NCBI GenBank assembly: GCA_020052375.1
Contig: JAGVPG010000033.1
Location: forward strand, 1-64,000
Source: Actinomycetota bacterium
GTDB lineage: Bacteria; Actinomycetota; JAHEXW01; JAGVPG01
DNA length: 64,000 nucleotides
Reading direction: 5' to 3'
How positions within the stretch are numbered: position 1 is the first letter of the stretch; each line of letters starts with the position of its first letter. Shown here piece after piece: positions 1 through 64,000 of the stretch. The notes under the pieces are model-generated. The model ran no database searches. It was not told where the DNA came from and saw only the letters and a list, made by a program, of their open reading frames with translations. The translations under genes and the position numbers were made by a program.

Positions 1-37
1 ACCCTAGTCGGACTTACGGTACAGGCGCTTGTTCGGG

Positions 38-95
38 GTGGTCAACTTTTCGGTTAGCGAAACCCCTCAAAGTGGTCAACATTTAGGTTAGCGAA
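38..95. repeat. Two direct copies of GTGGTCAAC(T/A)TTT(C/A)GGTTAGCGAA; probable IS21-type terminal remnant
   Basis: Copies at 38-60 and 72-95; repeated GTGGTCA-type boxes resemble IS21-family ends; no transposase visible in window. Confidence 0.5.
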
Positions 96-102
96 CACAA
101 AA

Positions 103-134
103 AGGGGTCAGGTCTAGAATTGTCAATTCTGTAA
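103..134. repeat. Dispersed repeat arm ggggtcaggtct..gaatt..ttctgtaac (family P)
   Basis: Matches one arm of the perfect inverted repeat at 48101-48183. Confidence 0.6.
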
Positions 135-143
135 CACGGAAAA

Positions 144-188
144 CGACGTCCTTGTGAGGTCACCCTTAGGTGACCGAATCAATCCAGG
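144..188. repeat. Hairpin repeat family A copy 1
   Basis: GACGTCcTTGTGA-GGTCACC-CTTA-GGTGACC-GAATCAATCCAGG; shared flanks with 39691-39734 and 46859-46902. Confidence 0.65.
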
Positions 189-323
189 AAAAAGATAAGG
201 GAGTGAAGAATGACGTAGTTTACATGCATGGTTGCTGTTCACTTCTCGCCATCCTCACACATCTTCCGTAATCGGCACTTCCATACTCGAGTGTATTAGT
301 GCAAGAAAGTATGTTGATAATCT

Positions 324-404
324 AGTTAATATACGATAACCTATATGTAGTAAGTTAATAACAATAAACTATGCATAAATAGGTTAATGAACGTTAAGTA
401 TGGA
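324..404 (+). promoter_or_regulatory. Three tandem ~29-bp direct repeats upstream of the HTH/Doc pair; candidate operator
   Basis: (A/G)GTTAAT at 324, 353 and 382, exactly 29 bp apart, each followed by a related AT-rich segment. Confidence 0.55.
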
Positions 405-412
405 GGAATCAA

Positions 413-664
413 ATGGACAAGAATCTTATCAGCACTAAAGAAGCAGCGGAAATACTTGGCATAAGTACAGTTGCTGTTTGGAAGCGCATTCAGAAGCGCC
501 AGATCCATGCGTTCAAAGTGGGACGGGCATATGTGGTCGATCGTCGGAGCCTGGGTAATATTTATCAGGAGATGTCGCTGGATGACAAGAAGCGGATAGA
601 CAAAGCCGTGGATAAGGTTGTTAAAGACTACGGTACCACTTTAAAAAGGCTTGGCAAAGAATGA
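413..664 (+). CDS. Excisionase/MerR-like helix-turn-helix protein, probable antitoxin
   Basis: STKEAAEILGISTVAVWKRIQKRQIHAFKVGRAYVVDRRSL is excisionase-type HTH; ATGA overlap with downstream doc-like gene; GGAGG SD. Confidence 0.75.
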   Translation: MDKNLISTKEAAEILGISTVAVWKRIQKRQIHAFKVGRAYVVDRRSLGNIYQEMSLDDKKRIDKAVDKVVKDYGTTLKRLGKE

Positions 665-1080
665 GAGAGATCAAGATCAGCGAGGTCGAGCATCTTGCTC
701 ATCGTCTTGCGCGGAAGCACTTATCATGGGACGAACCGATTCCTGACTTCTCTACCCGATATGCTGGGATACTTGAAAGCTGTCTCGCAACCGCTTTTCA
801 GACATATGGTAAGCGTTCACTATACAAGACACTGGATGATAAGGCTGCGATTATCTTCTATCTGATGATCAAGAACCACCCTCTTCTTAACGGTAACAAG
901 AGAGTTGCGGTGACGCCCCTCCTTGTTTTTCTCGTACTCAATGATAAATGGTTATCCGCATCTCCCGAAGAACTGTATCAGATAGCCGTCGAGGTCGCGG
1001 AAAGTAATCCGAGGTTCAAAGATGGAGTGGTTTCAGAGATCAAGAAATTCGTACGCAGATATTCCGTTCCGTTTGAATAA
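661..1080 (+). CDS. doc: Fic/Doc-family (death-on-curing) toxin-like protein
   Basis: Doc core HPLLNGNKRVA (HxxxxGNKR), ~139 aa. Confidence 0.8.
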   Translation: MREIKISEVEHLAHRLARKHLSWDEPIPDFSTRYAGILESCLATAFQTYGKRSLYKTLDDKAAIIFYLMIKNHPLLNGNKRVAVTPLLVFLVLNDKWLSASPEELYQIAVEVAESNPRFKDGVVSEIKKFVRRYSVPFE

Positions 1081-1129
1081 CATGGTCACCCAGGGCTTGT
1101 ATTTTAACATTTCGTGATTTATACCTAGT

Positions 1130-1447
1130 TTAGCCTAGAAGGAATTTGGTTATGAAACCCATGATTAAACCGCCAAGGACGCCGATGCCTACTATGGGAA
1201 CGTAAGCCCTGGAAATAATCGCTGAAGGTACGCTTAAGCCCGCGCCGAGAAACAATCCGGATAGAGCGGGGTGGACTCCCAGATCAACCAAAGGAACGAG
1301 GAGGCCGAGCATAAAACGTTCGATAAACGCCGCGGTCATCGCTTCCCATTTCTGCCTTGGTGTGTCGAACTTCATGGGGACCATAATTACGACGTCGATC
1401 ACACCGAACACGAGACCGAAAACGATTCCCAACCGTATTCTTGACAT
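1130..1447 (-). CDS. Small integral membrane protein
   Basis: Hydrophobic segments; ATG at 1447 (MSRIRLG) preceded by GGAGG is preferred over the longer ORF. Confidence 0.55.
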   Translation of the reverse strand: MSRIRLGIVFGLVFGVIDVVIMVPMKFDTPRQKWEAMTAAFIERFMLGLLVPLVDLGVHPALSGLFLGAGLSVPSAIISRAYVPIVGIGVLGGLIMGFITKFLLG

Positions 1448-1460
1448 AATGCCTCCTTCG

Positions 1461-1793
1461 TCAGTACTGGGTGCGAGCGGCGTAGTTGAAGCTGAGGAAA
1501 TAGTCCTTAAGGCTTTCATCGGTTGTGTGATAGGGATCTTCTCCTATGAAATAACCAACAAACACCTCTCTCGCCCTAGCAATTTCCTTAAGTCTTTTTC
1601 TATTCTTGGGATCAATAATAGTCAAATCGAAGAGTTCTAGCGCTCGTTCAAATGCTAGACGCGAATACTCACTATTGCCCTTGTTTTTCCAATTAATAGT
1701 GCGTATGACCTCGCTACCGACGTTTGCTAGCTGTTGGACCAGACTATAGGTATACCACCCTCCGGCTGCCAGTTCTTTGTGCTGTGCTCTCAT
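1461..1793 (-). CDS. Conserved small helical protein paired with DUF5674-like gene
   Basis: 4-nt overlap (ATGA) with upstream gene; MRAQHKELAAGGWYTYSLVQQLANVGSEV..ERALELFDLTI pattern recognised as a conserved family. Confidence 0.6.
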   Translation of the reverse strand: MRAQHKELAAGGWYTYSLVQQLANVGSEVIRTINWKNKGNSEYSRLAFERALELFDLTIIDPKNRKRLKEIARAREVFVGYFIGEDPYHTTDESLKDYFLSFNYAARTQY

Positions 1794-2131
1794 CGTTCCA
1801 CAAGCTTCATAACGATATTCGTTATTCTTTCCCGAGTTTTCGGATCGTCTACATCGCGGGACATATTACCGAAAGCGGGTCGTAGATTGATCATAGAGTC
1901 AAACTCTATGAAGTCATCACCTTCGAGATCAGGATATAGGTTGATTCCCCATATGTCTTCTTGTTTAGAGCCGTCTTCTAATAGGCATGCTTCTTCGTCT
2001 GCATGAAGTTCCGCATCAACAGCCATTATTTCACGGTCCACATCGACGACGGCCTTAACAAAGTTACCAAATGTATTCTTTGCCATGACCCTTAAACCAT
2101 CGACGGAGATTTCTTTTTCAACGATTATCAT
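1790..2131 (-). CDS. DUF5674-like protein
   Basis: AVVDVDREIMAVDAELHADEEACLLEDGSKQEDIWGINLYPD..FIEFDSMINLRP is characteristic; TAGAAT-N6-ATG start. Confidence 0.7.
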   Translation of the reverse strand: MIIVEKEISVDGLRVMAKNTFGNFVKAVVDVDREIMAVDAELHADEEACLLEDGSKQEDIWGINLYPDLEGDDFIEFDSMINLRPAFGNMSRDVDDPKTRERITNIVMKLVER

Positions 2132-2164
2132 GCAATCATTCTACCATTTCGGAATTGCAATAGA

Positions 2165-2195
2165 GTCCAGTCATTGAATTATAAGTTCTGTAACG
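2165..2195. repeat. Partial copy of family P (gtccagtcattgaattataagttctgtaac)
   Basis: Near identity to 48106-48133. Confidence 0.6.
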
Positions 2196-2225
2196 TTAAT
2201 CACTTCATGTTAGACTAGTCGTATC

Positions 2226-2663
2226 ATGAAACGTTTTGATTTCTGGCAGACATGGTTGTTTTGCGCATCGATAGTGATCGCGGTGTTTGGGCTGGCGATG
2301 GCTCTCTTTAGCAATACGCCCCTTTTTGCCTGGATGAACAATCAGATAGACCCTGTGTTCTGGAGTGCATCGGTTACTGATACAACAGCACTGATGTTCA
2401 GGAGCTGGATATATGGAGTACTAGGTGCGACAGTCCTTGGATGGGGCGTCACCTTGGCATTTATCGCCAGCTATCCGTTTAAGAAAAAAGAGAGGTGGTC
2501 GTGGCAGGCGATAGCTTGCGGGACTGCTTCCTGGTATGTCCTGGATACCTCGTTCTCTGTTTACTTCGGAGTCTATTTCAACGCGGCTTTGAATACGGTC
2601 CTACTTCTCAGTATCGCGCTACCGCTTATCATGACGCATAAAGAGTTCAAGACCAAAACATAG
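2226..2663 (+). CDS. Four-helix integral membrane protein of unknown function
   Basis: Long hydrophobic stretches, no recognised motif. Confidence 0.6.
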   Translation: MKRFDFWQTWLFCASIVIAVFGLAMALFSNTPLFAWMNNQIDPVFWSASVTDTTALMFRSWIYGVLGATVLGWGVTLAFIASYPFKKKERWSWQAIACGTASWYVLDTSFSVYFGVYFNAALNTVLLLSIALPLIMTHKEFKTKT

Positions 2664-2699
2664 CATCGAGTGGTCGGCCGACCGGCCTATGCATTACTT

Positions 2700-2864
2700 T
2701 CAGCAACCGGGCTCACCGGGATGATCGCAGCAAGACTGCCGGAATTTGATTTTTCTCCACGTATTACTCATGATCAGGCGGATCTTCTTACCCAAGGGCA
2801 TAGGTTGTCTTATATTCTGCCAGAAGGTGCTGGGCTTTGGGTGTTCATGGTCATGCACAGACAT
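2700..2864 (-). CDS. 54-aa Cys-rich microprotein ending CCDHPGEPGC
   Basis: Read by hand (below ORF-track cutoff): MSVHDHEHPKPSTFWQNIRQPMPLGKKIRLIMSNTWRKIKFRQSCCDHPGEPGC*; upstream AGAAAGG. Confidence 0.7.
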   Translation of the reverse strand: MSVHDHEHPKPSTFWQNIRQPMPLGKKIRLIMSNTWRKIKFRQSCCDHPGEPGC

Positions 2865-2895
2865 GCCTTTCTCTTGTCATAAAAAATACAGCCGG

Positions 2896-3084
2896 TTATT
2901 TCTTAAATACAAGCACAAGGGCAAAAAGTGTAAAACCGACTCCAAAACCGATAAACATACCGGCTGGAACGTTATCGATTAAAAAACCGATACCAAAACC
3001 CAGAAACAGACCAGCCGGGATGAACAATGCTGCCGCTTGTTTTGAATCACCCTTCTTCTCCTCTTTAACATTTTTATCTGCCAT
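2896..3084 (-). CDS. Small two-helix membrane protein
   Basis: Repeated AGLFLGFGIGFLID / AGMFIGFGVGFTLF helices. Confidence 0.55.
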   Translation of the reverse strand: MADKNVKEEKKGDSKQAAALFIPAGLFLGFGIGFLIDNVPAGMFIGFGVGFTLFALVLVFKK

Positions 3085-3108
3085 TGCGACTCCTATCTCT
3101 TGAACGTG

Positions 3109-3525
3109 TTATTTGTAGGTGACTTCGATCTTGTTGCTCTTGATGTCGGCGCCTCCGTTACCTTTCTTGGTCTCCGCACGGAACTCAGCTTTCTTCCCGG
3201 GTTCCAGCGATGAAGGCTTGGCTGCGACCTCTTGTTTGTCGACTTCGGCGTTATTGGCATCGAAGAAGGTCACTTTCACCTTGATTTCTGAGACTTTCCC
3301 GTCTGTGTTGTTTTGAAGCTCGCCTGTGACTTCGTAGAATCCGCCGCCATAGAAACCGGACGATTGGCTGATAACGTCAACATTACCTGCTTGCACACCC
3401 GTGTTCCCTGTAGATCCGGTTTCTGTGTCGGAAGACTTAGACGAACACCCGACAAATACAGTTAGAAGAAGTACGAAACACGAAAGAACTGTCATCCTTC
3501 TGATCATTTTGCCTCCTCTTGACAT
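3109..3525 (-). CDS. FxLYD-type secreted lipoprotein
   Basis: Lipobox VFVGC; VTGELQNNTDGKVSEIKVKVTFFDANNAEVDKQ beta-sandwich pattern. Confidence 0.65.
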   Translation of the reverse strand: MSRGGKMIRRMTVLSCFVLLLTVFVGCSSKSSDTETGSTGNTGVQAGNVDVISQSSGFYGGGFYEVTGELQNNTDGKVSEIKVKVTFFDANNAEVDKQEVAAKPSSLEPGKKAEFRAETKKGNGGADIKSNKIEVTYK

Positions 3526-3674
3526 GATCCCTCCTGTCGCAACCCTTGTTTATTAATCAGTAAATATCAAACGTGTAGTAAGCGCAATACGTAAGTTGCG
3601 GGAGCCGCGTTTTATTGAAATACTACAAACAGTGAAAAAATCATCACAAACATAGGCGAGACGAAAAGGAGGAC

Positions 3675-4697
3675 TTGGCAGACGTGAAAAAACAAAACAA
3701 GATCATTATTGCCGCTGTTGCAGGGGTATTGATTGCTCTGATCGCGGGTATTGCAGTGTGGTACTTTTATAACCAGAACAAAGAAGCAAAGGCCAAAAGC
3801 GCATATGAACAAAAGATCAAGAAAATCTGGATTGAAGTGATAAAAGACAGCGATGGCATAAAGAAGATCCTTGGCAATCCGGCCAAAGACAGCGATCTGC
3901 AGAAGCTCGACGACGACGCCCGGATCTTGGAAAAGTCCGTCAGACGGAAGATATCAGAGCTTAAGATGATCAAGGCTCCCAACGGTTATGATGAACCGGG
4001 GACTAAGCTCAAGAAAGGCTTAGACGCCTATGCCGTATACCTTGCTTATCTGCAGAACGATGTTCTATACAAAAGCATCGACAACATAAAGATCCCTGAG
4101 GACATCGATGAGGCTCAAAAATACGCTGATGTGGCTCGCGTAGATTTTGCCGCTTTTGACAATGCGTACGAGTTTATACAAGAAAGAGTAAGTGATGAGG
4201 TTTTCGACCTGTCTCAACTTAGGGATTACATCGATAACTGGCAGTCAAAAGCAGCCGAAGAGGCTGAGAAAAAAGCCGAGCAAGCGGCAGCGGCCGAAGC
4301 GGCTCAACGAGCCGCTTACGAAGCGTCGATAAAACAAGCCGCGGAAAAAACAGCCCAGGATTTCATAAACGGCCTGGCAGGTGTTTATCAATCGTCGCCG
4401 AACGATCTTTGGACAGGCGCGCAGCGTGTCGCCGATCAATATTGGACGACGGCGTCCATTAACAACTTCACCAATGACTACAAAAAGTATTTTGATAATG
4501 CGATGGGCCGTCCGACCTATACAGGCGGAAAAATAATTCAAAGTGAGAAGGTCAGCGATAGCAAGTTTAATGTATCGGCGGAGGAAGGAGAAAGGCTCGA
4601 CACAGCTCCGGGCAGCCCCGAAACCAAGTACCTGAACTACTTTATCGTAGAGAGAATCGGCTCCGGCTGGTTTATAACCAGCCACGGAAGAAAATAG
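3675..4697 (+). CDS. Membrane-anchored coiled-coil protein of unknown function
   Basis: N-terminal TM segment, Ala/Glu/Lys-rich coil; SD aggagg. Confidence 0.6.
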   Translation: MADVKKQNKIIIAAVAGVLIALIAGIAVWYFYNQNKEAKAKSAYEQKIKKIWIEVIKDSDGIKKILGNPAKDSDLQKLDDDARILEKSVRRKISELKMIKAPNGYDEPGTKLKKGLDAYAVYLAYLQNDVLYKSIDNIKIPEDIDEAQKYADVARVDFAAFDNAYEFIQERVSDEVFDLSQLRDYIDNWQSKAAEEAEKKAEQAAAAEAAQRAAYEASIKQAAEKTAQDFINGLAGVYQSSPNDLWTGAQRVADQYWTTASINNFTNDYKKYFDNAMGRPTYTGGKIIQSEKVSDSKFNVSAEEGERLDTAPGSPETKYLNYFIVERIGSGWFITSHGRK

Positions 4698-4706
4698 GGG
4701 GCATAG

Positions 4707-5582
4707 ATGAACGTAATCGAGACGAAGAAGCTGACCAAGTATTATGGCAAATCAAGAGGTATCATCGAGGTAGACATCAACGTAGAAGACGGTGAGATCT
4801 ATGGGTTCATCGGCCCTAACGGCGCGGGCAAATCGACGACGATCCGGGTCCTCCTTTCATTGATCTACGCTACCAGCGGCACCGCCACGATATTCGGCAA
4901 AGACGTCGTCAAGTTCGGGCCGGAGATAAAGAAAGAGATCGGTTATCTGCCGGGCGAGGTCTTTTACTACGACACCATGCGGGTAAAGGACCTGCTGAAC
5001 TACTCCGCGAGTTTTTACAAAAAAGATTGCTCCAAGAGGATCAAGGAGCTTGCCGGGATCATGAGTCTGGAATTGGACAAGAGGATCGACGACCTTTCGT
5101 ATGGAAACAAGAAAAAAGTCGGAATAGTGCTGGGACTTCTGCATGAGCCAAAACTAATAATCCTGGATGAGCCCACCGGCGGTCTGGATCCCTTGATGCA
5201 ACAGACGTTCTTTAATCTGGTAAGGGAAGAGAACAAGAAAGGGGCAACGGTATTTCTCTCCTCTCATATTTTGAGCGAGGTCCAACGGCTCTGCGACAAG
5301 GTCGCTATCATCAAAGAGGGCAAGATCGTCAAGATCGAAAAGATGAGCGATCTGGCGCAAAGCAATTACAGCAAAATCAAGGTCGAATCCAAAGCCGCCA
5401 TACCCGAAGGATATTTCGATATGGCAGGTGTCAGCGGCCTGAAGACCGAAAATCATTCGACTACCTTTATGTTCAAAGGGGATATCAATTCTGTAACCAA
5501 GAAAATCGCAGCGTTGGATCTTGTAAGCTTATTTGTCGAAGAGCCGGACCTGGAAGATATCTTCTTGCACTACTACCAATAG
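4707..5582 (+). CDS. ABC transporter ATP-binding protein
   Basis: Walker A GPNGAGKST, signature LSYGNKKK, Walker B LIILDEPTGGLDP. Confidence 0.93.
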   Translation: MNVIETKKLTKYYGKSRGIIEVDINVEDGEIYGFIGPNGAGKSTTIRVLLSLIYATSGTATIFGKDVVKFGPEIKKEIGYLPGEVFYYDTMRVKDLLNYSASFYKKDCSKRIKELAGIMSLELDKRIDDLSYGNKKKVGIVLGLLHEPKLIILDEPTGGLDPLMQQTFFNLVREENKKGATVFLSSHILSEVQRLCDKVAIIKEGKIVKIEKMSDLAQSNYSKIKVESKAAIPEGYFDMAGVSGLKTENHSTTFMFKGDINSVTKKIAALDLVSLFVEEPDLEDIFLHYYQ

Positions 5583-5592
5583 GAGCTGCGCT

Positions 5593-6393
5593 ATGCTCAA
5601 TATGTACCTACACGAGTTGAAGCAATATCGCCGGATAACGATGATCTGGATCGTTTCGCTGGTAACGACAGCCGCGCTCTATATGGCCTTGTATCCGAGT
5701 TTTGCGCCGCAGTTGGACGCTATGAAGAAAATACTTGAAAACTATCCAAAAGTCCTACTGGATGCCCTCGGCGTCGGCCCGAACGTTTTTCTCTCATTCG
5801 CCGGTTTCTACTCGATCATAATGGCTTATATGATGCTGGCCATGTCCATCCAGGCGATGAACCTGGGCACAGGGATCGTTGCCAAGGAAGAGCACAGCCA
5901 TACCGCCGAGTTTCTGCTAGCCAAACCTGTTAACAGAACGCAGGTTCTGACTGCTAAACTACTGGCGGCCTTGACCATACTCCTGATAACTAACGCTTTC
6001 TTTATGGCCGCGATGTGGGCCGAAATCAATTTTTTAGCCGATATCTTGATAGCCGGAAAAATCTTCATCCTCATGACACTGACCTTGTTTATTGTCCAAC
6101 TATTCTTTTTGGGATTAGGCTTTCTGGTCTCCGTTACGGCGCCTAAAATAAGATCCGTTCTGTCGATCTCACTGTCTACGGTCTTCGTGTTCTACGTCAT
6201 CGGCGTTTTCGATTCGATAATCGGATCTAAAGCGGTCAGATATATTACTCCTTTCAAATTCTTCGACAATCAATACATAATCAACAACGGCTCGTATGAG
6301 CCTGCCTTCTTGGTTGTGGAAGCGGTTTTCCTGGCCGCGGCTTTTACGGCCGCCTATTATTTCTATCTAAAGCGTGATATCCGTACAACTTAG
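5593..6393 (+). CDS. ABC-2 type permease
   Basis: Multi-TM; EEHSHTAEFLLAKPVNRTQVLTAKLLA motif; adjacent to ATPase. Confidence 0.85.
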   Translation: MLNMYLHELKQYRRITMIWIVSLVTTAALYMALYPSFAPQLDAMKKILENYPKVLLDALGVGPNVFLSFAGFYSIIMAYMMLAMSIQAMNLGTGIVAKEEHSHTAEFLLAKPVNRTQVLTAKLLAALTILLITNAFFMAAMWAEINFLADILIAGKIFILMTLTLFIVQLFFLGLGFLVSVTAPKIRSVLSISLSTVFVFYVIGVFDSIIGSKAVRYITPFKFFDNQYIINNGSYEPAFLVVEAVFLAAAFTAAYYFYLKRDIRTT

Positions 6394-6417
6394 GTTTTTC
6401 CTAAGGAGGCAAAAAGG

Positions 6418-7212
6418 ATGAACATATACTTGAGAGAACTTAAGGCTCGCCGCAAGTCCATAATTTTTTGGTCTATCGGATTGTTTCTCATGGACGCGGC
6501 AAGTATGAATAAATTTGCCGGCTTCGAAAAATCCGGCCAGGCCACCCAGGTGTTTGCCGCTTTCCCCAAGGGGTTGGCGAGGGCTTTTGGTTTAGGGAAT
6601 GTTGACATTAATACCGCCCTTGGCTGGTTTGCTATGGCGTTTATGTATTTGCTCGTCTTGGTCGCCATCCATGCCTCGCTCTTGGGCGCCGGAATCTTAG
6701 CCGAGGAGGAGCAAGATAAGACAGCCGAATTCCTCTACGCCAAACCGATCTCGCGGGCAAAGGTGGTTACGGAAAAACTCCTGGCGGCGCTGACTCTTAT
6801 CATCATCCTTAATATTGTCACGCTCCTGTCGTCGATTTCCATGGTCGCCGCGTTTAACAAAGGCGTTTCTCCAACTCAGGAGATCCTTCTGATGATGGCC
6901 GGGATGTTTGTGGTCCAGATAATCTTTATGGTCATCGGGAGCGCGGCGGCGGCTATCGTCAGGAAGCCGAAATATGCCGGGGCGGCCGCTTCCGCCATAA
7001 TGTTCGCTACTTTTTTTCTTTCGCTGTGGCTGGACATAACCGAGAAACTGCCCTGGCTGAAATATTTTACGCCGTTTAAGTATTTCGACGCCAAGATAAT
7101 CGCTAACCACGCGAAATTTGACTACGCCTTCATCGTGATCTCGATAGGCGTTATTATCGCGATGCTGACTATGACCTACGTCTCTTACAACGCACGGGAC
7201 CTGAAAATCTGA
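6418..7212 (+). CDS. ABC-2 type permease (paralogue of preceding)
   Basis: EEEQDKTAEFLYAKPISRAKVVTEKLLAAL. Confidence 0.85.
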   Translation: MNIYLRELKARRKSIIFWSIGLFLMDAASMNKFAGFEKSGQATQVFAAFPKGLARAFGLGNVDINTALGWFAMAFMYLLVLVAIHASLLGAGILAEEEQDKTAEFLYAKPISRAKVVTEKLLAALTLIIILNIVTLLSSISMVAAFNKGVSPTQEILLMMAGMFVVQIIFMVIGSAAAAIVRKPKYAGAAASAIMFATFFLSLWLDITEKLPWLKYFTPFKYFDAKIIANHAKFDYAFIVISIGVIIAMLTMTYVSYNARDLKI

Positions 7213-7218
7213 TAAACC

Positions 7219-7881
7219 ATGAGCAATCTTCTGTCGAGCATAATCCCGCTGTCGATCGGCGCCGCCTTCAGCCCGACTGTTTTGGCTTTTACACTAGTCC
7301 TTCTTGGCGGAAAGAAAGCGCCCCGGGCTCGCGCGGCTTTCATGATACTCGGTATGTTTATTATGCTGGTGTTTATCGCGCTGACCGCAGGTTCAGTGAG
7401 TCAGGCCGCTAAAAGCGAAGGGGTCAAACAGTTCCTCAAGTTGCTTGACATCGTATTTGCCCTGATGCTGTTTTATCTTGGAGTAAGAAGCCTGATAAAA
7501 AAGCCTTCGGAAGGGGCGTCGAGCTCACGTCTTATGGGACACAACAGGGGCGAGATCGGCCCTGTTCGTTTCATTCCGATAGGCTTTGCCGTCATGCTGA
7601 CGGACATATCTTCAATAGTGCTGTTCATCCCAGCGATTCGCGACATCGGCTTATCCTCGGTAGGCACACCGGCTAAGCTATTTGTAGCGGGCATCCCTTT
7701 CACAGCTGTTTTGATTCCCGCGCTGGTTCCGCTATTTGCGGATATGATCGCTCCCGTGACCGCCGGAGGGGCGATGAAGGCCATAAACACCTGGTTGGCC
7801 AGGCATAACCGTGTCGTAACTGGCGGGGTATCCTTTATATTCAGCGCGTTCCTTTTCTGGAGAGGCGTCTGGGGATCATAG
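7219..7881 (+). CDS. GAP-family/Sap-like multi-TM protein
   Basis: Six hydrophobic segments; PLSIGAAFSPTVLAFTLVLLGGKKAPRARA. Confidence 0.6.
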   Translation: MSNLLSSIIPLSIGAAFSPTVLAFTLVLLGGKKAPRARAAFMILGMFIMLVFIALTAGSVSQAAKSEGVKQFLKLLDIVFALMLFYLGVRSLIKKPSEGASSSRLMGHNRGEIGPVRFIPIGFAVMLTDISSIVLFIPAIRDIGLSSVGTPAKLFVAGIPFTAVLIPALVPLFADMIAPVTAGGAMKAINTWLARHNRVVTGGVSFIFSAFLFWRGVWGS

Positions 7882-8904
7882 ATGAAAAAAGTGCTCACGG
7901 TCCTGTTTTTTCTCTTGTTCACGTTCCTGTTCACTCTGGTCTTAATACTTGGTGAGCTGAATTTTTATGTCCTGACACCCGCTTTTTTAAAAGATCCGAT
8001 GAAGGAGGCCCGGATATACAAGAAGCTGACCTCCGATCCGGAATTGATCATGGAACAGCTTCAGCAGCAAGGTCCCGGGAAACCGCTCGAACAGATGCCG
8101 GCAGTCGCGCGAGAACTGTCCGCAGTCGTCTTGAGATCAGTCGACGCGAAGTGGCTTGAAGCCGAATCCGAGAAAGCAGTCGACGCGCTTTTTGAATACA
8201 TGATGTCAGATAAGGAAACACTAGATATAGATGTCGATCTGAGAGTCTTTAAGTTGAATCTGCGAAAAAACCTGGATGCCTGGATTAAGACCAAATATGC
8301 TTCGTTACCGGAGGTCCCGGTGGAAGAGTTTGACAGACAGATCAGTGAAGGCAAGGAGAAGTTCCCGATGGTGCGGCCGCAAGGCCTTACCCTTGAACAA
8401 TCGCTGGCTAAAACAGGTTTCGATCCGGTAGGGGAGATCATGAAGAAGATCCCCGATAAATACGAGGCGGGTCTGGAAGATAAAGATAAAAAAGACGGGA
8501 TGAACGGGCTTTCGGGTGTAAAGAAACTGAGGCCGGTCTTTACCGGCGTAAGCATCGCTTTTTATGTATTGTTCATATTGACGATCGGCCTTTTGATCTT
8601 AGCGGCCAAGGTTACGTCTAAGTCGAAACGCGAGCTGTTTATAAAGCTGGGAATGTATCTTTGCGCTGCCATCGCGCCTTTCATAACATTCATCATCACC
8701 AGATATGTAATCGTGAACATAGTCGTTGTCGAGCTTATCCCAAGGGCGGGCCTTCCGTCATTTGTGAGAAACGATCTACTCGTACCGGTTTTAACGTCGG
8801 CCATTAACCGGGTGTTCTTGCACTTGTCATTATTATCGGGAATACTGTTCTTGTGCGGGCTGGCTCTCTTTATCCTGCCGCGAGTTAGTAGTAAAATGAA
8901 ATAG
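7882..8904 (+). CDS. Membrane protein with large extracytoplasmic domain
   Basis: N-terminal TM, hydrophilic domain, C-terminal TM cluster. Confidence 0.6.
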   Translation: MKKVLTVLFFLLFTFLFTLVLILGELNFYVLTPAFLKDPMKEARIYKKLTSDPELIMEQLQQQGPGKPLEQMPAVARELSAVVLRSVDAKWLEAESEKAVDALFEYMMSDKETLDIDVDLRVFKLNLRKNLDAWIKTKYASLPEVPVEEFDRQISEGKEKFPMVRPQGLTLEQSLAKTGFDPVGEIMKKIPDKYEAGLEDKDKKDGMNGLSGVKKLRPVFTGVSIAFYVLFILTIGLLILAAKVTSKSKRELFIKLGMYLCAAIAPFITFIITRYVIVNIVVVELIPRAGLPSFVRNDLLVPVLTSAINRVFLHLSLLSGILFLCGLALFILPRVSSKMK

Positions 8905-9050
8905 TAGGCATGTGATTAATTTCCTTATCTACATCGGGGAAACATGCTATCGGCTCTTTGATATATGTCATAACATTCTTTTTATATACCTCCCATACGA
9001 GGATGCTCGAATAATAGAGACATAAGCTAGTGTATTTTAAGGATGTTAAC

Positions 9051-10364
9051 ATGGTGTATGTAGTGATCGCAGCAATATCATGCTTGATCCAGCTGGTCTC
9101 GGCAGTACTGGCCGCCGGGCTTATCCGTCTTACCGAACGATGGCTGGCATGGAGTATGATATCGGCAGCGCTCCTGTTCATGACCGTCAGACGCTTTATT
9201 CCTCTTTACACTATGCTGGCCACCGGTTCGACGGCATCGATCAATCCCACTCAAGAGTATTTAGGTCTGGTCATATCCATCTTGATATTCGCGGGTATCA
9301 TAATGATCCGTCCTCTTTTTTACGCCATCAAGCGGTCTGAAGCGATCTCACGAGAGAACGAAGCCCGCCTCGAGCACATATTGAACAAAGCGCCTTTCCC
9401 GATCATCGTTCATGCCGAAGGCGGAGATATCCTGAGGGTAAACAAAACTCTCACGGATTTGACGGGTTTTTCGCCGGCAGAGATCCCGACGATCGACGAT
9501 TGGATCGAGAAGACGCATATCAAGAAAGAAGCGTTTATTGCAAGCATCGACAGGCTTTACACGCGAAGTGAGAATAAAGATGATGGAGAGTTTACGATCC
9601 GGACAAAAGATAACAGACAGCGCGTGTGGGATTTTATCTCTGCTCCACTTGGAGAATTACCGGATAACAGAAAACTGGTGATCAGCATGGCCAGTGATAT
9701 AACAGGACGCAAGCAAGCAGAGACTCATCTGATAGAAGCAAACAAGCAGATACAAGAGGCATTTGACGATCTTATAGAAGCCCTTGCCAGGACAGTTGAG
9801 ACACAGGATGAATATACAGCATCCCATCAACGTTGTGTTACTGATCTATCCGTCAGGATCGCCCGCGAATTAAACCTTTCAGAGGATCAAGTCCGCGCTC
9901 TCAGGATGGCAGCGACGGTGCATGATGTCGGAAAGATATACGTTCCTTCAGAGATATTGAATAAACCAGGTCCCATGTCAACGCTCGAATTCGAACTATC
10001 CAAAGCGCACACTCTCCATGGGAATAACATCTTAAAGAGTGTCAGGTTCCCGCTTCCTATAGCGGAGATAGTCTACCAGCACCATGAGAGGATCGATGGA
10101 TCGGGCTATCCGCGAGGACTGAAGAGCGATGAGATAATGATCGAGGCAAAGATTCTGGCGGTCGCCGATGTGGTCAACGCAATGAGTGCCGACCGTCCGT
10201 ATAGGCCCGCGCTCGGGATAAAAAAAGCCCTTAAGGAGATACAGAAGAACCGGGGAACGCTATACGATCCGCAAGTCGTTGATGTGTGCGTTAGACTGTT
10301 TGAGCAGATGGACTACAGTTTTGTGGAATCCAGGTGTGAAGAAGTCGCGTCGAGCACCTCGTAA
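9051..10364 (+). CDS. Membrane PAS-domain HD-GYP protein (putative c-di-GMP phosphodiesterase)
   Basis: PAS region; HDVGKIYVP and HHERIDGSGYPRGL HD-GYP motifs. Confidence 0.88.
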   Translation: MVYVVIAAISCLIQLVSAVLAAGLIRLTERWLAWSMISAALLFMTVRRFIPLYTMLATGSTASINPTQEYLGLVISILIFAGIIMIRPLFYAIKRSEAISRENEARLEHILNKAPFPIIVHAEGGDILRVNKTLTDLTGFSPAEIPTIDDWIEKTHIKKEAFIASIDRLYTRSENKDDGEFTIRTKDNRQRVWDFISAPLGELPDNRKLVISMASDITGRKQAETHLIEANKQIQEAFDDLIEALARTVETQDEYTASHQRCVTDLSVRIARELNLSEDQVRALRMAATVHDVGKIYVPSEILNKPGPMSTLEFELSKAHTLHGNNILKSVRFPLPIAEIVYQHHERIDGSGYPRGLKSDEIMIEAKILAVADVVNAMSADRPYRPALGIKKALKEIQKNRGTLYDPQVVDVCVRLFEQMDYSFVESRCEEVASSTS

Positions 10365-10457
10365 ACAAACAATCAGCATCCTTTTCTAAAGACCGCCAAC
10401 CACCTGACCGATAACTATGAAAACACGGTGTTTTTTTCTTCAAAGAGAGTAGGGGTC

Positions 10458-10904
10458 ATGGCCGACGAGAAGAACAAGCTGAAAAACGGACTACTCATCT
10501 ATTATGCCGGGATCGCGTGCAGTATCCTGGGCATGGTCACGCTCATGGCCATTCTCTATCAGATGTGGTTTGAAAGGGACACGGTGCTGGGGCTAGAGAC
10601 ATCCAACTTGTTTATGATCATCAGTCCGTTCCTTCTGATAAGCATCGGCGGTCTCGGTATATTCATAACAATTGCCGGCCGGCATCTTATGGCCGGCCGC
10701 GCGATCACCTGGACGACACAGATAGGTGATTGGAGTGACGAGCAGCTGAACAAGAAGGTCGAGAAGGCCGTCAGCCACTCGAGTAACGCCGATATCGAGA
10801 CGATATCAAAGAGGTTCGGTATCACGGAAGAAGAGGTGTCCGGCACCGTGGAACAGCTAAAACAAGCCGGTCTATTATCTAAAGATATTGATTGGGATCA
10901 GTAG
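10458..10904 (+). CDS. Membrane protein with C-terminal winged-helix-like segment
   Basis: Two TM then SNADIETISKRFGITEEEVSGTVEQLKQAGLL. Confidence 0.6.
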   Translation: MADEKNKLKNGLLIYYAGIACSILGMVTLMAILYQMWFERDTVLGLETSNLFMIISPFLLISIGGLGIFITIAGRHLMAGRAITWTTQIGDWSDEQLNKKVEKAVSHSSNADIETISKRFGITEEEVSGTVEQLKQAGLLSKDIDWDQ

Positions 10905-12315
10905 GGGCCGGTTGCTTAGGTCCGCGAACCGCTGTATCGTTATATTTATGAATGTTGTACGCCTTCTTGCCTGGTTGCTAGTCATAGTATTGGTCTCGCT
11001 CGCCCTTCTTGTGATCGCCAGTCCCTCCCGTTATGAGATAGCAGGTATAAAGACACGAGTCAGCGTTTCCCCGCGCATAAGCGGCGGATCCGTTATCGCG
11101 TTGCCGCCTCTGGGCGAGGTAAGAGCGGAGACTCATAGCATACCCTTGGGCCTGAACATCGATGTCGAAGGCATAAACCAGGCCAGGTTGGAAGACGTTC
11201 TCAACCACTCAAAGACCAGCCGGGATTATTTCAAACTGGTCGACAAGGATGCCCGTTCAAGCGCCAGGCATTTTGCGATAAGACTGTTGCTACTGGCTGC
11301 CCTGGGCGGTCTGATCGGGTGCCTCTGGCTGACGAGGAAGTGGCAGTACTTACTGGCAGCGGCGCTTATCAGTGTGGCTATAGCCGGCTTACTGTTGTTC
11401 GGGATATACGCCCAGTTCGATCCGACGGCGTTCACCCAACCGCAGATCACGGGTCCCCTGGGCTCGATCCCGTTTCTGACGACTTCATTCGAGAAACAGA
11501 CGAATCCCCTGGATACCTTGAGGGAAGATATAACGATGGCAGCAAGAAACTTAAGGAACTTCGCCGCCAAAGTAGAGGCCTGGAAACCGATCGAGCCGGA
11601 AAAAGGCGCCATCAGGATCCTGGCGATATCCGACCTTCATAACAATCCTACGAGGATATCTCTCGTCCAACGGGTGTCCCGCGACTTCAAAGCCGACTTC
11701 ATAATCGACATGGGTGATATCACAGACTTCGGAACGCCTCTGGAAGCAAGTCTTCTGTCCCAGCTTCGTGATATCAAAAAACCATATCTTTTTGTGCCCG
11801 GGAACCACGATAAACCAGCTGTCTTAAGTGAACTGACCGGCTTTCCGAATATAGTAGTGTTAGACGGACGGCTGGTGAACGAGAAAGGTGTCACGGTATA
11901 TGGCATAGCTGACCCTGTCTCGAAGATGACGCAGGTCGAGCCGTTGTCCGATAAGGAGATGGACAAGCTGTCAATGCGTCTTAAGCGGCAGTTCGATTCG
12001 ATATCGCCGAAGCCATTTATCTTGGCGGTGCATGACCTGCGAATGGGTGAGCGGCTGATAGGCGATGTTCCTGTTATCTTAAGCGGTCACACACACAAAG
12101 CGGTTATCGAAGAGCGGGACAAGACGGTCATCATAAATCCGGGGACAACGGGAGCGTCCGGTCTTGACTTGCTTAAGAATTCGAAGATGAAGGACCAGGT
12201 GTATACTTTGGATATCATATATCTGGATCAAAAGAGCAAGAAAGTCGTCGCGGTGGATTCGATACAGGTCAAGGGCTTGACCGGTGAATTCACACTAGTG
12301 CGTAAGCTTTTATAA
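10888..12315 (+). CDS. Membrane-anchored metallophosphoesterase
   Basis: SDLHNNP, DMGDITDFG, GNHDK, GHTH motifs; true start may be 10948. Confidence 0.88.
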   Translation: MIGISRGRLLRSANRCIVIFMNVVRLLAWLLVIVLVSLALLVIASPSRYEIAGIKTRVSVSPRISGGSVIALPPLGEVRAETHSIPLGLNIDVEGINQARLEDVLNHSKTSRDYFKLVDKDARSSARHFAIRLLLLAALGGLIGCLWLTRKWQYLLAAALISVAIAGLLLFGIYAQFDPTAFTQPQITGPLGSIPFLTTSFEKQTNPLDTLREDITMAARNLRNFAAKVEAWKPIEPEKGAIRILAISDLHNNPTRISLVQRVSRDFKADFIIDMGDITDFGTPLEASLLSQLRDIKKPYLFVPGNHDKPAVLSELTGFPNIVVLDGRLVNEKGVTVYGIADPVSKMTQVEPLSDKEMDKLSMRLKRQFDSISPKPFILAVHDLRMGERLIGDVPVILSGHTHKAVIEERDKTVIINPGTTGASGLDLLKNSKMKDQVYTLDIIYLDQKSKKVVAVDSIQVKGLTGEFTLVRKLL

Positions 12316-12329
12316 GCGAAGGAGGACTC

Positions 12330-12785
12330 ATGGCAAGCGAAAAAGGGAACAAGTCTTTATGGTTGATCGGATGCGGGATCCTGGCAGCGTTCTTGCTGCT
12401 GTTCCTGTGCATCGCCGGTATTATCGCGGCAATCGCTATTTCCTCATACCTAAGCGCGCGCGATAAGGCGGAGAGCTCGCAAGCGGAGACGATGTTGCGC
12501 AATGCCAGTATGGGCGCGGAAGTCTACAGGGTAAACAACGACGGCAGTTATACCGGGATGACGGCTTCCGATCTGACCGGATTTACAAGCAACCTCAAAG
12601 TGGTCCAAGGGTCCCCGGGGACCGGACAAGTCGGCCTCTCTGAAGTCACTGACGGAAGTTACGCGCTTACCTATAAAGGAGCCAGCGGAAAGATGTATAA
12701 AGCGACGGTGACCGAAGGTTCGATCCAGTTCGACTTCAAGTCTAATCCGGTGCCCAGTGCTCCGCTGAATACGCCGTCCTCATGA
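12330..12785 (+). CDS. Type IV pilin/pseudopilin-like protein without a recognisable prepilin cleavage site
   Basis: GIIAAIAISSYLSARDKAESSQAETMLRNAS resembles pilin alpha-1; no GFTLIE. Confidence 0.6.
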   Translation: MASEKGNKSLWLIGCGILAAFLLLFLCIAGIIAAIAISSYLSARDKAESSQAETMLRNASMGAEVYRVNNDGSYTGMTASDLTGFTSNLKVVQGSPGTGQVGLSEVTDGSYALTYKGASGKMYKATVTEGSIQFDFKSNPVPSAPLNTPSS

Positions 12786-12800
12786 GGATAGTCTAAAGGT

Positions 12801-14051
12801 TCAGGTTCTGAACCTGGCATTTCCGTGTTTGGCAGGGATGAGTAACGAACCGAAGGCGCCGCAGAGCGCCACTCCTCCGGCCAGAAAGAAAGAAGAATGG
12901 AAGGAACCGGATAGATCCGCTAGCCTTCCGGCGACGGCCGGGCCGAGCGCCTGGCCGAGCCCGAAGAAAAGGGTGATGAAACCGAGCGCGGCGGGCGCCA
13001 TCCTGGTGTTCAAGATATCGCCGCACGTCGCAGCCATGATAGCCGGTATGCTCCAGGCCGTCAGGCCGAAGAGTATGGCGGAGATAGTAAAACCGAACGG
13101 TACCGCCCAGGCGGCGAACAAACTGAAGGCGATCGCCTGGATCATATAGACGATGATCAGCGCCCATTTCCTTCCGATATGATCGGAGATGCCTCCCCAG
13201 ATCAATCCGCAAGACAGACTGAACCAGCCCATGATCATGAACAGACCACCGGCTGAAGCCTGAGTGTATCCACCCTCGTTCATCAGGAACTTCACAAAAA
13301 ACGTCATGTAGATGATGTAGGAAAAACCGAAAGCGATATAGATAAATCCTAATAGCCAAACTATCGGAGACTTATATACCGAACCCCAATGCAAAGGGTC
13401 TTCCATTGCAGCAGTATCCGTTTCTTTGGACTTATCGCCTAGCGGTTTTAGCCCTTTTTCAGCGGGCCTGTTTCGTAAGAGTAGATATCCTGTGATCGCT
13501 ACGATCAACGTCATGATGCTTAAGACGAACCAGCTGACTCTCCATCCGTTGCCTTGATAAGAAGCGATGACAAAAGGGATGAGCGGGCCAAGGACGATCA
13601 ATGCGATGGATGAACCGGCAACGGCTACACCTGAAGCCATCCCCCTTCTTCTAGGTCCGAACCATGATGATAGTAGGCCCATCGCCGGTACATTACTTGC
13701 ACCGCTTCCTATGCCGGTGACTGTTCTCCAGGCCACTGCCACTATAAAACTACCAGCGAGGCCTGTCATAAACATACCGGCTCCGGCAATCACAAGGCCG
13801 ACGGTGATTACTATACGCGGTCCGAATCGAGCGGCTAACGCACCACCGATGGCTGCAAGCGTAACATAACCGATGAGGTTGAATGTAGCCAGTGTGCCCG
13901 CCTGGGTGTTGTCCAGCGAAAGTCCCTTCTGCATGGACGGCAATATAATTGAATAACCGAACCGCGCCAGTCCCAGCGAACCGAACACAGCGAGTGTGCA
14001 CATAGCCAGGATCACCCAACTGTAATGGATCTTCTTTGACATCCTCGACAT
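12801..14051 (-). CDS. MFS transporter (oxalate/formate-antiporter-like)
   Basis: 12 hydrophobic segments; SWFGPRRRGMASGVAVAGSS, WGGISDHIGRK. Confidence 0.85.
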   Translation of the reverse strand: MSRMSKKIHYSWVILAMCTLAVFGSLGLARFGYSIILPSMQKGLSLDNTQAGTLATFNLIGYVTLAAIGGALAARFGPRIVITVGLVIAGAGMFMTGLAGSFIVAVAWRTVTGIGSGASNVPAMGLLSSWFGPRRRGMASGVAVAGSSIALIVLGPLIPFVIASYQGNGWRVSWFVLSIMTLIVAITGYLLLRNRPAEKGLKPLGDKSKETDTAAMEDPLHWGSVYKSPIVWLLGFIYIAFGFSYIIYMTFFVKFLMNEGGYTQASAGGLFMIMGWFSLSCGLIWGGISDHIGRKWALIIVYMIQAIAFSLFAAWAVPFGFTISAILFGLTAWSIPAIMAATCGDILNTRMAPAALGFITLFFGLGQALGPAVAGRLADLSGSFHSSFFLAGGVALCGAFGSLLIPAKHGNARFRT

Positions 14052-14128
14052 CCTTGATATCTTTGACTTCCCCGGACAGTTCTCTTGCTATTCTATGTTG
14101 TTTTAAGGGATAATCTCAAATACTTACT

Positions 14129-14326
14129 TTGGGAGGCATTACTATGGCGATGGCGATCAATATCGGTCTGGCATTCGGATTCTTTGCCGCCGGGATCGTA
14201 AGTCTGATCCTGGGATTTATCGCACAGACGCAGGATAAGAAGGCAATAGCTCAAAAGATAGTCGGTGTCGTTCTTATCATTTTGGGCCTGGTATTTCTAT
14301 CTATGGCCTGCAATAGTTCTTTCTAG
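14129..14326 (+). CDS. Small two-TM protein
   Basis: 65 aa, GGGAGG SD upstream; stop shares a CTAG palindrome with the convergent gene. Confidence 0.5.
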   Translation: MGGITMAMAINIGLAFGFFAAGIVSLILGFIAQTQDKKAIAQKIVGVVLIILGLVFLSMACNSSF

Positions 14327-15126
14327 ATCATCATCTGGATCTCGGTCAGGTAGTTCTCCGGCTTGCCTTTGAAGATCATACCCGGTCCCTTTACGTAGAC
14401 TTCCCGGCATGGCGTTTTAGCTTCGTAACCTTTTTCATTGATATAAGCCGTGATCTTTTCATAGCTCCTGCCGATCGAGTCGTAAGGTCCCTTGTGGATA
14501 AGCGTGACCGCCCGGCCGCCAGGAAGTTCCCGTACGACTATATCATCCGTATCTTTTCCTTTTCTGACCGGCAAGCACACCTCGATATCCGCGTCTTCTT
14601 CTTTGAATTCCGGATCGTAGTAAAGGCAAAACGCCTTTCCGTTGACATGGCGGCCCATCACCTTCGCGAGCTTGCCGAACATCTCTCCGCATTCACTGTA
14701 CTTGCCCTTATATCTGATCCCCGCGATGAGCAGGGTATCCAGTTCCCGTTCTTCGACTTCGAATTCAGGATCTTGTAAAGCCATGACAGCCTCCTTTTCC
14801 TTGTTTATTATTGAATCCAGGTCGTGGACGATCTCTTTCTGCCGGCCGATCCTGGATAGGATCTCCGTCCGCTTTCTGTCCAGGAAATCGACGGCTTCGG
14901 ATTCATCCGTCACGTCCTTTAGGATCTCTCCGATGTCTGTAAGACTGAACTCCATATCCCGCAGGTATTTGATGACTCGCGCCCGCTCGACGTTCGCGTG
15001 GTCATAATATCGATAGCCGGAGCTTGAGTCGATCTCATGAGGCACGAGGATCTCCTTTTCATGGTAGAGGCGGAGCGCTTTGATGGATAAGCCCGTGATC
15101 CTGGAAAACTCACCGATACTGTACAT
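14323..15126 (-). CDS. MerR-family regulator with GyrI-like effector domain (BltR/BmrR type)
   Basis: MYSIGEFSRITGLSIKALRLYHEKEIL; C-terminal PGGRAVTLIHKGPYDSI. Confidence 0.9.
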   Translation of the reverse strand: MYSIGEFSRITGLSIKALRLYHEKEILVPHEIDSSSGYRYYDHANVERARVIKYLRDMEFSLTDIGEILKDVTDESEAVDFLDRKRTEILSRIGRQKEIVHDLDSIINKEKEAVMALQDPEFEVEERELDTLLIAGIRYKGKYSECGEMFGKLAKVMGRHVNGKAFCLYYDPEFKEEDADIEVCLPVRKGKDTDDIVVRELPGGRAVTLIHKGPYDSIGRSYEKITAYINEKGYEAKTPCREVYVKGPGMIFKGKPENYLTEIQMMI

Positions 15127-15217
15127 GTCCCTCCCTCCCTTTAAAAGTGATTATAATACTAACGTCCGTTCTCTAGTGTCACCGTAAGCCCCGCCCCAGG
15201 GGCCGAGTCAAGCAACT

Positions 15218-15257
15218 AGTGAACAGTGAACAGTGAACAGTGAACAGTGAACAGTGA
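15218..15257. repeat. (AGTGAAC)n tract, about 5.7 copies
   Basis: Direct reading. Confidence 0.95.
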
Positions 15258-15328
15258 GGAATCTTCCATCTGGATTCTAGGACGAGAAAGAGCGTGCCTT
15301 GAAATAATCCTAGCGATATAATTGCGGC

Positions 15329-15742
15329 ATGGGTATGCATACGACGATTCTTGGTGTTATCGCACTGGCTACGGCTATCAGCTGTTTCATGTTAAGACAA
15401 TGGCGGCTTGGCATAGGGTTGCTTTTGATCGGTGTTTCTCTTTGCATCTCATTCCTGATAATGATCAAGAGTCTACCCGTTGATACCATCGGAGTCGCGG
15501 TCACACTCGGATTTGCCATAGGTTGCGCGATGATCGTCAATACCGCTATAAAGGCCAGAGCGCCCGCCGTCGCCGTATGTGAGAAATGCAAAAAGGGCGA
15601 TCGGCTTGTCCCCATCGTCTACGGGTACCCGAGGTTGTCAATAAGGTTGGCATCAGGTCTGGGCAGGGTAAAACTCGGCGGTTGTATGCCTTCTCAGGAT
15701 AATCCCAAATGGTTCTGCAAACGTTGCTCCATCGATATCTAA
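15329..15742 (+). CDS. Membrane protein with C-terminal Cys pairs
   Basis: CEKCKKGD ... WFCKRCSID; TATAAT-N6-ATG start. Confidence 0.55.
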   Translation: MGMHTTILGVIALATAISCFMLRQWRLGIGLLLIGVSLCISFLIMIKSLPVDTIGVAVTLGFAIGCAMIVNTAIKARAPAVAVCEKCKKGDRLVPIVYGYPRLSIRLASGLGRVKLGGCMPSQDNPKWFCKRCSIDI

Positions 15743-15751
15743 TTATCCCCG

Positions 15752-16744
15752 TCAGGTCTTTCCTTCGATAGGACGCGGAGCCTCCGGTTTTATATATACG
15801 ATGATAGCCGGTATGATCAGCAATATTATCACAGTGATCGCGACCGACGGCCACAGGTGAAACCGCCTGCCTATATCCGCAAACCGGTAGACTCTATATA
15901 TAAGGTAGTGGGCGATATATATGTTCAAAGCGTTGCGGCCGTATATGGTGATAAACCGGCCGGCAGGCACAGGATACTTCTTGATATCCTGCCACCAGAA
16001 AAGTACGCCTACTACGAGGATGGTTATACCCGACGCGAACGCCACGTAGCTTATAGTTACAGGATAACGGTCGATGGATAAACCCAGCAGGTGCGCCGCG
16101 ATGCTTACCAGGACGAGGACCGCGCCGCCGGTAAAGCATTCTTTACATACCGATGAACCTGTCTCGTGCTGCATGATCTGTAGCATCCGTTTCCCGCTGA
16201 TGACACCCACGATGGTAAAGAAGAGAAACGGTCCCAGCGGAAAGGTCCCCATCAGCGGGTTTTCGATAACGACAGCAACTGAATGTGGTATAGATATGTT
16301 CATAAGCAGCACATACAGGGAAAGACCGGCCGCGCCGCCGGCGAGGAGCCCCCAGTCTGCCGGGATGAGGAGCAGAAAATAAGCGATTATGTTGCATAAC
16401 CCGATCATCTCCAGGACATCCCACAACCAGAAACTGCCCGGACCCCAGACGATAATATTCAAGACTATACCGATGGCGATCAGCCCGCCGTACCGCTTAA
16501 GGACATGGATCGTGATCTCTTTGACCGGTTGTCCTTTTGCGCGCCGGCTGAGATAGGAGAAACTCAAAGTGACTCCGGTCAGGATGAAGAACATGGCCGG
16601 GGCGAAGTAGGTCGCCATGACCTGGATCGTCCGGAAGAAGAGAGCCCTATCGGATGTTCTGACGAGCCACACTAAGATGTGATATGTGATCATCAGGATG
16701 ACGGCCAGTCCGCGGGCCGTATCGATGGATCTCGACCGCTCCAT
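15752..16744 (-). CDS. Heparan-alpha-glucosaminide N-acetyltransferase-like (DUF1624) membrane protein
   Basis: RSIDTARGLAVILMITYHILVW, FFILTGVTLSFSY. Confidence 0.75.
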   Translation of the reverse strand: MERSRSIDTARGLAVILMITYHILVWLVRTSDRALFFRTIQVMATYFAPAMFFILTGVTLSFSYLSRRAKGQPVKEITIHVLKRYGGLIAIGIVLNIIVWGPGSFWLWDVLEMIGLCNIIAYFLLLIPADWGLLAGGAAGLSLYVLLMNISIPHSVAVVIENPLMGTFPLGPFLFFTIVGVISGKRMLQIMQHETGSSVCKECFTGGAVLVLVSIAAHLLGLSIDRYPVTISYVAFASGITILVVGVLFWWQDIKKYPVPAGRFITIYGRNALNIYIAHYLIYRVYRFADIGRRFHLWPSVAITVIILLIIPAIIVYIKPEAPRPIEGKT

Positions 16745-17247
16745 CAGCCGCCCGCCCGACGTTCAGCCAGCAGACCGCCCAGGTATGTGCATATAAAGAT
16801 GAGGCCGAAGCGGACGAAGTAGCTGAAGAAGTGGTTCAGGTCGAACGGCTGGTCCCAGAGGTGGAGCATAAGGATGGGGATGAGTATACCGGCGCTGATG
16901 GCGCCTATGGTCGTCACTCCCCGCTTATCCAGAAGAAGAGCGGATTCGAGGATGGGCATGGCGAACAGAAACGAGAACGGGCTATGGATCTGACCGGTGG
17001 GCATCTGGATAAGCGTTATCCAGACGATATCGAACGTGAGTTCCGAGTCGATGTGTTTGATCCTGATATCCGGCGGTACCGCAAAGCCCCAGACGATATC
17101 GGCTATCGCCGCCAGAGCCAGAATACAATACACCAGCGGCTTGATATAGACATGGCTGGTCGGGAGAAGGATCGTCGTGCCCATGAAGAGGAATGCCAGC
17201 CATCTCATCAACCTTATTATGTTCAAGTACGAGCGATCGACTTCCAT
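16744..17247 (-). CDS. Membrane protein resembling a sensor-kinase TM region
   Basis: Multiple TM; ATG at 17247 preferred over TTG at 17259. Confidence 0.5.
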   Translation of the reverse strand: MEVDRSYLNIIRLMRWLAFLFMGTTILLPTSHVYIKPLVYCILALAAIADIVWGFAVPPDIRIKHIDSELTFDIVWITLIQMPTGQIHSPFSFLFAMPILESALLLDKRGVTTIGAISAGILIPILMLHLWDQPFDLNHFFSYFVRFGLIFICTYLGGLLAERRAGG

Positions 17248-17348
17248 AGGCCTATTCAACCATTCTTGGCTAAAGTTTACTATATACTTATTGTAAAATA
17301 GTATTATAAGGTCACTCTTGGTTTCTGATTTGAAAGGAGCTTACTTTT

Positions 17349-18410
17349 TTGGCACTCGATCGGAACCGGTATCTTAGAGTCATGACTCTCATCCTGTCTT
17401 TGCCGGTCTTTTTCTCTCTTATAAGCGGCTGTGTCACAGAAAGGTCCGATATTCTTGGCTCTTTGCCCGTATTGATAAGCGCATCCGTCAATAGCAATCC
17501 GAAGATCGACGGCCTGGCGTCCGATGCCGTTTGGCAGGAAGCAACGGCTTTGAAGATCAAAACAACGGGCGGTCCTGAAGTCACGATGAAGTCGATCCAT
17601 ACGGATAACAGGATCTATGTCCTTGCGACCTGGGCTGACGCGACCAAAGACGATGTCGACGAGATATGGGACTTCGACGGAACAACGTGGAGGACGGGAA
17701 CGATAGACGATGCTTTCGCTCTGTTCTGGAACGAAGACGGAGCGATACCTGGGTTTGATGAGAAGGGATGCCAGGCGGTCTGTCATAATGAAGACGCCGA
17801 CGAGTCCAAATGGCGGATGTTCTTAACTTCCATCGATCAGAAAAAGATGGCCGACATCTGGGATATATCACTGGGGATAAGCAATATCCGGGGTTCGGTC
17901 AACGATTATGTGTTCGCCGTCGATCCTGCCTATCAGAAAAATCCGATGAACAACGAGCTTGTCTTAATAAGACAGCATGACGCTTTTACAAACCGCGCCC
18001 CGATCGTCCCTAACTACTGGATAGACCCGGCAGACGGGCAGAAGAAACCGAGATACCAGTATAAAGACGGCTTGACGGTCGATTCTACACCTTACCCGTT
18101 TGTCTATGAGGTCGAGGAGATCCGGGACTACACTTTATTCAAACCGGGAGCACGTCTGCCATACATGATCTTCTATCCGTTCGGCATGAAATGGGGCGGC
18201 AGCCGCGATGACATCACCGGCAAAGCGGTCTGGAACAAAGGCAAATGGACCGTCGAAATGGCAAGAAAACTGAAGACCGGGCATAAAGACGATATAGACT
18301 TCGCGCCGGCCGACGGCAAGAGCCACGTATACACGTTTGCCGTAGCAGTATTCGACCGGACGATAATAGGGCATAAGACGAGCAAACCGGTGAGGTTTGA
18401 GATCGAGTGA
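17349..18410 (+). CDS. Ethylbenzene-dehydrogenase-related haem-binding lipoprotein (copy 1)
   Basis: Lipobox LISGC; KSIHTDNRIYVLATWADATKDD; KGCQAVCH; TTG start with AAAGGAG. Confidence 0.8.
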   Translation: MALDRNRYLRVMTLILSLPVFFSLISGCVTERSDILGSLPVLISASVNSNPKIDGLASDAVWQEATALKIKTTGGPEVTMKSIHTDNRIYVLATWADATKDDVDEIWDFDGTTWRTGTIDDAFALFWNEDGAIPGFDEKGCQAVCHNEDADESKWRMFLTSIDQKKMADIWDISLGISNIRGSVNDYVFAVDPAYQKNPMNNELVLIRQHDAFTNRAPIVPNYWIDPADGQKKPRYQYKDGLTVDSTPYPFVYEVEEIRDYTLFKPGARLPYMIFYPFGMKWGGSRDDITGKAVWNKGKWTVEMARKLKTGHKDDIDFAPADGKSHVYTFAVAVFDRTIIGHKTSKPVRFEIE

Positions 18411-19567
18411 GGAAGCGAGGTAGCGAGGTAGTGGGGAAGAGAGGAAGCGAGATAGTACTGGTATTTGCGTTTTTAGTTGTTTTGATCGTTCTGCTTGCCG
18501 GATGCAACCAGCGTGAAAAAACCGTCAAGGTCAAGACAAAGAATGTAGTCAAAGCGGTATTTGTAGACAAAGCGCCGGAACTGGATGGGAAAAGCAACGA
18601 CGCGGTGTGGACAAAAGCGCCGGAATCCGTGATCACCTTGAAAGGCGGGACTGACGCGAGGATAAAGTCCGTCTATACGCAAAAGATGATCTACTTCCTG
18701 GTATCTTGGGACGACACGACTCCTCAAAGCGGCGTTCTCTGGTGGGAATATAACGGGACTGAGTGGCATCGCAATTACGATACGGACGACAAGGTCAGCT
18801 TCATCTGGAATATCGATCACTCGCTCCCGCTTTTTGACACTAAAGGATGCGAGGCCATTTGCCATCAGCTGCCCGATAGCGATCAGGCGTCGATGACTAT
18901 CACGGGCAATAAGACAAATGGAAAGCCATGGCCCGGCATTGACTGGAAGGGTGATGCGTGGAAGTGGGCGCCCGGTATCATGAACGAGAAAAACATCGTC
19001 GATGACGGTATTTTTGCCGCTCCAAGCGAGGCGAGGAAACGGCCGGAACTGACTACGGTTGTTGAAAGCAGACTGATCTTTGACGGCGGCGACTCCGGTA
19101 CCAAACAGTGGTTTACACGTAACCCTAACGCGGCCACCGAAGAAGAGAAAGCGCAAGATATCGAGAAGCCCGCCTACATGCCGAAGCTGGGATATGACCT
19201 TTCGAAAAACCCGTTTCCTAATCAGCGGGATATGATCCCAATCACCGACTACTCTGTCTTCAAAGCGGGTGACAAGCTGCCCATGATGTTGTATTTCGAC
19301 TTTACGAGTGAGAAGAACATAAAAGATTTTCCGGAAGGGAAACCGACCGGGAGCAGGGTAGATCTATCCGGTAAAGGCGTTTATGCTGAAACGACATACA
19401 CGCTGGAGTTTGGCCGCAAGCTCAATACTGGTCACGATGATGATGTACAGTTTCACCCGGAAGCAGACCGTACCGTTGCCGATAATATATTCGCCGTAGC
19501 GATATTTAACGACTCAAGGTTTAAGCATGCGATCAGCGGACCTGTGACACTGATCCTGGAACCATAG
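18407..19567 (+). CDS. Ethylbenzene-dehydrogenase-related haem-binding lipoprotein (copy 2)
   Basis: Lipobox LLAGC; KSVYTQKMIYFLVSWDDTTPQSG; KGCEAICH. Confidence 0.8.
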   Translation: MRKRGSEVVGKRGSEIVLVFAFLVVLIVLLAGCNQREKTVKVKTKNVVKAVFVDKAPELDGKSNDAVWTKAPESVITLKGGTDARIKSVYTQKMIYFLVSWDDTTPQSGVLWWEYNGTEWHRNYDTDDKVSFIWNIDHSLPLFDTKGCEAICHQLPDSDQASMTITGNKTNGKPWPGIDWKGDAWKWAPGIMNEKNIVDDGIFAAPSEARKRPELTTVVESRLIFDGGDSGTKQWFTRNPNAATEEEKAQDIEKPAYMPKLGYDLSKNPFPNQRDMIPITDYSVFKAGDKLPMMLYFDFTSEKNIKDFPEGKPTGSRVDLSGKGVYAETTYTLEFGRKLNTGHDDDVQFHPEADRTVADNIFAVAIFNDSRFKHAISGPVTLILEP

Positions 19568-19569
19568 AC

Positions 19570-20850
19570 ATGAAAAAGACGATCCTGCTTTACTGTCCGC
19601 CGCCGACGACCAATAAGCCGTCGACCAGGGCGCCGCTGGCTCTTCTGGCGGTATCGTCGATGCTCGTGGGTGACGACTATGAGATCGTGATCATGCCGCG
19701 GGACCCCGGGCAACACCGGCGGATATTCAGGGATTACATGGAGAAAGCCCTTGTCTACGGCGTATCCGTGATGACCGGTCCTCAAATACGACACGCCTTG
19801 AAGTCTTCGGCGGCGGCGCGCGAGGTGTTGCCGGATATGCCGATCATATGGGGCGGCTGGCATCCTACTATCTTTCCGGAGCAGGTGGCCGCCAGCCCTT
19901 ATGTCGATATAGCCGTCACCGGCCAGGGAGAGCGCGTTTTTACGACGATAGTAGACGACCTTAGCAAAGGAAGACACGTAAAAAAAACGCTCCAGACGGC
20001 GCCGGGCGGTTTTGTCGATATAAACCGATTTCCGAGTCTACCGTATGAGATACTGAACATCGAGGACTATGTTTTCAGTGCCGAGATGGGCTCACGGACG
20101 ATAAACTACGTGTCCAGCAGAGGTTGCCCTCGCAACTGCTCGTACTGTGCTCAACAACTGGTAAGCGGCGGCAGGTGGTACGGGCTAAGTCCCGACCGGA
20201 TGATCCGGGATGTGGAGAGACTCAAGCGACGCTATGCTATCGACGGCATCCTGTTCGATGACGCGAACTTCTTCGTTGACCTAGATAGAGTCCACGATTT
20301 TGCTGAGTTGCTGGTCGAGAAGCGTATAAAGATCGGATGGGGGATGGCGAACGGGCGGCTTGAAGACTTGAAGCGCGCGGGCGATTCTTTCTGGAGACTG
20401 ATGAATCTGAGCGGGATGAAAAGCGTTTTCGTAGGTGTGGAACCGCGCTGCGGTGAATTGACGCATAGCGCTGGAAAGACATCGGGTACGCTGTTCGAAG
20501 ACAGCGTCTCCCTGGCTAAAAAGACCGCCGAAGCCGGTATAACTCTGAAACTCTCTTTGCTGGTCGGTTTTCCACCCATCGGAAAGGCTATCGTATCATT
20601 CGACGAGGAGCTTGAAGAGGCGCGGTCTTTCCTCCAGGGTTGCGCCGGTGAGAGTGACAAGTTTAAGGGCGAGGTATCGATGTTCCTGCCTTTTCCGCAT
20701 GCGCCCCTGTATAAAGCGGCCATCGACCATGGCCTTAAAGTGCCGGAAGACCTCGAGGGATGGGCGGACTGGATCCCGGACAAGACGGAGACGCCATGGC
20801 TGCCGGCGGGCGCGTTAAAGAAGATCGGGGAGATCAATGAGAAGTTTTAA
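19570..20850 (+). CDS. B12-binding-domain radical SAM protein
   Basis: GCPRNCSYC (CX3CX2C); N-terminal IIWGGWHPTIFPEQVAASPYVDIAVTGQGE. Confidence 0.9.
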   Translation: MKKTILLYCPPPTTNKPSTRAPLALLAVSSMLVGDDYEIVIMPRDPGQHRRIFRDYMEKALVYGVSVMTGPQIRHALKSSAAAREVLPDMPIIWGGWHPTIFPEQVAASPYVDIAVTGQGERVFTTIVDDLSKGRHVKKTLQTAPGGFVDINRFPSLPYEILNIEDYVFSAEMGSRTINYVSSRGCPRNCSYCAQQLVSGGRWYGLSPDRMIRDVERLKRRYAIDGILFDDANFFVDLDRVHDFAELLVEKRIKIGWGMANGRLEDLKRAGDSFWRLMNLSGMKSVFVGVEPRCGELTHSAGKTSGTLFEDSVSLAKKTAEAGITLKLSLLVGFPPIGKAIVSFDEELEEARSFLQGCAGESDKFKGEVSMFLPFPHAPLYKAAIDHGLKVPEDLEGWADWIPDKTETPWLPAGALKKIGEINEKF

Positions 20851-21862
20851 GATAGTGTTGTCCGTCCTTATCTGTATCACGCTGGCTGCCGGTATATTCT
20901 TAGCGGGATGTACTACGTCCGGCAAGCCGCGTACGAAGCTCGTCGTCCCGTCTTCTTTCACGGATGAGAAGATGAAGCCCGACGGCCATGCCGATGAAAA
21001 GATATGGAAGAAGATAAAACCGGCAAAACTGCCGACCAAGGGCGGCCCGGATGTATTTATGAGATCCGTCCATACGGATACTGATATATATTTTCTGATC
21101 GAATGGGCCGACGCGACAAAGGAGGACATCTCGAAGGTCTGGGAATTCGATGGCACCCGCTGGAAGAATGGTCCGGACCAGGATAAACTATCGATCCTTT
21201 GGGACAAGAGCGACTCGGTCGCCTATTTCGATATAAAAGGATGCGAAGCCGTTTGCCATACCGAGGATCCGGATGCAGACAAGTGGTATATGGCCACGAA
21301 CGGCCGGCGCGAAAAGACCGATCTGTGGTTTTGGATGGCAGGGATAGGCAACGTATACGGTTTCGTAAACGACAGGTTTCTGGATGATACCATCGACCCC
21401 ACGTTGCCGAAAGCAGCCCGAAAGCAGGACCGGGGAGAGGTCGGCTTCTTAAAGAACGGGTATAAAGCGCCGGTGGAAAAGATAGCGCCGACGAGGCCGA
21501 CAAAAAAGCTGGTCGAAGGGCTGACGGTGGAGTCTACACCATATCCGACAATCGATCAGATGGAGGATATAACCTCATACAGACAGTTCAAACCCGGTGA
21601 CAAGGAACCGTTCATCTATTTCTACGGCCCACCCACAGATAGCCAAGCGGACGTCTTCGGCAGGGCGAACTGGAAAGACGGCAAGTGGACTCTGGAAATG
21701 GGGCGGAAGCTTAACACCGGGCACAAGGACGATATGCCGTTCTTCGTCGACAGATCCGGTCCGAAGTTCTATATGTTCGGGCTGATGGTATCGGACCATA
21801 CGGAGCCGCCTCCGATAAAACATTACACAAGTCCTCCTGTTTCTTTGCGGATCGACCCCTAA
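20837..21862 (+). CDS. Ethylbenzene-dehydrogenase-related haem-binding lipoprotein (copy 3)
   Basis: Lipobox FLAGC; KGCEAVCH; strong similarity to copy 1. Confidence 0.8.
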   Translation: MRSFKIVLSVLICITLAAGIFLAGCTTSGKPRTKLVVPSSFTDEKMKPDGHADEKIWKKIKPAKLPTKGGPDVFMRSVHTDTDIYFLIEWADATKEDISKVWEFDGTRWKNGPDQDKLSILWDKSDSVAYFDIKGCEAVCHTEDPDADKWYMATNGRREKTDLWFWMAGIGNVYGFVNDRFLDDTIDPTLPKAARKQDRGEVGFLKNGYKAPVEKIAPTRPTKKLVEGLTVESTPYPTIDQMEDITSYRQFKPGDKEPFIYFYGPPTDSQADVFGRANWKDGKWTLEMGRKLNTGHKDDMPFFVDRSGPKFYMFGLMVSDHTEPPPIKHYTSPPVSLRIDP

Positions 21863-21874
21863 AAATAGTATAAT

Positions 21875-22576
21875 GTGAACGAAATCTCTAACCAAAAAAC
21901 GGGGGACTCTTTTTCTTTGCTCGAACACGTGATTAAAGACCTAAAGTCGATACAAGACCTCGTCCTGGTCCAAATCCGTTCGTCTTCCGATTCAATGGAT
22001 GATGATATCAGGATCATAAAAGACGGCCGTAGTGCCTGTGCTCTGCTTCTTCTTTTGACGGCCGGGCTCGGCTCTTATGATCTGGACAGGATAAAACCGG
22101 TCGGCGTGGCTCTGGAATTACTGAACCTCGGCATTAAAAAGCATTTTTCAAAAGATTCGATAGAGAATATGGGTCTGATCGTGTCGGACCATTATTTTGC
22201 CACAGCCCTGAACATAGTGGTCAAACTGGACGACAACTGGATCGTCGGGCGGTTGAGCGACGCTCTGCAGGAAGTGGCGGATGGCCAGGTGGTCAAGGAT
22301 TACTACTCCGGGCTTAAGAGCCGGTGTGCGTTCTACCAGGCGGCCTGCGATATCGGAGCCAGGTCTTCCGGGCTTCCGCGGACGCTTCGTGAAGCGGCGC
22401 TGGAATTCAGTCTTCGCCTAGGCATGGCTATGGAGGCACGGAACGAGATGTATGTACCCCAACTTGAACTTGCTGATCTTGTCAAGAAGGCATATAATGC
22501 ATTAACTGAGCTGCCGGCGCCGGCAGTCTCTGATCGTATCAAGGAGGTCACTGATGCCGTCGTTTTCTCGCAATAG
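21875..22576 (+). CDS. Degenerate polyprenyl-synthetase-fold protein lacking both Asp-rich motifs
   Basis: Collinear with 24294-25265 product (GLGSYDLDRIKPVGVALELL vs GQAGRYDLSKLMPAALAVELL) but no DDxxD; GTG start. Confidence 0.7.
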   Translation: MNEISNQKTGDSFSLLEHVIKDLKSIQDLVLVQIRSSSDSMDDDIRIIKDGRSACALLLLLTAGLGSYDLDRIKPVGVALELLNLGIKKHFSKDSIENMGLIVSDHYFATALNIVVKLDDNWIVGRLSDALQEVADGQVVKDYYSGLKSRCAFYQAACDIGARSSGLPRTLREAALEFSLRLGMAMEARNEMYVPQLELADLVKKAYNALTELPAPAVSDRIKEVTDAVVFSQ

Positions 22577-24293
22577 ACCGGATCTGATCCTGCTGCACGC
22601 ACCAAGCGTTTATGATTTTAGAAAACGGTCTATAGTCTACGGACCTGTCAGTGATCTGGTCCCCTCGACACCGATCTTCGAGATGTATCCGGTCGGCTTC
22701 TCGAGTATTGCCAGTTACATGAAGAAGCACGGTTATAATGTGCGGATCATCAACCTCGCCTTGAAGATGCTTCTAAATCCCAAATTTGATGTGGAGAAGC
22801 AGATCAAGAAGCTAAAACCGAAGATGTTCGGGATAGATCTGCATTGGATGCCTCATTGCCACGGATCTGTCGAGATAGCCCGGCTGGTTAAAAAGTACCA
22901 TCCGGATATCCCGGTCATATTCGGCGGATTCTCTTCAACCTTCTTCCATAAGGAGCTTATCGAATACCCGGAGATAGATTTCGTCATGCGGGGCGATACG
23001 ACGGAAGAGCCTATACGCATGCTGTTCGATATCATGAATAACGGCCGGGATTATTCAAAAGTCCCCAACTTGACGTGGAAAGAGAACGGGACTGTTCATG
23101 AGAATGAACTCTCGCACGTCCCGGTGAATCTGGATGGTCTGGATCTGGGATACAAAGAAGTCGTCCGGTCCGTTTGGCGGGACATGGATTTTTCCGGCGT
23201 GATGCCTTTTCATGATTGGATCCGCTATCCGATCATGGCGACGTTCGCCTGCCGCGGCTGCAACTGCAACTGCGTGTTCTGCGGCGGTTCCAACTACTGT
23301 TTCAACAACAGCATGAAACGCAAGAAGACGGCCTATCGTAGTCCTGAAGCGCTGGTCGAAGAGGCTAAGAATATATCGCGCTTATGCCGTGGTCCGATCT
23401 TTATGATCGGCGATGTCCATATCATGGGACGGGAATACGCGGAAGCGGTGATAAAGGGGCTGGCTAAGGAGAAGATAAAGAATAAGATCATCTTCGAGTT
23501 TTTTGTGCCTCCGGATAAAGACTTTTTTGACCTGGTCGACGACAATCTGACCGACTACAGTTATGAGATGTCGCTCGAGTCGCATGACGAAGAGGTGCGG
23601 AAGGCGGTCGGTAAAGGATACAGCAACACCGAGATCGAAGAGGCCATCAAGAACGCGTTATCCCATGAGAATTGTGAGCGGTTCGATCTATATTTCCTGG
23701 TCGGCCTGCCTAAGCAGACTTATCAAAAAGCCATGGATGTGGTCGAGTATTGCCGTAAGCTATACGCTTCCGTCGGTAACGATAAACGGCTTCTGACATT
23801 CGTCTCACCGCTGGCTCCGTTCCTTGATCCGGGCAGTAAAGGATTCACGAACCCGGATGAGGTCGGTTACCGTCTGTTCTACAAGACTCTTGAGGAACAC
23901 CGGCAGGCGCTTCTTAAACCGAGCTGGAAGTACATCTTGAACTATGAGACCGAGTGGATGACGCGTGACGAGATCGTCGATGTCACATATGATAGCGCTC
24001 TCGGCCTGAATGCCGTAAAACGGGACATCGGAGCAATCGACAAGAAGACGGCTGACATAACTGAAGACAGGATAATAAAGGCAAAGCGCATAATGGAACA
24101 GGTGGATGAGATAATCAAGGAATATCCGCCGGAAGAGGTGGACGCTCGCCTTTTCGAGCTTAAACACGAGGTCGACAACTCGAGTATGTCGACAGTATGT
24201 GAGAAACGCGAACTCGAATGGCCGATAGGCCTGAAGATGTTCAACTTCAAGATGCTTGAGGTAGCGAAGATCCTCATAAACCGGGGTAGTTAA
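22554..24293 (+). CDS. B12-binding-domain radical SAM protein, Cys-dense cluster site
   Basis: CRGCNCNCVFC contains CX3CX2C; FGGFSSTFFHKELIEYPEIDFVMRGDTTEEP. Confidence 0.9.
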   Translation: MPSFSRNRPDLILLHAPSVYDFRKRSIVYGPVSDLVPSTPIFEMYPVGFSSIASYMKKHGYNVRIINLALKMLLNPKFDVEKQIKKLKPKMFGIDLHWMPHCHGSVEIARLVKKYHPDIPVIFGGFSSTFFHKELIEYPEIDFVMRGDTTEEPIRMLFDIMNNGRDYSKVPNLTWKENGTVHENELSHVPVNLDGLDLGYKEVVRSVWRDMDFSGVMPFHDWIRYPIMATFACRGCNCNCVFCGGSNYCFNNSMKRKKTAYRSPEALVEEAKNISRLCRGPIFMIGDVHIMGREYAEAVIKGLAKEKIKNKIIFEFFVPPDKDFFDLVDDNLTDYSYEMSLESHDEEVRKAVGKGYSNTEIEEAIKNALSHENCERFDLYFLVGLPKQTYQKAMDVVEYCRKLYASVGNDKRLLTFVSPLAPFLDPGSKGFTNPDEVGYRLFYKTLEEHRQALLKPSWKYILNYETEWMTRDEIVDVTYDSALGLNAVKRDIGAIDKKTADITEDRIIKAKRIMEQVDEIIKEYPPEEVDARLFELKHEVDNSSMSTVCEKRELEWPIGLKMFNFKMLEVAKILINRGS

Positions 24294-25265
24294 TTGCAGC
24301 GTAAGTCCTATCCGATATCCCAGACGATCCTAACGGACCTTGCCAAAGTAGACACCGCTCTCAAAGAAGAACTTCACCGTTATAACGGTGCTTTGCAGGA
24401 GGCGGCCTCCCTTACCGTGAAAGCCGGCGGAAAAAGGCTCAGGCCGGCGCTTGTCCTGATCTGCGGGCAAGCCGGTCGGTATGACCTTAGTAAGCTGATG
24501 CCGGCGGCTTTAGCGGTCGAACTTTTGCATACGGCTACGCTTGTCCACGATGACGTATTGGATGTGAATCCTCTGCGACGGGGGCTGGAAACCGTGAATG
24601 CCAGGTGGGGATCCAAGACAGCCATCGCGACGGGGGATATGCTTCTGGGCAAGTCATTCAGCTTGATGAGCGGATCGATGAGTCCGGAGGCTGTAAAGGT
24701 GCTGGCCGAAGCCGCTCTAGACTTGAGCGCGGGTGAGATGATGCAGCAGCGATCGGTAAGAGAGCCGGATACGGGCGTAGATGAATATCTTGAAAGAGTC
24801 AGGCTTAAGACTGCTGTCTTGTTCAAAGCGAGTTGTTTCTTAGGGGTTTCTGTATCGGGAGCCGATACTATGACTGCCGAAGCGCTGGGCCGATATGGAG
24901 AACATCTGGGGATGGCGTTCCAGATCTTTGACGATGTTCTGGATATCGTGGCCGATGAGGAGATACTGGGCAAACCGGTCGGCGGGGACTTAAGAGACGG
25001 GACACCGACGTACCCGGTGATCAGCGCGTTGGGAAAAAACGGCTCTGACGTTCTACATAAGATCATGACCTGCGAGGAACCCGATGAACTCGATGTCCAG
25101 GCATCACTCGGATTCATAAAACAATGCGGTGCTATCGAAGAATCGCGGGAGTTGGCAAAGTCATATATAGATAAGTCATATACGGTGATCGAGGAGATCT
25201 CGAACAAAGGACTGAAACAGGAACTTCGTGACGTAGGACAATTCGTGATAGACCGGTATAATTGA
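24294..25265 (+). CDS. Polyprenyl diphosphate synthase
   Basis: GGKRLRP, LVHDDVLD, GDMLLGKSF, FDDVLD motifs. Confidence 0.92.
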   Translation: MQRKSYPISQTILTDLAKVDTALKEELHRYNGALQEAASLTVKAGGKRLRPALVLICGQAGRYDLSKLMPAALAVELLHTATLVHDDVLDVNPLRRGLETVNARWGSKTAIATGDMLLGKSFSLMSGSMSPEAVKVLAEAALDLSAGEMMQQRSVREPDTGVDEYLERVRLKTAVLFKASCFLGVSVSGADTMTAEALGRYGEHLGMAFQIFDDVLDIVADEEILGKPVGGDLRDGTPTYPVISALGKNGSDVLHKIMTCEEPDELDVQASLGFIKQCGAIEESRELAKSYIDKSYTVIEEISNKGLKQELRDVGQFVIDRYN

Positions 25266-25288
25266 CATAGATGGTACCCCCACCTGGA

Positions 25289-25311
25289 TCCTCCCCCTTA
25301 AAGGGGGAGGA
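25289..25311. repeat. TCCTCCCCCTT/AAGGGGGAGGA hairpin
   Basis: Self-complementary; direct reading. Confidence 0.7.
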
Positions 25312-25351
25312 ATAAAAGGAGGGGGTGTCTAGACTAGGGAGGTAGCGAAAG

Positions 25352-25912
25352 TTGGTATTACTGGATAAGACGAGGGCGGCGATATGGATCAAGGTCGGAG
25401 CGGCGCTGCTCGCGATCATATTCGTTATGAGTTTTATGCCGTTATTCCGCGGCGGTGTAGCGGCTGATTTCTTCAAGTCGATGTTCCAGTCGAACAGGCA
25501 GCCCTCGGAACAGCTAGAGCTTGCGAAACTCAAGAAAGACGTTGAAAAGAATCCCAAGGATGCCAAAGCCCTTGTCGATCTGGCCAATTATTACTATGAC
25601 CATCAAGATGCGAAGAACGCTATCACTTATTATACTAAAGCGTTGGAGATCGACCCGAACAATGTCGATGTGCGCGTAGATATGGGCGCTTCTTATTTTG
25701 CGCTTCAAAACTATGACAAAGCGCTCGAGGCCTTTCGTACGGCGACAGAGATGAAGCCCACCCATCCGCAAGCATGGTATAACATGGGCTTGGTCTTTAA
25801 GCAAAAGAACGACGTACCAAACCAGAAGTTTGCCTGGGAACGCTTCTTGGTGGTCCAACCTACCGGTGAGCAGGCAGATTCGGTACGCCAGGAGCTGGCA
25901 AAACTAAAATAG
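25352..25912 (+). CDS. Membrane-anchored TPR protein
   Basis: NAITYYTKALEIDPNNVDVRVDMGASYFALQNYDKALEAFRTATEMKP. Confidence 0.85.
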   Translation: MVLLDKTRAAIWIKVGAALLAIIFVMSFMPLFRGGVAADFFKSMFQSNRQPSEQLELAKLKKDVEKNPKDAKALVDLANYYYDHQDAKNAITYYTKALEIDPNNVDVRVDMGASYFALQNYDKALEAFRTATEMKPTHPQAWYNMGLVFKQKNDVPNQKFAWERFLVVQPTGEQADSVRQELAKLK

Positions 25913-25919
25913 GACAAAT

Positions 25920-25949
25920 TTGACACCTAAGTAACAAGGGCGTTACAAT
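25920..25949 (+). promoter_or_regulatory. Candidate promoter TTGACA-N18-TACAAT upstream of tatA
   Basis: Consensus -35/-10; GTAAC-aagggc-GTTAC dyad within spacer. Confidence 0.6.
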
Positions 25950-26011
25950 TGTTTAGTTAGTATTGAAACGCGTGTTACATGCATTTGCATCATCTGGGAG
26001 GTGAAACAGCA

Positions 26012-26275
26012 TTGTTCGGTCTTGGAATGCCTGAACTTGTCATAATCCTTGTGATCATCTTGATCATTTTTGGCCCGTCGAAGCTTCCGCAGCTGGCTAA
26101 ATCAGTCGGCCAGGGTATACGGTCTTTGAAGAAAGCGACTTCTGAAGAGGAAGAAGAGGCGAAGGAAGAAGCCGAGAAGGAAACGAAGAAGGAAAAAAAG
26201 GAAAGCAAGGAAGAGAAAGACGACGAGGTCAAGAAGGAAGAAAAAGAAGACAAAGAAGAAAAAGAAGACAAATAG
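26012..26275 (+). CDS. tatA: Twin-arginine translocase TatA
   Basis: [38 protein letters not shown] 26012 with GGGAGGTG SD preferred; Glu/Lys-rich tail. Confidence 0.9.
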
Positions 26276-26283
26276 AACATACC

Positions 26284-26346
26284 TCAAGCTATCGAGTCGT
26301 GTTAAGATAAAATTCGCTCAGACAGGCTGGATAGCTTGATTTTTTA
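26284..26346 (+). terminator. Terminator-like hairpin between tatA and tatC (10-bp stem, long loop, T-run)
   Basis: TCAAGCTATC (26284-26293) pairs with GATAGCTTGA (26330-26339) followed by T-run. Confidence 0.6.
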
Positions 26347-26365
26347 TCTAAGAGGTATCTACTAG

Positions 26366-27088
26366 ATGACAGATGTCAGAATGTCCTTTTTGCAACATAT
26401 CGCCGAGTTCAGACAGCGCCTTCTTGTCTGCGCGGTCGCCGTTACATTGACAGGCGCCGTCGGTTACTATTTTTCTCTGAAGCTTCTTAAGATCCTTACG
26501 ATACCGGCGGGCAAGACGCAGTTGGTCTATCTGTCTCCGCTCGAACCTTTCATGGTCAAGTTCAAGATCGCCGTCTTTTCGGGGATCGTGATGTCTCTCC
26601 CCTTACTTTTATACGAGATATTGATGTTCGTAGCTCCGGCGCTTAAAGATAGGGAAAAGAAACTCATAATGCCTTCCATCTTTTTCCTGGTGATCCTGTT
26701 CCTTTCGGGGGCGGTCTTCGGTTTCTACTACATCATGCCTGCCGGAACGCAGTGGCTTCTCAATCAAGCCGGGGGTGTCATCAAGGCGAACATCTCGGCC
26801 AGTATGTATGTGACGTATGCCGGCTGGTTCTTGATGGGCATGGGCGTCTCGTTCGAGACGCCGTTGTTTATCTTGCTCATGGTGCGGCTAGGCGTTATCA
26901 CACCGGAACAACTGGCCAAAAGCTGGCGCTATGCAGTTCTTATGATACTATTACTGGCTGCGATACTGACTCCCGACTGGAACCCCGTGACCATGATCGT
27001 TATGGCGATACCCATGCTTATTTTCTATGTAGGCAGCATACCTTTGTCCAGACTTATCCGTCCAAAACCAAAAACGCTCGAAGACTGA
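26366..27088 (+). CDS. tatC: Twin-arginine translocase TatC
   Basis: MSFLQHIAEFRQRLL; LEPFMVKFKIAVFSGIVMSLPLLLYEILMFVAPAL. Confidence 0.93.
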   Translation: MTDVRMSFLQHIAEFRQRLLVCAVAVTLTGAVGYYFSLKLLKILTIPAGKTQLVYLSPLEPFMVKFKIAVFSGIVMSLPLLLYEILMFVAPALKDREKKLIMPSIFFLVILFLSGAVFGFYYIMPAGTQWLLNQAGGVIKANISASMYVTYAGWFLMGMGVSFETPLFILLMVRLGVITPEQLAKSWRYAVLMILLLAAILTPDWNPVTMIVMAIPMLIFYVGSIPLSRLIRPKPKTLED

Positions 27089-27114
27089 TAAAACCGCAAG
27101 AAATCCCCATTTCC

Positions 27115-27172
27115 TTGACTTTCAAGCCGATGATTACTACATTGTTGACAAGATACATCAATTAAATATAAG
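27115..27172 (+). promoter_or_regulatory. Two tandem candidate promoters for the hydrogenase operon
   Basis: TTGACT-N17-TACATT (27115-27143) and TTGACA-N16-TATAAG (27145-27172). Confidence 0.55.
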
Positions 27173-27248
27173 AGTTTCGGCGAGGGAGGTGAAAGGCTCT
27201 TTCAAGCTAGTTCCTGATCCGTTCCGTTTTTAAGGAGGTGTAAGGGGA

Positions 27249-28376
27249 TTGAAAGAATCCTTAAATTCCAAGGTCAGTCGCCGGGAATTCTTAAAACTCT
27301 GCGGAGCTACAGCGACTGCTCTCGGTCTTTCTCAAAGTAGCATACCGGCGATCGCAGAGACGATCGAGAAGGCAGCCGCCAAGCCGCCGGTGATCTGGAT
27401 CCAGGCGCAGAACTGCACTGGATGCGTCATCTCATCGATCAACAGCAACCATCCGAACGCCGCTGAACTGGTCCTCGATATATTATCATTCCGATATCAT
27501 CCGAATATTATGGCAGCTTCCGGGGATCTTGCGATCAAAGCCTTGAATGATACGATCGAAAAGGAAAAAGGACGTTATATCCTTGTCTGGGAAGGTTCAG
27601 TCCCGGATAAGGAAGACGGGCTTTATTGCGCTTTCGGCGAGGACAACGGCAAGCCGATAACGGCTGTCAAGTGGCTGGAGAAGGCGGCAAGCAATGCTGC
27701 CGCCGTGATAGCGACAGGGACGTGTGCGTCCTACGGCGGGATCCCGAGGTCGAACGCCGCTGTGACCGGCGCTAAGGGGCTCCTTTTCGACGGTACGACC
27801 GCCGGCGGGGCTTACAAAGGCAGCACCCCTGTCATCAATGTCCCGGGTTGTCCGCCTAACGCGGATTGGCTGGTAGGCACGATCGCTTACTATCTGCTCT
27901 TTAAGAAAGTCCCTCCGCTTGACCAGTACAAGAGGCCGACCATGTTCTACGGCCAGTTGATCCATGACAACTGTGAAAGACGGGCGGCTTTCGAGGCCGG
28001 GTTATTTCTTGAGAAATGGGGAGATCCCGCTGCGATCGCAGCGTCCGACGGCGGGACGGCCGACCGCAACTACTGCTTGTTCAAGAAGGGTTGCAAAGGT
28101 CCCGTCACCTACTCCGACTGCCCGATCCGTCGCTGGAACTCCAGGGTCGATTGGCCTATCGGAGGACACGGGATCTGCATCGGTTGTACCCAACCGGAGT
28201 TTTATCAGGATATCTGGCCGCTATACGGTGAAGTAGACGGCGTCAACGTCTTCGGCATCGAGACTACGGCCGACATGATAGGCAAGGTGTTGGGCGTCGT
28301 CGCTGTCGTAGGGATAGGCGCACATCTTATAGGCAACATAGCGACCGGACGGGTCGGCGGCAAGGGGGGTGAGTAG
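27249..28376 (+). CDS. [NiFe] hydrogenase small subunit with Tat signal and C-terminal TM
   Basis: SRREFLK Tat motif; WIQAQNCTGC; GHGICIGCTQPEF; C-terminal hydrophobic helix. Confidence 0.95.
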   Translation: MKESLNSKVSRREFLKLCGATATALGLSQSSIPAIAETIEKAAAKPPVIWIQAQNCTGCVISSINSNHPNAAELVLDILSFRYHPNIMAASGDLAIKALNDTIEKEKGRYILVWEGSVPDKEDGLYCAFGEDNGKPITAVKWLEKAASNAAAVIATGTCASYGGIPRSNAAVTGAKGLLFDGTTAGGAYKGSTPVINVPGCPPNADWLVGTIAYYLLFKKVPPLDQYKRPTMFYGQLIHDNCERRAAFEAGLFLEKWGDPAAIAASDGGTADRNYCLFKKGCKGPVTYSDCPIRRWNSRVDWPIGGHGICIGCTQPEFYQDIWPLYGEVDGVNVFGIETTADMIGKVLGVVAVVGIGAHLIGNIATGRVGGKGGE

Positions 28377-28378
28377 TC

Positions 28379-29941
28379 ATGGCGGACAAGATCGTTATCG
28401 ATCCTGTAACCAGGATAGAAGGACATCTTAAGATCGAGGTCGAGGTGGCGGATGGTGTCGTTAAAGACGCCTGGAGCACCGGCACGATGTATCGCGGGTT
28501 CGAACAATTGCTGGTCGGAAAAGACCCGCGCGACCCTGTGCGTATAACACAGCGGATCTGTGGTGTCTGCAATAGTATCCATGGGATCACGTCAGCCCTT
28601 TGCCTTGACGATGCGTTCAAGGCGGTGGTGCCGGACGCCGGCCGGATCATCCGTAATCTTATTTTTGCGTTTGACTGGATCGGAGACCACCCGTTACATT
28701 TCTACCACCTGTCGGCTCTCGACTATCTGGACGTCATGGCGGTCGCCAACTATAGCGGCAACGACCCGGCTCTCAAAGCGGTCAAGGCCAAGATCGTCGG
28801 TCTTGTCGAGGCAAACGATACGTATCCGTTAACACCTCGTTACGAACCGGATCAGTTCTCGATCAGCGATCCGGAGATCGTAACAACGGCCGTGTCTCAT
28901 TACCTTAAGGCGCTTGAGATGAGGAAGAAGACGCACGATCTGATGGCGCTATGGTCCGGACGCGTTCCGTTCTTCCAGAACGTTGTTCCCGGCGGGGTCG
29001 GTATAAGGCCGACCGTACAGAAGATCTATGAATCCCTGGCAAGGATGAAGGAGCTAAGGGACTTCATCGAGAACACATACTGGGCGGACGTCCTGGCTTT
29101 AGGTACTGGACCGCTGAAACCGATCCATGACCTCAAAATAGGATACGGCGTCGGCAACTACATATCTTACGGCGCGTTCGACCAGAAGAAGTCGGGCGAC
29201 TTAAAGAACCGTTTCTTTAAATCCGGCATCATCGACGGCCTCGATCTCAAAAACATAAAGGACGTCGATGCGAAGAAGATCACGGAAGATGTGAAATACT
29301 CGTGGTATAAGAGTAAGTCGAATCTCAACCCGGCTAAGGGTGAGACGGATCCGGATCCGAAGAAGCAAGGAGCTTATAGCTTCCTGAAGAGCCCGCGCTA
29401 CGACGGAAAACCGCATGAGGGCGGTCCGCTGGCGAGGATGCTTATACTTCAAGACAAGGCGTTCGTCGATGTGGCGACACAGATCGGTCTATGGCCGTCT
29501 GCCGTTGCCCGGCATGCCGCTCGCGCGTACGAGACTGTCCTTCTGGCCAAGGAAGTCGAGAAATGGCTGCTCGAGTTGGCGACGATGATCGACAAAGATC
29601 CGGAAGCCTCGGTCTGCGACGACAAAGACGTCCCGACGAGCGCAGAAGGCATGGGATTGACCGACGCGCCGAGGAGCGCAAACGGGCACTGGATCTCGAT
29701 CGAAGGCGGGAAGATCAAGATGTATCAGATCGTCGTTGCTTCGACATGGAACTTCAGTCCGAGGGACGACAAAGGCGTACGCGGTCCTGTCGAGGAGGCC
29801 CTGGTCGGAACCCCGGTTCCAGATCCGGCCAATCCGAACAACGTCGTTCGCGTCGTCAGGTCTTTCGACCCGTGTCTCGCGTGCTCGGTACATATCATCC
29901 ATCCGGACAGCAATAAGATCTTGAAGTTTGAGATACAGTAG
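28379..29941 (+). CDS. [NiFe] hydrogenase large subunit
   Basis: RICGVCNSIHG (L1) and DPCLACSVH (L2) with 15-aa C-terminal extension. Confidence 0.96.
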   Translation: MADKIVIDPVTRIEGHLKIEVEVADGVVKDAWSTGTMYRGFEQLLVGKDPRDPVRITQRICGVCNSIHGITSALCLDDAFKAVVPDAGRIIRNLIFAFDWIGDHPLHFYHLSALDYLDVMAVANYSGNDPALKAVKAKIVGLVEANDTYPLTPRYEPDQFSISDPEIVTTAVSHYLKALEMRKKTHDLMALWSGRVPFFQNVVPGGVGIRPTVQKIYESLARMKELRDFIENTYWADVLALGTGPLKPIHDLKIGYGVGNYISYGAFDQKKSGDLKNRFFKSGIIDGLDLKNIKDVDAKKITEDVKYSWYKSKSNLNPAKGETDPDPKKQGAYSFLKSPRYDGKPHEGGPLARMLILQDKAFVDVATQIGLWPSAVARHAARAYETVLLAKEVEKWLLELATMIDKDPEASVCDDKDVPTSAEGMGLTDAPRSANGHWISIEGGKIKMYQIVVASTWNFSPRDDKGVRGPVEEALVGTPVPDPANPNNVVRVVRSFDPCLACSVHIIHPDSNKILKFEIQ

Positions 29942-29944
29942 GGG

Positions 29945-30553
29945 GTGGGAGATATGGCTCACGAGACCGCGGAACACCCTGTTGAAATGCGCATTTACCA
30001 CTGGCTGCACCTGATCGGCATGATAACGCTTGGCGTCAGCGGCTTCTACATCCATTCACCGTTCTTCCCGAACGGGATGAGATGGATGCGGTTCGCCCAT
30101 TTCGTCGCCATGTATGTCGTGCTGGTCGTGCTCGTCTTGCGTGTTTCATACGCGTTCCTAAGCAGAAACAGAGATTTTCACAGCTTCGGACTCGGCCTCA
30201 AACAGTGGAAGTTGATCCCGGGAGTTTTAGGATATTACCTGTTTTTAAAGAAGAAACTCCCGGAGGGTGTGGGTGCGTATAACCCGATGCAGCGCCTGAC
30301 ATATATCTTCTTTGCGCTGCTCCTTATCCCTCAAGCGATCACAGGATTTTCGATGTACTCGTCGACTGCTCCCTATTTCACCTGGTTCGTCACGTTCATG
30401 GGCGGACTGGCTAAGGTAAGGGCTTTACATCTATTCATCATGTGGGTTTTCCTCGCGGTCGGCCTGGCACACGTATATCTGTCGCTGTTCGAGGATTTTG
30501 CTCAGTTCAAGTATATGATATTGAGCGTGGAGCCGAAGGAACTCAAGAAATAG
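29945..30553 (+). CDS. Hydrogenase cytochrome b subunit (HyaC-like)
   Basis: MRIYHWLHLIGMITLGVSGFYIH, multi-TM. Confidence 0.85.
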   Translation: MGDMAHETAEHPVEMRIYHWLHLIGMITLGVSGFYIHSPFFPNGMRWMRFAHFVAMYVVLVVLVLRVSYAFLSRNRDFHSFGLGLKQWKLIPGVLGYYLFLKKKLPEGVGAYNPMQRLTYIFFALLLIPQAITGFSMYSSTAPYFTWFVTFMGGLAKVRALHLFIMWVFLAVGLAHVYLSLFEDFAQFKYMILSVEPKELKK

Positions 30554-31072
30554 ATGGAGGCACCGAAAGAACAATCGACCGGCTCCAAGCGCCATGAAGA
30601 AAAAAGAAAGGTCATGGTGCTTGGGGTCGGTAATCTTATACTGACCGATGAAGGCTTTGGAATCCACGTAGTCCAGGAACTCCAGGAACGCCGTGAAGAG
30701 CTCGGAATCGATCCCGACGTGCAGATCATGGACGGAGGCACACTCGGGTTGGATCTTCTGCACTACATCGAAGGATTGGACAAGTTGATAATCGTGGATG
30801 TGGTAAATGGTGGTACGGAACCAGGAACCATCTTCAAGTTCACTCCTAAAGATATTGAAACGGAGACTGTCAGGAAACTCTCACTTCACCAGGTAACCCT
30901 TATGGATGTTCTCGGTATGGCCAAGGATATGGATCAGGAACCCAAGGAGACAGTCATCGTTGCCGTCGAACCGAAAGACATCTCTAACTGGGGGATGGAG
31001 TTATCCGACGAACTCAAAGTAAAGATCCCTAAAGTGATCGAGATAGTATTAAAAGAGCTGAAGGATGAATAG
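30554..31072 (+). CDS. Hydrogenase maturation protease (HyaD/HybD family)
   Basis: VLGVGNLILTDEGFGIHVV; DGGTLGLDLL. Confidence 0.93.
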   Translation: MEAPKEQSTGSKRHEEKRKVMVLGVGNLILTDEGFGIHVVQELQERREELGIDPDVQIMDGGTLGLDLLHYIEGLDKLIIVDVVNGGTEPGTIFKFTPKDIETETVRKLSLHQVTLMDVLGMAKDMDQEPKETVIVAVEPKDISNWGMELSDELKVKIPKVIEIVLKELKDE

Positions 31073-31135
31073 CTGAAGAGCTGAAGAAAGATCTAAATAT
31101 GGCGCGCGCTCTTAATAGGGTGTTAGAATAGGCGT

Positions 31136-31477
31136 ATGCATGAGATGGGCATCACCGAGAGCATCGTGTCGATCGTTCTTGATAAAGCAAAAGAATCGAA
31201 TGCCAAGAAGGTCACAGAGGTAAACCTAGAGATAGGATCATTGACACAGATCGTCCCTGACTGTATCGAATTCTATTTCGAGATCATGACGAAAGACACG
31301 ATCGCCAAAGGCGCCAAGCTGAATATACACACAATGCCGACGAAAGCAAAGTGTCTCCAGTGCGGGAACGTCTTTGAGACCCCGGAGCTGGATCTGACGT
31401 GCCCCAAATGCGGTAACCTGTTTTCGCAGATAACCAGTGGCAAGGAACTTGCCGTGACAAGTATAGAAGTGGACTGA
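31136..31477 (+). CDS. hypA: Hydrogenase nickel incorporation protein HypA
   Basis: MHEMGITESIV; CLQCG and CPKCG zinc ligands. Confidence 0.95.
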   Translation: MHEMGITESIVSIVLDKAKESNAKKVTEVNLEIGSLTQIVPDCIEFYFEIMTKDTIAKGAKLNIHTMPTKAKCLQCGNVFETPELDLTCPKCGNLFSQITSGKELAVTSIEVD

Positions 31478-31480
31478 TGT

Positions 31481-31508
31481 AGTGAACAGTGAACAGTGAA
31501 CAGTGAAT
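31481..31508. repeat. (AGTGAAC)n tract, about 4 copies
   Basis: Direct reading. Confidence 0.9.
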
Positions 31509-31541
31509 AGATAACAGAGAGCGGTAAGGAGAAGGGACCAA

Positions 31542-32198
31542 ATGACAGAGGTTAAGATACTGAAGGATATTCTGGAAGTCAATGATGTCATAGCGGACCA
31601 GAACGCAAAGCTTTTCAAGGATAAGGGCATCACGGTCTTTAATGTGATGAGTTCGCCGGGCGCAGGGAAGACCAGTCTAACGATCAAGACTATCGAGGCC
31701 GCTAAGGCCGACGGCATCGACCTTGCGGTTATCGAAGGCGACATAGCATCGGCCATCGATGCCGAAAGGATCCAGGAGACCGGCGTAAAGGCCATCCAGA
31801 TAAACACGGGCGGTGCTTGCCATCTGGACGCGAATATGATCAGAAGCGCGCTGAAGCATCTGGATCTGGATAAACTAAACGCACTGATAATCGAAAACGT
31901 CGGTAATCTCGTCTGCCCGGCAGAGTTTAAACTAGGTGAGACATACAGGATAATGCTTTTCTCCGTTACCGAAGGAGATGATAAGCCGCATAAATATCCC
32001 CTCATGTTTACGGAGGCGGACGCTCTGGTGATCAACAAGATGGATCTTCTGGCAAATACCAACTTCGACATGGATCATTTCAGGAAAACGGTACTGAGCA
32101 TGAACCCCGACCTTGAGATATTCGAGGTGTCGTGTACGCAAGGGATGGGTCTCGACAAGTGGTCCACCTACTTCAAATCCCATATAAAAAACGCTTAA
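31542..32198 (+). CDS. hypB: Hydrogenase nickel incorporation GTPase HypB
   Basis: SSPGAGKTSL P-loop; NTGGACHLDANM; NKMDLL. Confidence 0.94.
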   Translation: MTEVKILKDILEVNDVIADQNAKLFKDKGITVFNVMSSPGAGKTSLTIKTIEAAKADGIDLAVIEGDIASAIDAERIQETGVKAIQINTGGACHLDANMIRSALKHLDLDKLNALIIENVGNLVCPAEFKLGETYRIMLFSVTEGDDKPHKYPLMFTEADALVINKMDLLANTNFDMDHFRKTVLSMNPDLEIFEVSCTQGMGLDKWSTYFKSHIKNA

Positions 32199-32229
32199 GC
32201 TACGGAGACCATACAGAAACGAGGGCGCA

Positions 32230-34260
32230 TTGAGACTTATTGTCACCGAGAAAGACACGACCGCTAAAAGGATCGCCGATATCCTGTCCAAGGGTACCGC
32301 CGACATGGAGAAAAAGGGAGGTTCCGGTAAGGGCGGCATCCCGGTCTACAGCTTCTCCATTAACGGTTCATCCACACGCATCATCGGCCTGAAAGGGCAT
32401 ATACTGAAAGTCGATTTCCCTGAAGGATACGATAACTGGGAAAAGATCGATCCCGCAGAACTGGTCAATGCCGAGATCCAGAAGACGCCTATCTTAAAGT
32501 CGGTTTTAAAAGCGTTACAGACTGAGGCCAAGGGCGCGGAAGAAGTCGTTATCGCTACCGACTTTGACCGCGAAGGCGAGTTGATCGGCGTTGATGCCAT
32601 CAATATGATCAGACAAGTAAATCCGGACGCTTCGGTCAGTAGAGCCCGCTTCTCCTCGTTGACTGAGACCGAAGTCAAACAGGCGTTTTCCGATCTTAAG
32701 GAGCCTCATTACGAGATGGCTTCCGCCGGCGAAGCCAGGCAGGACATCGATCTTATCTGGGGAGCCGCGTTGACCAGGACGATATCTCTGGCTTCATCAA
32801 GACTCGGCAAGAACTTTCTTTCCGTAGGACGCGTTCAAAGCCCGACACTCGTTCTTTTATGCGAAAGGGAGAAGGAGCGGATCGCGTTTGTTCCGATACC
32901 CTACTGGCAGATAACGGCAGCCTTCGATAAGGACGGGCAGCGGTTGGATACGCTTCATAAGACCGAACGCTTCAAGGATGAGAAAGAAGCAAAAGCTGCT
33001 GTAAGCAAACTCGGCAAGGAAGGCACCGTTAAGAACGTCGAACGCAAGGAACGCCGGGTGAAACCCCCTACGCCATTCAACACCACGTCGTTTCTGGCGG
33101 CTGCGTCATCCATCGGCTTCTCGGCGGCTAACGCTATGAGGATAGCGGAAAGCCTTTATATAGGCGGATTGATCAGCTATCCGCGTACGGACAATACCCA
33201 CTATCCACCCTCGTTGGACCTTCGTGATGTCATCGACAGCATTGCGAGCGGGCCTTTCAGCGAACTGTGCGCGAAGGTCAGCGCCCAGAAAGAGATCAAA
33301 CCGACGGTCGGGAAGAAGAAAGCAACCGATCACCCACCGATATATCCGACGGGTGTGGCTGCGCAAGGCCGGTTGGATGACCGGGCATCGAAGATCTACG
33401 AGCTGGTCGTCAGGAGATTCCTGGCTACGTGTATGCCCCAGGCTCTATTTGAGAACATAAAAGCAATGCTGGATGTTAACGGCGAGGAATTCATAGCTAA
33501 AGGCGAGCGGGTTTTAAGCCAGGGTTGGTTGGAGTCATATTACTATCCGCGGCGCAAGGAAGTGCTGCTGCCCGATATCGCCGAGGGCGAGATCCTGCCT
33601 CTCATCGAACATGAACTGCTAAAGAAAGAGACTCAACCCCCGACGAGGTACGGCCAGGGTTCTTTGATCCAGGAGATGGAGAAACTCGGGTTGGGCACGA
33701 AGGCGACGCGGCACAACATAATACAGAATTTATACGACCGGTCTTATATAATGAGTGATCCTATCACACCGACCAAACTGGGCATGGCTGTGGCTGAATC
33801 ACTTAAGCAGTATGCAGTGACCATATCGACACCAGGAATGACCGCTGATCTGGAGAAAGACATGGACGATATAGCCGAAGGCAAGAAGGAGAGGCAATTG
33901 GTCGTCGAGAAGTCGCGGAGTGTCCTGACTACAACCGTAAGAGGCATACAGGAGCATGGAAGTAAGATCAAGGAAGAGATATGGAAGGGTGTCAATGAGG
34001 ACAGGGTCATCGGTAAGTGTCCGCAATGCCAGAAAGACCTCCTGGTCAGGAAGGCCAGGAAATCAGGTAAGAGATTTATCGGCTGCAGCGGATACCCCGA
34101 TTGCCGGGTCACCTATTCGCTTCCGCCATTCGGATTGATACAACCGGCGGGTGAATCCTGTCCAGATTGTGAAGCTCCAAAGCTCAAAGTCATAAACAAG
34201 GGTAAACCGCCGTGGGTCATATGTCCCAATATGAATTGCCCGGGCAAAGAAAAAAAATAG
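32230..34260 (+). CDS. topA: DNA topoisomerase I, archaeal-type IA
   Basis: MRLIVTEKDTTAKRIADILS; DFDREGELIG; GLISYPRTDN; C-terminal Zn-finger Cys sets. Confidence 0.88.
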   Translation: MRLIVTEKDTTAKRIADILSKGTADMEKKGGSGKGGIPVYSFSINGSSTRIIGLKGHILKVDFPEGYDNWEKIDPAELVNAEIQKTPILKSVLKALQTEAKGAEEVVIATDFDREGELIGVDAINMIRQVNPDASVSRARFSSLTETEVKQAFSDLKEPHYEMASAGEARQDIDLIWGAALTRTISLASSRLGKNFLSVGRVQSPTLVLLCEREKERIAFVPIPYWQITAAFDKDGQRLDTLHKTERFKDEKEAKAAVSKLGKEGTVKNVERKERRVKPPTPFNTTSFLAAASSIGFSAANAMRIAESLYIGGLISYPRTDNTHYPPSLDLRDVIDSIASGPFSELCAKVSAQKEIKPTVGKKKATDHPPIYPTGVAAQGRLDDRASKIYELVVRRFLATCMPQALFENIKAMLDVNGEEFIAKGERVLSQGWLESYYYPRRKEVLLPDIAEGEILPLIEHELLKKETQPPTRYGQGSLIQEMEKLGLGTKATRHNIIQNLYDRSYIMSDPITPTKLGMAVAESLKQYAVTISTPGMTADLEKDMDDIAEGKKERQLVVEKSRSVLTTTVRGIQEHGSKIKEEIWKGVNEDRVIGKCPQCQKDLLVRKARKSGKRFIGCSGYPDCRVTYSLPPFGLIQPAGESCPDCEAPKLKVINKGKPPWVICPNMNCPGKEKK

Positions 34261-34290
34261 CTAGTAGCTAGTAAATAAGAGACTTAAGCC

Positions 34291-34311
34291 ACAAGCTACA
34301 AGCTACAAGCT
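34291..34311. repeat. (ACAAGCT)3 tract
   Basis: Direct reading. Confidence 0.9.
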
Positions 34312-34333
34312 AAAACTATAAGGTAGGATCAGT

Positions 34334-35257
34334 ATGAATAATAAGGTTGCGATCATAGGGACAGGACACGTTGGAGCGACAGCCGCTCATGTGATAGCCC
34401 AACGCGAGCTAGCGGATGTAGCCCTGATCGACATCGTTGAAGGAATGGCGAAGGGCAAAGCGATCGATATCATGCAAGCAGCGGCCATACAGGGTTCGGG
34501 GATCGAAATCACCGGCGGAGAAAGTTTCAGCCTTGTGGAAGGATCGGATATAGTCGTCATAACAGCCGGTTTTCCCCGTGGTCCGGGCATGTCGCGCAGC
34601 GATCTGATCAACAAGAACGCTCCTGTAATAGAGTCTGTGATCGAAAAGGTCAACGCACATGCGCCGGACTCGATAATCGTCATAGTCACGAATCCAGTGG
34701 ATGAGATGACGCTGTTCGCTTTCAATAAAAGCGGACGTCCGAGGTCGAAGGTCTTCGGTATGGGCGGTGCTCTGGATACAGGGCGGTTCATATATTTTAT
34801 CAGCCGCAGGCTGGGTGCGGATGCATCGGATGTGGAAGCCATGGTAGTCGGTGCTCACGGTGACGCTATGATCCCTCTTGTACGCCAGGCTAAGGTGAAA
34901 GGCGAACAGCTTGCCGATCTCTTGGACCCGCTCGAGATGGATGAGCTGGTAGAAAGCACAAAGAAAGGCGGGGCTCAGATCATATCGCTCCTCAAGCAAG
35001 GCAGCGCTTTCTACGGTCCGGGAACAGGTGTCGCCTCTACTGTCGAAGCAATCGTAAAGGATACGCGGGAAGTGATCCCTTGCTGCGCCGTCCTCGATGG
35101 GGAGTATGATGTCAGCGGGACAAGCATAGGCGTACCCGTTATGATAGGCAGGGAAGGAATCATCAAGATAGTCGAGACCGACCTGTCGGATGAAGAGACG
35201 GCGGTGTTCATGGAATCAGCGGTGTCGATCAGGCAAGCTCTCGAATCGATCGGATAG
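34334..35257 (+). CDS. mdh: Malate dehydrogenase
   Basis: VAIIGTGHVGATAA; VTNPVDEMT; VGAHGDAMIPL. Confidence 0.92.
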   Translation: MNNKVAIIGTGHVGATAAHVIAQRELADVALIDIVEGMAKGKAIDIMQAAAIQGSGIEITGGESFSLVEGSDIVVITAGFPRGPGMSRSDLINKNAPVIESVIEKVNAHAPDSIIVIVTNPVDEMTLFAFNKSGRPRSKVFGMGGALDTGRFIYFISRRLGADASDVEAMVVGAHGDAMIPLVRQAKVKGEQLADLLDPLEMDELVESTKKGGAQIISLLKQGSAFYGPGTGVASTVEAIVKDTREVIPCCAVLDGEYDVSGTSIGVPVMIGREGIIKIVETDLSDEETAVFMESAVSIRQALESIG

Positions 35258-35258
35258 C

Positions 35259-36107
35259 ATGTCAAGGATCATAAGAACGGAAGAGATCGCTAAAGCGGTA
35301 TCGCGGCTATGCCGGGATGCCAACCTCAAGCTGTCAGACGATGTCTACAGTGCCCTCCAAAACGCGTTAAGCATGGAAGAATCCTCGTTCGGTAAGGAAG
35401 TCCTGACTGAATTGATAGAAAACGCGGAAACGGCCGCCGAACTCGAGATACCTATTTGCCAGGACACCGGGTTCACGATCGTCTTCATCGATATGGGACA
35501 GGATGTTCACATCGAAGGCGGCGGTCTTAAAGATGCTGTCGACGCGGGAGTCCGCGAAGCCTACAGATCATCTCATTTCCGGACATCGGTAGCGGATGAC
35601 CATATCTTTTCACGTAAGAACACAGGTGATAATACACCATCTATCCTCCATCTGGAAATGGTCCCGGGAGACGTATTCAAAGTCACCGTCATGATCAAAG
35701 GTGGAGGAAGCGAAAGCGTCGGGCGTGCCGGTGTCTTAAAACCGGCGGAGGGGAAAGAAGGCATCAGGCGTTTTGTCTTAGAGACGGTCGAGGCGGCGGG
35801 ACCGAACCCTTGTCCGCCGATCATCGTCGGGGTAGGATATGGCGGTACGACCGACTACGCCGCTTATCTTGCTAAGAGGGCTTTGCTAAAGTCACTCGAT
35901 GAAAAGAATCCGGATCCGAATCTGGCGGAGTTGGAACAGGACCTCTTGGATTCGATAAACCGGCTCGGCATAGGACCGGCGGGTATGGGCGGCCGGGTTA
36001 CGGCGATAGCGACAAAGATAGCTACGCATCCTTCGCATATCGCGACAATGCCTGTGGCTGTTGATATCAGTTGTTACGCTTTAAGAAGAAAAAGTGTACA
36101 GATATGA
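35259..36107 (+). CDS. Class I fumarate hydratase alpha subunit
   Basis: CQDTGFTIVFIDMGQDV; KGGGSESVGRAGVLKPAEG; VGYGGTTDYAA. Confidence 0.9.
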   Translation: MSRIIRTEEIAKAVSRLCRDANLKLSDDVYSALQNALSMEESSFGKEVLTELIENAETAAELEIPICQDTGFTIVFIDMGQDVHIEGGGLKDAVDAGVREAYRSSHFRTSVADDHIFSRKNTGDNTPSILHLEMVPGDVFKVTVMIKGGGSESVGRAGVLKPAEGKEGIRRFVLETVEAAGPNPCPPIIVGVGYGGTTDYAAYLAKRALLKSLDEKNPDPNLAELEQDLLDSINRLGIGPAGMGGRVTAIATKIATHPSHIATMPVAVDISCYALRRKSVQI

Positions 36108-36685
36108 TAGATAACAGGGAACAGGGAACAGGGAATAAATATATAGAGCTGACAACGCCGCTTGTCGATAAAGATGTTGAACAATTGAGGGTTGGAGACC
36201 GGGTTTTACTGTCAGGGATTGTGTATACGGCGAGAGATGCCTCGCAGCGTCATATTGTAGAGGACCTGGAGGCCGGGAAAGAACTACCTGCTGACCTGAA
36301 AGGCCAGGTCCTATACTATACAGGTCCTTCTCCGGCAGGTCCGGGGCGGGTGATCGGATCGGCGGGTCCTACGACAAGCGCAAGGATGGATGTATATGTA
36401 CGTACGATGCTGGAACTTGGCGTGAAGGGCTTCATCGGTAAAGGCAGACGCTCGATGGATGTCCGGGATGACTTAAAAACGTACAAAGCGGTATATTTCC
36501 TGGCGACTGCCGGCGCGGGCGCGCTGCTTAGCCAGCACATAACGGCGGCCAAGGTCATCGGGTATCCTGAACTGGGACCGGAAGCGGTCTACGAACTTCA
36601 GCTGGATAGGTTCCCTTTGATAGTCGGCGATGATACCTATGGAGACGACATGTTTGAGAGGGAGTGGCCTCGATGGAAGAGATAA
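36104..36685 (+). CDS. Class I fumarate hydratase beta subunit
   Basis: LTTPLVDKDVEQLRVGDRVLLSGIVYTARDASQRH; ATGA overlap with alpha subunit. Confidence 0.9.
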   Translation: MIDNREQGTGNKYIELTTPLVDKDVEQLRVGDRVLLSGIVYTARDASQRHIVEDLEAGKELPADLKGQVLYYTGPSPAGPGRVIGSAGPTTSARMDVYVRTMLELGVKGFIGKGRRSMDVRDDLKTYKAVYFLATAGAGALLSQHITAAKVIGYPELGPEAVYELQLDRFPLIVGDDTYGDDMFEREWPRWKR

Positions 36686-37302
36686 AGATCGGTACTTTTG
36701 TCACTTTTGAAGGCATAGAAGGATCCGGCAAGGGGACACAGGTACATATGCTTTACGAGCATCTGGTCGAAGAGGGTTATAATGTCATCGCTACCAGGGA
36801 GCCGGGTTCGACCGCGATCGGTGATATCATCAGAGACGCCCTTCTCAACACGAAGTTCAATGAGATGACCCCAAGGACTGAATTGTTCCTTTTTGCCGCG
36901 GCCCGGGCTCAGCATGTGGAGGAGGTCATAAAACCGGCGTTAAGCGCCGGCAAGATCGTCCTTTGCGACAGATTCACCGACTCCACGCTGGCATATCAAA
37001 GTTACGGGCGGGGCATTGAGTTCCAGGAAGTCCTGCGCCTGGCCGACATGGCCGCTAGCAGTATAGTACCTGATCTCACTGTACTTCTGGAAATATCCGT
37101 AGAGATAGCTTTCAACAGGATAACACACGAACGCGCACTTGATAGGATCGAACTGGCAGACCACGGGATGCACAACCGGATAGCGGCCGGATATCTCAAA
37201 CTGGCCGAGAGATATTCCGAGAGATTCCAGATCGTCGATGCCTCGAAACCCCAGCTGGAAGTCCATAAAGCGATTACGAAGATAGTGAAAGACCTGCTAT
37301 AA
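36673..37302 (+). CDS. tmk: Thymidylate kinase
   Basis: GIEGSGKGTQ; TREPGST; LCDRFTDSTLAYQ. Confidence 0.94.
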   Translation: MEEIKIGTFVTFEGIEGSGKGTQVHMLYEHLVEEGYNVIATREPGSTAIGDIIRDALLNTKFNEMTPRTELFLFAAARAQHVEEVIKPALSAGKIVLCDRFTDSTLAYQSYGRGIEFQEVLRLADMAASSIVPDLTVLLEISVEIAFNRITHERALDRIELADHGMHNRIAAGYLKLAERYSERFQIVDASKPQLEVHKAITKIVKDLL

Positions 37303-37309
37303 TAAAACT

Positions 37310-38275
37310 ATGAAGAATGAGTGGGACCGGATCGTAGGGCAAGATGACGCGGTCTTCTATATAAAGAAATCCATAGAGTCAGGCAGTCTCTCGCACGCGT
37401 ATCTCATATGCGGTCCTCCGGGTGTCGGAAAGACGATGATGGCATACGCGATGGCTTCGTCACTCCTGGATACGAACGGCGCGCATCCCGATCTTTCTTT
37501 GGTCGAACCGCAGGGTAACTTCTTAACAATCGACCAGGTGCGAGCAATCAGTCGCGATATACAGCTGAAGCCGTTTGCCGGTTCTCATAAGGTCTACATA
37601 ATAAAACACGCAGATGCCATGAATCAGGAATCGGCAAACGCGTTTTTAAGGACCCTGGAGGAGCCACCTCCTTATGTTCTTTTTGTCCTGACGACTTCCA
37701 ATCCCGGACGGGTCATCGGGACTATTTTAAGCAGGTGCCAAAGGGTAGATTTGAAGAGCATCTCACAGGGTCTGATCAAGGAAACGCTGAAAGACCAGTA
37801 CGGCATGGATGAGGAAAGGGTTTTGACAATAGCCCGGCTCGCGGCCGGTTCATTGAAACGGGCTCATGAGCTGGTTTCAAATGAAGAGTCCATGGATTTG
37901 AGAGACGAGGTGCTATTGTTGCTCAATACCACCGGGAAACGTGATATGTTGTCATGGGTACGGATGTCGGATACGCTAGTCACCAGGGTAAAGACGAAAG
38001 AGCAGGACCGTTACCAGGCAAATGTAAGAGAAGTCTTGAACGCTCTCGCGTCCTGGTACCGTGACGCGTGGGTGATAAGAGAAAGCCGTTCCGACGACTT
38101 GATATACAATAGAGACCGGGTAGACCAGCTACAAGATTTTGCCGCCGGTCATGAGGCAAGCTCGCTGATCGATGGGCTTAATATTCTGGAAGACGCCAGG
38201 AGGTCGCTATCGTTGAATGTCAATAAGGATCTGCTGCTCGAGAACGCTATCGTCTCTTTGAGCGGTCTGGAATAG
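37310..38275 (+). CDS. holB: DNA polymerase III delta prime subunit
   Basis: HAYLICGPPGVGKTMMA; FLRTLEEPPPYVLFVL; TATAAT-N6-ATG start. Confidence 0.88.
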   Translation: MKNEWDRIVGQDDAVFYIKKSIESGSLSHAYLICGPPGVGKTMMAYAMASSLLDTNGAHPDLSLVEPQGNFLTIDQVRAISRDIQLKPFAGSHKVYIIKHADAMNQESANAFLRTLEEPPPYVLFVLTTSNPGRVIGTILSRCQRVDLKSISQGLIKETLKDQYGMDEERVLTIARLAAGSLKRAHELVSNEESMDLRDEVLLLLNTTGKRDMLSWVRMSDTLVTRVKTKEQDRYQANVREVLNALASWYRDAWVIRESRSDDLIYNRDRVDQLQDFAAGHEASSLIDGLNILEDARRSLSLNVNKDLLLENAIVSLSGLE

Positions 38276-38292
38276 ATTAAGGTGATGGTATA

Positions 38293-39099
38293 ATGCCGGT
38301 AGTCGTAAGTGTATCGCTTAAAAAATCGGGCAAAGCCCTTTACTTCGATCCCGCTAATATCAAACTGGAAGCCGACGACAAAGTGATCGTCGAAACGGTG
38401 AGAGGTCAGGAGTTCGGGGAAGTGATCCAGCCACCCAAGGAGTTGCCGGATAACGAACTGGTGGCGCCGCTTAAACGGGTGATAAGGGTGGCCACCCGGG
38501 AAGATATCGAGCAGGAAAAACGCAATACGGCCAACGAGAAGAAAGCGTTCAAAACGGGACTTGAAAAGATAAAAAAGCACGGCTTGCCGATGAAGCTTGT
38601 CGAAACCGAGTGCCTTTTCGATGGCAGCAAGATGATCTTTTATTTCACAGCGGAGGGGCGCGTCGATTTCCGCGAACTGGTCAAAGATCTTGCTTCTACG
38701 TTCAAGACGCGGATAGAATTGAGGCAGATAGGGGTCCGTGACGAGGCGAAATTCATAGGTGGACTAGGTCCTTGCGGGCGAGACTTGTGTTGTCGTTTGT
38801 TCCTGTCTGATTTCGAGCCCGTCTCGATCAAGATGGCCAAGGAACAGAACCTACCGTTAAATCCCATCAAGATATCCGGTATATGCGGGCGTCTGATGTG
38901 CTGCCTTAAATATGAGACGGAGTTCTACGAAGAGTTCAACAAGGTAGCGCCTAAGATGGGTTCGCATGTAGCGACGCCGGAAGGGGACGGAAGAGTCGTC
39001 GGTTATTGCGCGCCGAAGCAGAGCGTGATCGTCGAGGTCGAGAATCAGCGGCAGGTACAGGTACCGCTGGAGGATGTAAAAGTTCAAAAGAAGAAGTAA
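38293..39099 (+). CDS. PSP1/YaaT-family protein
   Basis: FIGGLGPCGRDLCCRLFLSDFEPVSIKMAKEQNLPLNPIKISGICGRLMCCLKYE. Confidence 0.93.
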   Translation: MPVVVSVSLKKSGKALYFDPANIKLEADDKVIVETVRGQEFGEVIQPPKELPDNELVAPLKRVIRVATREDIEQEKRNTANEKKAFKTGLEKIKKHGLPMKLVETECLFDGSKMIFYFTAEGRVDFRELVKDLASTFKTRIELRQIGVRDEAKFIGGLGPCGRDLCCRLFLSDFEPVSIKMAKEQNLPLNPIKISGICGRLMCCLKYETEFYEEFNKVAPKMGSHVATPEGDGRVVGYCAPKQSVIVEVENQRQVQVPLEDVKVQKKK

Positions 39100-39112
39100 A
39101 ATAAAGTGTCTT

Positions 39113-39187
39113 GCCGGCGTAGCTCAGTGGTAGAGCAGCTCACTCGTAATGAGCAGGCCGTCAGTTCGACTCTGACCGCCGGCTCCA
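39113..39187 (+). tRNA. tRNA-Thr (CGT)
   Basis: Acceptor GCCGGCG/CGCCGGC, loop tCGTaat, GTTCGAC T-arm, encoded CCA. Confidence 0.93.
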
Positions 39188-39216
39188 CCCAATCAGTGTG
39201 TGCTCACACACCCCAC

Positions 39217-39280
39217 GTGTCGTTGCGAGGGAGCCTGCCTGCCGGCAGGCAGGCGAAGCGACCGAAGCAATCTGCGCAAA
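39217..39280. repeat. Hairpin repeat family B copy 1 with 22-bp palindrome insertion
   Basis: gtgtcgttgcgagggagc..cgaccgaagcaatctgcgcaaa; GCCTGCCTGCCGGCAGGCAGGC at 39233-39254. Confidence 0.75.
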
Positions 39281-39519
39281 CATAAAAGTGAGTGCTCGCA
39301 GCCGGATATTGCATTAAGACATCCTCCTGGAAACTGTCCTTGATTTGTACTCACATTTCCTCAGGTCGTTCAGAAGACTCTTTTTTACACTTGGCCCAAA
39401 GGTCTCCCTCACAGACCTGGTAAATACTCGCACAAATCTAAGGTCAGCTCCCGATGTCGGCTGAATTAATACAATATCCTCCCGCGAGCACATCAAAATT
39501 AAACGTGTTAAGCAAATGC

Positions 39520-39564
39520 TGTCATACTGAGAAGGTCTGCGAAGCAGACCGACGAAGGAACTAC
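39520..39564. repeat. Hairpin repeat family C copy 1
   Basis: tgtcatactgagaa-GGTCTGC-GAA-GCAGACC-gacgaaggaacta. Confidence 0.7.
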
Positions 39565-39690
39565 GTAAACGGAAACCGCTCCCGAATCAACCTAATGAGA
39601 AGCAAAGCACGAATAGCTCAGCAAAACATGAACTGTCGTCCGCCCGAAACTCGTTCCCTTGGCGTTTGATCACTTCATGTATACGAAAAA

Positions 39691-39734
39691 CGACGTCATT
39701 GTGAGGCCGCCGATAGGCGGTCGAATCAACCCAG
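39691..39734. repeat. Hairpin repeat family A copy 2
   Basis: GACGTCATTGTGA-GGCCGCC-GATA-GGCGGTC-GAATCAACCCAGG. Confidence 0.75.
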
Positions 39735-39999
39735 GTCAGTGAGTATGTAAAGTTTAACAACTTGCCTATCGCTTTTACTTCAGCTCTTCATCCTTCATCC
39801 TTAAGCTCTTACATGTCATATAATGGAGAAACCATACGAGATGTCTTTCCTGTCACAGTAGGGGAAAGTATACTCTTATAAGGAACGGCATCAAGATAAC
39901 ACATCGTGAACAGATGCACAGATTGTCATAAGAAGAAAAAGAAGAATTTGACATGTAACAATTGTCACAAAAGGTGATCTTGTCATTTAATGCAACATC

Positions 40000-40028
40000 T
40001 TGACACTTTAAGACCATATTGGTACAAT
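40000..40028 (+). promoter_or_regulatory. Consensus promoter TTGACA-N17-TACAAT
   Basis: Upstream of the 40112 lipoprotein gene; TGACA/TGTCA dyads nearby. Confidence 0.7.
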
Positions 40029-40111
40029 GAAAAAGGAGTAACGTGAAAGTTATCACAAACCTGCAAAAACTAATACACAATTAAAACTTATCTATAAGGA
40101 GGCGGTCAAAG

Positions 40112-40642
40112 GTGTCGAAAAAGATGGTGTTTCGGATCCTCTTTGCAGTTGCGGTAATAGCGCTTATGGGGTTGGTGCTGACAGGATGCAGCTCACCCGG
40201 TGGAGGAGCGGAGGAAAAAGAAGCGAGCAAAGGCGAAACCATAAAAATAGGAGATGTCAAATACACGGTGACGGGCGTCGATAAAATGAAAGAAGTCGGC
40301 AAGGAAGGCAATATCATGAAGGCCAAGGGTAATTATATCGTCGTCGACTTGACGATCGAGAATATCGGCAAGGAACGGGCAGAATTCGACGGTGATATGG
40401 CTAAGCTGTGGGATGAAGGTGAGCAGGCGTATGACCTTGACCTTGAAGCCTCCGCGGCTGCCTGCTCGGCTTCGGGCATAGCCGACACAGTAAACATCTG
40501 GTTCGGCGCAATAGAGCCGGGCGAGACGATCAAGTCACGAGCCGTTTTCGATCTATCACCCGAAATAAAGGACCTGAAGATCGAGCTTCGCAACCCGGAG
40601 ATCGGCAGCGAAGAAAGAGGTTTTGTAAAACTGGGGATCTAG
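40112..40642 (+). CDS. DUF4352-like secreted lipoprotein
   Basis: Lipobox LTGC; GNYIVVDLTIENIGKERAEFDGDMAKLWDEGEQ. Confidence 0.8.
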   Translation: MSKKMVFRILFAVAVIALMGLVLTGCSSPGGGAEEKEASKGETIKIGDVKYTVTGVDKMKEVGKEGNIMKAKGNYIVVDLTIENIGKERAEFDGDMAKLWDEGEQAYDLDLEASAAACSASGIADTVNIWFGAIEPGETIKSRAVFDLSPEIKDLKIELRNPEIGSEERGFVKLGI

Positions 40643-40707
40643 GCAAAGGAGACGAGACATTCCGCTTTGCGTCGGTTGTAGTAGTCTGTTAGAATTAGGG
40701 TTCGCGA

Positions 40708-40784
<77 letters not shown>

Positions 40785-40792
40785 AGCAAAGA

Positions 40793-40828
40793 GAAGGCCG
40801 CCTTTTTATAAGGCGGCCTTTTTATTTT
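40793..40828 (+). terminator. Rho-independent terminator after tRNA-fMet
   Basis: aaggccgcc-tttttata-aggcggcctt followed by T-rich run. Confidence 0.85.
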
Positions 40829-40832
40829 AGCA

Positions 40833-40891
40833 TTGACTCTACCATGCCCTCATGTTATTATGAATCTAGAAAGAAATTTAGATAGGTCTAA
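40833..40891 (+). promoter_or_regulatory. Promoter TTGACT-N17-TATTAT plus DtxR-family operator-like TTAGATAGGTCTAA
   Basis: -35 at 40833-40838, -10 at 40856-40861, inverted repeat TTAGA-N4-TCTAA at 40878-40891. Confidence 0.65.
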
Positions 40892-40909
40892 TATTAAAGT
40901 GAGGGTAAT

Positions 40910-41623
40910 ATGATAAATAACATGACACCCACTATTGAAGAATATTTAGAGGCTTTATTTCATCTGCGCGACAAAGGTAAGGCAGTTTCTACAAAAGACC
41001 TGGCAGAGCACCTTAAAATAGCGCCTGCTTCAGTCACGGACATGATAAAAAAACTAGCGGATAAGAAACTGGTAATACACACACCCTATAAAGGCGCTAT
41101 CCTAACGAAGAACGGACTCAAGGCGGCTGCTGCCCTGGTCAGGCGCCACAGGCTTAGCGAGCGGTTCCTGGCCGATATGCTTGGAGTGCCATGGGAAGAC
41201 CTGCATGATGAGGCGTGCAAGTTCGAACACGTCATAAGCGATCAAGTCGAAGAGAAGTTGTTGGAAGCGCTGGGCAATCCGAAGACTTGCCCGCACGGAA
41301 ACCCTATACCTACTTCTGACGGTAGTATAGTCGAGGATATGTCGATACCGTTGACATCTTTCAATCCCAAAGAGACGGGGACGATCACAAAGATCAAAGA
41401 GGAGAACCCCGAGTTTCTACATTATTTAGCAAGTCTCGGATTGTTTCCGAAAGTGTGTATCGAGGTCAAAGAGATCGCACCGTTTAGCGGCCCGATCATC
41501 ATAAAAACGAGAGGCGCATCATATGCATTGGGACGGGATGTAGCCTGCAACATATTCTTACACCCTGACATAGAGGTAAAAAAACGCTTGAAGCACGGTA
41601 AAACCAGACGTAAAGGAGTGTAG
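40910..41623 (+). CDS. DtxR/MntR/IdeR-family metal-dependent regulator with C-terminal FeoA/SH3-like domain
   Basis: TIEEYLEALFHLRDKGKAVSTKDLAEHLKIAPASVTDMIKKLADKKLV; C-terminal FeoA-like segment. Confidence 0.92.
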   Translation: MINNMTPTIEEYLEALFHLRDKGKAVSTKDLAEHLKIAPASVTDMIKKLADKKLVIHTPYKGAILTKNGLKAAAALVRRHRLSERFLADMLGVPWEDLHDEACKFEHVISDQVEEKLLEALGNPKTCPHGNPIPTSDGSIVEDMSIPLTSFNPKETGTITKIKEENPEFLHYLASLGLFPKVCIEVKEIAPFSGPIIIKTRGASYALGRDVACNIFLHPDIEVKKRLKHGKTRRKGV

Positions 41624-41626
41624 CTG

Positions 41627-43648
41627 ATGGCCGACACCTGCCATATCATGGCCGGCCGGTTGAAAGAACCGGTAGATCTGATAATCGCTCTTGCCGGCAA
41701 TCCGAATGTCGGCAAGTCAGTCATCTTCAATCAGCTCACCGGAGTGGATGTAATAAGCGCTAATTATCCGGGAACAACAATGGAATTGAATATGGCCTCG
41801 ACGCGCCTTGGCGGTCTTAAGATCGGAGTCATGGATCTACCCGGGACATACGCTCTCGGCGCCATATCGGACGATCAGCGAGTAGCGCGGAAATGTATCC
41901 TTGAAGGACACCCCCACATCATCGTCTTCATCGCGGACGCCACTAATCTGGAACGCAACCTTTATATGCTACTGCAGCTGATCGAGCTTAAAAGACCTAT
42001 GATCGTCGCCCTGAACCTGGTCGATGAGGCTAAAAGACTGGGTTATGAGGTCGATCATGAAAAACTGTCCCGCATGCTGGGCATCCCTGTGATCCCGACG
42101 GTCGCGGTGCAAGGCAAGGGCATAGAGGAGCTTTTGAAAACGTCTGTGGACGTCGCGATAGGCAATATCGAGCCGAAGCCGATGCGTGTCAGTTACGGAC
42201 GGGATATAGAGGATATAATCGATGAACTTGAGAAAACGGCGCTTAAACATCTTGAAAGATCGCCGCATGATCTGCCTGTCCGCGCTCTCTCGATCCTTCT
42301 TTTGGAGAATGACAAGGAGTTTGTAGAGGATGTCAAGAAAGATAAGGGTGGGCCGGAAGTCTTAAAAGAAGCAGCCCGGCTGGCCGAGGAGATCAGGAAG
42401 GAGCATGGCGAGAGCGCCGCGATCAGATTGAGCCGCGAACGTCACGGCTTGGCCGGTATGATCGCTGAATCGGTGAAAAGCGTCTCTGAAGAGAAGTTGC
42501 CCATGTCGCAGCGATTATGGGCGTATACGGTCAATCCAAGAACGGGAGTCCCGTTGATGTTGATAACAATGGCCGGCATCTTTGCGTTCCTGTTCTATAT
42601 AGGCGGAGCTTTAAGCGAGCTCCTCACTCGCTTGTGGGAGATCGGTCCGCATGTGGTCATCCAATCCGTTGTTTTCGGCCTATTGGGAAAGGGAGTCATC
42701 GGGAAGACTCTCATATGGGGTTTTGACGGCGGTATTGAAGCCGCTCTTAGCGTAGGCGTTCCGTATGTATTGACCTTTTATTTTATTCTCGCATTTCTTG
42801 AAGATAGCGGATATCTGAACTCCATTGCCTTCTTGACCGATTCAATAATGCATAAGTTCGGGCTGCACGGACGAGCCATCATACCGATGGTTGCAGGGGC
42901 CGGCTGCAATGTCCCGGCAATAATCGGGACGCGGGTACTCACCAGCCCCCGCGAGCGGTTTATAGCTTCGACGCTGATCGTCCTCGTCCCATGCAGTGCC
43001 CGGGTAGCGGTCATTATGGGCGGGGTAGCCAAGTTTGCCGGCATCAGTTATGCGCTCGGCATTTTCTTAATCAGCCTTCTTGTCATCATCGTCGTGGGTT
43101 TGGTCTTGAACTGGCTGATGCCGGGTCAATCATCAGGTCTGGTCATGGAGATGTTCGGCCTTCGGCGGCCCTCGCTCAAAGCTATTGCCAGGAAAACATG
43201 GTTTCGTTTCAGAGAGTTCGTGTTTGTCGCTTTCCCCATAGTCCTGGTCGGAAGCCTTGTTTTAGGTGCGCTTTATGAGATGGGCGCGATCGAGGTGCTA
43301 TCACAGCCGCTTAAGCCCATCATTGTGGGCTGGTTGGGGTTACCCCTCATCACCGGCGCGACTCTGATCTTTGCAGTATTGAGAAAAGAGCTTGCGTTGC
43401 AGTTTCTGATCACCTTCGCTATAACACAGTACGGTGCGCATGCCGCCAACCTATCGACGTTCATGTCTAAGTCGCAGCTCTTCGTCTATGGCCTTGTCAC
43501 TATTATTTATATTCCGTGTATCGCCGCGATATCTGTGCTCGTGAATGAACTCGGCTGGAAAAAAGCATCTGCCATAGTCATCATGACTACGGTGATAGCA
43601 GTCCTTCTCGGTGGCATCGCCCGGATCGCGTTCTCATTCTTCGCCTAG
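41627..43648 (+). CDS. feoB: Ferrous iron transporter FeoB
   Basis: LAGNPNVGKSVIFNQLTG; DLPGTYAL; AGAGCNVPAIIGTRVL. Confidence 0.95.
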   Translation: MADTCHIMAGRLKEPVDLIIALAGNPNVGKSVIFNQLTGVDVISANYPGTTMELNMASTRLGGLKIGVMDLPGTYALGAISDDQRVARKCILEGHPHIIVFIADATNLERNLYMLLQLIELKRPMIVALNLVDEAKRLGYEVDHEKLSRMLGIPVIPTVAVQGKGIEELLKTSVDVAIGNIEPKPMRVSYGRDIEDIIDELEKTALKHLERSPHDLPVRALSILLLENDKEFVEDVKKDKGGPEVLKEAARLAEEIRKEHGESAAIRLSRERHGLAGMIAESVKSVSEEKLPMSQRLWAYTVNPRTGVPLMLITMAGIFAFLFYIGGALSELLTRLWEIGPHVVIQSVVFGLLGKGVIGKTLIWGFDGGIEAALSVGVPYVLTFYFILAFLEDSGYLNSIAFLTDSIMHKFGLHGRAIIPMVAGAGCNVPAIIGTRVLTSPRERFIASTLIVLVPCSARVAVIMGGVAKFAGISYALGIFLISLLVIIVVGLVLNWLMPGQSSGLVMEMFGLRRPSLKAIARKTWFRFREFVFVAFPIVLVGSLVLGALYEMGAIEVLSQPLKPIIVGWLGLPLITGATLIFAVLRKELALQFLITFAITQYGAHAANLSTFMSKSQLFVYGLVTIIYIPCIAAISVLVNELGWKKASAIVIMTTVIAVLLGGIARIAFSFFA

Positions 43649-44671
43649 GTCTTTAAGGATCTTCTCAATCTCAGATATTATGGGGCTCATCTGCGCGCAG
43701 GCGTTTGAGACGGCGGCGATCTGGTCTCCGTTATAGTAGTTCATATTGCCTTCGACCGACACCGGACTTTCTGAGATCATCCTGCATTGCTGTACCAGGC
43801 GGCAGCCTTCACACAGGAGAGATGCCAGTCTCTGGGAGTCGCTTTCCTGTGCCAGATCCGGCATAGCTTCCATTATCTTCTGCATCTCCGTCGCTTCCTC
43901 ATTGCCTATCGGTTGCAGTTGGAATTCAGTCTCCGTCGAACCCTGTGTCTTACCGCCCACAGACAGCTGGTTGCACCAGGTCTGGTCGATCTGACGGCAT
44001 TCTTTAAGGTCATCGATCCTTGTGGTTGCGAGCATGATGATCTCGTCTCTGGCTGTTTGCTTTGCCTCATCTGGTTTTTCATCCACGGGATACAACTTGT
44101 TGAATAAGGCGATCGTAGTCAGCTTATCTAATGTAAGAGTGCCCTCTATTTCTTGCTGCAAACTGTATTCGGCTGATCCGAGCGCCTGGTTTGCTTCCTG
44201 AGTCCTCGGATACTGCTCGTACACAGCGAAATATCCCTTGATGTATTCATCGAATGGTTCATTCTCGTCTCTTTGATCCGCCTCGGCCAGCATGTCAGAT
44301 ACGCGAGTGAGGATGATCTGCGACGTTTTTGCGGATTCGTCAGCTTTCCGGTTGGCTTGTTTATATGGCCCGAGGTCCATGTAAGAACCCTTGTCCCTGT
44401 ATTTCTTGGCCTCCGATAGCAATGCATCGGCCTTGGCCAGTTCTGTTTCTTCCTGTGTGCCGGGTTCGGTCGCGAGCTTGGCTTTTTTCAGATCGGTTTC
44501 GGCTTTACCGATAGCGGAGTCAGCTTTGGATATTCGGCTATCCGCCACCAGCTTGAATATAAGAAGACCGCAGGTCGAACCAAGACAGCATAAAAGGAGG
44601 ACCAGGACCGCCACGATGATAATAACAAGTCTACGCTTGTCACCCTTTTTACCTGATTCAGGACTTTGCAA
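43634..44671 (-). CDS. Membrane-anchored protein of unknown function
   Basis: N-terminal TM; convergent 15-bp overlap with feoB. Confidence 0.6.
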   Translation of the reverse strand: MQSPESGKKGDKRRLVIIIVAVLVLLLCCLGSTCGLLIFKLVADSRISKADSAIGKAETDLKKAKLATEPGTQEETELAKADALLSEAKKYRDKGSYMDLGPYKQANRKADESAKTSQIILTRVSDMLAEADQRDENEPFDEYIKGYFAVYEQYPRTQEANQALGSAEYSLQQEIEGTLTLDKLTTIALFNKLYPVDEKPDEAKQTARDEIIMLATTRIDDLKECRQIDQTWCNQLSVGGKTQGSTETEFQLQPIGNEEATEMQKIMEAMPDLAQESDSQRLASLLCEGCRLVQQCRMISESPVSVEGNMNYYNGDQIAAVSNACAQMSPIISEIEKILKDLGEE

Positions 44672-44777
44672 AGCGACCTCCTGTGATACGAGTGAGTGGT
44701 CGTTAATATATCAATAAAGGACGGTGTAAGGCAATAGAAACGGATATGTTATAATCGTCCAGTAAGGAGGGCTTAAA

Positions 44778-46238
44778 ATGACTACGGCTAAACATGTAAG
44801 AGTAAGGTTCGCACCAAGCCCGACCGGCCATCTTCATATCGGAGGAGCGCGGACGGCGCTGTTCAACTACCTATTTGCCCGGAACGAGGGCGGATCGTTC
44901 ATCTTGAGGATCGAAGATACCGATAGGGAACGTAACACTGTAGAGGCCGTTCATCACATAATAGACGGCATGAAGTGGCTTGGCATGGACTGGGATGAAG
45001 GTCCGGAGGTCGGCGGTGATCACGGTCCTTATACACAGCTCGAGCGGTTGGATATCTATCACCAGTATGCTCAAACGCTTCTTGATAAAGGATCGGCTTA
45101 CTACTGTTATTGCACGCCTGAAGAGCTGGACGAGAAGAGAAAGCTGGCAATGAAAAGGCATCTTCCGCCGAAATACGACCGCAGGTGCCGCTCTTTATCT
45201 GACGGAGAGTGTAAGACCTTTGAGGGGGAAGGCAAGCGAAAGGTCATCCGCTTCGCGACGCCCGACAGGGGCGAGACGAGTTTCACGGATCTGATCAAAG
45301 GCCGCGTCGGTTTCAAGAACGGGCTTCTCGACGACTTCGTCATAATGAAGTCAGACGGCATACCGACGTATAACTTTGCCGCAGTCGTAGATGACCATCT
45401 GATGAATATAACGCATGTGATAAGAGGGGACGACCATATATCGAATACACCGCGCCAGATCTTGATGTTCAAAGCGCTTGGTCTGGATGATATCCCCGAG
45501 TTCGCCCATCTGCCGATGATCCTCGGTTCGGACGGGTCGCGTCTAAGCAAGAGACACGGCGCGACTTCTGTGATCGAATACAAGAGTCTCGGCTATCTGC
45601 CGGAAGCTTTGGATAACTATCTGGCGCTTCTCGGGTGGGCACCCGGGACCGAGCGGGAGATATTCAGTCTGGAAGAGCTGGTCAAGGAGTTCTCGCTGGG
45701 TCGGGTAGGCAGTAGCGCCGCCATATTCAACCCGGAGAAGCTCGAGTGGATGAACGGCGAGTATATCAGGGCTACGGATCTGGATGTCCTGACTAAGGAA
45801 ATACTCGATGTCGATTCAGGCGAAGCCCCGTTTATAAAGACAGCGGAATTCGAGTATCTGAAAAGCGTTGTTGCTCTGGAACAGGAAAGGCTCAAGACAC
45901 TGACGGAATTTCCGGAGATGACAAAGTTCTTTTTTGAAGAGGATGTCGAGTACGACCAAGCAGCGTGGGATAAGATCATGACGCAGGAGCATGTACCGGG
46001 TCTGTTGAACGGGCTCAAGGACAAGCTGGGCAAGCTCACAGCTTTGAAAGCGGAAGACGTAGAAAAGATGATGCGGGACCTGGCGGCGGAGATGGGCATA
46101 AAGACCAGCCTCGTATTTCATCCTTTAAGAGTCGCGGTCAGCGGCCGGATGGTCGGTCCGAGCCTGTTCCACATGGTCGAGGTGCTCGGCAAAGACCGTG
46201 TTTTAAAACGCATCACCGATACGCTACAATTATTTTAA
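44778..46238 (+). CDS. gltX: Glutamyl-tRNA synthetase
   Basis: PSPTGHLHIGGARTALFNYL; DGSRLSKRHGA. Confidence 0.96.
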   Translation: MTTAKHVRVRFAPSPTGHLHIGGARTALFNYLFARNEGGSFILRIEDTDRERNTVEAVHHIIDGMKWLGMDWDEGPEVGGDHGPYTQLERLDIYHQYAQTLLDKGSAYYCYCTPEELDEKRKLAMKRHLPPKYDRRCRSLSDGECKTFEGEGKRKVIRFATPDRGETSFTDLIKGRVGFKNGLLDDFVIMKSDGIPTYNFAAVVDDHLMNITHVIRGDDHISNTPRQILMFKALGLDDIPEFAHLPMILGSDGSRLSKRHGATSVIEYKSLGYLPEALDNYLALLGWAPGTEREIFSLEELVKEFSLGRVGSSAAIFNPEKLEWMNGEYIRATDLDVLTKEILDVDSGEAPFIKTAEFEYLKSVVALEQERLKTLTEFPEMTKFFFEEDVEYDQAAWDKIMTQEHVPGLLNGLKDKLGKLTALKAEDVEKMMRDLAAEMGIKTSLVFHPLRVAVSGRMVGPSLFHMVEVLGKDRVLKRITDTLQLF

Positions 46239-46358
46239 GGACGTCAAGGAAATCAAGGATGTCAATGAAGTCAATGAGACGCTAAAAGGCATTTTCTCTT
46301 TGGATAATTCTTTTCTTTGATATCATCGACTTCCTCGACTTCTTTGACTTCCTATTAG

Positions 46359-46434
46359 TGGGGCGTGGCCAAACTGGTAAGGCGCCGGATTCTGGTTCCG
46401 GAGATTGGAGGTTCGAGTCCTCCCGCCCCAGCCA
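46359..46434 (+). tRNA. tRNA-Gln (CTG)
   Basis: TGGGGCG acceptor, ttCTGgt loop, encoded CCA. Confidence 0.94.
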
Positions 46435-46445
46435 CTAATAAGTGA

Positions 46446-46521
46446 GTGCCTGGTAAAGGTTGAAGATACTTCTTCTCGCTAAAGATTCTCGCTCGAAGAA
46501 GACTTCACCCTCCCCAGGCAC
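46446..46521. repeat. Long nested hairpin, family D copy 1
   Basis: GTGCCTGG..CCAGGCAC, GGTTGAAG..CTTCACC, CTTCTTC..GAAGAAG, loop tcgctaaagattctcgctc. Confidence 0.75.
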
Positions 46522-46531
46522 AGATGTTTAT

Positions 46532-46561
46532 GTAGCAGCCGACCTTTAGGTCGGCTGCTAC
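46532..46561. repeat. Perfect 13-bp hairpin GTAGCAGCCGACC-TTTA-GGTCGGCTGCTAC, family E copy 1
   Basis: Direct reading. Confidence 0.9.
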
Positions 46562-46787
46562 CGTCCATAGTACCAATGGGTGTTGGGTGGCGAGCGAGGC
46601 GCATGGACTATTATGCGTAACTCAGGTAGCAGAGACATCGAAATTCGAAAATCGAGAAATGAAGAGCAAATTTCGATTCCGTTCCATTTTCGATTATCGA
46701 TTTTCATCTTCCATCGGTGTGTCGCTACGGATTCTCACCGTCCGAGTTTGTCGATGGACGTTAAGAAGAGAAGGTATAAGTAAGCGC

Positions 46788-46832
46788 TGTCATCCTGAGA
46801 AGGTCGTCTAAAGGCGACCGACGAAGGAACTA
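46788..46832. repeat. Hairpin repeat family C copy 2
   Basis: tgtcatcctgagaa-GGTCGTC-TAAA-GGCGACC-gacgaaggaacta. Confidence 0.75.
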
Positions 46833-46858
46833 AGCAAGAAGCAAACGTGCAGCTAAAA

Positions 46859-46902
46859 GACGTCATTGTGAGGCCGCCGATAGGCGGCCGAATCAATCCA
46901 GG
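46859..46902. repeat. Hairpin repeat family A copy 3
   Basis: GACGTCATTGTGA-GGCCGCC-GATA-GGCGGCC-GAATCAATCCAGG. Confidence 0.8.
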
Positions 46903-46993
46903 TTAACGAGAACGAATCGATCTCAATTCACGTATTGCTTATTGCTTATCGCGTATTATTCCTCTTCCCTCTTCCATCTGCTACCATTCACTT

Positions 46994-47563
46994 ATGAACA
47001 CTGCACTCATAGCTCTTGTGGCATCGACCTTCTTTGTTCTCATTGCTGAAATGGGCGATAAGACACAGCTTGTGGCCTTATCATTTGCTACCCGGTATAA
47101 ACCGCTGAAGGTCCTCACCGGTATATTCCTGGCCACACTCCTGGTGCATCTTGTGTCCGCGCTCGTCGGCGCGCAGGTGGCGCGTTTTATCCCGATGCAG
47201 ATGCTGAAGATCGTGGTCGGGTTGTCTTTTATCGGATTCGGTATATGGACGCTTCGCGGCGATAAGATATCGGACGACGGAAAGAACAGTAGATTCGGAC
47301 CGGTGATGACTGTCGGGATCGCGTTCTTCCTGGCCGAACTCGGCGACAAGACGCAGCTGGCGACGATCGCCCTTGCCGCTCGCTATCAGTCGTTCATCGC
47401 CGTTTGGATAGGATCGACGATCGGGATGGTCATCGCGGACGGGCTGGCGATCATCATAGGAGTCATCGCGGGTAAACAGTTGCCTGAACACATTGTCCGC
47501 TACGTTTCCGCGACTGTTTTCTTCATTGCCGGCATCGCAACAATAATCGAAGCCGTAGTCTAG
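46994..47563 (+). CDS. TMEM165/GDT1 (UPF0016) family membrane protein
   Basis: Two EMGDKTQL / ELGDKTQL motifs. Confidence 0.92.
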   Translation: MNTALIALVASTFFVLIAEMGDKTQLVALSFATRYKPLKVLTGIFLATLLVHLVSALVGAQVARFIPMQMLKIVVGLSFIGFGIWTLRGDKISDDGKNSRFGPVMTVGIAFFLAELGDKTQLATIALAARYQSFIAVWIGSTIGMVIADGLAIIIGVIAGKQLPEHIVRYVSATVFFIAGIATIIEAVV

Positions 47564-47593
47564 AGTTTTAAGGAGTTCTGATATAATCTCCTT

Positions 47594-47953
47594 ATGGTTA
47601 AGAAAGCGTTTGTTCTAGGTGTTCTGATCATCGGTGTGCTGGCGTTGGTAATAGCCGGCTGCGTGAAGAAGAACGATGACACGCAGAAGGATGCCGGCGG
47701 ACCGGCCGCGAAGGAAATTACTGTCGAGATCAAGGATTTTCAGTTCAAGCCGGCGACTGTGACTATCGCAAAGGGTGGTGTCGTAACATGGAAAAACCTG
47801 GATGCCTCGGCGCACAGTGTGAATGGAAAGAACTTCGATAGCGGCAGTATGAGTAAAGACGATACATACTCGTTTACATTCTTAGATAAAGGCAAATTTA
47901 CTTATAAGTGCGCCGTCCATCCGTATATGGAAGGGACTGTCATCGTTAAATAG
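47594..47953 (+). CDS. Plastocyanin-like cupredoxin lipoprotein
   Basis: Lipobox VIAGC; GGVVTWKNLDASAHSV; YKCAVHPYMEGTV; TATAAT-N6-ATG start. Confidence 0.9.
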   Translation: MVKKAFVLGVLIIGVLALVIAGCVKKNDDTQKDAGGPAAKEITVEIKDFQFKPATVTIAKGGVVTWKNLDASAHSVNGKNFDSGSMSKDDTYSFTFLDKGKFTYKCAVHPYMEGTVIVK

Positions 47954-48020
47954 CCCGCATACTGCTTATATATTGCCTAAAGACTCGTCCTGTATTAGAA
48001 TTACTATCAGAATCGCATAT

Positions 48021-48097
48021 GGCGCATTCGTCTAGTGGACTAGGATACCTGGTTCTCATCCAGGAGATCGCGGGTTCGAATCCCGCATGCGCTACCA
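48021..48097 (+). tRNA. tRNA-Glu (CTC)
   Basis: GGCGCATTCGTCTAGTGG..ttCTCat..GGTTCGAATCC..encoded CCA. Confidence 0.94.
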
Positions 48098-48100
48098 ATT

Positions 48101-48183
48101 AGGGGTCAGGTCTTGAATTATAAGTTCTGTAACATAACTAAAGGTACGATGTTACAGAACTTATAATTCAAGACCTGACCCCT
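48101..48183. repeat. Perfect 33-bp inverted repeat with 17-nt loop (family P full element)
   Basis: aggggtcaggtcttgaattataagttctgtaac at 48101-48133, exact reverse complement at 48151-48183. Confidence 0.97.
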
Positions 48184-48207
48184 CTTTTATTGTGTTAGAA
48201 TACGGTT

Positions 48208-48690
48208 ATGGAGCCTGAACACGAGAAAGCGTTGTTTGCTGCCGGATGTTTTTGGGGAGTGGAAGAGGCCTTTTATGGTACTCCCGGCGTGGTCGAGACT
48301 CAAGTCGGCTATAGTGGCGGCCACACAGAAGATCCTACCTACAAGCAAGTTTTGACACACACAACAGGGCATGCCGAGACGGTGGAAGTGACTTTCGACC
48401 CGAAAAAAGTATCATACGAAAAGTTGCTGGAAGTATTCTTTAGGATCCATAATCCGACCACGCGTGATCGCCAAGGTCCCGACATAGGCAGTAACTATCG
48501 CTCGGCGATATTTTACCGAAACGACAAACAAAGAGATCTTGCGCTGGCCGCAAAAGAGAACCTGGAGAGCTCAGGCCGATTTAAGGTCCCGATTGTTACG
48601 GATATCTCTAAAGCCGGGCGGTTTTGGCCTGCGGAAGAATATCACCAAAAATACTTTATGAAAAACCCGCAACACGGATGTCCGATCTAG
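48208..48690 (+). CDS. msrA: Peptide methionine sulfoxide reductase MsrA
   Basis: AAGCFWGVEEAF; TQVGYSGGHTEDPTYKQV; TAGAAT-N6-ATG start. Confidence 0.96.
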   Translation: MEPEHEKALFAAGCFWGVEEAFYGTPGVVETQVGYSGGHTEDPTYKQVLTHTTGHAETVEVTFDPKKVSYEKLLEVFFRIHNPTTRDRQGPDIGSNYRSAIFYRNDKQRDLALAAKENLESSGRFKVPIVTDISKAGRFWPAEEYHQKYFMKNPQHGCPI

Positions 48691-49124
48691 CAATGAAGAT
48701 CTTCAATGCAAGAACCGGCAAAATCGAAGAGGTGGAAAAGATCGTCAAGTCCCAAGAGGAGTGGCGCAGGATCCTATCACCGGAACAGTTTGAGATAACA
48801 CGCGAAAAAGGAACAGAAGCGGCGTTTTCCAAGACCTGTCCGCTTCCGCCGGAAAAGTCGGGCATTTATCAATGCGTTTGCTGCGGCACGGACCTGTTCC
48901 AATACGAGACTAAATTTGAATCAGGTACGGGTTGGCCGAGTTTCTATGATCCGATATCCGACCTGAATGTGGCTTTGCATACGGACACAAGCTACGGTAT
49001 GGTGCGGACAGAGGTAGATTGTGCTCGATGCGATGCTCATCTCGGACATGTTTTCAATGACGGGCCGCCGCCGACAGGCAAGCGCTATTGTATAAATACT
49101 GTTGCTCTAAAGCTGGCGACATAG
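48678..49124 (+). CDS. msrB: Peptide methionine sulfoxide reductase MsrB
   Basis: CVCCGTDLF, SGTGWPSFY, HLGHVFNDGP, RYCINTVAL; start 48678 or 48693. Confidence 0.95.
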   Translation: MSDLAMKIFNARTGKIEEVEKIVKSQEEWRRILSPEQFEITREKGTEAAFSKTCPLPPEKSGIYQCVCCGTDLFQYETKFESGTGWPSFYDPISDLNVALHTDTSYGMVRTEVDCARCDAHLGHVFNDGPPPTGKRYCINTVALKLAT

Positions 49125-49137
49125 AAACCACGGTCAT

Positions 49138-49578
49138 TTGATGAAGAAGCCATTAATCGATTATAAATCAATCATCCGGCCCAGTATCATAATCATCCTC
49201 TTTACTCTATGTATATCGCTGGCACTTCCCCTGGCGGCCGGCGTTTACATATACCGTCAGGATCTAAAGCCGAATCCGGATGATGAGATCAGTGTTTATC
49301 TTAGACGCTATGATAAGGTCAAGAAGACACTCAAGCCTGGCGACGTCGTCGGTTATATAGCCGAACCAGGTCTTACGATCGGCGAGCGGGACAAGCGTTT
49401 GTTCCTAACACAGTATGAGATGTCGCCAGTGCTGGTCGTGTTATCGACGGATATAAAGACGGTTATCGGTAATTTTGAGAGTCCCGCTTCCGGAAGAAAA
49501 ACGATCGCCGGAAAACCCCTAGTCGTAGTCAAGGACTTCGGGAACGGCGTGATGATCTTAAGGAACAAGAAATTATGA
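49138..49578 (+). CDS. Single-TM protein of unknown function
   Basis: N-terminal TM; 4-nt overlap with next gene. Confidence 0.6.
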   Translation: MMKKPLIDYKSIIRPSIIIILFTLCISLALPLAAGVYIYRQDLKPNPDDEISVYLRRYDKVKKTLKPGDVVGYIAEPGLTIGERDKRLFLTQYEMSPVLVVLSTDIKTVIGNFESPASGRKTIAGKPLVVVKDFGNGVMILRNKKL

Positions 49579-50972
49579 TGCTGTCGTTCTTGATGTTTTT
49601 CTTGGCATTGATCATCCCGGTCCACGTCGCGTTCATCGCGATGATCGTGATCTGGCCGATCCGACCACTTTCACTCGGCTCGCTGGTCCTAACGACTTGC
49701 CTAGCGGCCGGACTGGCCATAGGCGCGACCTCTTGCGCCTTCTTTATCTGGCTGCTCGTCTTCGGCTCTCCTGACCGGGGTTTTATATTTCTGGAGCCTG
49801 TATTCTTGATCATGATCAGCTCCGGCATATGGATCTTATCGAGAACCGGGAAGAGAACTCGGTCTTTAGAAAAGACAAAGGAAGTGAAAGAAAAAGGACG
49901 CATGGAAGCTGCCTTGCTTGTGATCTTCTGCATCGCCGTTTTTTCAGCCTTCGTGGTCAGCGTCTTGATGTTTATCTACAAACCGCACGGGACGTGGGAC
50001 GCGTGGGCCATATGGAACATGAAAGCCCGCATCCTCTACAGAGCGGGGGATGGATGGCAAAAGATCCTACTGTCGATCACATCCGGCAGGCCGCACCCCG
50101 ACTATCCTTTGCTTCTACCCGGGACGATCGCCAGATTGTGGAGTTATATGAAGATAGACTCTCTAGTAGTGCCGGCAGCAATATCGCTGATATTCAGCTT
50201 CGGCACGCTCGGTCTCCTAACATCTTCCATATCGATGTTGCGGACAAAAAAACAGGGAATGCTTGCAGGTCTTGCATTACTGGGCACGGTCTATTTTATC
50301 CTCTACGGCGCGTCGCAGACCGCGGATGTACCTTTGGGATTTTACATCCTCTCTACGGTCGTATTACTCGGTCTATATGATGCGGTCGATGATGACAATA
50401 AGGCTCTGCTGGTCCTTGCCGGCCTGATGGCGGGGTTTGCTGCCTGGACGAAGAACGAAGGTATGTTATTTGTAATATCGGTCATCGCCGCCCGTGCCTT
50501 GGCCGTTTTATATTTCAAAGGATGGAAGAAAGCGCTGAATGAACTGGCTGCTGTCTGCATCGGACTACTCCCGGTGCTTATCATGGTCTTATACTTCAAG
50601 ATCAGGATGGCGCCGCCGACCGACTACATAAGAGCGCAGACAACGGCTATGATGCTTAAAAAACTGGTGGATCCGTCCAGGTATTTATTGGTAGTCAAGG
50701 AATATATAAAGCAGATAGCGATCCTTGGAAACGGTCTTATGTTCATCCTGGCGGCATATCTGATATTCGCCGGAAGGAAGATCGACCGGAACAACCTGCC
50801 GACAGTTGTGACAATCTGCGGCGCGCTTACAGCGGTCTTGATAGGGTACTTTTTTATCTTCGTTGTCACACACAACCCGCTCGCCTGGCACCTCGAGTCT
50901 CTCGGTCGCTTGTTGATACCTTTATGGCCGGCCGCGTTGTTCGGTTTCTTCCTGATCGCAGGGGGTGACTAA
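49575..50972 (+). CDS. Multi-TM glycosyltransferase-like (GT-C type)
   Basis: KPHGTWDAWAIWNMKARILY; HPDYPLLLPGTIARLW; many TM. Confidence 0.75.
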   Translation: MMLSFLMFFLALIIPVHVAFIAMIVIWPIRPLSLGSLVLTTCLAAGLAIGATSCAFFIWLLVFGSPDRGFIFLEPVFLIMISSGIWILSRTGKRTRSLEKTKEVKEKGRMEAALLVIFCIAVFSAFVVSVLMFIYKPHGTWDAWAIWNMKARILYRAGDGWQKILLSITSGRPHPDYPLLLPGTIARLWSYMKIDSLVVPAAISLIFSFGTLGLLTSSISMLRTKKQGMLAGLALLGTVYFILYGASQTADVPLGFYILSTVVLLGLYDAVDDDNKALLVLAGLMAGFAAWTKNEGMLFVISVIAARALAVLYFKGWKKALNELAAVCIGLLPVLIMVLYFKIRMAPPTDYIRAQTTAMMLKKLVDPSRYLLVVKEYIKQIAILGNGLMFILAAYLIFAGRKIDRNNLPTVVTICGALTAVLIGYFFIFVVTHNPLAWHLESLGRLLIPLWPAALFGFFLIAGGD

Positions 50973-50974
50973 AA

Positions 50975-51661
50975 TTGTTGCTTTCCGTGATCATCCCCGT
51001 ATATAACGAGAAAGAAAGCATCCTCGAGGTCCTCGAGCAAGTGCGTAATGTCGACATAGACAAAGAGGTCATCGTGGTCGACGATTGTTCGACTGACGGT
51101 ACGAGGGATCTGTTGAAAGACGCAGGTTCAAACACTTTTGAGGACATGAAGATACTGTTTCACGATAGGAACAAGGGAAAAGGCGCGGCCTTTAGAACAG
51201 GGCTTAAAGAGGCTATGGGTGACTTCGTGATAATCCAGGACGCGGATTCCGAATACGACCCGGGAGACTATCATAGGTTGTTGGAACCGCTGATGGACGG
51301 CCGGGCCGATGTCGTATACGGCTCTAGGTTCAAAGGGGCTCAAAAAAGCATGACCTTGACGCAATATCTCGGAAACCGCACAGTCACGTTAGCTACCAGG
51401 GTGCTTTACGCGACGGACCTTTCGGACGAAGCCACCTGCTATAAAGTGTTCAAACGGGATATCATACAGGGGATCCCGTTTGAAGCTGACAGGTTCGACT
51501 TCGAGCCGGAGATCACGGCCAAACTGCTGAAGAAAGGCATCAAGATCTATGAGGTACCTATCTCATATAACGCCCGGCAGTACAAACAAGGCAAAAAGAT
51601 CACGTGGCGGGACGGCGTTTCCGCCCTCTGGACGCTGGCCAAGTATAGGTTTAAGAGATGA
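50975..51661 (+). CDS. Family 2 glycosyltransferase (dolichyl-phosphate mannosyltransferase-like)
   Basis: LSVIIPVYNEKESILEVLEQV; VVDDCSTDGTRD; QDADSEYDPGDY. Confidence 0.93.
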   Translation: MLLSVIIPVYNEKESILEVLEQVRNVDIDKEVIVVDDCSTDGTRDLLKDAGSNTFEDMKILFHDRNKGKGAAFRTGLKEAMGDFVIIQDADSEYDPGDYHRLLEPLMDGRADVVYGSRFKGAQKSMTLTQYLGNRTVTLATRVLYATDLSDEATCYKVFKRDIIQGIPFEADRFDFEPEITAKLLKKGIKIYEVPISYNARQYKQGKKITWRDGVSALWTLAKYRFKR

Positions 51662-53070
51662 AATTCGATCCGGATCCAGTCGTTAAAAAAGCGCGGGATA
51701 CGATCTCGCGTTATAAAATGTCGGAAAGCGGAGACAAAGTCCTGGTGGGCGTCTCGGGTGGCGCCGATTCACTGGCGCTGCTTTTTATCCTCCACAAACT
51801 GGCTCCTTCTCTGGGTATAGAGCTGAGTATATTCCATCTGGACCATATGATGCGCGGCGACAAGTCCGGGGAAGACGCGGCCTTTGTCCGCCGCCTGGCC
51901 GGCGCGATGAAAGTACCGGCGATCATCGAGCGCTACGATGTGGCGAAATTCGTCAAGAAGCATAAGCTGTCTCCCGAAGACGGAGCCAGGCAAGTCAGAT
52001 ATAAGATGATGCGGGAGGCGGCTTCAAGAATAGATGCGCAAAGGATAGCCGTCGGCCATACCGCGGACGACCAGGTGGAGACGTATCTTATGAGGATGAT
52101 CAGGGGCAGCGGACTTAATGGCCTGCGTGGGATTCCGCCCGTAAACGGCCCGGTGATCCGGCCGCTTATCGCCGTATGGAGGGAAGAGACCATTGCCTAC
52201 TGCAGTAGTCTTGGGATGGAACCGCGCGTCGATGAGACGAATGAAGACGCGTCTTACCTTAGAAACCGCATCCGCAATAAGCTGATCCCATTGATCGAAC
52301 AGGACTACAACCGCGGATTCAAAGAAGAAGCCCTTCGCGAGATAGACGTCATAGATACGGACCTTGATCTGATTGAGGCGATAGTTGAAGAATCCGTTCA
52401 GGAAACCGTCAGGATCGAAGGCCGAAAGGTCGAGCTAGACAGGGACTTGTTCCTCGATCTTCATCCGGCTCTTAAGCGGCGTATCCTGCGGACGGCGATC
52501 GAGGCGCTCAAAGGCGATCTAAAAGACATCACATCCACGAATGTGGAAGACGTGATCCGGAAGGTAGTGTGCGGTAACAGCGGAGGTAGGCTCGAATTGC
52601 CCGGCGGTTTAACCGTTCACCGTCTATATGATATTATATGTATTGAGTTCAGTAGCGATTTTCATAATGTCGTGAGAGTCGTCGATAAACCGATGAAGTT
52701 GAAAGTCCCGGGTACCACCAGAGGCAAAGGACCGGGGTTTTTTATTCGGGCGGAGATACTAGAGCATGATAACATCGTTGTAACGCCTGATGAGGATACG
52801 GCATATATCGATGCCGGAAAGATCGCCGGCGGCTTGACAGTAAGGCCGGTCGCTGAAGGAGATAGGTTCAGACCGCTCGGGATGAAAGGTACGAAGAAAG
52901 TCCAGGATTTCTTTACAGACTTGAAGGTAGGCCGGAAAGAACGGGAAAAAGCGCTGGTCGTCGAGGCAAACGGTAAGCTGGTGTGGTTGGTGGGATACAG
53001 GCTTGACGACGGTTTTAAAGTAACGGAGTCGACTGACAAAGTGCTCGTTCTTATAGTAGGGAAGGAATAG
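51658..53070 (+). CDS. tilS: tRNA(Ile)-lysidine synthetase
   Basis: VGVSGGADSLALLFIL; HLDHMMRGDKSGEDA; GHTADDQVET. Confidence 0.95.
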   Translation: MKFDPDPVVKKARDTISRYKMSESGDKVLVGVSGGADSLALLFILHKLAPSLGIELSIFHLDHMMRGDKSGEDAAFVRRLAGAMKVPAIIERYDVAKFVKKHKLSPEDGARQVRYKMMREAASRIDAQRIAVGHTADDQVETYLMRMIRGSGLNGLRGIPPVNGPVIRPLIAVWREETIAYCSSLGMEPRVDETNEDASYLRNRIRNKLIPLIEQDYNRGFKEEALREIDVIDTDLDLIEAIVEESVQETVRIEGRKVELDRDLFLDLHPALKRRILRTAIEALKGDLKDITSTNVEDVIRKVVCGNSGGRLELPGGLTVHRLYDIICIEFSSDFHNVVRVVDKPMKLKVPGTTRGKGPGFFIRAEILEHDNIVVTPDEDTAYIDAGKIAGGLTVRPVAEGDRFRPLGMKGTKKVQDFFTDLKVGRKEREKALVVEANGKLVWLVGYRLDDGFKVTESTDKVLVLIVGKE

Positions 53071-53071
53071 G

Positions 53072-53596
53072 TTGGAAGACGAGATCGGTAAGATACTGAT
53101 CGCTGAATCCGATATACAAGATAAGGTAAGCGAGCTGGCGTCAGCCATCTCACGCGATTACACGGAAAAACAACTCCTGCTCGTGGGCATCCTTAAAGGC
53201 GCGTTCATGTTCATGGCCGATCTGTGCCGGGCGATAACCGTACCGGTAAAATTCGATTTCATAGCGGTTTCCAGTTACGGGTCGGGTACTAAATCATGCG
53301 GAGTCGTCCGCATCTTGAAAGATCTGGATACGGATATCCAGAATATGGATGTCCTGCTGGTCGAGGATATTGTCGATTCGGGCCTCACTCTGAACTATCT
53401 TTACAGGAACCTCAAGGTCCGGCATCCGGCAAGCCTGGAGATATGTGCTTTGATGCGAAAACCGGAAGGGATGAGAGGAGCGCCCGAAGTCAAGTATCTC
53501 GGTTTCGATATCCCGTCCGAATTCGTTGTCGGATACGGGCTTGATTTTGCCGAAAAGTATAGGAATCTAAAGGACATTGCTGTCCTTAGGAGGTAG
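53072..53596 (+). CDS. hpt: Hypoxanthine phosphoribosyltransferase
   Basis: GILKGAFMFMADL; VLLVEDIVDSGLTL. Confidence 0.95.
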   Translation: MEDEIGKILIAESDIQDKVSELASAISRDYTEKQLLLVGILKGAFMFMADLCRAITVPVKFDFIAVSSYGSGTKSCGVVRILKDLDTDIQNMDVLLVEDIVDSGLTLNYLYRNLKVRHPASLEICALMRKPEGMRGAPEVKYLGFDIPSEFVVGYGLDFAEKYRNLKDIAVLRR

Positions 53597-53599
53597 GAC

Positions 53600-55423
53600 T
53601 TGAAGCGTTATATAAACCTGCTCGTATGGTTCTTGGTGATCGTCGCCATCGTCGTGCTTTTCCAGTTCCTGATCCCGAAACAAGAAACGATAAAGAAGCT
53701 CACCTTGAACCAGTTTGTGACAGCCGTCGAACAGAAAAAGGTAAAAGAGGTCAAGGTATTCGATGCGGACTCGACTCTCGAGGCGACGCTTAAGAACGGT
53801 ACGAAGGTCGAAGCCAACTATCCGCAGACGTATTTGATCGCGGATCTGTTGCTGAAGAACAAGGTCAAAACAACTATCGAGCGAACACCCGCGTGGGTGA
53901 GCAATCTTGTGTCCGCGATCCTCTATATCATAGGGCCTCTGATTCTTGTAGGCATCGTGCTCTTCTTTATGATGCGGCAGATGCAGGGCGGGAACAAAGT
54001 ACTCTCATTCGGCAAGAGTAAAGCCAAGATGATCGGCAAGGACCAACCGAAGACGACTTTCGCGGATGTCGCCGGGATGGATGAAGTCATCGAAGAGATG
54101 GAGGAGATCAGGGAGTTCCTGGCTAACCCTAAGAAGTTCCAGGCCCTGGGCGCCAAGATACCGAAAGGTATCCTGTTATACGGCCCTCCGGGTACGGGTA
54201 AAACGCTGCTTGCCAGAGCTATCGCGGGCGAAGCGAACGTCCCGTTCTTCCATATCAGCGGCTCGGACTTCGTCGAGATGTTCGTCGGCGTCGGGGCGTC
54301 CAGAGTAAGGGATCTCTTCGAGCAGGCGAAAGCCAACGCGCCGGCGATAATCTTCGTCGATGAGATCGACGCGGTAGGGCGCCACAGAGGCGCAGGTCTG
54401 GGCGGCGGGCACGATGAACGGGAGCAGACTTTAAACCAGCTTCTGGTGGAGATGGACGGTTTCGATCCGAGGATCGGTGTTATTCTTATAGCAGCGACGA
54501 ACAGGCCGGATATACTCGATCCGGCGTTGCTCAGGCCAGGCAGGTTCGACCGTCAGGTAGTCACCGACAGGCCGGATCTAAGGGGCCGCGAGGCGATCCT
54601 TAAGGTCCACATCCGCGGAAAACCGGTATCGAAGAAGATCGATCTCGCCGTACTGGCGCGGTCCACACCCGGATTCACAGGCGCCGATCTGGCGAATATG
54701 GTCAACGAGGGAGCTTTGCTGGCGGCCCGTCATAATAAAAAAGAGATAGACACGGCGGAGATGCAGGAGGCCATCGAGCGCGTTATTGCCGGTCCGGAGC
54801 GCAGAACGCGACTCATCAGCGACCGTGAGAAATTGATCATCGCATATCATGAGACAGGTCACGCCCTTGTAGCACACAACCTACCCTATACCGACCCGGT
54901 CCATAAGATATCGATCATCCCGCGCGGCCAAGCGCTCGGCTATACTATGACACTGCCGACCGAGGACAGATATCTGGTCACGAAATCGGAACTCCATAAT
55001 AAACTGGCCCAACTGCTTGCCGGAAGAGCGGCCGAGCAGATGATATTCAACGAGGTCACGACGGGTGCGCATAACGATCTTGAGCGAGCGACAAAGATCG
55101 CCCGCCAGATGGTCACCGAATACGGTATGAGCGATGCTCTTGGGCCGATGACTCTAGGCCAGAAGCAGGACCAGGTCTTCCTTGGCCGCGACTTTGCCGC
55201 CAATCCGGATTATAGCGATCGCGTCGCTTTTGAGATCGACCAGGAGATCAGAAGGATCATCGACGACTCCTATAAAGAGGCCGAGAAGACTCTCAGGGAA
55301 CACCGGGATAAGCTGGAGATGATCGCTAAAAAGCTGATAGATGTTGAAACACTTGATGGTAAGGCGCTGGTAAAAGCGCTGGGAAAAGCTGATAGTGAGG
55401 CGGCTAGCAAGGAGAAAGACTAG
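53600..55423 (+). CDS. ftsH: ATP-dependent zinc metalloprotease FtsH
   Basis: [31 protein letters not shown]-type region. Confidence 0.98.
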
Positions 55424-55426
55424 AAC

Positions 55427-56002
55427 GTGGATAAGGATAAGATCCAGCAGGCGGTCAAGATGATACTCGAAGCGATCGGGGACGACCCCCGGCGCGAAGG
55501 CACGAAAGATACGCCGAGGCGCGTCGCCGATATGTACGAGGAGATATTCAGCGGCATCGGCAAGGATCCGGGCGAGGTCATCCAGGTCACTTTCAGTGAA
55601 AACCACGACGAGGTCGTTCTGGTCAAAGATATCCCTTTCTACTCCATATGCGAACACCACATGATGCCGTTCATCGGCAAAGCCCACGTCGCTTATATAC
55701 CAGCCAAAGACGGCAAGATAACCGGCATCAGCAAGCTGGCCAGGGTGGTCGATGTCATCTCAAGGAGACTACAGGTACAGGAGCGCCTAACGACTCAGAT
55801 CGCTGACACTCTGATGCACGCGCTTAATCCTCGCGGCGTGATGGTCGTCATCGAGGCCGAACACCTGTGCATGAGTATGCGCGGGATCAACAAACCAGGT
55901 TCGGTCACGGTCACGTCCGCGGTCCGCGGCATTTTCAAAATACGGGCGGTGTCTCGTGACGAGGTGCTGTCTTTGATCAAGAAACCTTCTCACACACTCT
56001 GA
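55427..56002 (+). CDS. folE: GTP cyclohydrolase I
   Basis: [34 protein letters not shown]. Confidence 0.96.
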
Positions 56003-57219
56003 TGTCTCACAATCCTCGTATCCTGTCTTTAACCGGCGAAGAAGAGATCAAACTCGCTTTCAAGAAGATAGGCGTAGATACCGGTGGTATAGAGATCATG
56101 GCCAAGAAAGCGATCTACCGGCTTATGAAGATAGAGAATGTCGAGGTCCGCGCGGCGAATATCCTGAAACAGGAGATGCTTGCCAGAGGGGGAGAAGCGG
56201 CTGTTGCCCGGGGCGTATATGACCTGAAAGGAAGGGTGACGGATGTCATCCTGATCGGTACGATCGCGCAATGCAGGTCTTTGGTCGACAAGATCAAACA
56301 GCAACCTTTCGGCCTGAAAGAGATCGCTCTTGAGGCAAGGACCGTCCTCGATTCCTATAATACGATCCCTTCAAAATTAGCCTGGGGCGGATACTCGCTC
56401 GACTTAAGTTCCAGAACACATGTAATGGGTGTCCTGAACGTCACGCCCGACTCCTTCTCGGACGGCGGGCGGTTTCTGGATAAAGACAAAGCTATTTCAC
56501 GTGTGATGGAAATGGTCGAAGAGGGAGCCGACATCATAGATATCGGAGGAGAATCGACCAGGCCCGGCGCCAAGTCATTGGGTGAGAAAGAAGAACTGGA
56601 CCGTGTCATACCGGTCATCAAAGCCGTTTCTGATAAGGTCAGGGTCCCGATATCCATCGACACATACAAGTACGAGATCGCCCGGCAGGCGCTGGATGCC
56701 GGCGCCGCTATGATCAACGACATCAGCGGATTGAGATCGGATAAGCGGATGGCCTCGCTGGCCGCCGAAAACAAGGTGCCGGTCATAATCATGCATATGC
56801 AGGGGGCGCCGAAGGACATGCAGAAGAACCCCAAATATAAGTCCGTGGTCGGGGAGATCCTGGGTTTCTTAAGGGAACAGTCCGATAAGGCGGTCGCAGC
56901 CGGTATACAACGTGATCTGATCGTCGTCGATCCCGGAATCGGGTTCGGCAAGACGAAGGACCATAATCTGACTATTCTTAAGAGGCTATCAGAGTTCAGA
57001 TCGATAGGTCTACCGATCGCGATCGGTACGTCCCGTAAATCTTTCATCGGGATGACATTAGGGCTCGAAGTCGACGACCGTCTGGAAGGAACCGCTGCGA
57101 GCGTATCCTTCGCGATCAGCCAGGGAGCGAATATCATCCGGGTCCATGACGTCAAAGAGATGGTAAGGGTCGTCCGCATGACCGACGCCATTATGCGCGC
57201 AGCCGGGGAAGATGGTTGA
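56002..57219 (+). CDS. folP: Dihydropteroate synthase with ~130-aa N-terminal extension
   Basis: VMGVLNVTPDSFSDGG; DIGGESTRPGAK; HMQGAPKDMQ. Confidence 0.95.
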   Translation: MSHNPRILSLTGEEEIKLAFKKIGVDTGGIEIMAKKAIYRLMKIENVEVRAANILKQEMLARGGEAAVARGVYDLKGRVTDVILIGTIAQCRSLVDKIKQQPFGLKEIALEARTVLDSYNTIPSKLAWGGYSLDLSSRTHVMGVLNVTPDSFSDGGRFLDKDKAISRVMEMVEEGADIIDIGGESTRPGAKSLGEKEELDRVIPVIKAVSDKVRVPISIDTYKYEIARQALDAGAAMINDISGLRSDKRMASLAAENKVPVIIMHMQGAPKDMQKNPKYKSVVGEILGFLREQSDKAVAAGIQRDLIVVDPGIGFGKTKDHNLTILKRLSEFRSIGLPIAIGTSRKSFIGMTLGLEVDDRLEGTAASVSFAISQGANIIRVHDVKEMVRVVRMTDAIMRAAGEDG

Positions 57220-57715
57220 GCATACAGTTTTTCTCGGTCTTGGTTCGAATATCGGAGACAGAGCCGGCAATCTGAAAAAGGCGGTAAAGGCCATCAAGGA
57301 ACACGGGCTCAAGGTAGAGCGGGTTTCCTCAGTTTATGAATCAAAGCCGGTCGACTACCTTGATCAGCCGGACTTTTATAATGCCGTGATGGAGATAAAG
57401 ACATCGATGGGCCCCCATGATCTCTTGGAGATAATCCAGACGATAGAATTGGACATGGGTCGGAAAAGACCCCTCCTTAAAGGACCGAGGATAATCGATA
57501 TAGATATCCTCATGTTCGACGACCTTACTGTGAATGAGGGCGACTTAACGATCCCACACCCTTATATGAAGGACAGGATGTTCGTCATGCTACCGATTGT
57601 CGAGATACGGAAGAATGCTCGCTTTCCGGACGGCGAGTCGATAAGAAGGGTATTGAGCAGGCTTAAGTTTGAAACGGACAATGTGAGGAAGATCAAGGAC
57701 TTGGACTTGAGATGA
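57212..57715 (+). CDS. folK: HPPK (2-amino-4-hydroxy-6-hydroxymethyldihydropteridine diphosphokinase)
   Basis: FLGLGSNIGDRAGNL; RIIDIDILMF. Confidence 0.95.
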   Translation: MVEHTVFLGLGSNIGDRAGNLKKAVKAIKEHGLKVERVSSVYESKPVDYLDQPDFYNAVMEIKTSMGPHDLLEIIQTIELDMGRKRPLLKGPRIIDIDILMFDDLTVNEGDLTIPHPYMKDRMFVMLPIVEIRKNARFPDGESIRRVLSRLKFETDNVRKIKDLDLR

Positions 57716-58572
57716 TCACAACCGGCTCAATAACTGAGATCAGAGGATATCTAAAAAAGGAAAGAGAAAACGGGCGCACGGTCGGTTTAGTGCCGACGAT
57801 GGGATATCTCCACGAAGGGCACTTGAGCCTGATGCGGAGAGCCCGCGAGGAATGCGACTACGTCGTCATTAGTATTTTCGTCAATCCGAAACAGTTCGGA
57901 CCGGCCGAAGACTTTGACAGGTATCCGCGTGATCCGGAGCGGGACAAAGCGATGGCCGAAGAAGCGGGCGCCGACGTCATGTTCGCGCCCGGAGTCGAAG
58001 ACATGTATCCGGCAGGTTTTTCGACTTATGTCTATGTCAAAGGACCGGTGGCTCGCGGCTTGTGCGCGGCTTCAAGACCCAATCATTTCAGAGGTGTAAC
58101 GACTGTTTGCGCGAAACTGTTCGATATCGTCCAGCCAGATAAGGCGTATTTCGGGCAAAAGGATTTCCAACAGACAATTGTTGTTAAGAAGGTGGTTAAA
58201 GACCTTGATATACCGCTCGAGATCGTTATGTGTCCGATCGTCCGCGAGCCAGACGGGCTGGCTATGAGTTCCAGGAATGTCTATCTGAATGCGGAGGAAC
58301 GCAAAGCGGCGACGGTACTCTACAGGTCTCTAAAAGAAGCGGAACAAAGCATCGCGAACGGCTTGATGGATACGAAAGAGATACTTGATGATATAGAGGC
58401 AGCTATAGCAGACGAACCGCTGGTCGAGCTTGAATACGCGAGCATATGTGATACGACGAATCTGAACGAGCTGGACAGCATAGACAGGGAAGCAGTGATA
58501 GCGCTGGCAGTGAAGATCGGAAAGACGAGACTGATAGACAACGTGATAGTGAACAGTGAAATAGAGAAGTAG
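57712..58572 (+). CDS. panC: Pantothenate synthetase
   Basis: VPTMGYLHEGHLSLM; FGQKDFQQ; SSRNVYL. Confidence 0.96.
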   Translation: MITTGSITEIRGYLKKERENGRTVGLVPTMGYLHEGHLSLMRRAREECDYVVISIFVNPKQFGPAEDFDRYPRDPERDKAMAEEAGADVMFAPGVEDMYPAGFSTYVYVKGPVARGLCAASRPNHFRGVTTVCAKLFDIVQPDKAYFGQKDFQQTIVVKKVVKDLDIPLEIVMCPIVREPDGLAMSSRNVYLNAEERKAATVLYRSLKEAEQSIANGLMDTKEILDDIEAAIADEPLVELEYASICDTTNLNELDSIDREAVIALAVKIGKTRLIDNVIVNSEIEK

Positions 58573-58590
58573 GGAAGTAGGAAGAAGAGC

Positions 58591-58974
58591 GTGTTGCGGA
58601 CTATATTGAAGAGTAAGATACATAGGGCGACCGTTACTGAAGCGGATATGCATTACCAGGGGAGCATCACGATCGATGACGCCCTGATGGAAGCGGCCGA
58701 CATCTTGCCATACGAGAAAGTCGCGGTCCTTGATGTGACCAACGGCGCGCGGCTTGAGACGTATGCTATCAAAGGCGAGCGGGGCTCGGGCATCATATGC
58801 TTGAATGGCGCCGCCGCCCATCTCATCCATAAAGACGACATCGTCATCATATTGACCTACGCGTCGATGTCGGACGACGAAGCCCGCGGCTTCAAACCCA
58901 AAGCCGTCTTCGTCGACTCCGCGAACAAGATCACCCACGTCGAGAACAACATCCAACCAGAGGACGACTGTTAG
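58591..58974 (+). CDS. panD: Aspartate 1-decarboxylase
   Basis: [30 protein letters not shown] (G-S processing site). Confidence 0.96.
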
Positions 58975-58983
58975 ATCTCTCCT

Positions 58984-59027
58984 GTGTCGTTGCGAGGGAG
59001 CGTTAGCGACCGAAGCAATCTGCGCAA
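58984..59027. repeat. Hairpin repeat family B copy 2
   Basis: tgtgtcgttgcgagggagc-gtta-gcgaccgaagcaatctgcgcaaa. Confidence 0.75.
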
Positions 59028-59034
59028 AAAGTGT

Positions 59035-59109
59035 GTGCCCAGGCTAGGTTGAAGTAAATCTTCTCGCTAAAGATATCCGCTCGAAGAATTCTTCAACCTC
59101 CCCAGCCAC
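59035..59109. repeat. Long nested hairpin, family D copy 2
   Basis: GGTTGAAG..CTTCAACC and TCTTC..GAAGA around loop tcgctaaagatatccgctc. Confidence 0.7.
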
Positions 59110-59231
59110 AGGATGTATAGAAGAACCCTTATGTGCGCATTGGATTCAGTGAACGCATGTTTCACGCCTACTGCTCCTACAATGCACATTTTTTTAGAGA
59201 GGTATAAGAACAGCAATACGCAATACGATTC

Positions 59232-59262
59232 TGTAGCCGCCGACCTTCAGGTCGGCTATTCT
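59232..59262. repeat. Family E hairpin copy 2 (degenerate)
   Basis: gtagccgCCGACC-TTCA-GGTCGGctat. Confidence 0.6.
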
Positions 59263-59345
59263 ATGATCATGTGCAATCACACCCAGGCAAAGTCTATTGC
59301 TATAATAAACTTATTTTGAAATCTAGAGTTTAGAGGTTCTTAACA

Positions 59346-60041
59346 GTGAAGAAGACGACGTTTACGACGAAAAAGAATCGGAAGATCACAGTATTTCTAG
59401 CCATTCTGTTGATTATTGCTGTACCAGTACTATGGAAGTCCGGAGTGTTAGGGTCGGCTTTTTGGCGGACTTTTCTAGCTGTTAAACCATTACAGACAAT
59501 AAGCAGGCCTTTTATAAGCTTCAGACCGGAAGGATTGCCAAAGCAATTGATGAATAAAGATAAAAGACTCTCTGAGATAATTGAGAAGCCCGTCGATAAA
59601 AACAAAATAAGGATAAATATTTCAAAATCAGAGTATAAACTCTCTATCATAAATAAGGGCAAGACAATCAAAGACTATATGATCGTGTTGGGGCGCGATC
59701 CTGTTAATGATAAGCTGCGTGAGGGCGACAGACGGACTCCTGAGGGCGATTTTCGAGTTCAAGATCTGTATCCGCATCCTTCCTGGTCAAAATTTATATG
59801 GATCAACTATCCAACCAAACAATCTTGGACAAAACACGAGCGCGCAAAAGCCAAAGGAGAGATCGATACTGGTTGTGGAATCGGTGGAGAAATCGGTATA
59901 CATGGAGTCCCGTCTGGTGATGATGGACTGGTAGAACAAGGTGTGAACTGGACTCAAGGATGCATCTCTCTGAAGACAGAAGACATAAACGAGATATTTG
60001 AAGTTGTACAGGTCGGTACGATAGTCACGATAGGCCACTAG
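59346..60041 (+). CDS. L,D-transpeptidase (YkuD family)
   Basis: IGIHGVPSGDD..NWTQGCISLKTEDINEIF; N-terminal TM; GTG start. Confidence 0.88.
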   Translation: MKKTTFTTKKNRKITVFLAILLIIAVPVLWKSGVLGSAFWRTFLAVKPLQTISRPFISFRPEGLPKQLMNKDKRLSEIIEKPVDKNKIRINISKSEYKLSIINKGKTIKDYMIVLGRDPVNDKLREGDRRTPEGDFRVQDLYPHPSWSKFIWINYPTKQSWTKHERAKAKGEIDTGCGIGGEIGIHGVPSGDDGLVEQGVNWTQGCISLKTEDINEIFEVVQVGTIVTIGH

Positions 60042-60289
60042 GTTGATTAGTAAGTATGAGGGTTAAGCGATCTATAGTTCGGTAAGGCTCTAGCAACGAC
60101 ACCTTTTATTTACTACTTGCTCTCGCTTCTCGCCTCAATTCACGTATTGCGTATCGCTTATAGCTTTTCATTCACCTCGTTCACTTTATTAACCCTATTC
60201 ACTACTTGCAGCTTGCTTTCTCTAATGACAAACATATAGTCATTACGCTACTTCAATCAAGCGTGATTATTAGAAGAAACATAAGGAGC

Positions 60290-60330
60290 ATGTTACAGAA
60301 CTTATGATGCAAGACCCGACTTCATTTTAC
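60290..60330. repeat. Degenerate family P arm (tgttacagaacttatgatgcaagacccgact)
   Basis: Similar to 48150-48180. Confidence 0.55.
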
Positions 60331-61628
60331 TTAATAGGGAACCAGCCGATGAATTCGGTATTATGGTGGGCACCTCCGAGGAGCGTTGTCTGCCCTGTAT
60401 GCGTATCGATCTTGTATAGAATTGCTTGATTTGGCGCAGATTCCTCACCCACTATGTTCAAGTAGATTAGTGTTTGTTTCGACGGAGCCCAGGCAAGTAG
60501 GCGATACAGTCTTTTCTCCTGTGTTTTCTCTTCGATCTGACCGATTCTGGTCAATGTTTTTGAGTCCAGTGAGTAATCATAAAGGATCTGGATGTCTTTT
60601 GTGTTTCTGGCTGCTTCCCAGTTTTTCGCATAAACGACCGCCAAATGCCGGCTGTCTGGTGACCAAAGGAAAAAGCGAGGGACTCCGCCGACTTCGACCA
60701 TATCGAAACTTGGGAATTCAATAATCTCTTCACGTCCTGTTTCCATGTCCTTAATGCTGATATGAGATGCGCGAAGGCGTGCAATATAATGTTTATTTGG
60801 CGATGGTGTATCGGCAGCTAACCCCATCTCTGAATACATACCATATCTGGTGGGCGGATAGGTACCTGATTCAGGATCAAGAAAAACCGTTGTCACGCGC
60901 CCTGTCGTGGGCTCGACCAGGAACCATCCTCGCGGCCATTTCTTGCCCTGTTTCCGCGCACCTTCCATCAAGATACCTCTGTTCTCCCAGGCAAGAATCC
61001 GTAACGGAACGAAGTCTGTAATTCCTAGGGACAGATTGACCTCGGTGACGATTCCTGTCTTGGGGTTGACTAACGGAATGCGCATATCGGGAGGTTCTGA
61101 TGAGTTGGACCTGAAGTTAAAGACCCATGGCAACTGTGAACCGGATCTACGGGCGAGTAGGCAGGCGACCAGCTTGCCATCAGGCGACCACGCCGTTGAG
61201 GTGAACTTGCAGTCCTCCTCAGCTTTGGCCACTTCGTAAAGTTTACCCGAATCCAGATCGGTTACGTATAGGACATCTCCTCCTGTGTTGGAAGCAAGCA
61301 GGCGTTTATGGTCAGGAGACAGGTGCATTGTAGCATCGGGATCGATACTAAACTCGCGAAAGTCCATGCCGAGACTTCTTGCGGGCGTCCGGGGTTTCAC
61401 TTCTTTACCGTCCAGGTTCAGCCAGACCAAGTAACCGTTGCTATAGAGCAACATAACATCGGAAGGGCTATTATATGTGGGTGGTATCATGCTTGGGGGA
61501 ACTTTCTTAACCTCGTCTATGAAGGTACTGCTCACAAATGGATGATCCATGAGAATCCCGGCGACCAGGACGATTATAGCGAAAAGTGCGATGCTGATGA
61601 TGAGTAGCGCCTTCTTGGCTCGAGTCAT
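60327..61628 (-). CDS. TolB/WD40-like beta-propeller protein, membrane anchored
   Basis: TAWSPDGKLVACLLA; LWSPDSRHLAVVYA; N-terminal TM. Confidence 0.75.
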   Translation of the reverse strand: MTRAKKALLIISIALFAIIVLVAGILMDHPFVSSTFIDEVKKVPPSMIPPTYNSPSDVMLLYSNGYLVWLNLDGKEVKPRTPARSLGMDFREFSIDPDATMHLSPDHKRLLASNTGGDVLYVTDLDSGKLYEVAKAEEDCKFTSTAWSPDGKLVACLLARRSGSQLPWVFNFRSNSSEPPDMRIPLVNPKTGIVTEVNLSLGITDFVPLRILAWENRGILMEGARKQGKKWPRGWFLVEPTTGRVTTVFLDPESGTYPPTRYGMYSEMGLAADTPSPNKHYIARLRASHISIKDMETGREEIIEFPSFDMVEVGGVPRFFLWSPDSRHLAVVYAKNWEAARNTKDIQILYDYSLDSKTLTRIGQIEEKTQEKRLYRLLAWAPSKQTLIYLNIVGEESAPNQAILYKIDTHTGQTTLLGGAHHNTEFIGWFPIK

Positions 61629-61629
61629 A

Positions 61630-62649
61630 TCAGCTCCAACCCGCTAGAAGTTGCTTTATATGCTGCTTGTTGCGTTCCAACATGACAGCTCCCGCGATTA
61701 GTGCGACTCCGATGACTGTCAATCCGATAGGCCAAAGAATTACGTCTATAAAGTAGCGGAAATAAAGTTGGATCACATATACGGTCGTCCAGACAATCCC
61801 TGATACTAGTAATGCTTTTGATCTTGCAGGGATGCTAAATCCGATAGATGCTAGGCACCCAAGAAGCGTGATGGCTTGCCATGTGTGCTCTCTGCTAGGT
61901 ATGCCAGAGGCGATGAGTGCTGCGACTATGACAATTGCCACCCCGGCGATATATAAATAGGATGCAATTCCTATTTGATGCAGGCGTTGATGGATGTATG
62001 CAACTAGAATATATGATGAACCCAGTAAAATAAACAATATAGACCACAGTTCTTCATTGAAACTGGAGTATCCAAGCACAATTCTCAACACGAAGTAGTA
62101 CAAAACGGTAACAGAGATGATATAGAGAAGTGATAGAGGTGCGCGACCGACCAGGTAGGTCGTACAAATATAAGTTACTGAGAGCAGAGAAAATATGAAT
62201 ATCCCGGTTTCATTCCCTCCAAGACTTGTCACTAGGTTATACTCGCTCGCTATCACAAAAAGAAGCAGAGCGAGCATTATAGATGCCAGTGCAAGAACCG
62301 CGTCACCTGTTTTGAGTATCCGGTATCGAGTACGTAGGACTATTCCACCTGTATATGCTGAGAGTGTTACAAGGAAGACGATCCCGACCCTGACACTACT
62401 AACCATGTATTGCCAGCTCATACCTATCAGAAATGCTACCGCTAAAACGATTGCTAATACACCCATGGCTAGAAGGGTGGTTGTGGCTCTGCTTAAGAGA
62501 CTAAGACGGTCACGGATTTCAGGAGTAGGTGCTTCTTTCGCGGCGTAGTATTCAAGGATGGCTTCGCGTTGCGATTGAGAGATTAATTCTTCTTTCCGGA
62601 GGTTTTCCAGTTCTCTAAGAATTACCTCATGGTTTTGATACAACGGCAT
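61630..62649 (-). CDS. DUF2157-like multi-TM protein
   Basis: N-terminal LRKEELISQSQREAILEYY then ~10 TM. Confidence 0.7.
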   Translation of the reverse strand: MPLYQNHEVILRELENLRKEELISQSQREAILEYYAAKEAPTPEIRDRLSLLSRATTTLLAMGVLAIVLAVAFLIGMSWQYMVSSVRVGIVFLVTLSAYTGGIVLRTRYRILKTGDAVLALASIMLALLLFVIASEYNLVTSLGGNETGIFIFSLLSVTYICTTYLVGRAPLSLLYIISVTVLYYFVLRIVLGYSSFNEELWSILFILLGSSYILVAYIHQRLHQIGIASYLYIAGVAIVIVAALIASGIPSREHTWQAITLLGCLASIGFSIPARSKALLVSGIVWTTVYVIQLYFRYFIDVILWPIGLTVIGVALIAGAVMLERNKQHIKQLLAGWS

Positions 62650-62770
62650 CTCCTTGCTCCAGCGATTATTATACCAATAACTGCTACTAACATATCAAAG
62701 TCTCATGTAGGTTGCGGTGTACTGCAATTTATCTCTTTTATTACAACATTCTCCGGCGAGCGTTACTGTT

Positions 62771-62824
62771 TCGCAGTTTGCTTCGTCGGCCGCCCTATGG
62801 GCGGCCTCCTCGCAACGACACAAT
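62771..62824. repeat. Hairpin repeat family B copy 3 (inverted)
   Basis: Reverse complement reads tgtgtcgttgcgaggaggccgcccatagggcggccgacgaagcaaactgcg. Confidence 0.7.
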
Positions 62825-62880
62825 GGGAATTATCACCTGCCACCTGCGTTTCTCCAGCTCTATGTTATACTTTTAGCAGT

Positions 62881-64000
62881 ATGAGGCAGACACCTAGATA
62901 CCTGGTTAATTTCGATACTTCTGAGCTTCCGCAGGAAGAGTTCGATGTCATCATCGTCGGGAGCGGTGTAGCAGGTTTGTCTTGCGCTTATCATCTTAAT
63001 AAATCTCTAAAGGTTGCCGTCCTGACAAAGACCGAGCTGTCATATACGGCGACGCGTTACGCGCAAGGCGGGATAGCGGCGGCGATCGGTGAGAAAGATA
63101 GCATCCGCAACCACTATAACGACACGATCGAGGTGGGACGCGGTCTATGCGATCCGGCGGCTGTAGAAGCGCTGGTGGCTGAAGGCCCGGACTGTATCGA
63201 CGAGCTTAAACGCCTCGGCGTTCCTTTCGATCACCTGAAAGGGCAGCTCAATCTCGGGTTGGAGGCCGGCCATTCATTTCCGCGAGTCGTGCATACAAAA
63301 GACTTCACCGGCAGCGAGGTAGAGACGCATCTCGTCGATGCGGTTAAGGGACTTAGCAATGTGTCCATGCATGAGGCTATCTTCGTCGTCGATATCCTGA
63401 CGGACAAAGACCGGTCAGTCGGTCTGCTACTGCTTAGAGACCATCAACTATCCATCTTCAAGGCGCCGGTCGTCGTTCTGGCCGCCGGAGGCATGGGGCA
63501 ACTCTTTTCGGTGACGACGAATCCACCGATATCCACAGGCGACGGGCTGGCGGTCGCATACCGGGCCGGCGCGGTCCTTGCCGATACGGAGTTCATCCAG
63601 TTCCATCCGACAGCGCTGCATGTATCAGGTTCACCCAGGTTCCTCATCAGCGAGGCAGTCAGAGGCGAAGGCGCTCACATCATCGATAAAAACGGCAACC
63701 GTTTCTTAGTCGACGTATATCCGGAGGCGGAACTTGCTCCAAGAGACGAAGTCGTCCGCCAGATGTTTCTTACTATGCGGGAGACCGACCAGGATCATGT
63801 CTATCTTGACTGCCGTCATATGGGCGAGGACAAGTTCAAAACACGTTTCCCTGTGATATACGAGAAACTCGTAGAGCACGGGATAAACGTGGCCAAAGAC
63901 CAGATCCCAATATCGCCGGCGGCTCACTATATGAGCGGCGGCGTAAAAACAGATCTTGATGGGCGGACGAATATAAAAGGGCTGATGGCTTGCGGCGAGG
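62881..64000 (+). CDS. nadB: L-aspartate oxidase NadB, truncated by window end
   Basis: MRQTPRYLVNFDTSELPQEEFDVIIVGSGVAGLSCAYHL..YAQGGIAAAIG..; open to last base, absent from ORF track. Confidence 0.93.
   Translation, partial: MRQTPRYLVNFDTSELPQEEFDVIIVGSGVAGLSCAYHLNKSLKVAVLTKTELSYTATRYAQGGIAAAIGEKDSIRNHYNDTIEVGRGLCDPAAVEALVAEGPDCIDELKRLGVPFDHLKGQLNLGLEAGHSFPRVVHTKDFTGSEVETHLVDAVKGLSNVSMHEAIFVVDILTDKDRSVGLLLLRDHQLSIFKAPVVVLAAGGMGQLFSVTTNPPISTGDGLAVAYRAGAVLADTEFIQFHPTALHVSGSPRFLISEAVRGEGAHIIDKNGNRFLVDVYPEAELAPRDEVVRQMFLTMRETDQDHVYLDCRHMGEDKFKTRFPVIYEKLVEHGINVAKDQIPISPAAHYMSGGVKTDLDGRTNIKGLMACGE

Follow-up and report, generated by a model that had tools for sequence, protein, structure and literature searches.

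A probable non-catalytic partner subunit encoded upstream of a HepT-like polyprenyl diphosphate synthase in an Actinomycetota bacterium

The window analyzed here is a 64,000-nucleotide stretch of an Actinomycetota bacterium genome (contig JAGVPG010000033.1, positions 1 to 64,000). On its forward strand, a gene with a GTG start (21875..22576) encodes a 233-aa truncated PF00348-like homologue without DDxxD motifs, which we describe as a putative non-catalytic small subunit. The next gene (22554..24293, forward strand) encodes a 579-aa B12-binding/radical SAM protein matching TIGR04190 (678.6 bits; cut-off 500), and its first 23 bases are shared with the 3′ end of the preceding gene. It is followed by a gene with a TTG start (24294..25265, forward strand) for a 323-aa HepT-like long-chain polyprenyl diphosphate synthase (PF00348, E = 9e-67), the candidate catalytic large subunit. 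A previous sequence-only reading of this DNA had named the first and last of these open reading frames, and both are present at these coordinates. It had also placed the 233-aa gene two genes away from the synthase, and this spacing needs correcting, as the TIGR04190 gene is the single gene that intervenes. Directly 5′ of the small-subunit gene are three paralogous ethylbenzene-dehydrogenase-type (EB_dh, PF09459) haem-domain proteins (17349-18410, 18407-19567 and 20837-21862), with a second B12/radical-SAM gene among them (19570-20850).

The 233-aa and 323-aa proteins resemble each other more than by chance. A two-sequence BLASTP comparison gave E = 2e-4 with 20% identity over 81 aa, and the 233-aa protein has no match at all in Pfam; for PF00348 specifically, the best value among the eight small proteins scanned was E = 0.029, from one of them. 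By itself the 233-aa protein is matched by NCBIfam TIGR02748 (HepT, component II of heptaprenyl diphosphate synthase) at E = 7.3e-9. Profiles extend this further, with a profile of 23 small proteins aligning to a profile of 11 synthases at E = 5.8e-24 over 183 collinear columns, and a profile of eight small proteins matching the catalytic chains of HepT (9kp1_B, E = 1.4e-7) and HexB (3aqb_B, E = 3.5e-6) over most of the length. The sequence-only reading had aligned the two window proteins by eye, and the profile alignment reproduces its pairs: GLGSYDLDRIKPVGVALELL with GQAGRYDLSKLMPAALAVELL, SDHYFATAL with GDMLLGKSF, and LRLGMAMEARN with EHLGMAFQIFD. Scanning the genome contigs with the single protein returned no relatives of the 233-aa protein. 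The alignment of 23 small proteins offers no stretch of sufficient conservation to scan with, and the scan for relatives used the synthase alignment as query. With detectable homology to trans-prenyl synthases, the 233-aa protein can be assigned from its sequence as a member of the isoprenoid synthase (PF00348) superfamily.

When 23 small and 16 large proteins are aligned together, the GGKRLRP motif, both DDxxD motifs and RRG are kept in all 16 large proteins and lost in all 23 small ones. In the window protein the first Asp-rich motif changes from HDDVLD to HFSKD, and the 15-residue gap that comes next takes RRG with it; the second motif changes from FDDVLD to RNEMYV, and beyond it the protein lacks about 65 more residues. 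The loss of both Asp-rich motifs claimed earlier is thus borne out, and extends to RRG, GGKRLRP and the region after the second motif. Nearly all of the proteins retain the His before the first motif, the Glu of the ELL helix and the Asp of the (G/A/S)D helix. With all the examined motifs for binding substrate and Mg gone, the 233-aa protein would be excluded from catalysis by the ordinary mechanism.

A structure prediction had been proposed as a check, and an isoprenoid-synthase fold was indeed predicted rather than absent. AlphaFold2 with a 30-sequence alignment gave an all-helical model of the 233-aa protein (pLDDT 84, pTM 0.83); this alignment combined the window proteins with loci from the genome-contig scan and included catalytic paralogues, which could steer the model. 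The 50 Foldseek matches listed were without exception isoprenoid synthases, among them HepT, HexB and the entry for the mint heterotetramer, with TM-scores by query length of 0.55-0.77. A model built solely from seven small subunits had low confidence (pLDDT 49), with the order of helices nearly unchanged from the 30-sequence model. Its Foldseek search again returned isoprenoid synthases, with HepS (9kp1_A) among the matches, and it agrees weakly with the same fold. We predict that the 233-aa protein has the all-helical isoprenoid-synthase fold.

To place the window in a wider setting, we searched 61 genomes around the window's own, with relatives in several families, and then 397 genomes of the phylum Actinomycetota together with the DNA of their loci. 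Small-subunit relatives are spread across the phylum and are 19-34% identical to the window protein. A pair was counted when a short member of 134-278 aa occurred with a full-length synthase, and in 33 of 33 genomes with both genes readable on one stretch the small gene precedes the synthase gene on the same strand, at distances from overlapping to about 6 kb. Coordinates in two genomes beyond these (G223 and G266) show the same arrangement, and in another two (G233 and G255) no partner synthase was found near the small gene. Some pairs in the phylum have 63% (small) and 70% (large) identity to Rubrobacter. Rubrobacter-like small subunits (L062, L063, L071, L089, L091 and L094) are only about 145-158 aa long, with little beyond the central helices. 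At the other end, three small subunits (L057 7593-8264, L058 3935-4771 and L061 5246-6055) reach 80-88 bits against the synthase profile and 130-150 against the small one, and by their sequences they look like intermediates between a dead and a catalytic subunit.

Truncation, the loss of all catalytic motifs and the low identity among relatives are also what a decaying, functionless duplicate of the synthase would leave behind. Pairwise dN/dS, however, is 0.13-0.45 for the small genes, indicating purifying selection in every pair tested, their open reading frames and fixed position are kept across many families, and the small subunits form one well-supported group in a tree. We therefore rejected the pseudogene reading on the constraint shown by dN/dS, and give it next to no chance of being correct. 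Partner synthases have dN/dS values of 0.06-0.16, making those of the small genes 1.1 to about 8 times higher. The small gene is not a pseudogene; purifying selection acts on it, though more loosely than on its partner, as would be expected for a subunit without catalytic function.

Another possibility is that the small protein partners the TIGR04190 B12/radical-SAM enzyme, for example by binding its prenylated substrate, instead of the synthase. The two genes overlap in the window and are also next to each other in at least 12 relatives, but many genomes have the small and large genes adjacent with no TIGR04190 gene between them (L016-L018, L020 and L064-L072), and TIGR04190 is also present in many genomes in which the search found no small subunit, making this partnership very improbable. 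TIGR04190 itself is a Ta0216-type B12-binding radical-SAM family of unknown function. In the window and in those relatives (including L014, L015, L019, L056-L061 and L073), its gene sits between those for the two synthase subunits, and it often adjoins MenG; the protein could be a tailoring enzyme, such as a C-methylase, of the quinone or prenyl chain.

The surroundings of the synthase gene pair point to menaquinone. MenG/UbiE lies between or beside the small and large genes in several families, and in Rubrobacter MAGs (L089 and L094) the order is small-UbiD-UbiA-UbiX-MenG-large-MqnE, with MqnC slightly further on. In the window's genome, MqnE, MqnC, MqnA, UbiX, UbiA and UbiD are together on one contig (C23) and MenG is on another (C9), so the genome has the futalosine menaquinone pathway. 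Only two PF00348 enzymes are found in this genome, the window's synthase and one of FPP type, which leaves the window's pair as the sole candidate found to make the long quinone tail. A deaminase-type amidohydrolase is encoded beside or downstream of the large-subunit gene in more than 20 loci (e.g., L018 5015-6364), with its best scores to 5′-deoxyadenosine deaminase models and a weaker one to aminofutalosine deaminase; this enzyme could carry out the aminofutalosine deaminase step of the futalosine pathway.

A short homologue without DDxxD that is encoded with a HepT-type synthase fits, as far as its sequence indicates, the functional class of component I. We consider it very probable that the 233-aa protein is the non-catalytic component I, and the 323-aa protein the catalytic component II, of a heterodimeric all-trans long-chain polyprenyl diphosphate synthase for menaquinone. 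The sequence-only reading had proposed a dead paralogue acting with an intact synthase, and this is supported by computed evidence: homology and motif loss, a modelled isoprenoid-synthase fold, the small-then-large gene order, linkage to menaquinone operons, and purifying selection. For physical interaction the argument is one of analogy, and it is from HepS/HepT and HexA/HexB that we infer that the 233-aa protein forms a complex with the synthase, is required for its activity and controls chain length. By that analogy, the small subunit would replace one half of the usual homodimer, would be needed to keep the large subunit active, and would line the far end of the product tunnel, setting a chain length of about C30-C40. 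A UbiA prenyltransferase would then attach the polyprenyl chain to the futalosine-pathway precursor, leading to menaquinone. Some observations count against a heterodimer: the TIGR04190 gene separates the small and large genes in the window, so that they are not immediate neighbours; the 233-aa protein has neither a Pfam match nor a score reaching the PF07307 cut-off; and dN/dS of the small genes is above that of their partners.

Plant small subunits act as modifiers of active GGPP synthases, shifting chain length or flux. The actinobacterial large subunit could likewise be an active homodimer with the small protein as an optional modifier, and two observations agree with this: the large subunit retains every catalytic residue examined and is placed among PF00348 synthases in a tree, and small subunits diverge faster than large ones. 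However, because the pairing is fixed in 33 of 33 genomes and the operon position resembles that of HepS, an obligate partnership is suggested, and in the known bacterial pairs the active enzyme is made up of two subunits (PMC7839719). We regard the optional modifier as improbable, and the obligate heterodimer remains our preferred reading. If this is correct, the neighbouring synthase, which is usually annotated alone, may be inactive or yield the wrong chain length without its small subunit, and a likely function can be assigned to an unannotated protein family spread over the whole phylum.

The tree, built from 61 proteins, has the actinobacterial small subunits on one side of a branch (99/100), with the Desulfotomaculum type (98/86) and HepS (100/100) each forming its own group. 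A single clade of all small subunits was not rejected (p-AU 0.45), and long branches make either reading unsafe. It is possible, if somewhat doubtful, that the actinobacterial small subunits come from their own duplication of a HepT-like synthase, independent of HepS and HexA of Bacillota, in which case bacterial heterodimeric prenyl synthases would have arisen convergently. If so, the three intermediate-like small subunits described above would make it possible to retrace how a catalytic subunit became a dead one. Small subunits range in steps from near-catalytic forms to very short ones (~145 aa), and with this gradation the evolution from homodimer to obligate heteromer becomes testable. 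What is new here is a divergent small-subunit family, recognised as such by neither Pfam nor NCBIfam and failing PF07307, that may have arisen separately. Our literature search found no paper on an actinobacterial small-subunit family, although this does not prove that there is none.

Heterodimers of this build are already known from bacteria. HexA/HexB of Micrococcus luteus and HepS/HepT of Bacillus are established as having a non-catalytic small subunit, and HexA is proposed to be part of a molecular ruler with HexB that helps set product length (PMC7839719). The expectation in the sequence-only reading that a bacterial equivalent of plant small subunits would be unusual does not hold, given these two pairs (9kp1 and 3aqb) and the small-upstream arrangement that is widespread in the phylum. 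For comparison we used the structures 9kp1 (HepS/HepT, with HepS as 9kp1_A and HepT as 9kp1_B) and 3aqb (HexA/HexB of M. luteus B-P 26); the HepS sequence in the profile comparison and tree is identical to 9kp1_A over all 238 residues.

The mint GPPS small subunit (3oab_B), whose entry was found by Foldseek, is likewise inactive, has no DDxxD and partners an active synthase of the plant GPP/GGPP type. It belongs to a different pathway, however, and did not come up by sequence; we rejected a plant-type small subunit, as the window protein has no CxxxC (Cys only at 55, 151 and 158). Among bacterial systems, M. luteus B-P 26 HexB, the catalytic subunit, is matched by the small-family profile (E = 3.5e-6), and HexA was matched neither by sequence nor among the Foldseek matches listed.

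HepS of B. subtilis (component 1, GerCA, PF07307) resembles the window protein in being a small, non-catalytic partner whose gene lies upstream of that for a HepT-type synthase. MenG lies between the subunit genes in Bacillus relatives (hepS-menG-hepT) as it does in several relatives of the window, and the order HepS-MenG-HepT was read directly in Peribacillus and Alicyclobacillus. The low-confidence small-only model suggests, by Foldseek, that HepS (9kp1_A) has the same fold as the window family. In sequence, the window protein resembles the catalytic subunit far more than HepS does. The 23-protein small profile matched B. subtilis HepS weakly in a single comparison (32.7% probability, E = 5e-4), aligning SDHYF with the GDYF central helix, and the gathering cut-off of PF07307 (HepS, HEPPP_synt_1) was reached in none of the 61 genomes, the window's included. 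Small subunits of the Desulfotomaculum/Heliobacterium type (L159, L160, L163 and L164), 255-274 aa long, come from genomes that also encode a HepT-like synthase. They have matches to the small profile (best 2e-15) as well as to that of the synthases (best 1.5e-27), and one of them (L159) passes PF07307, unlike the window protein. In similarity searches, these small subunits of Desulfotomaculum-like Bacillota also match HepS and bridge it and the window family.
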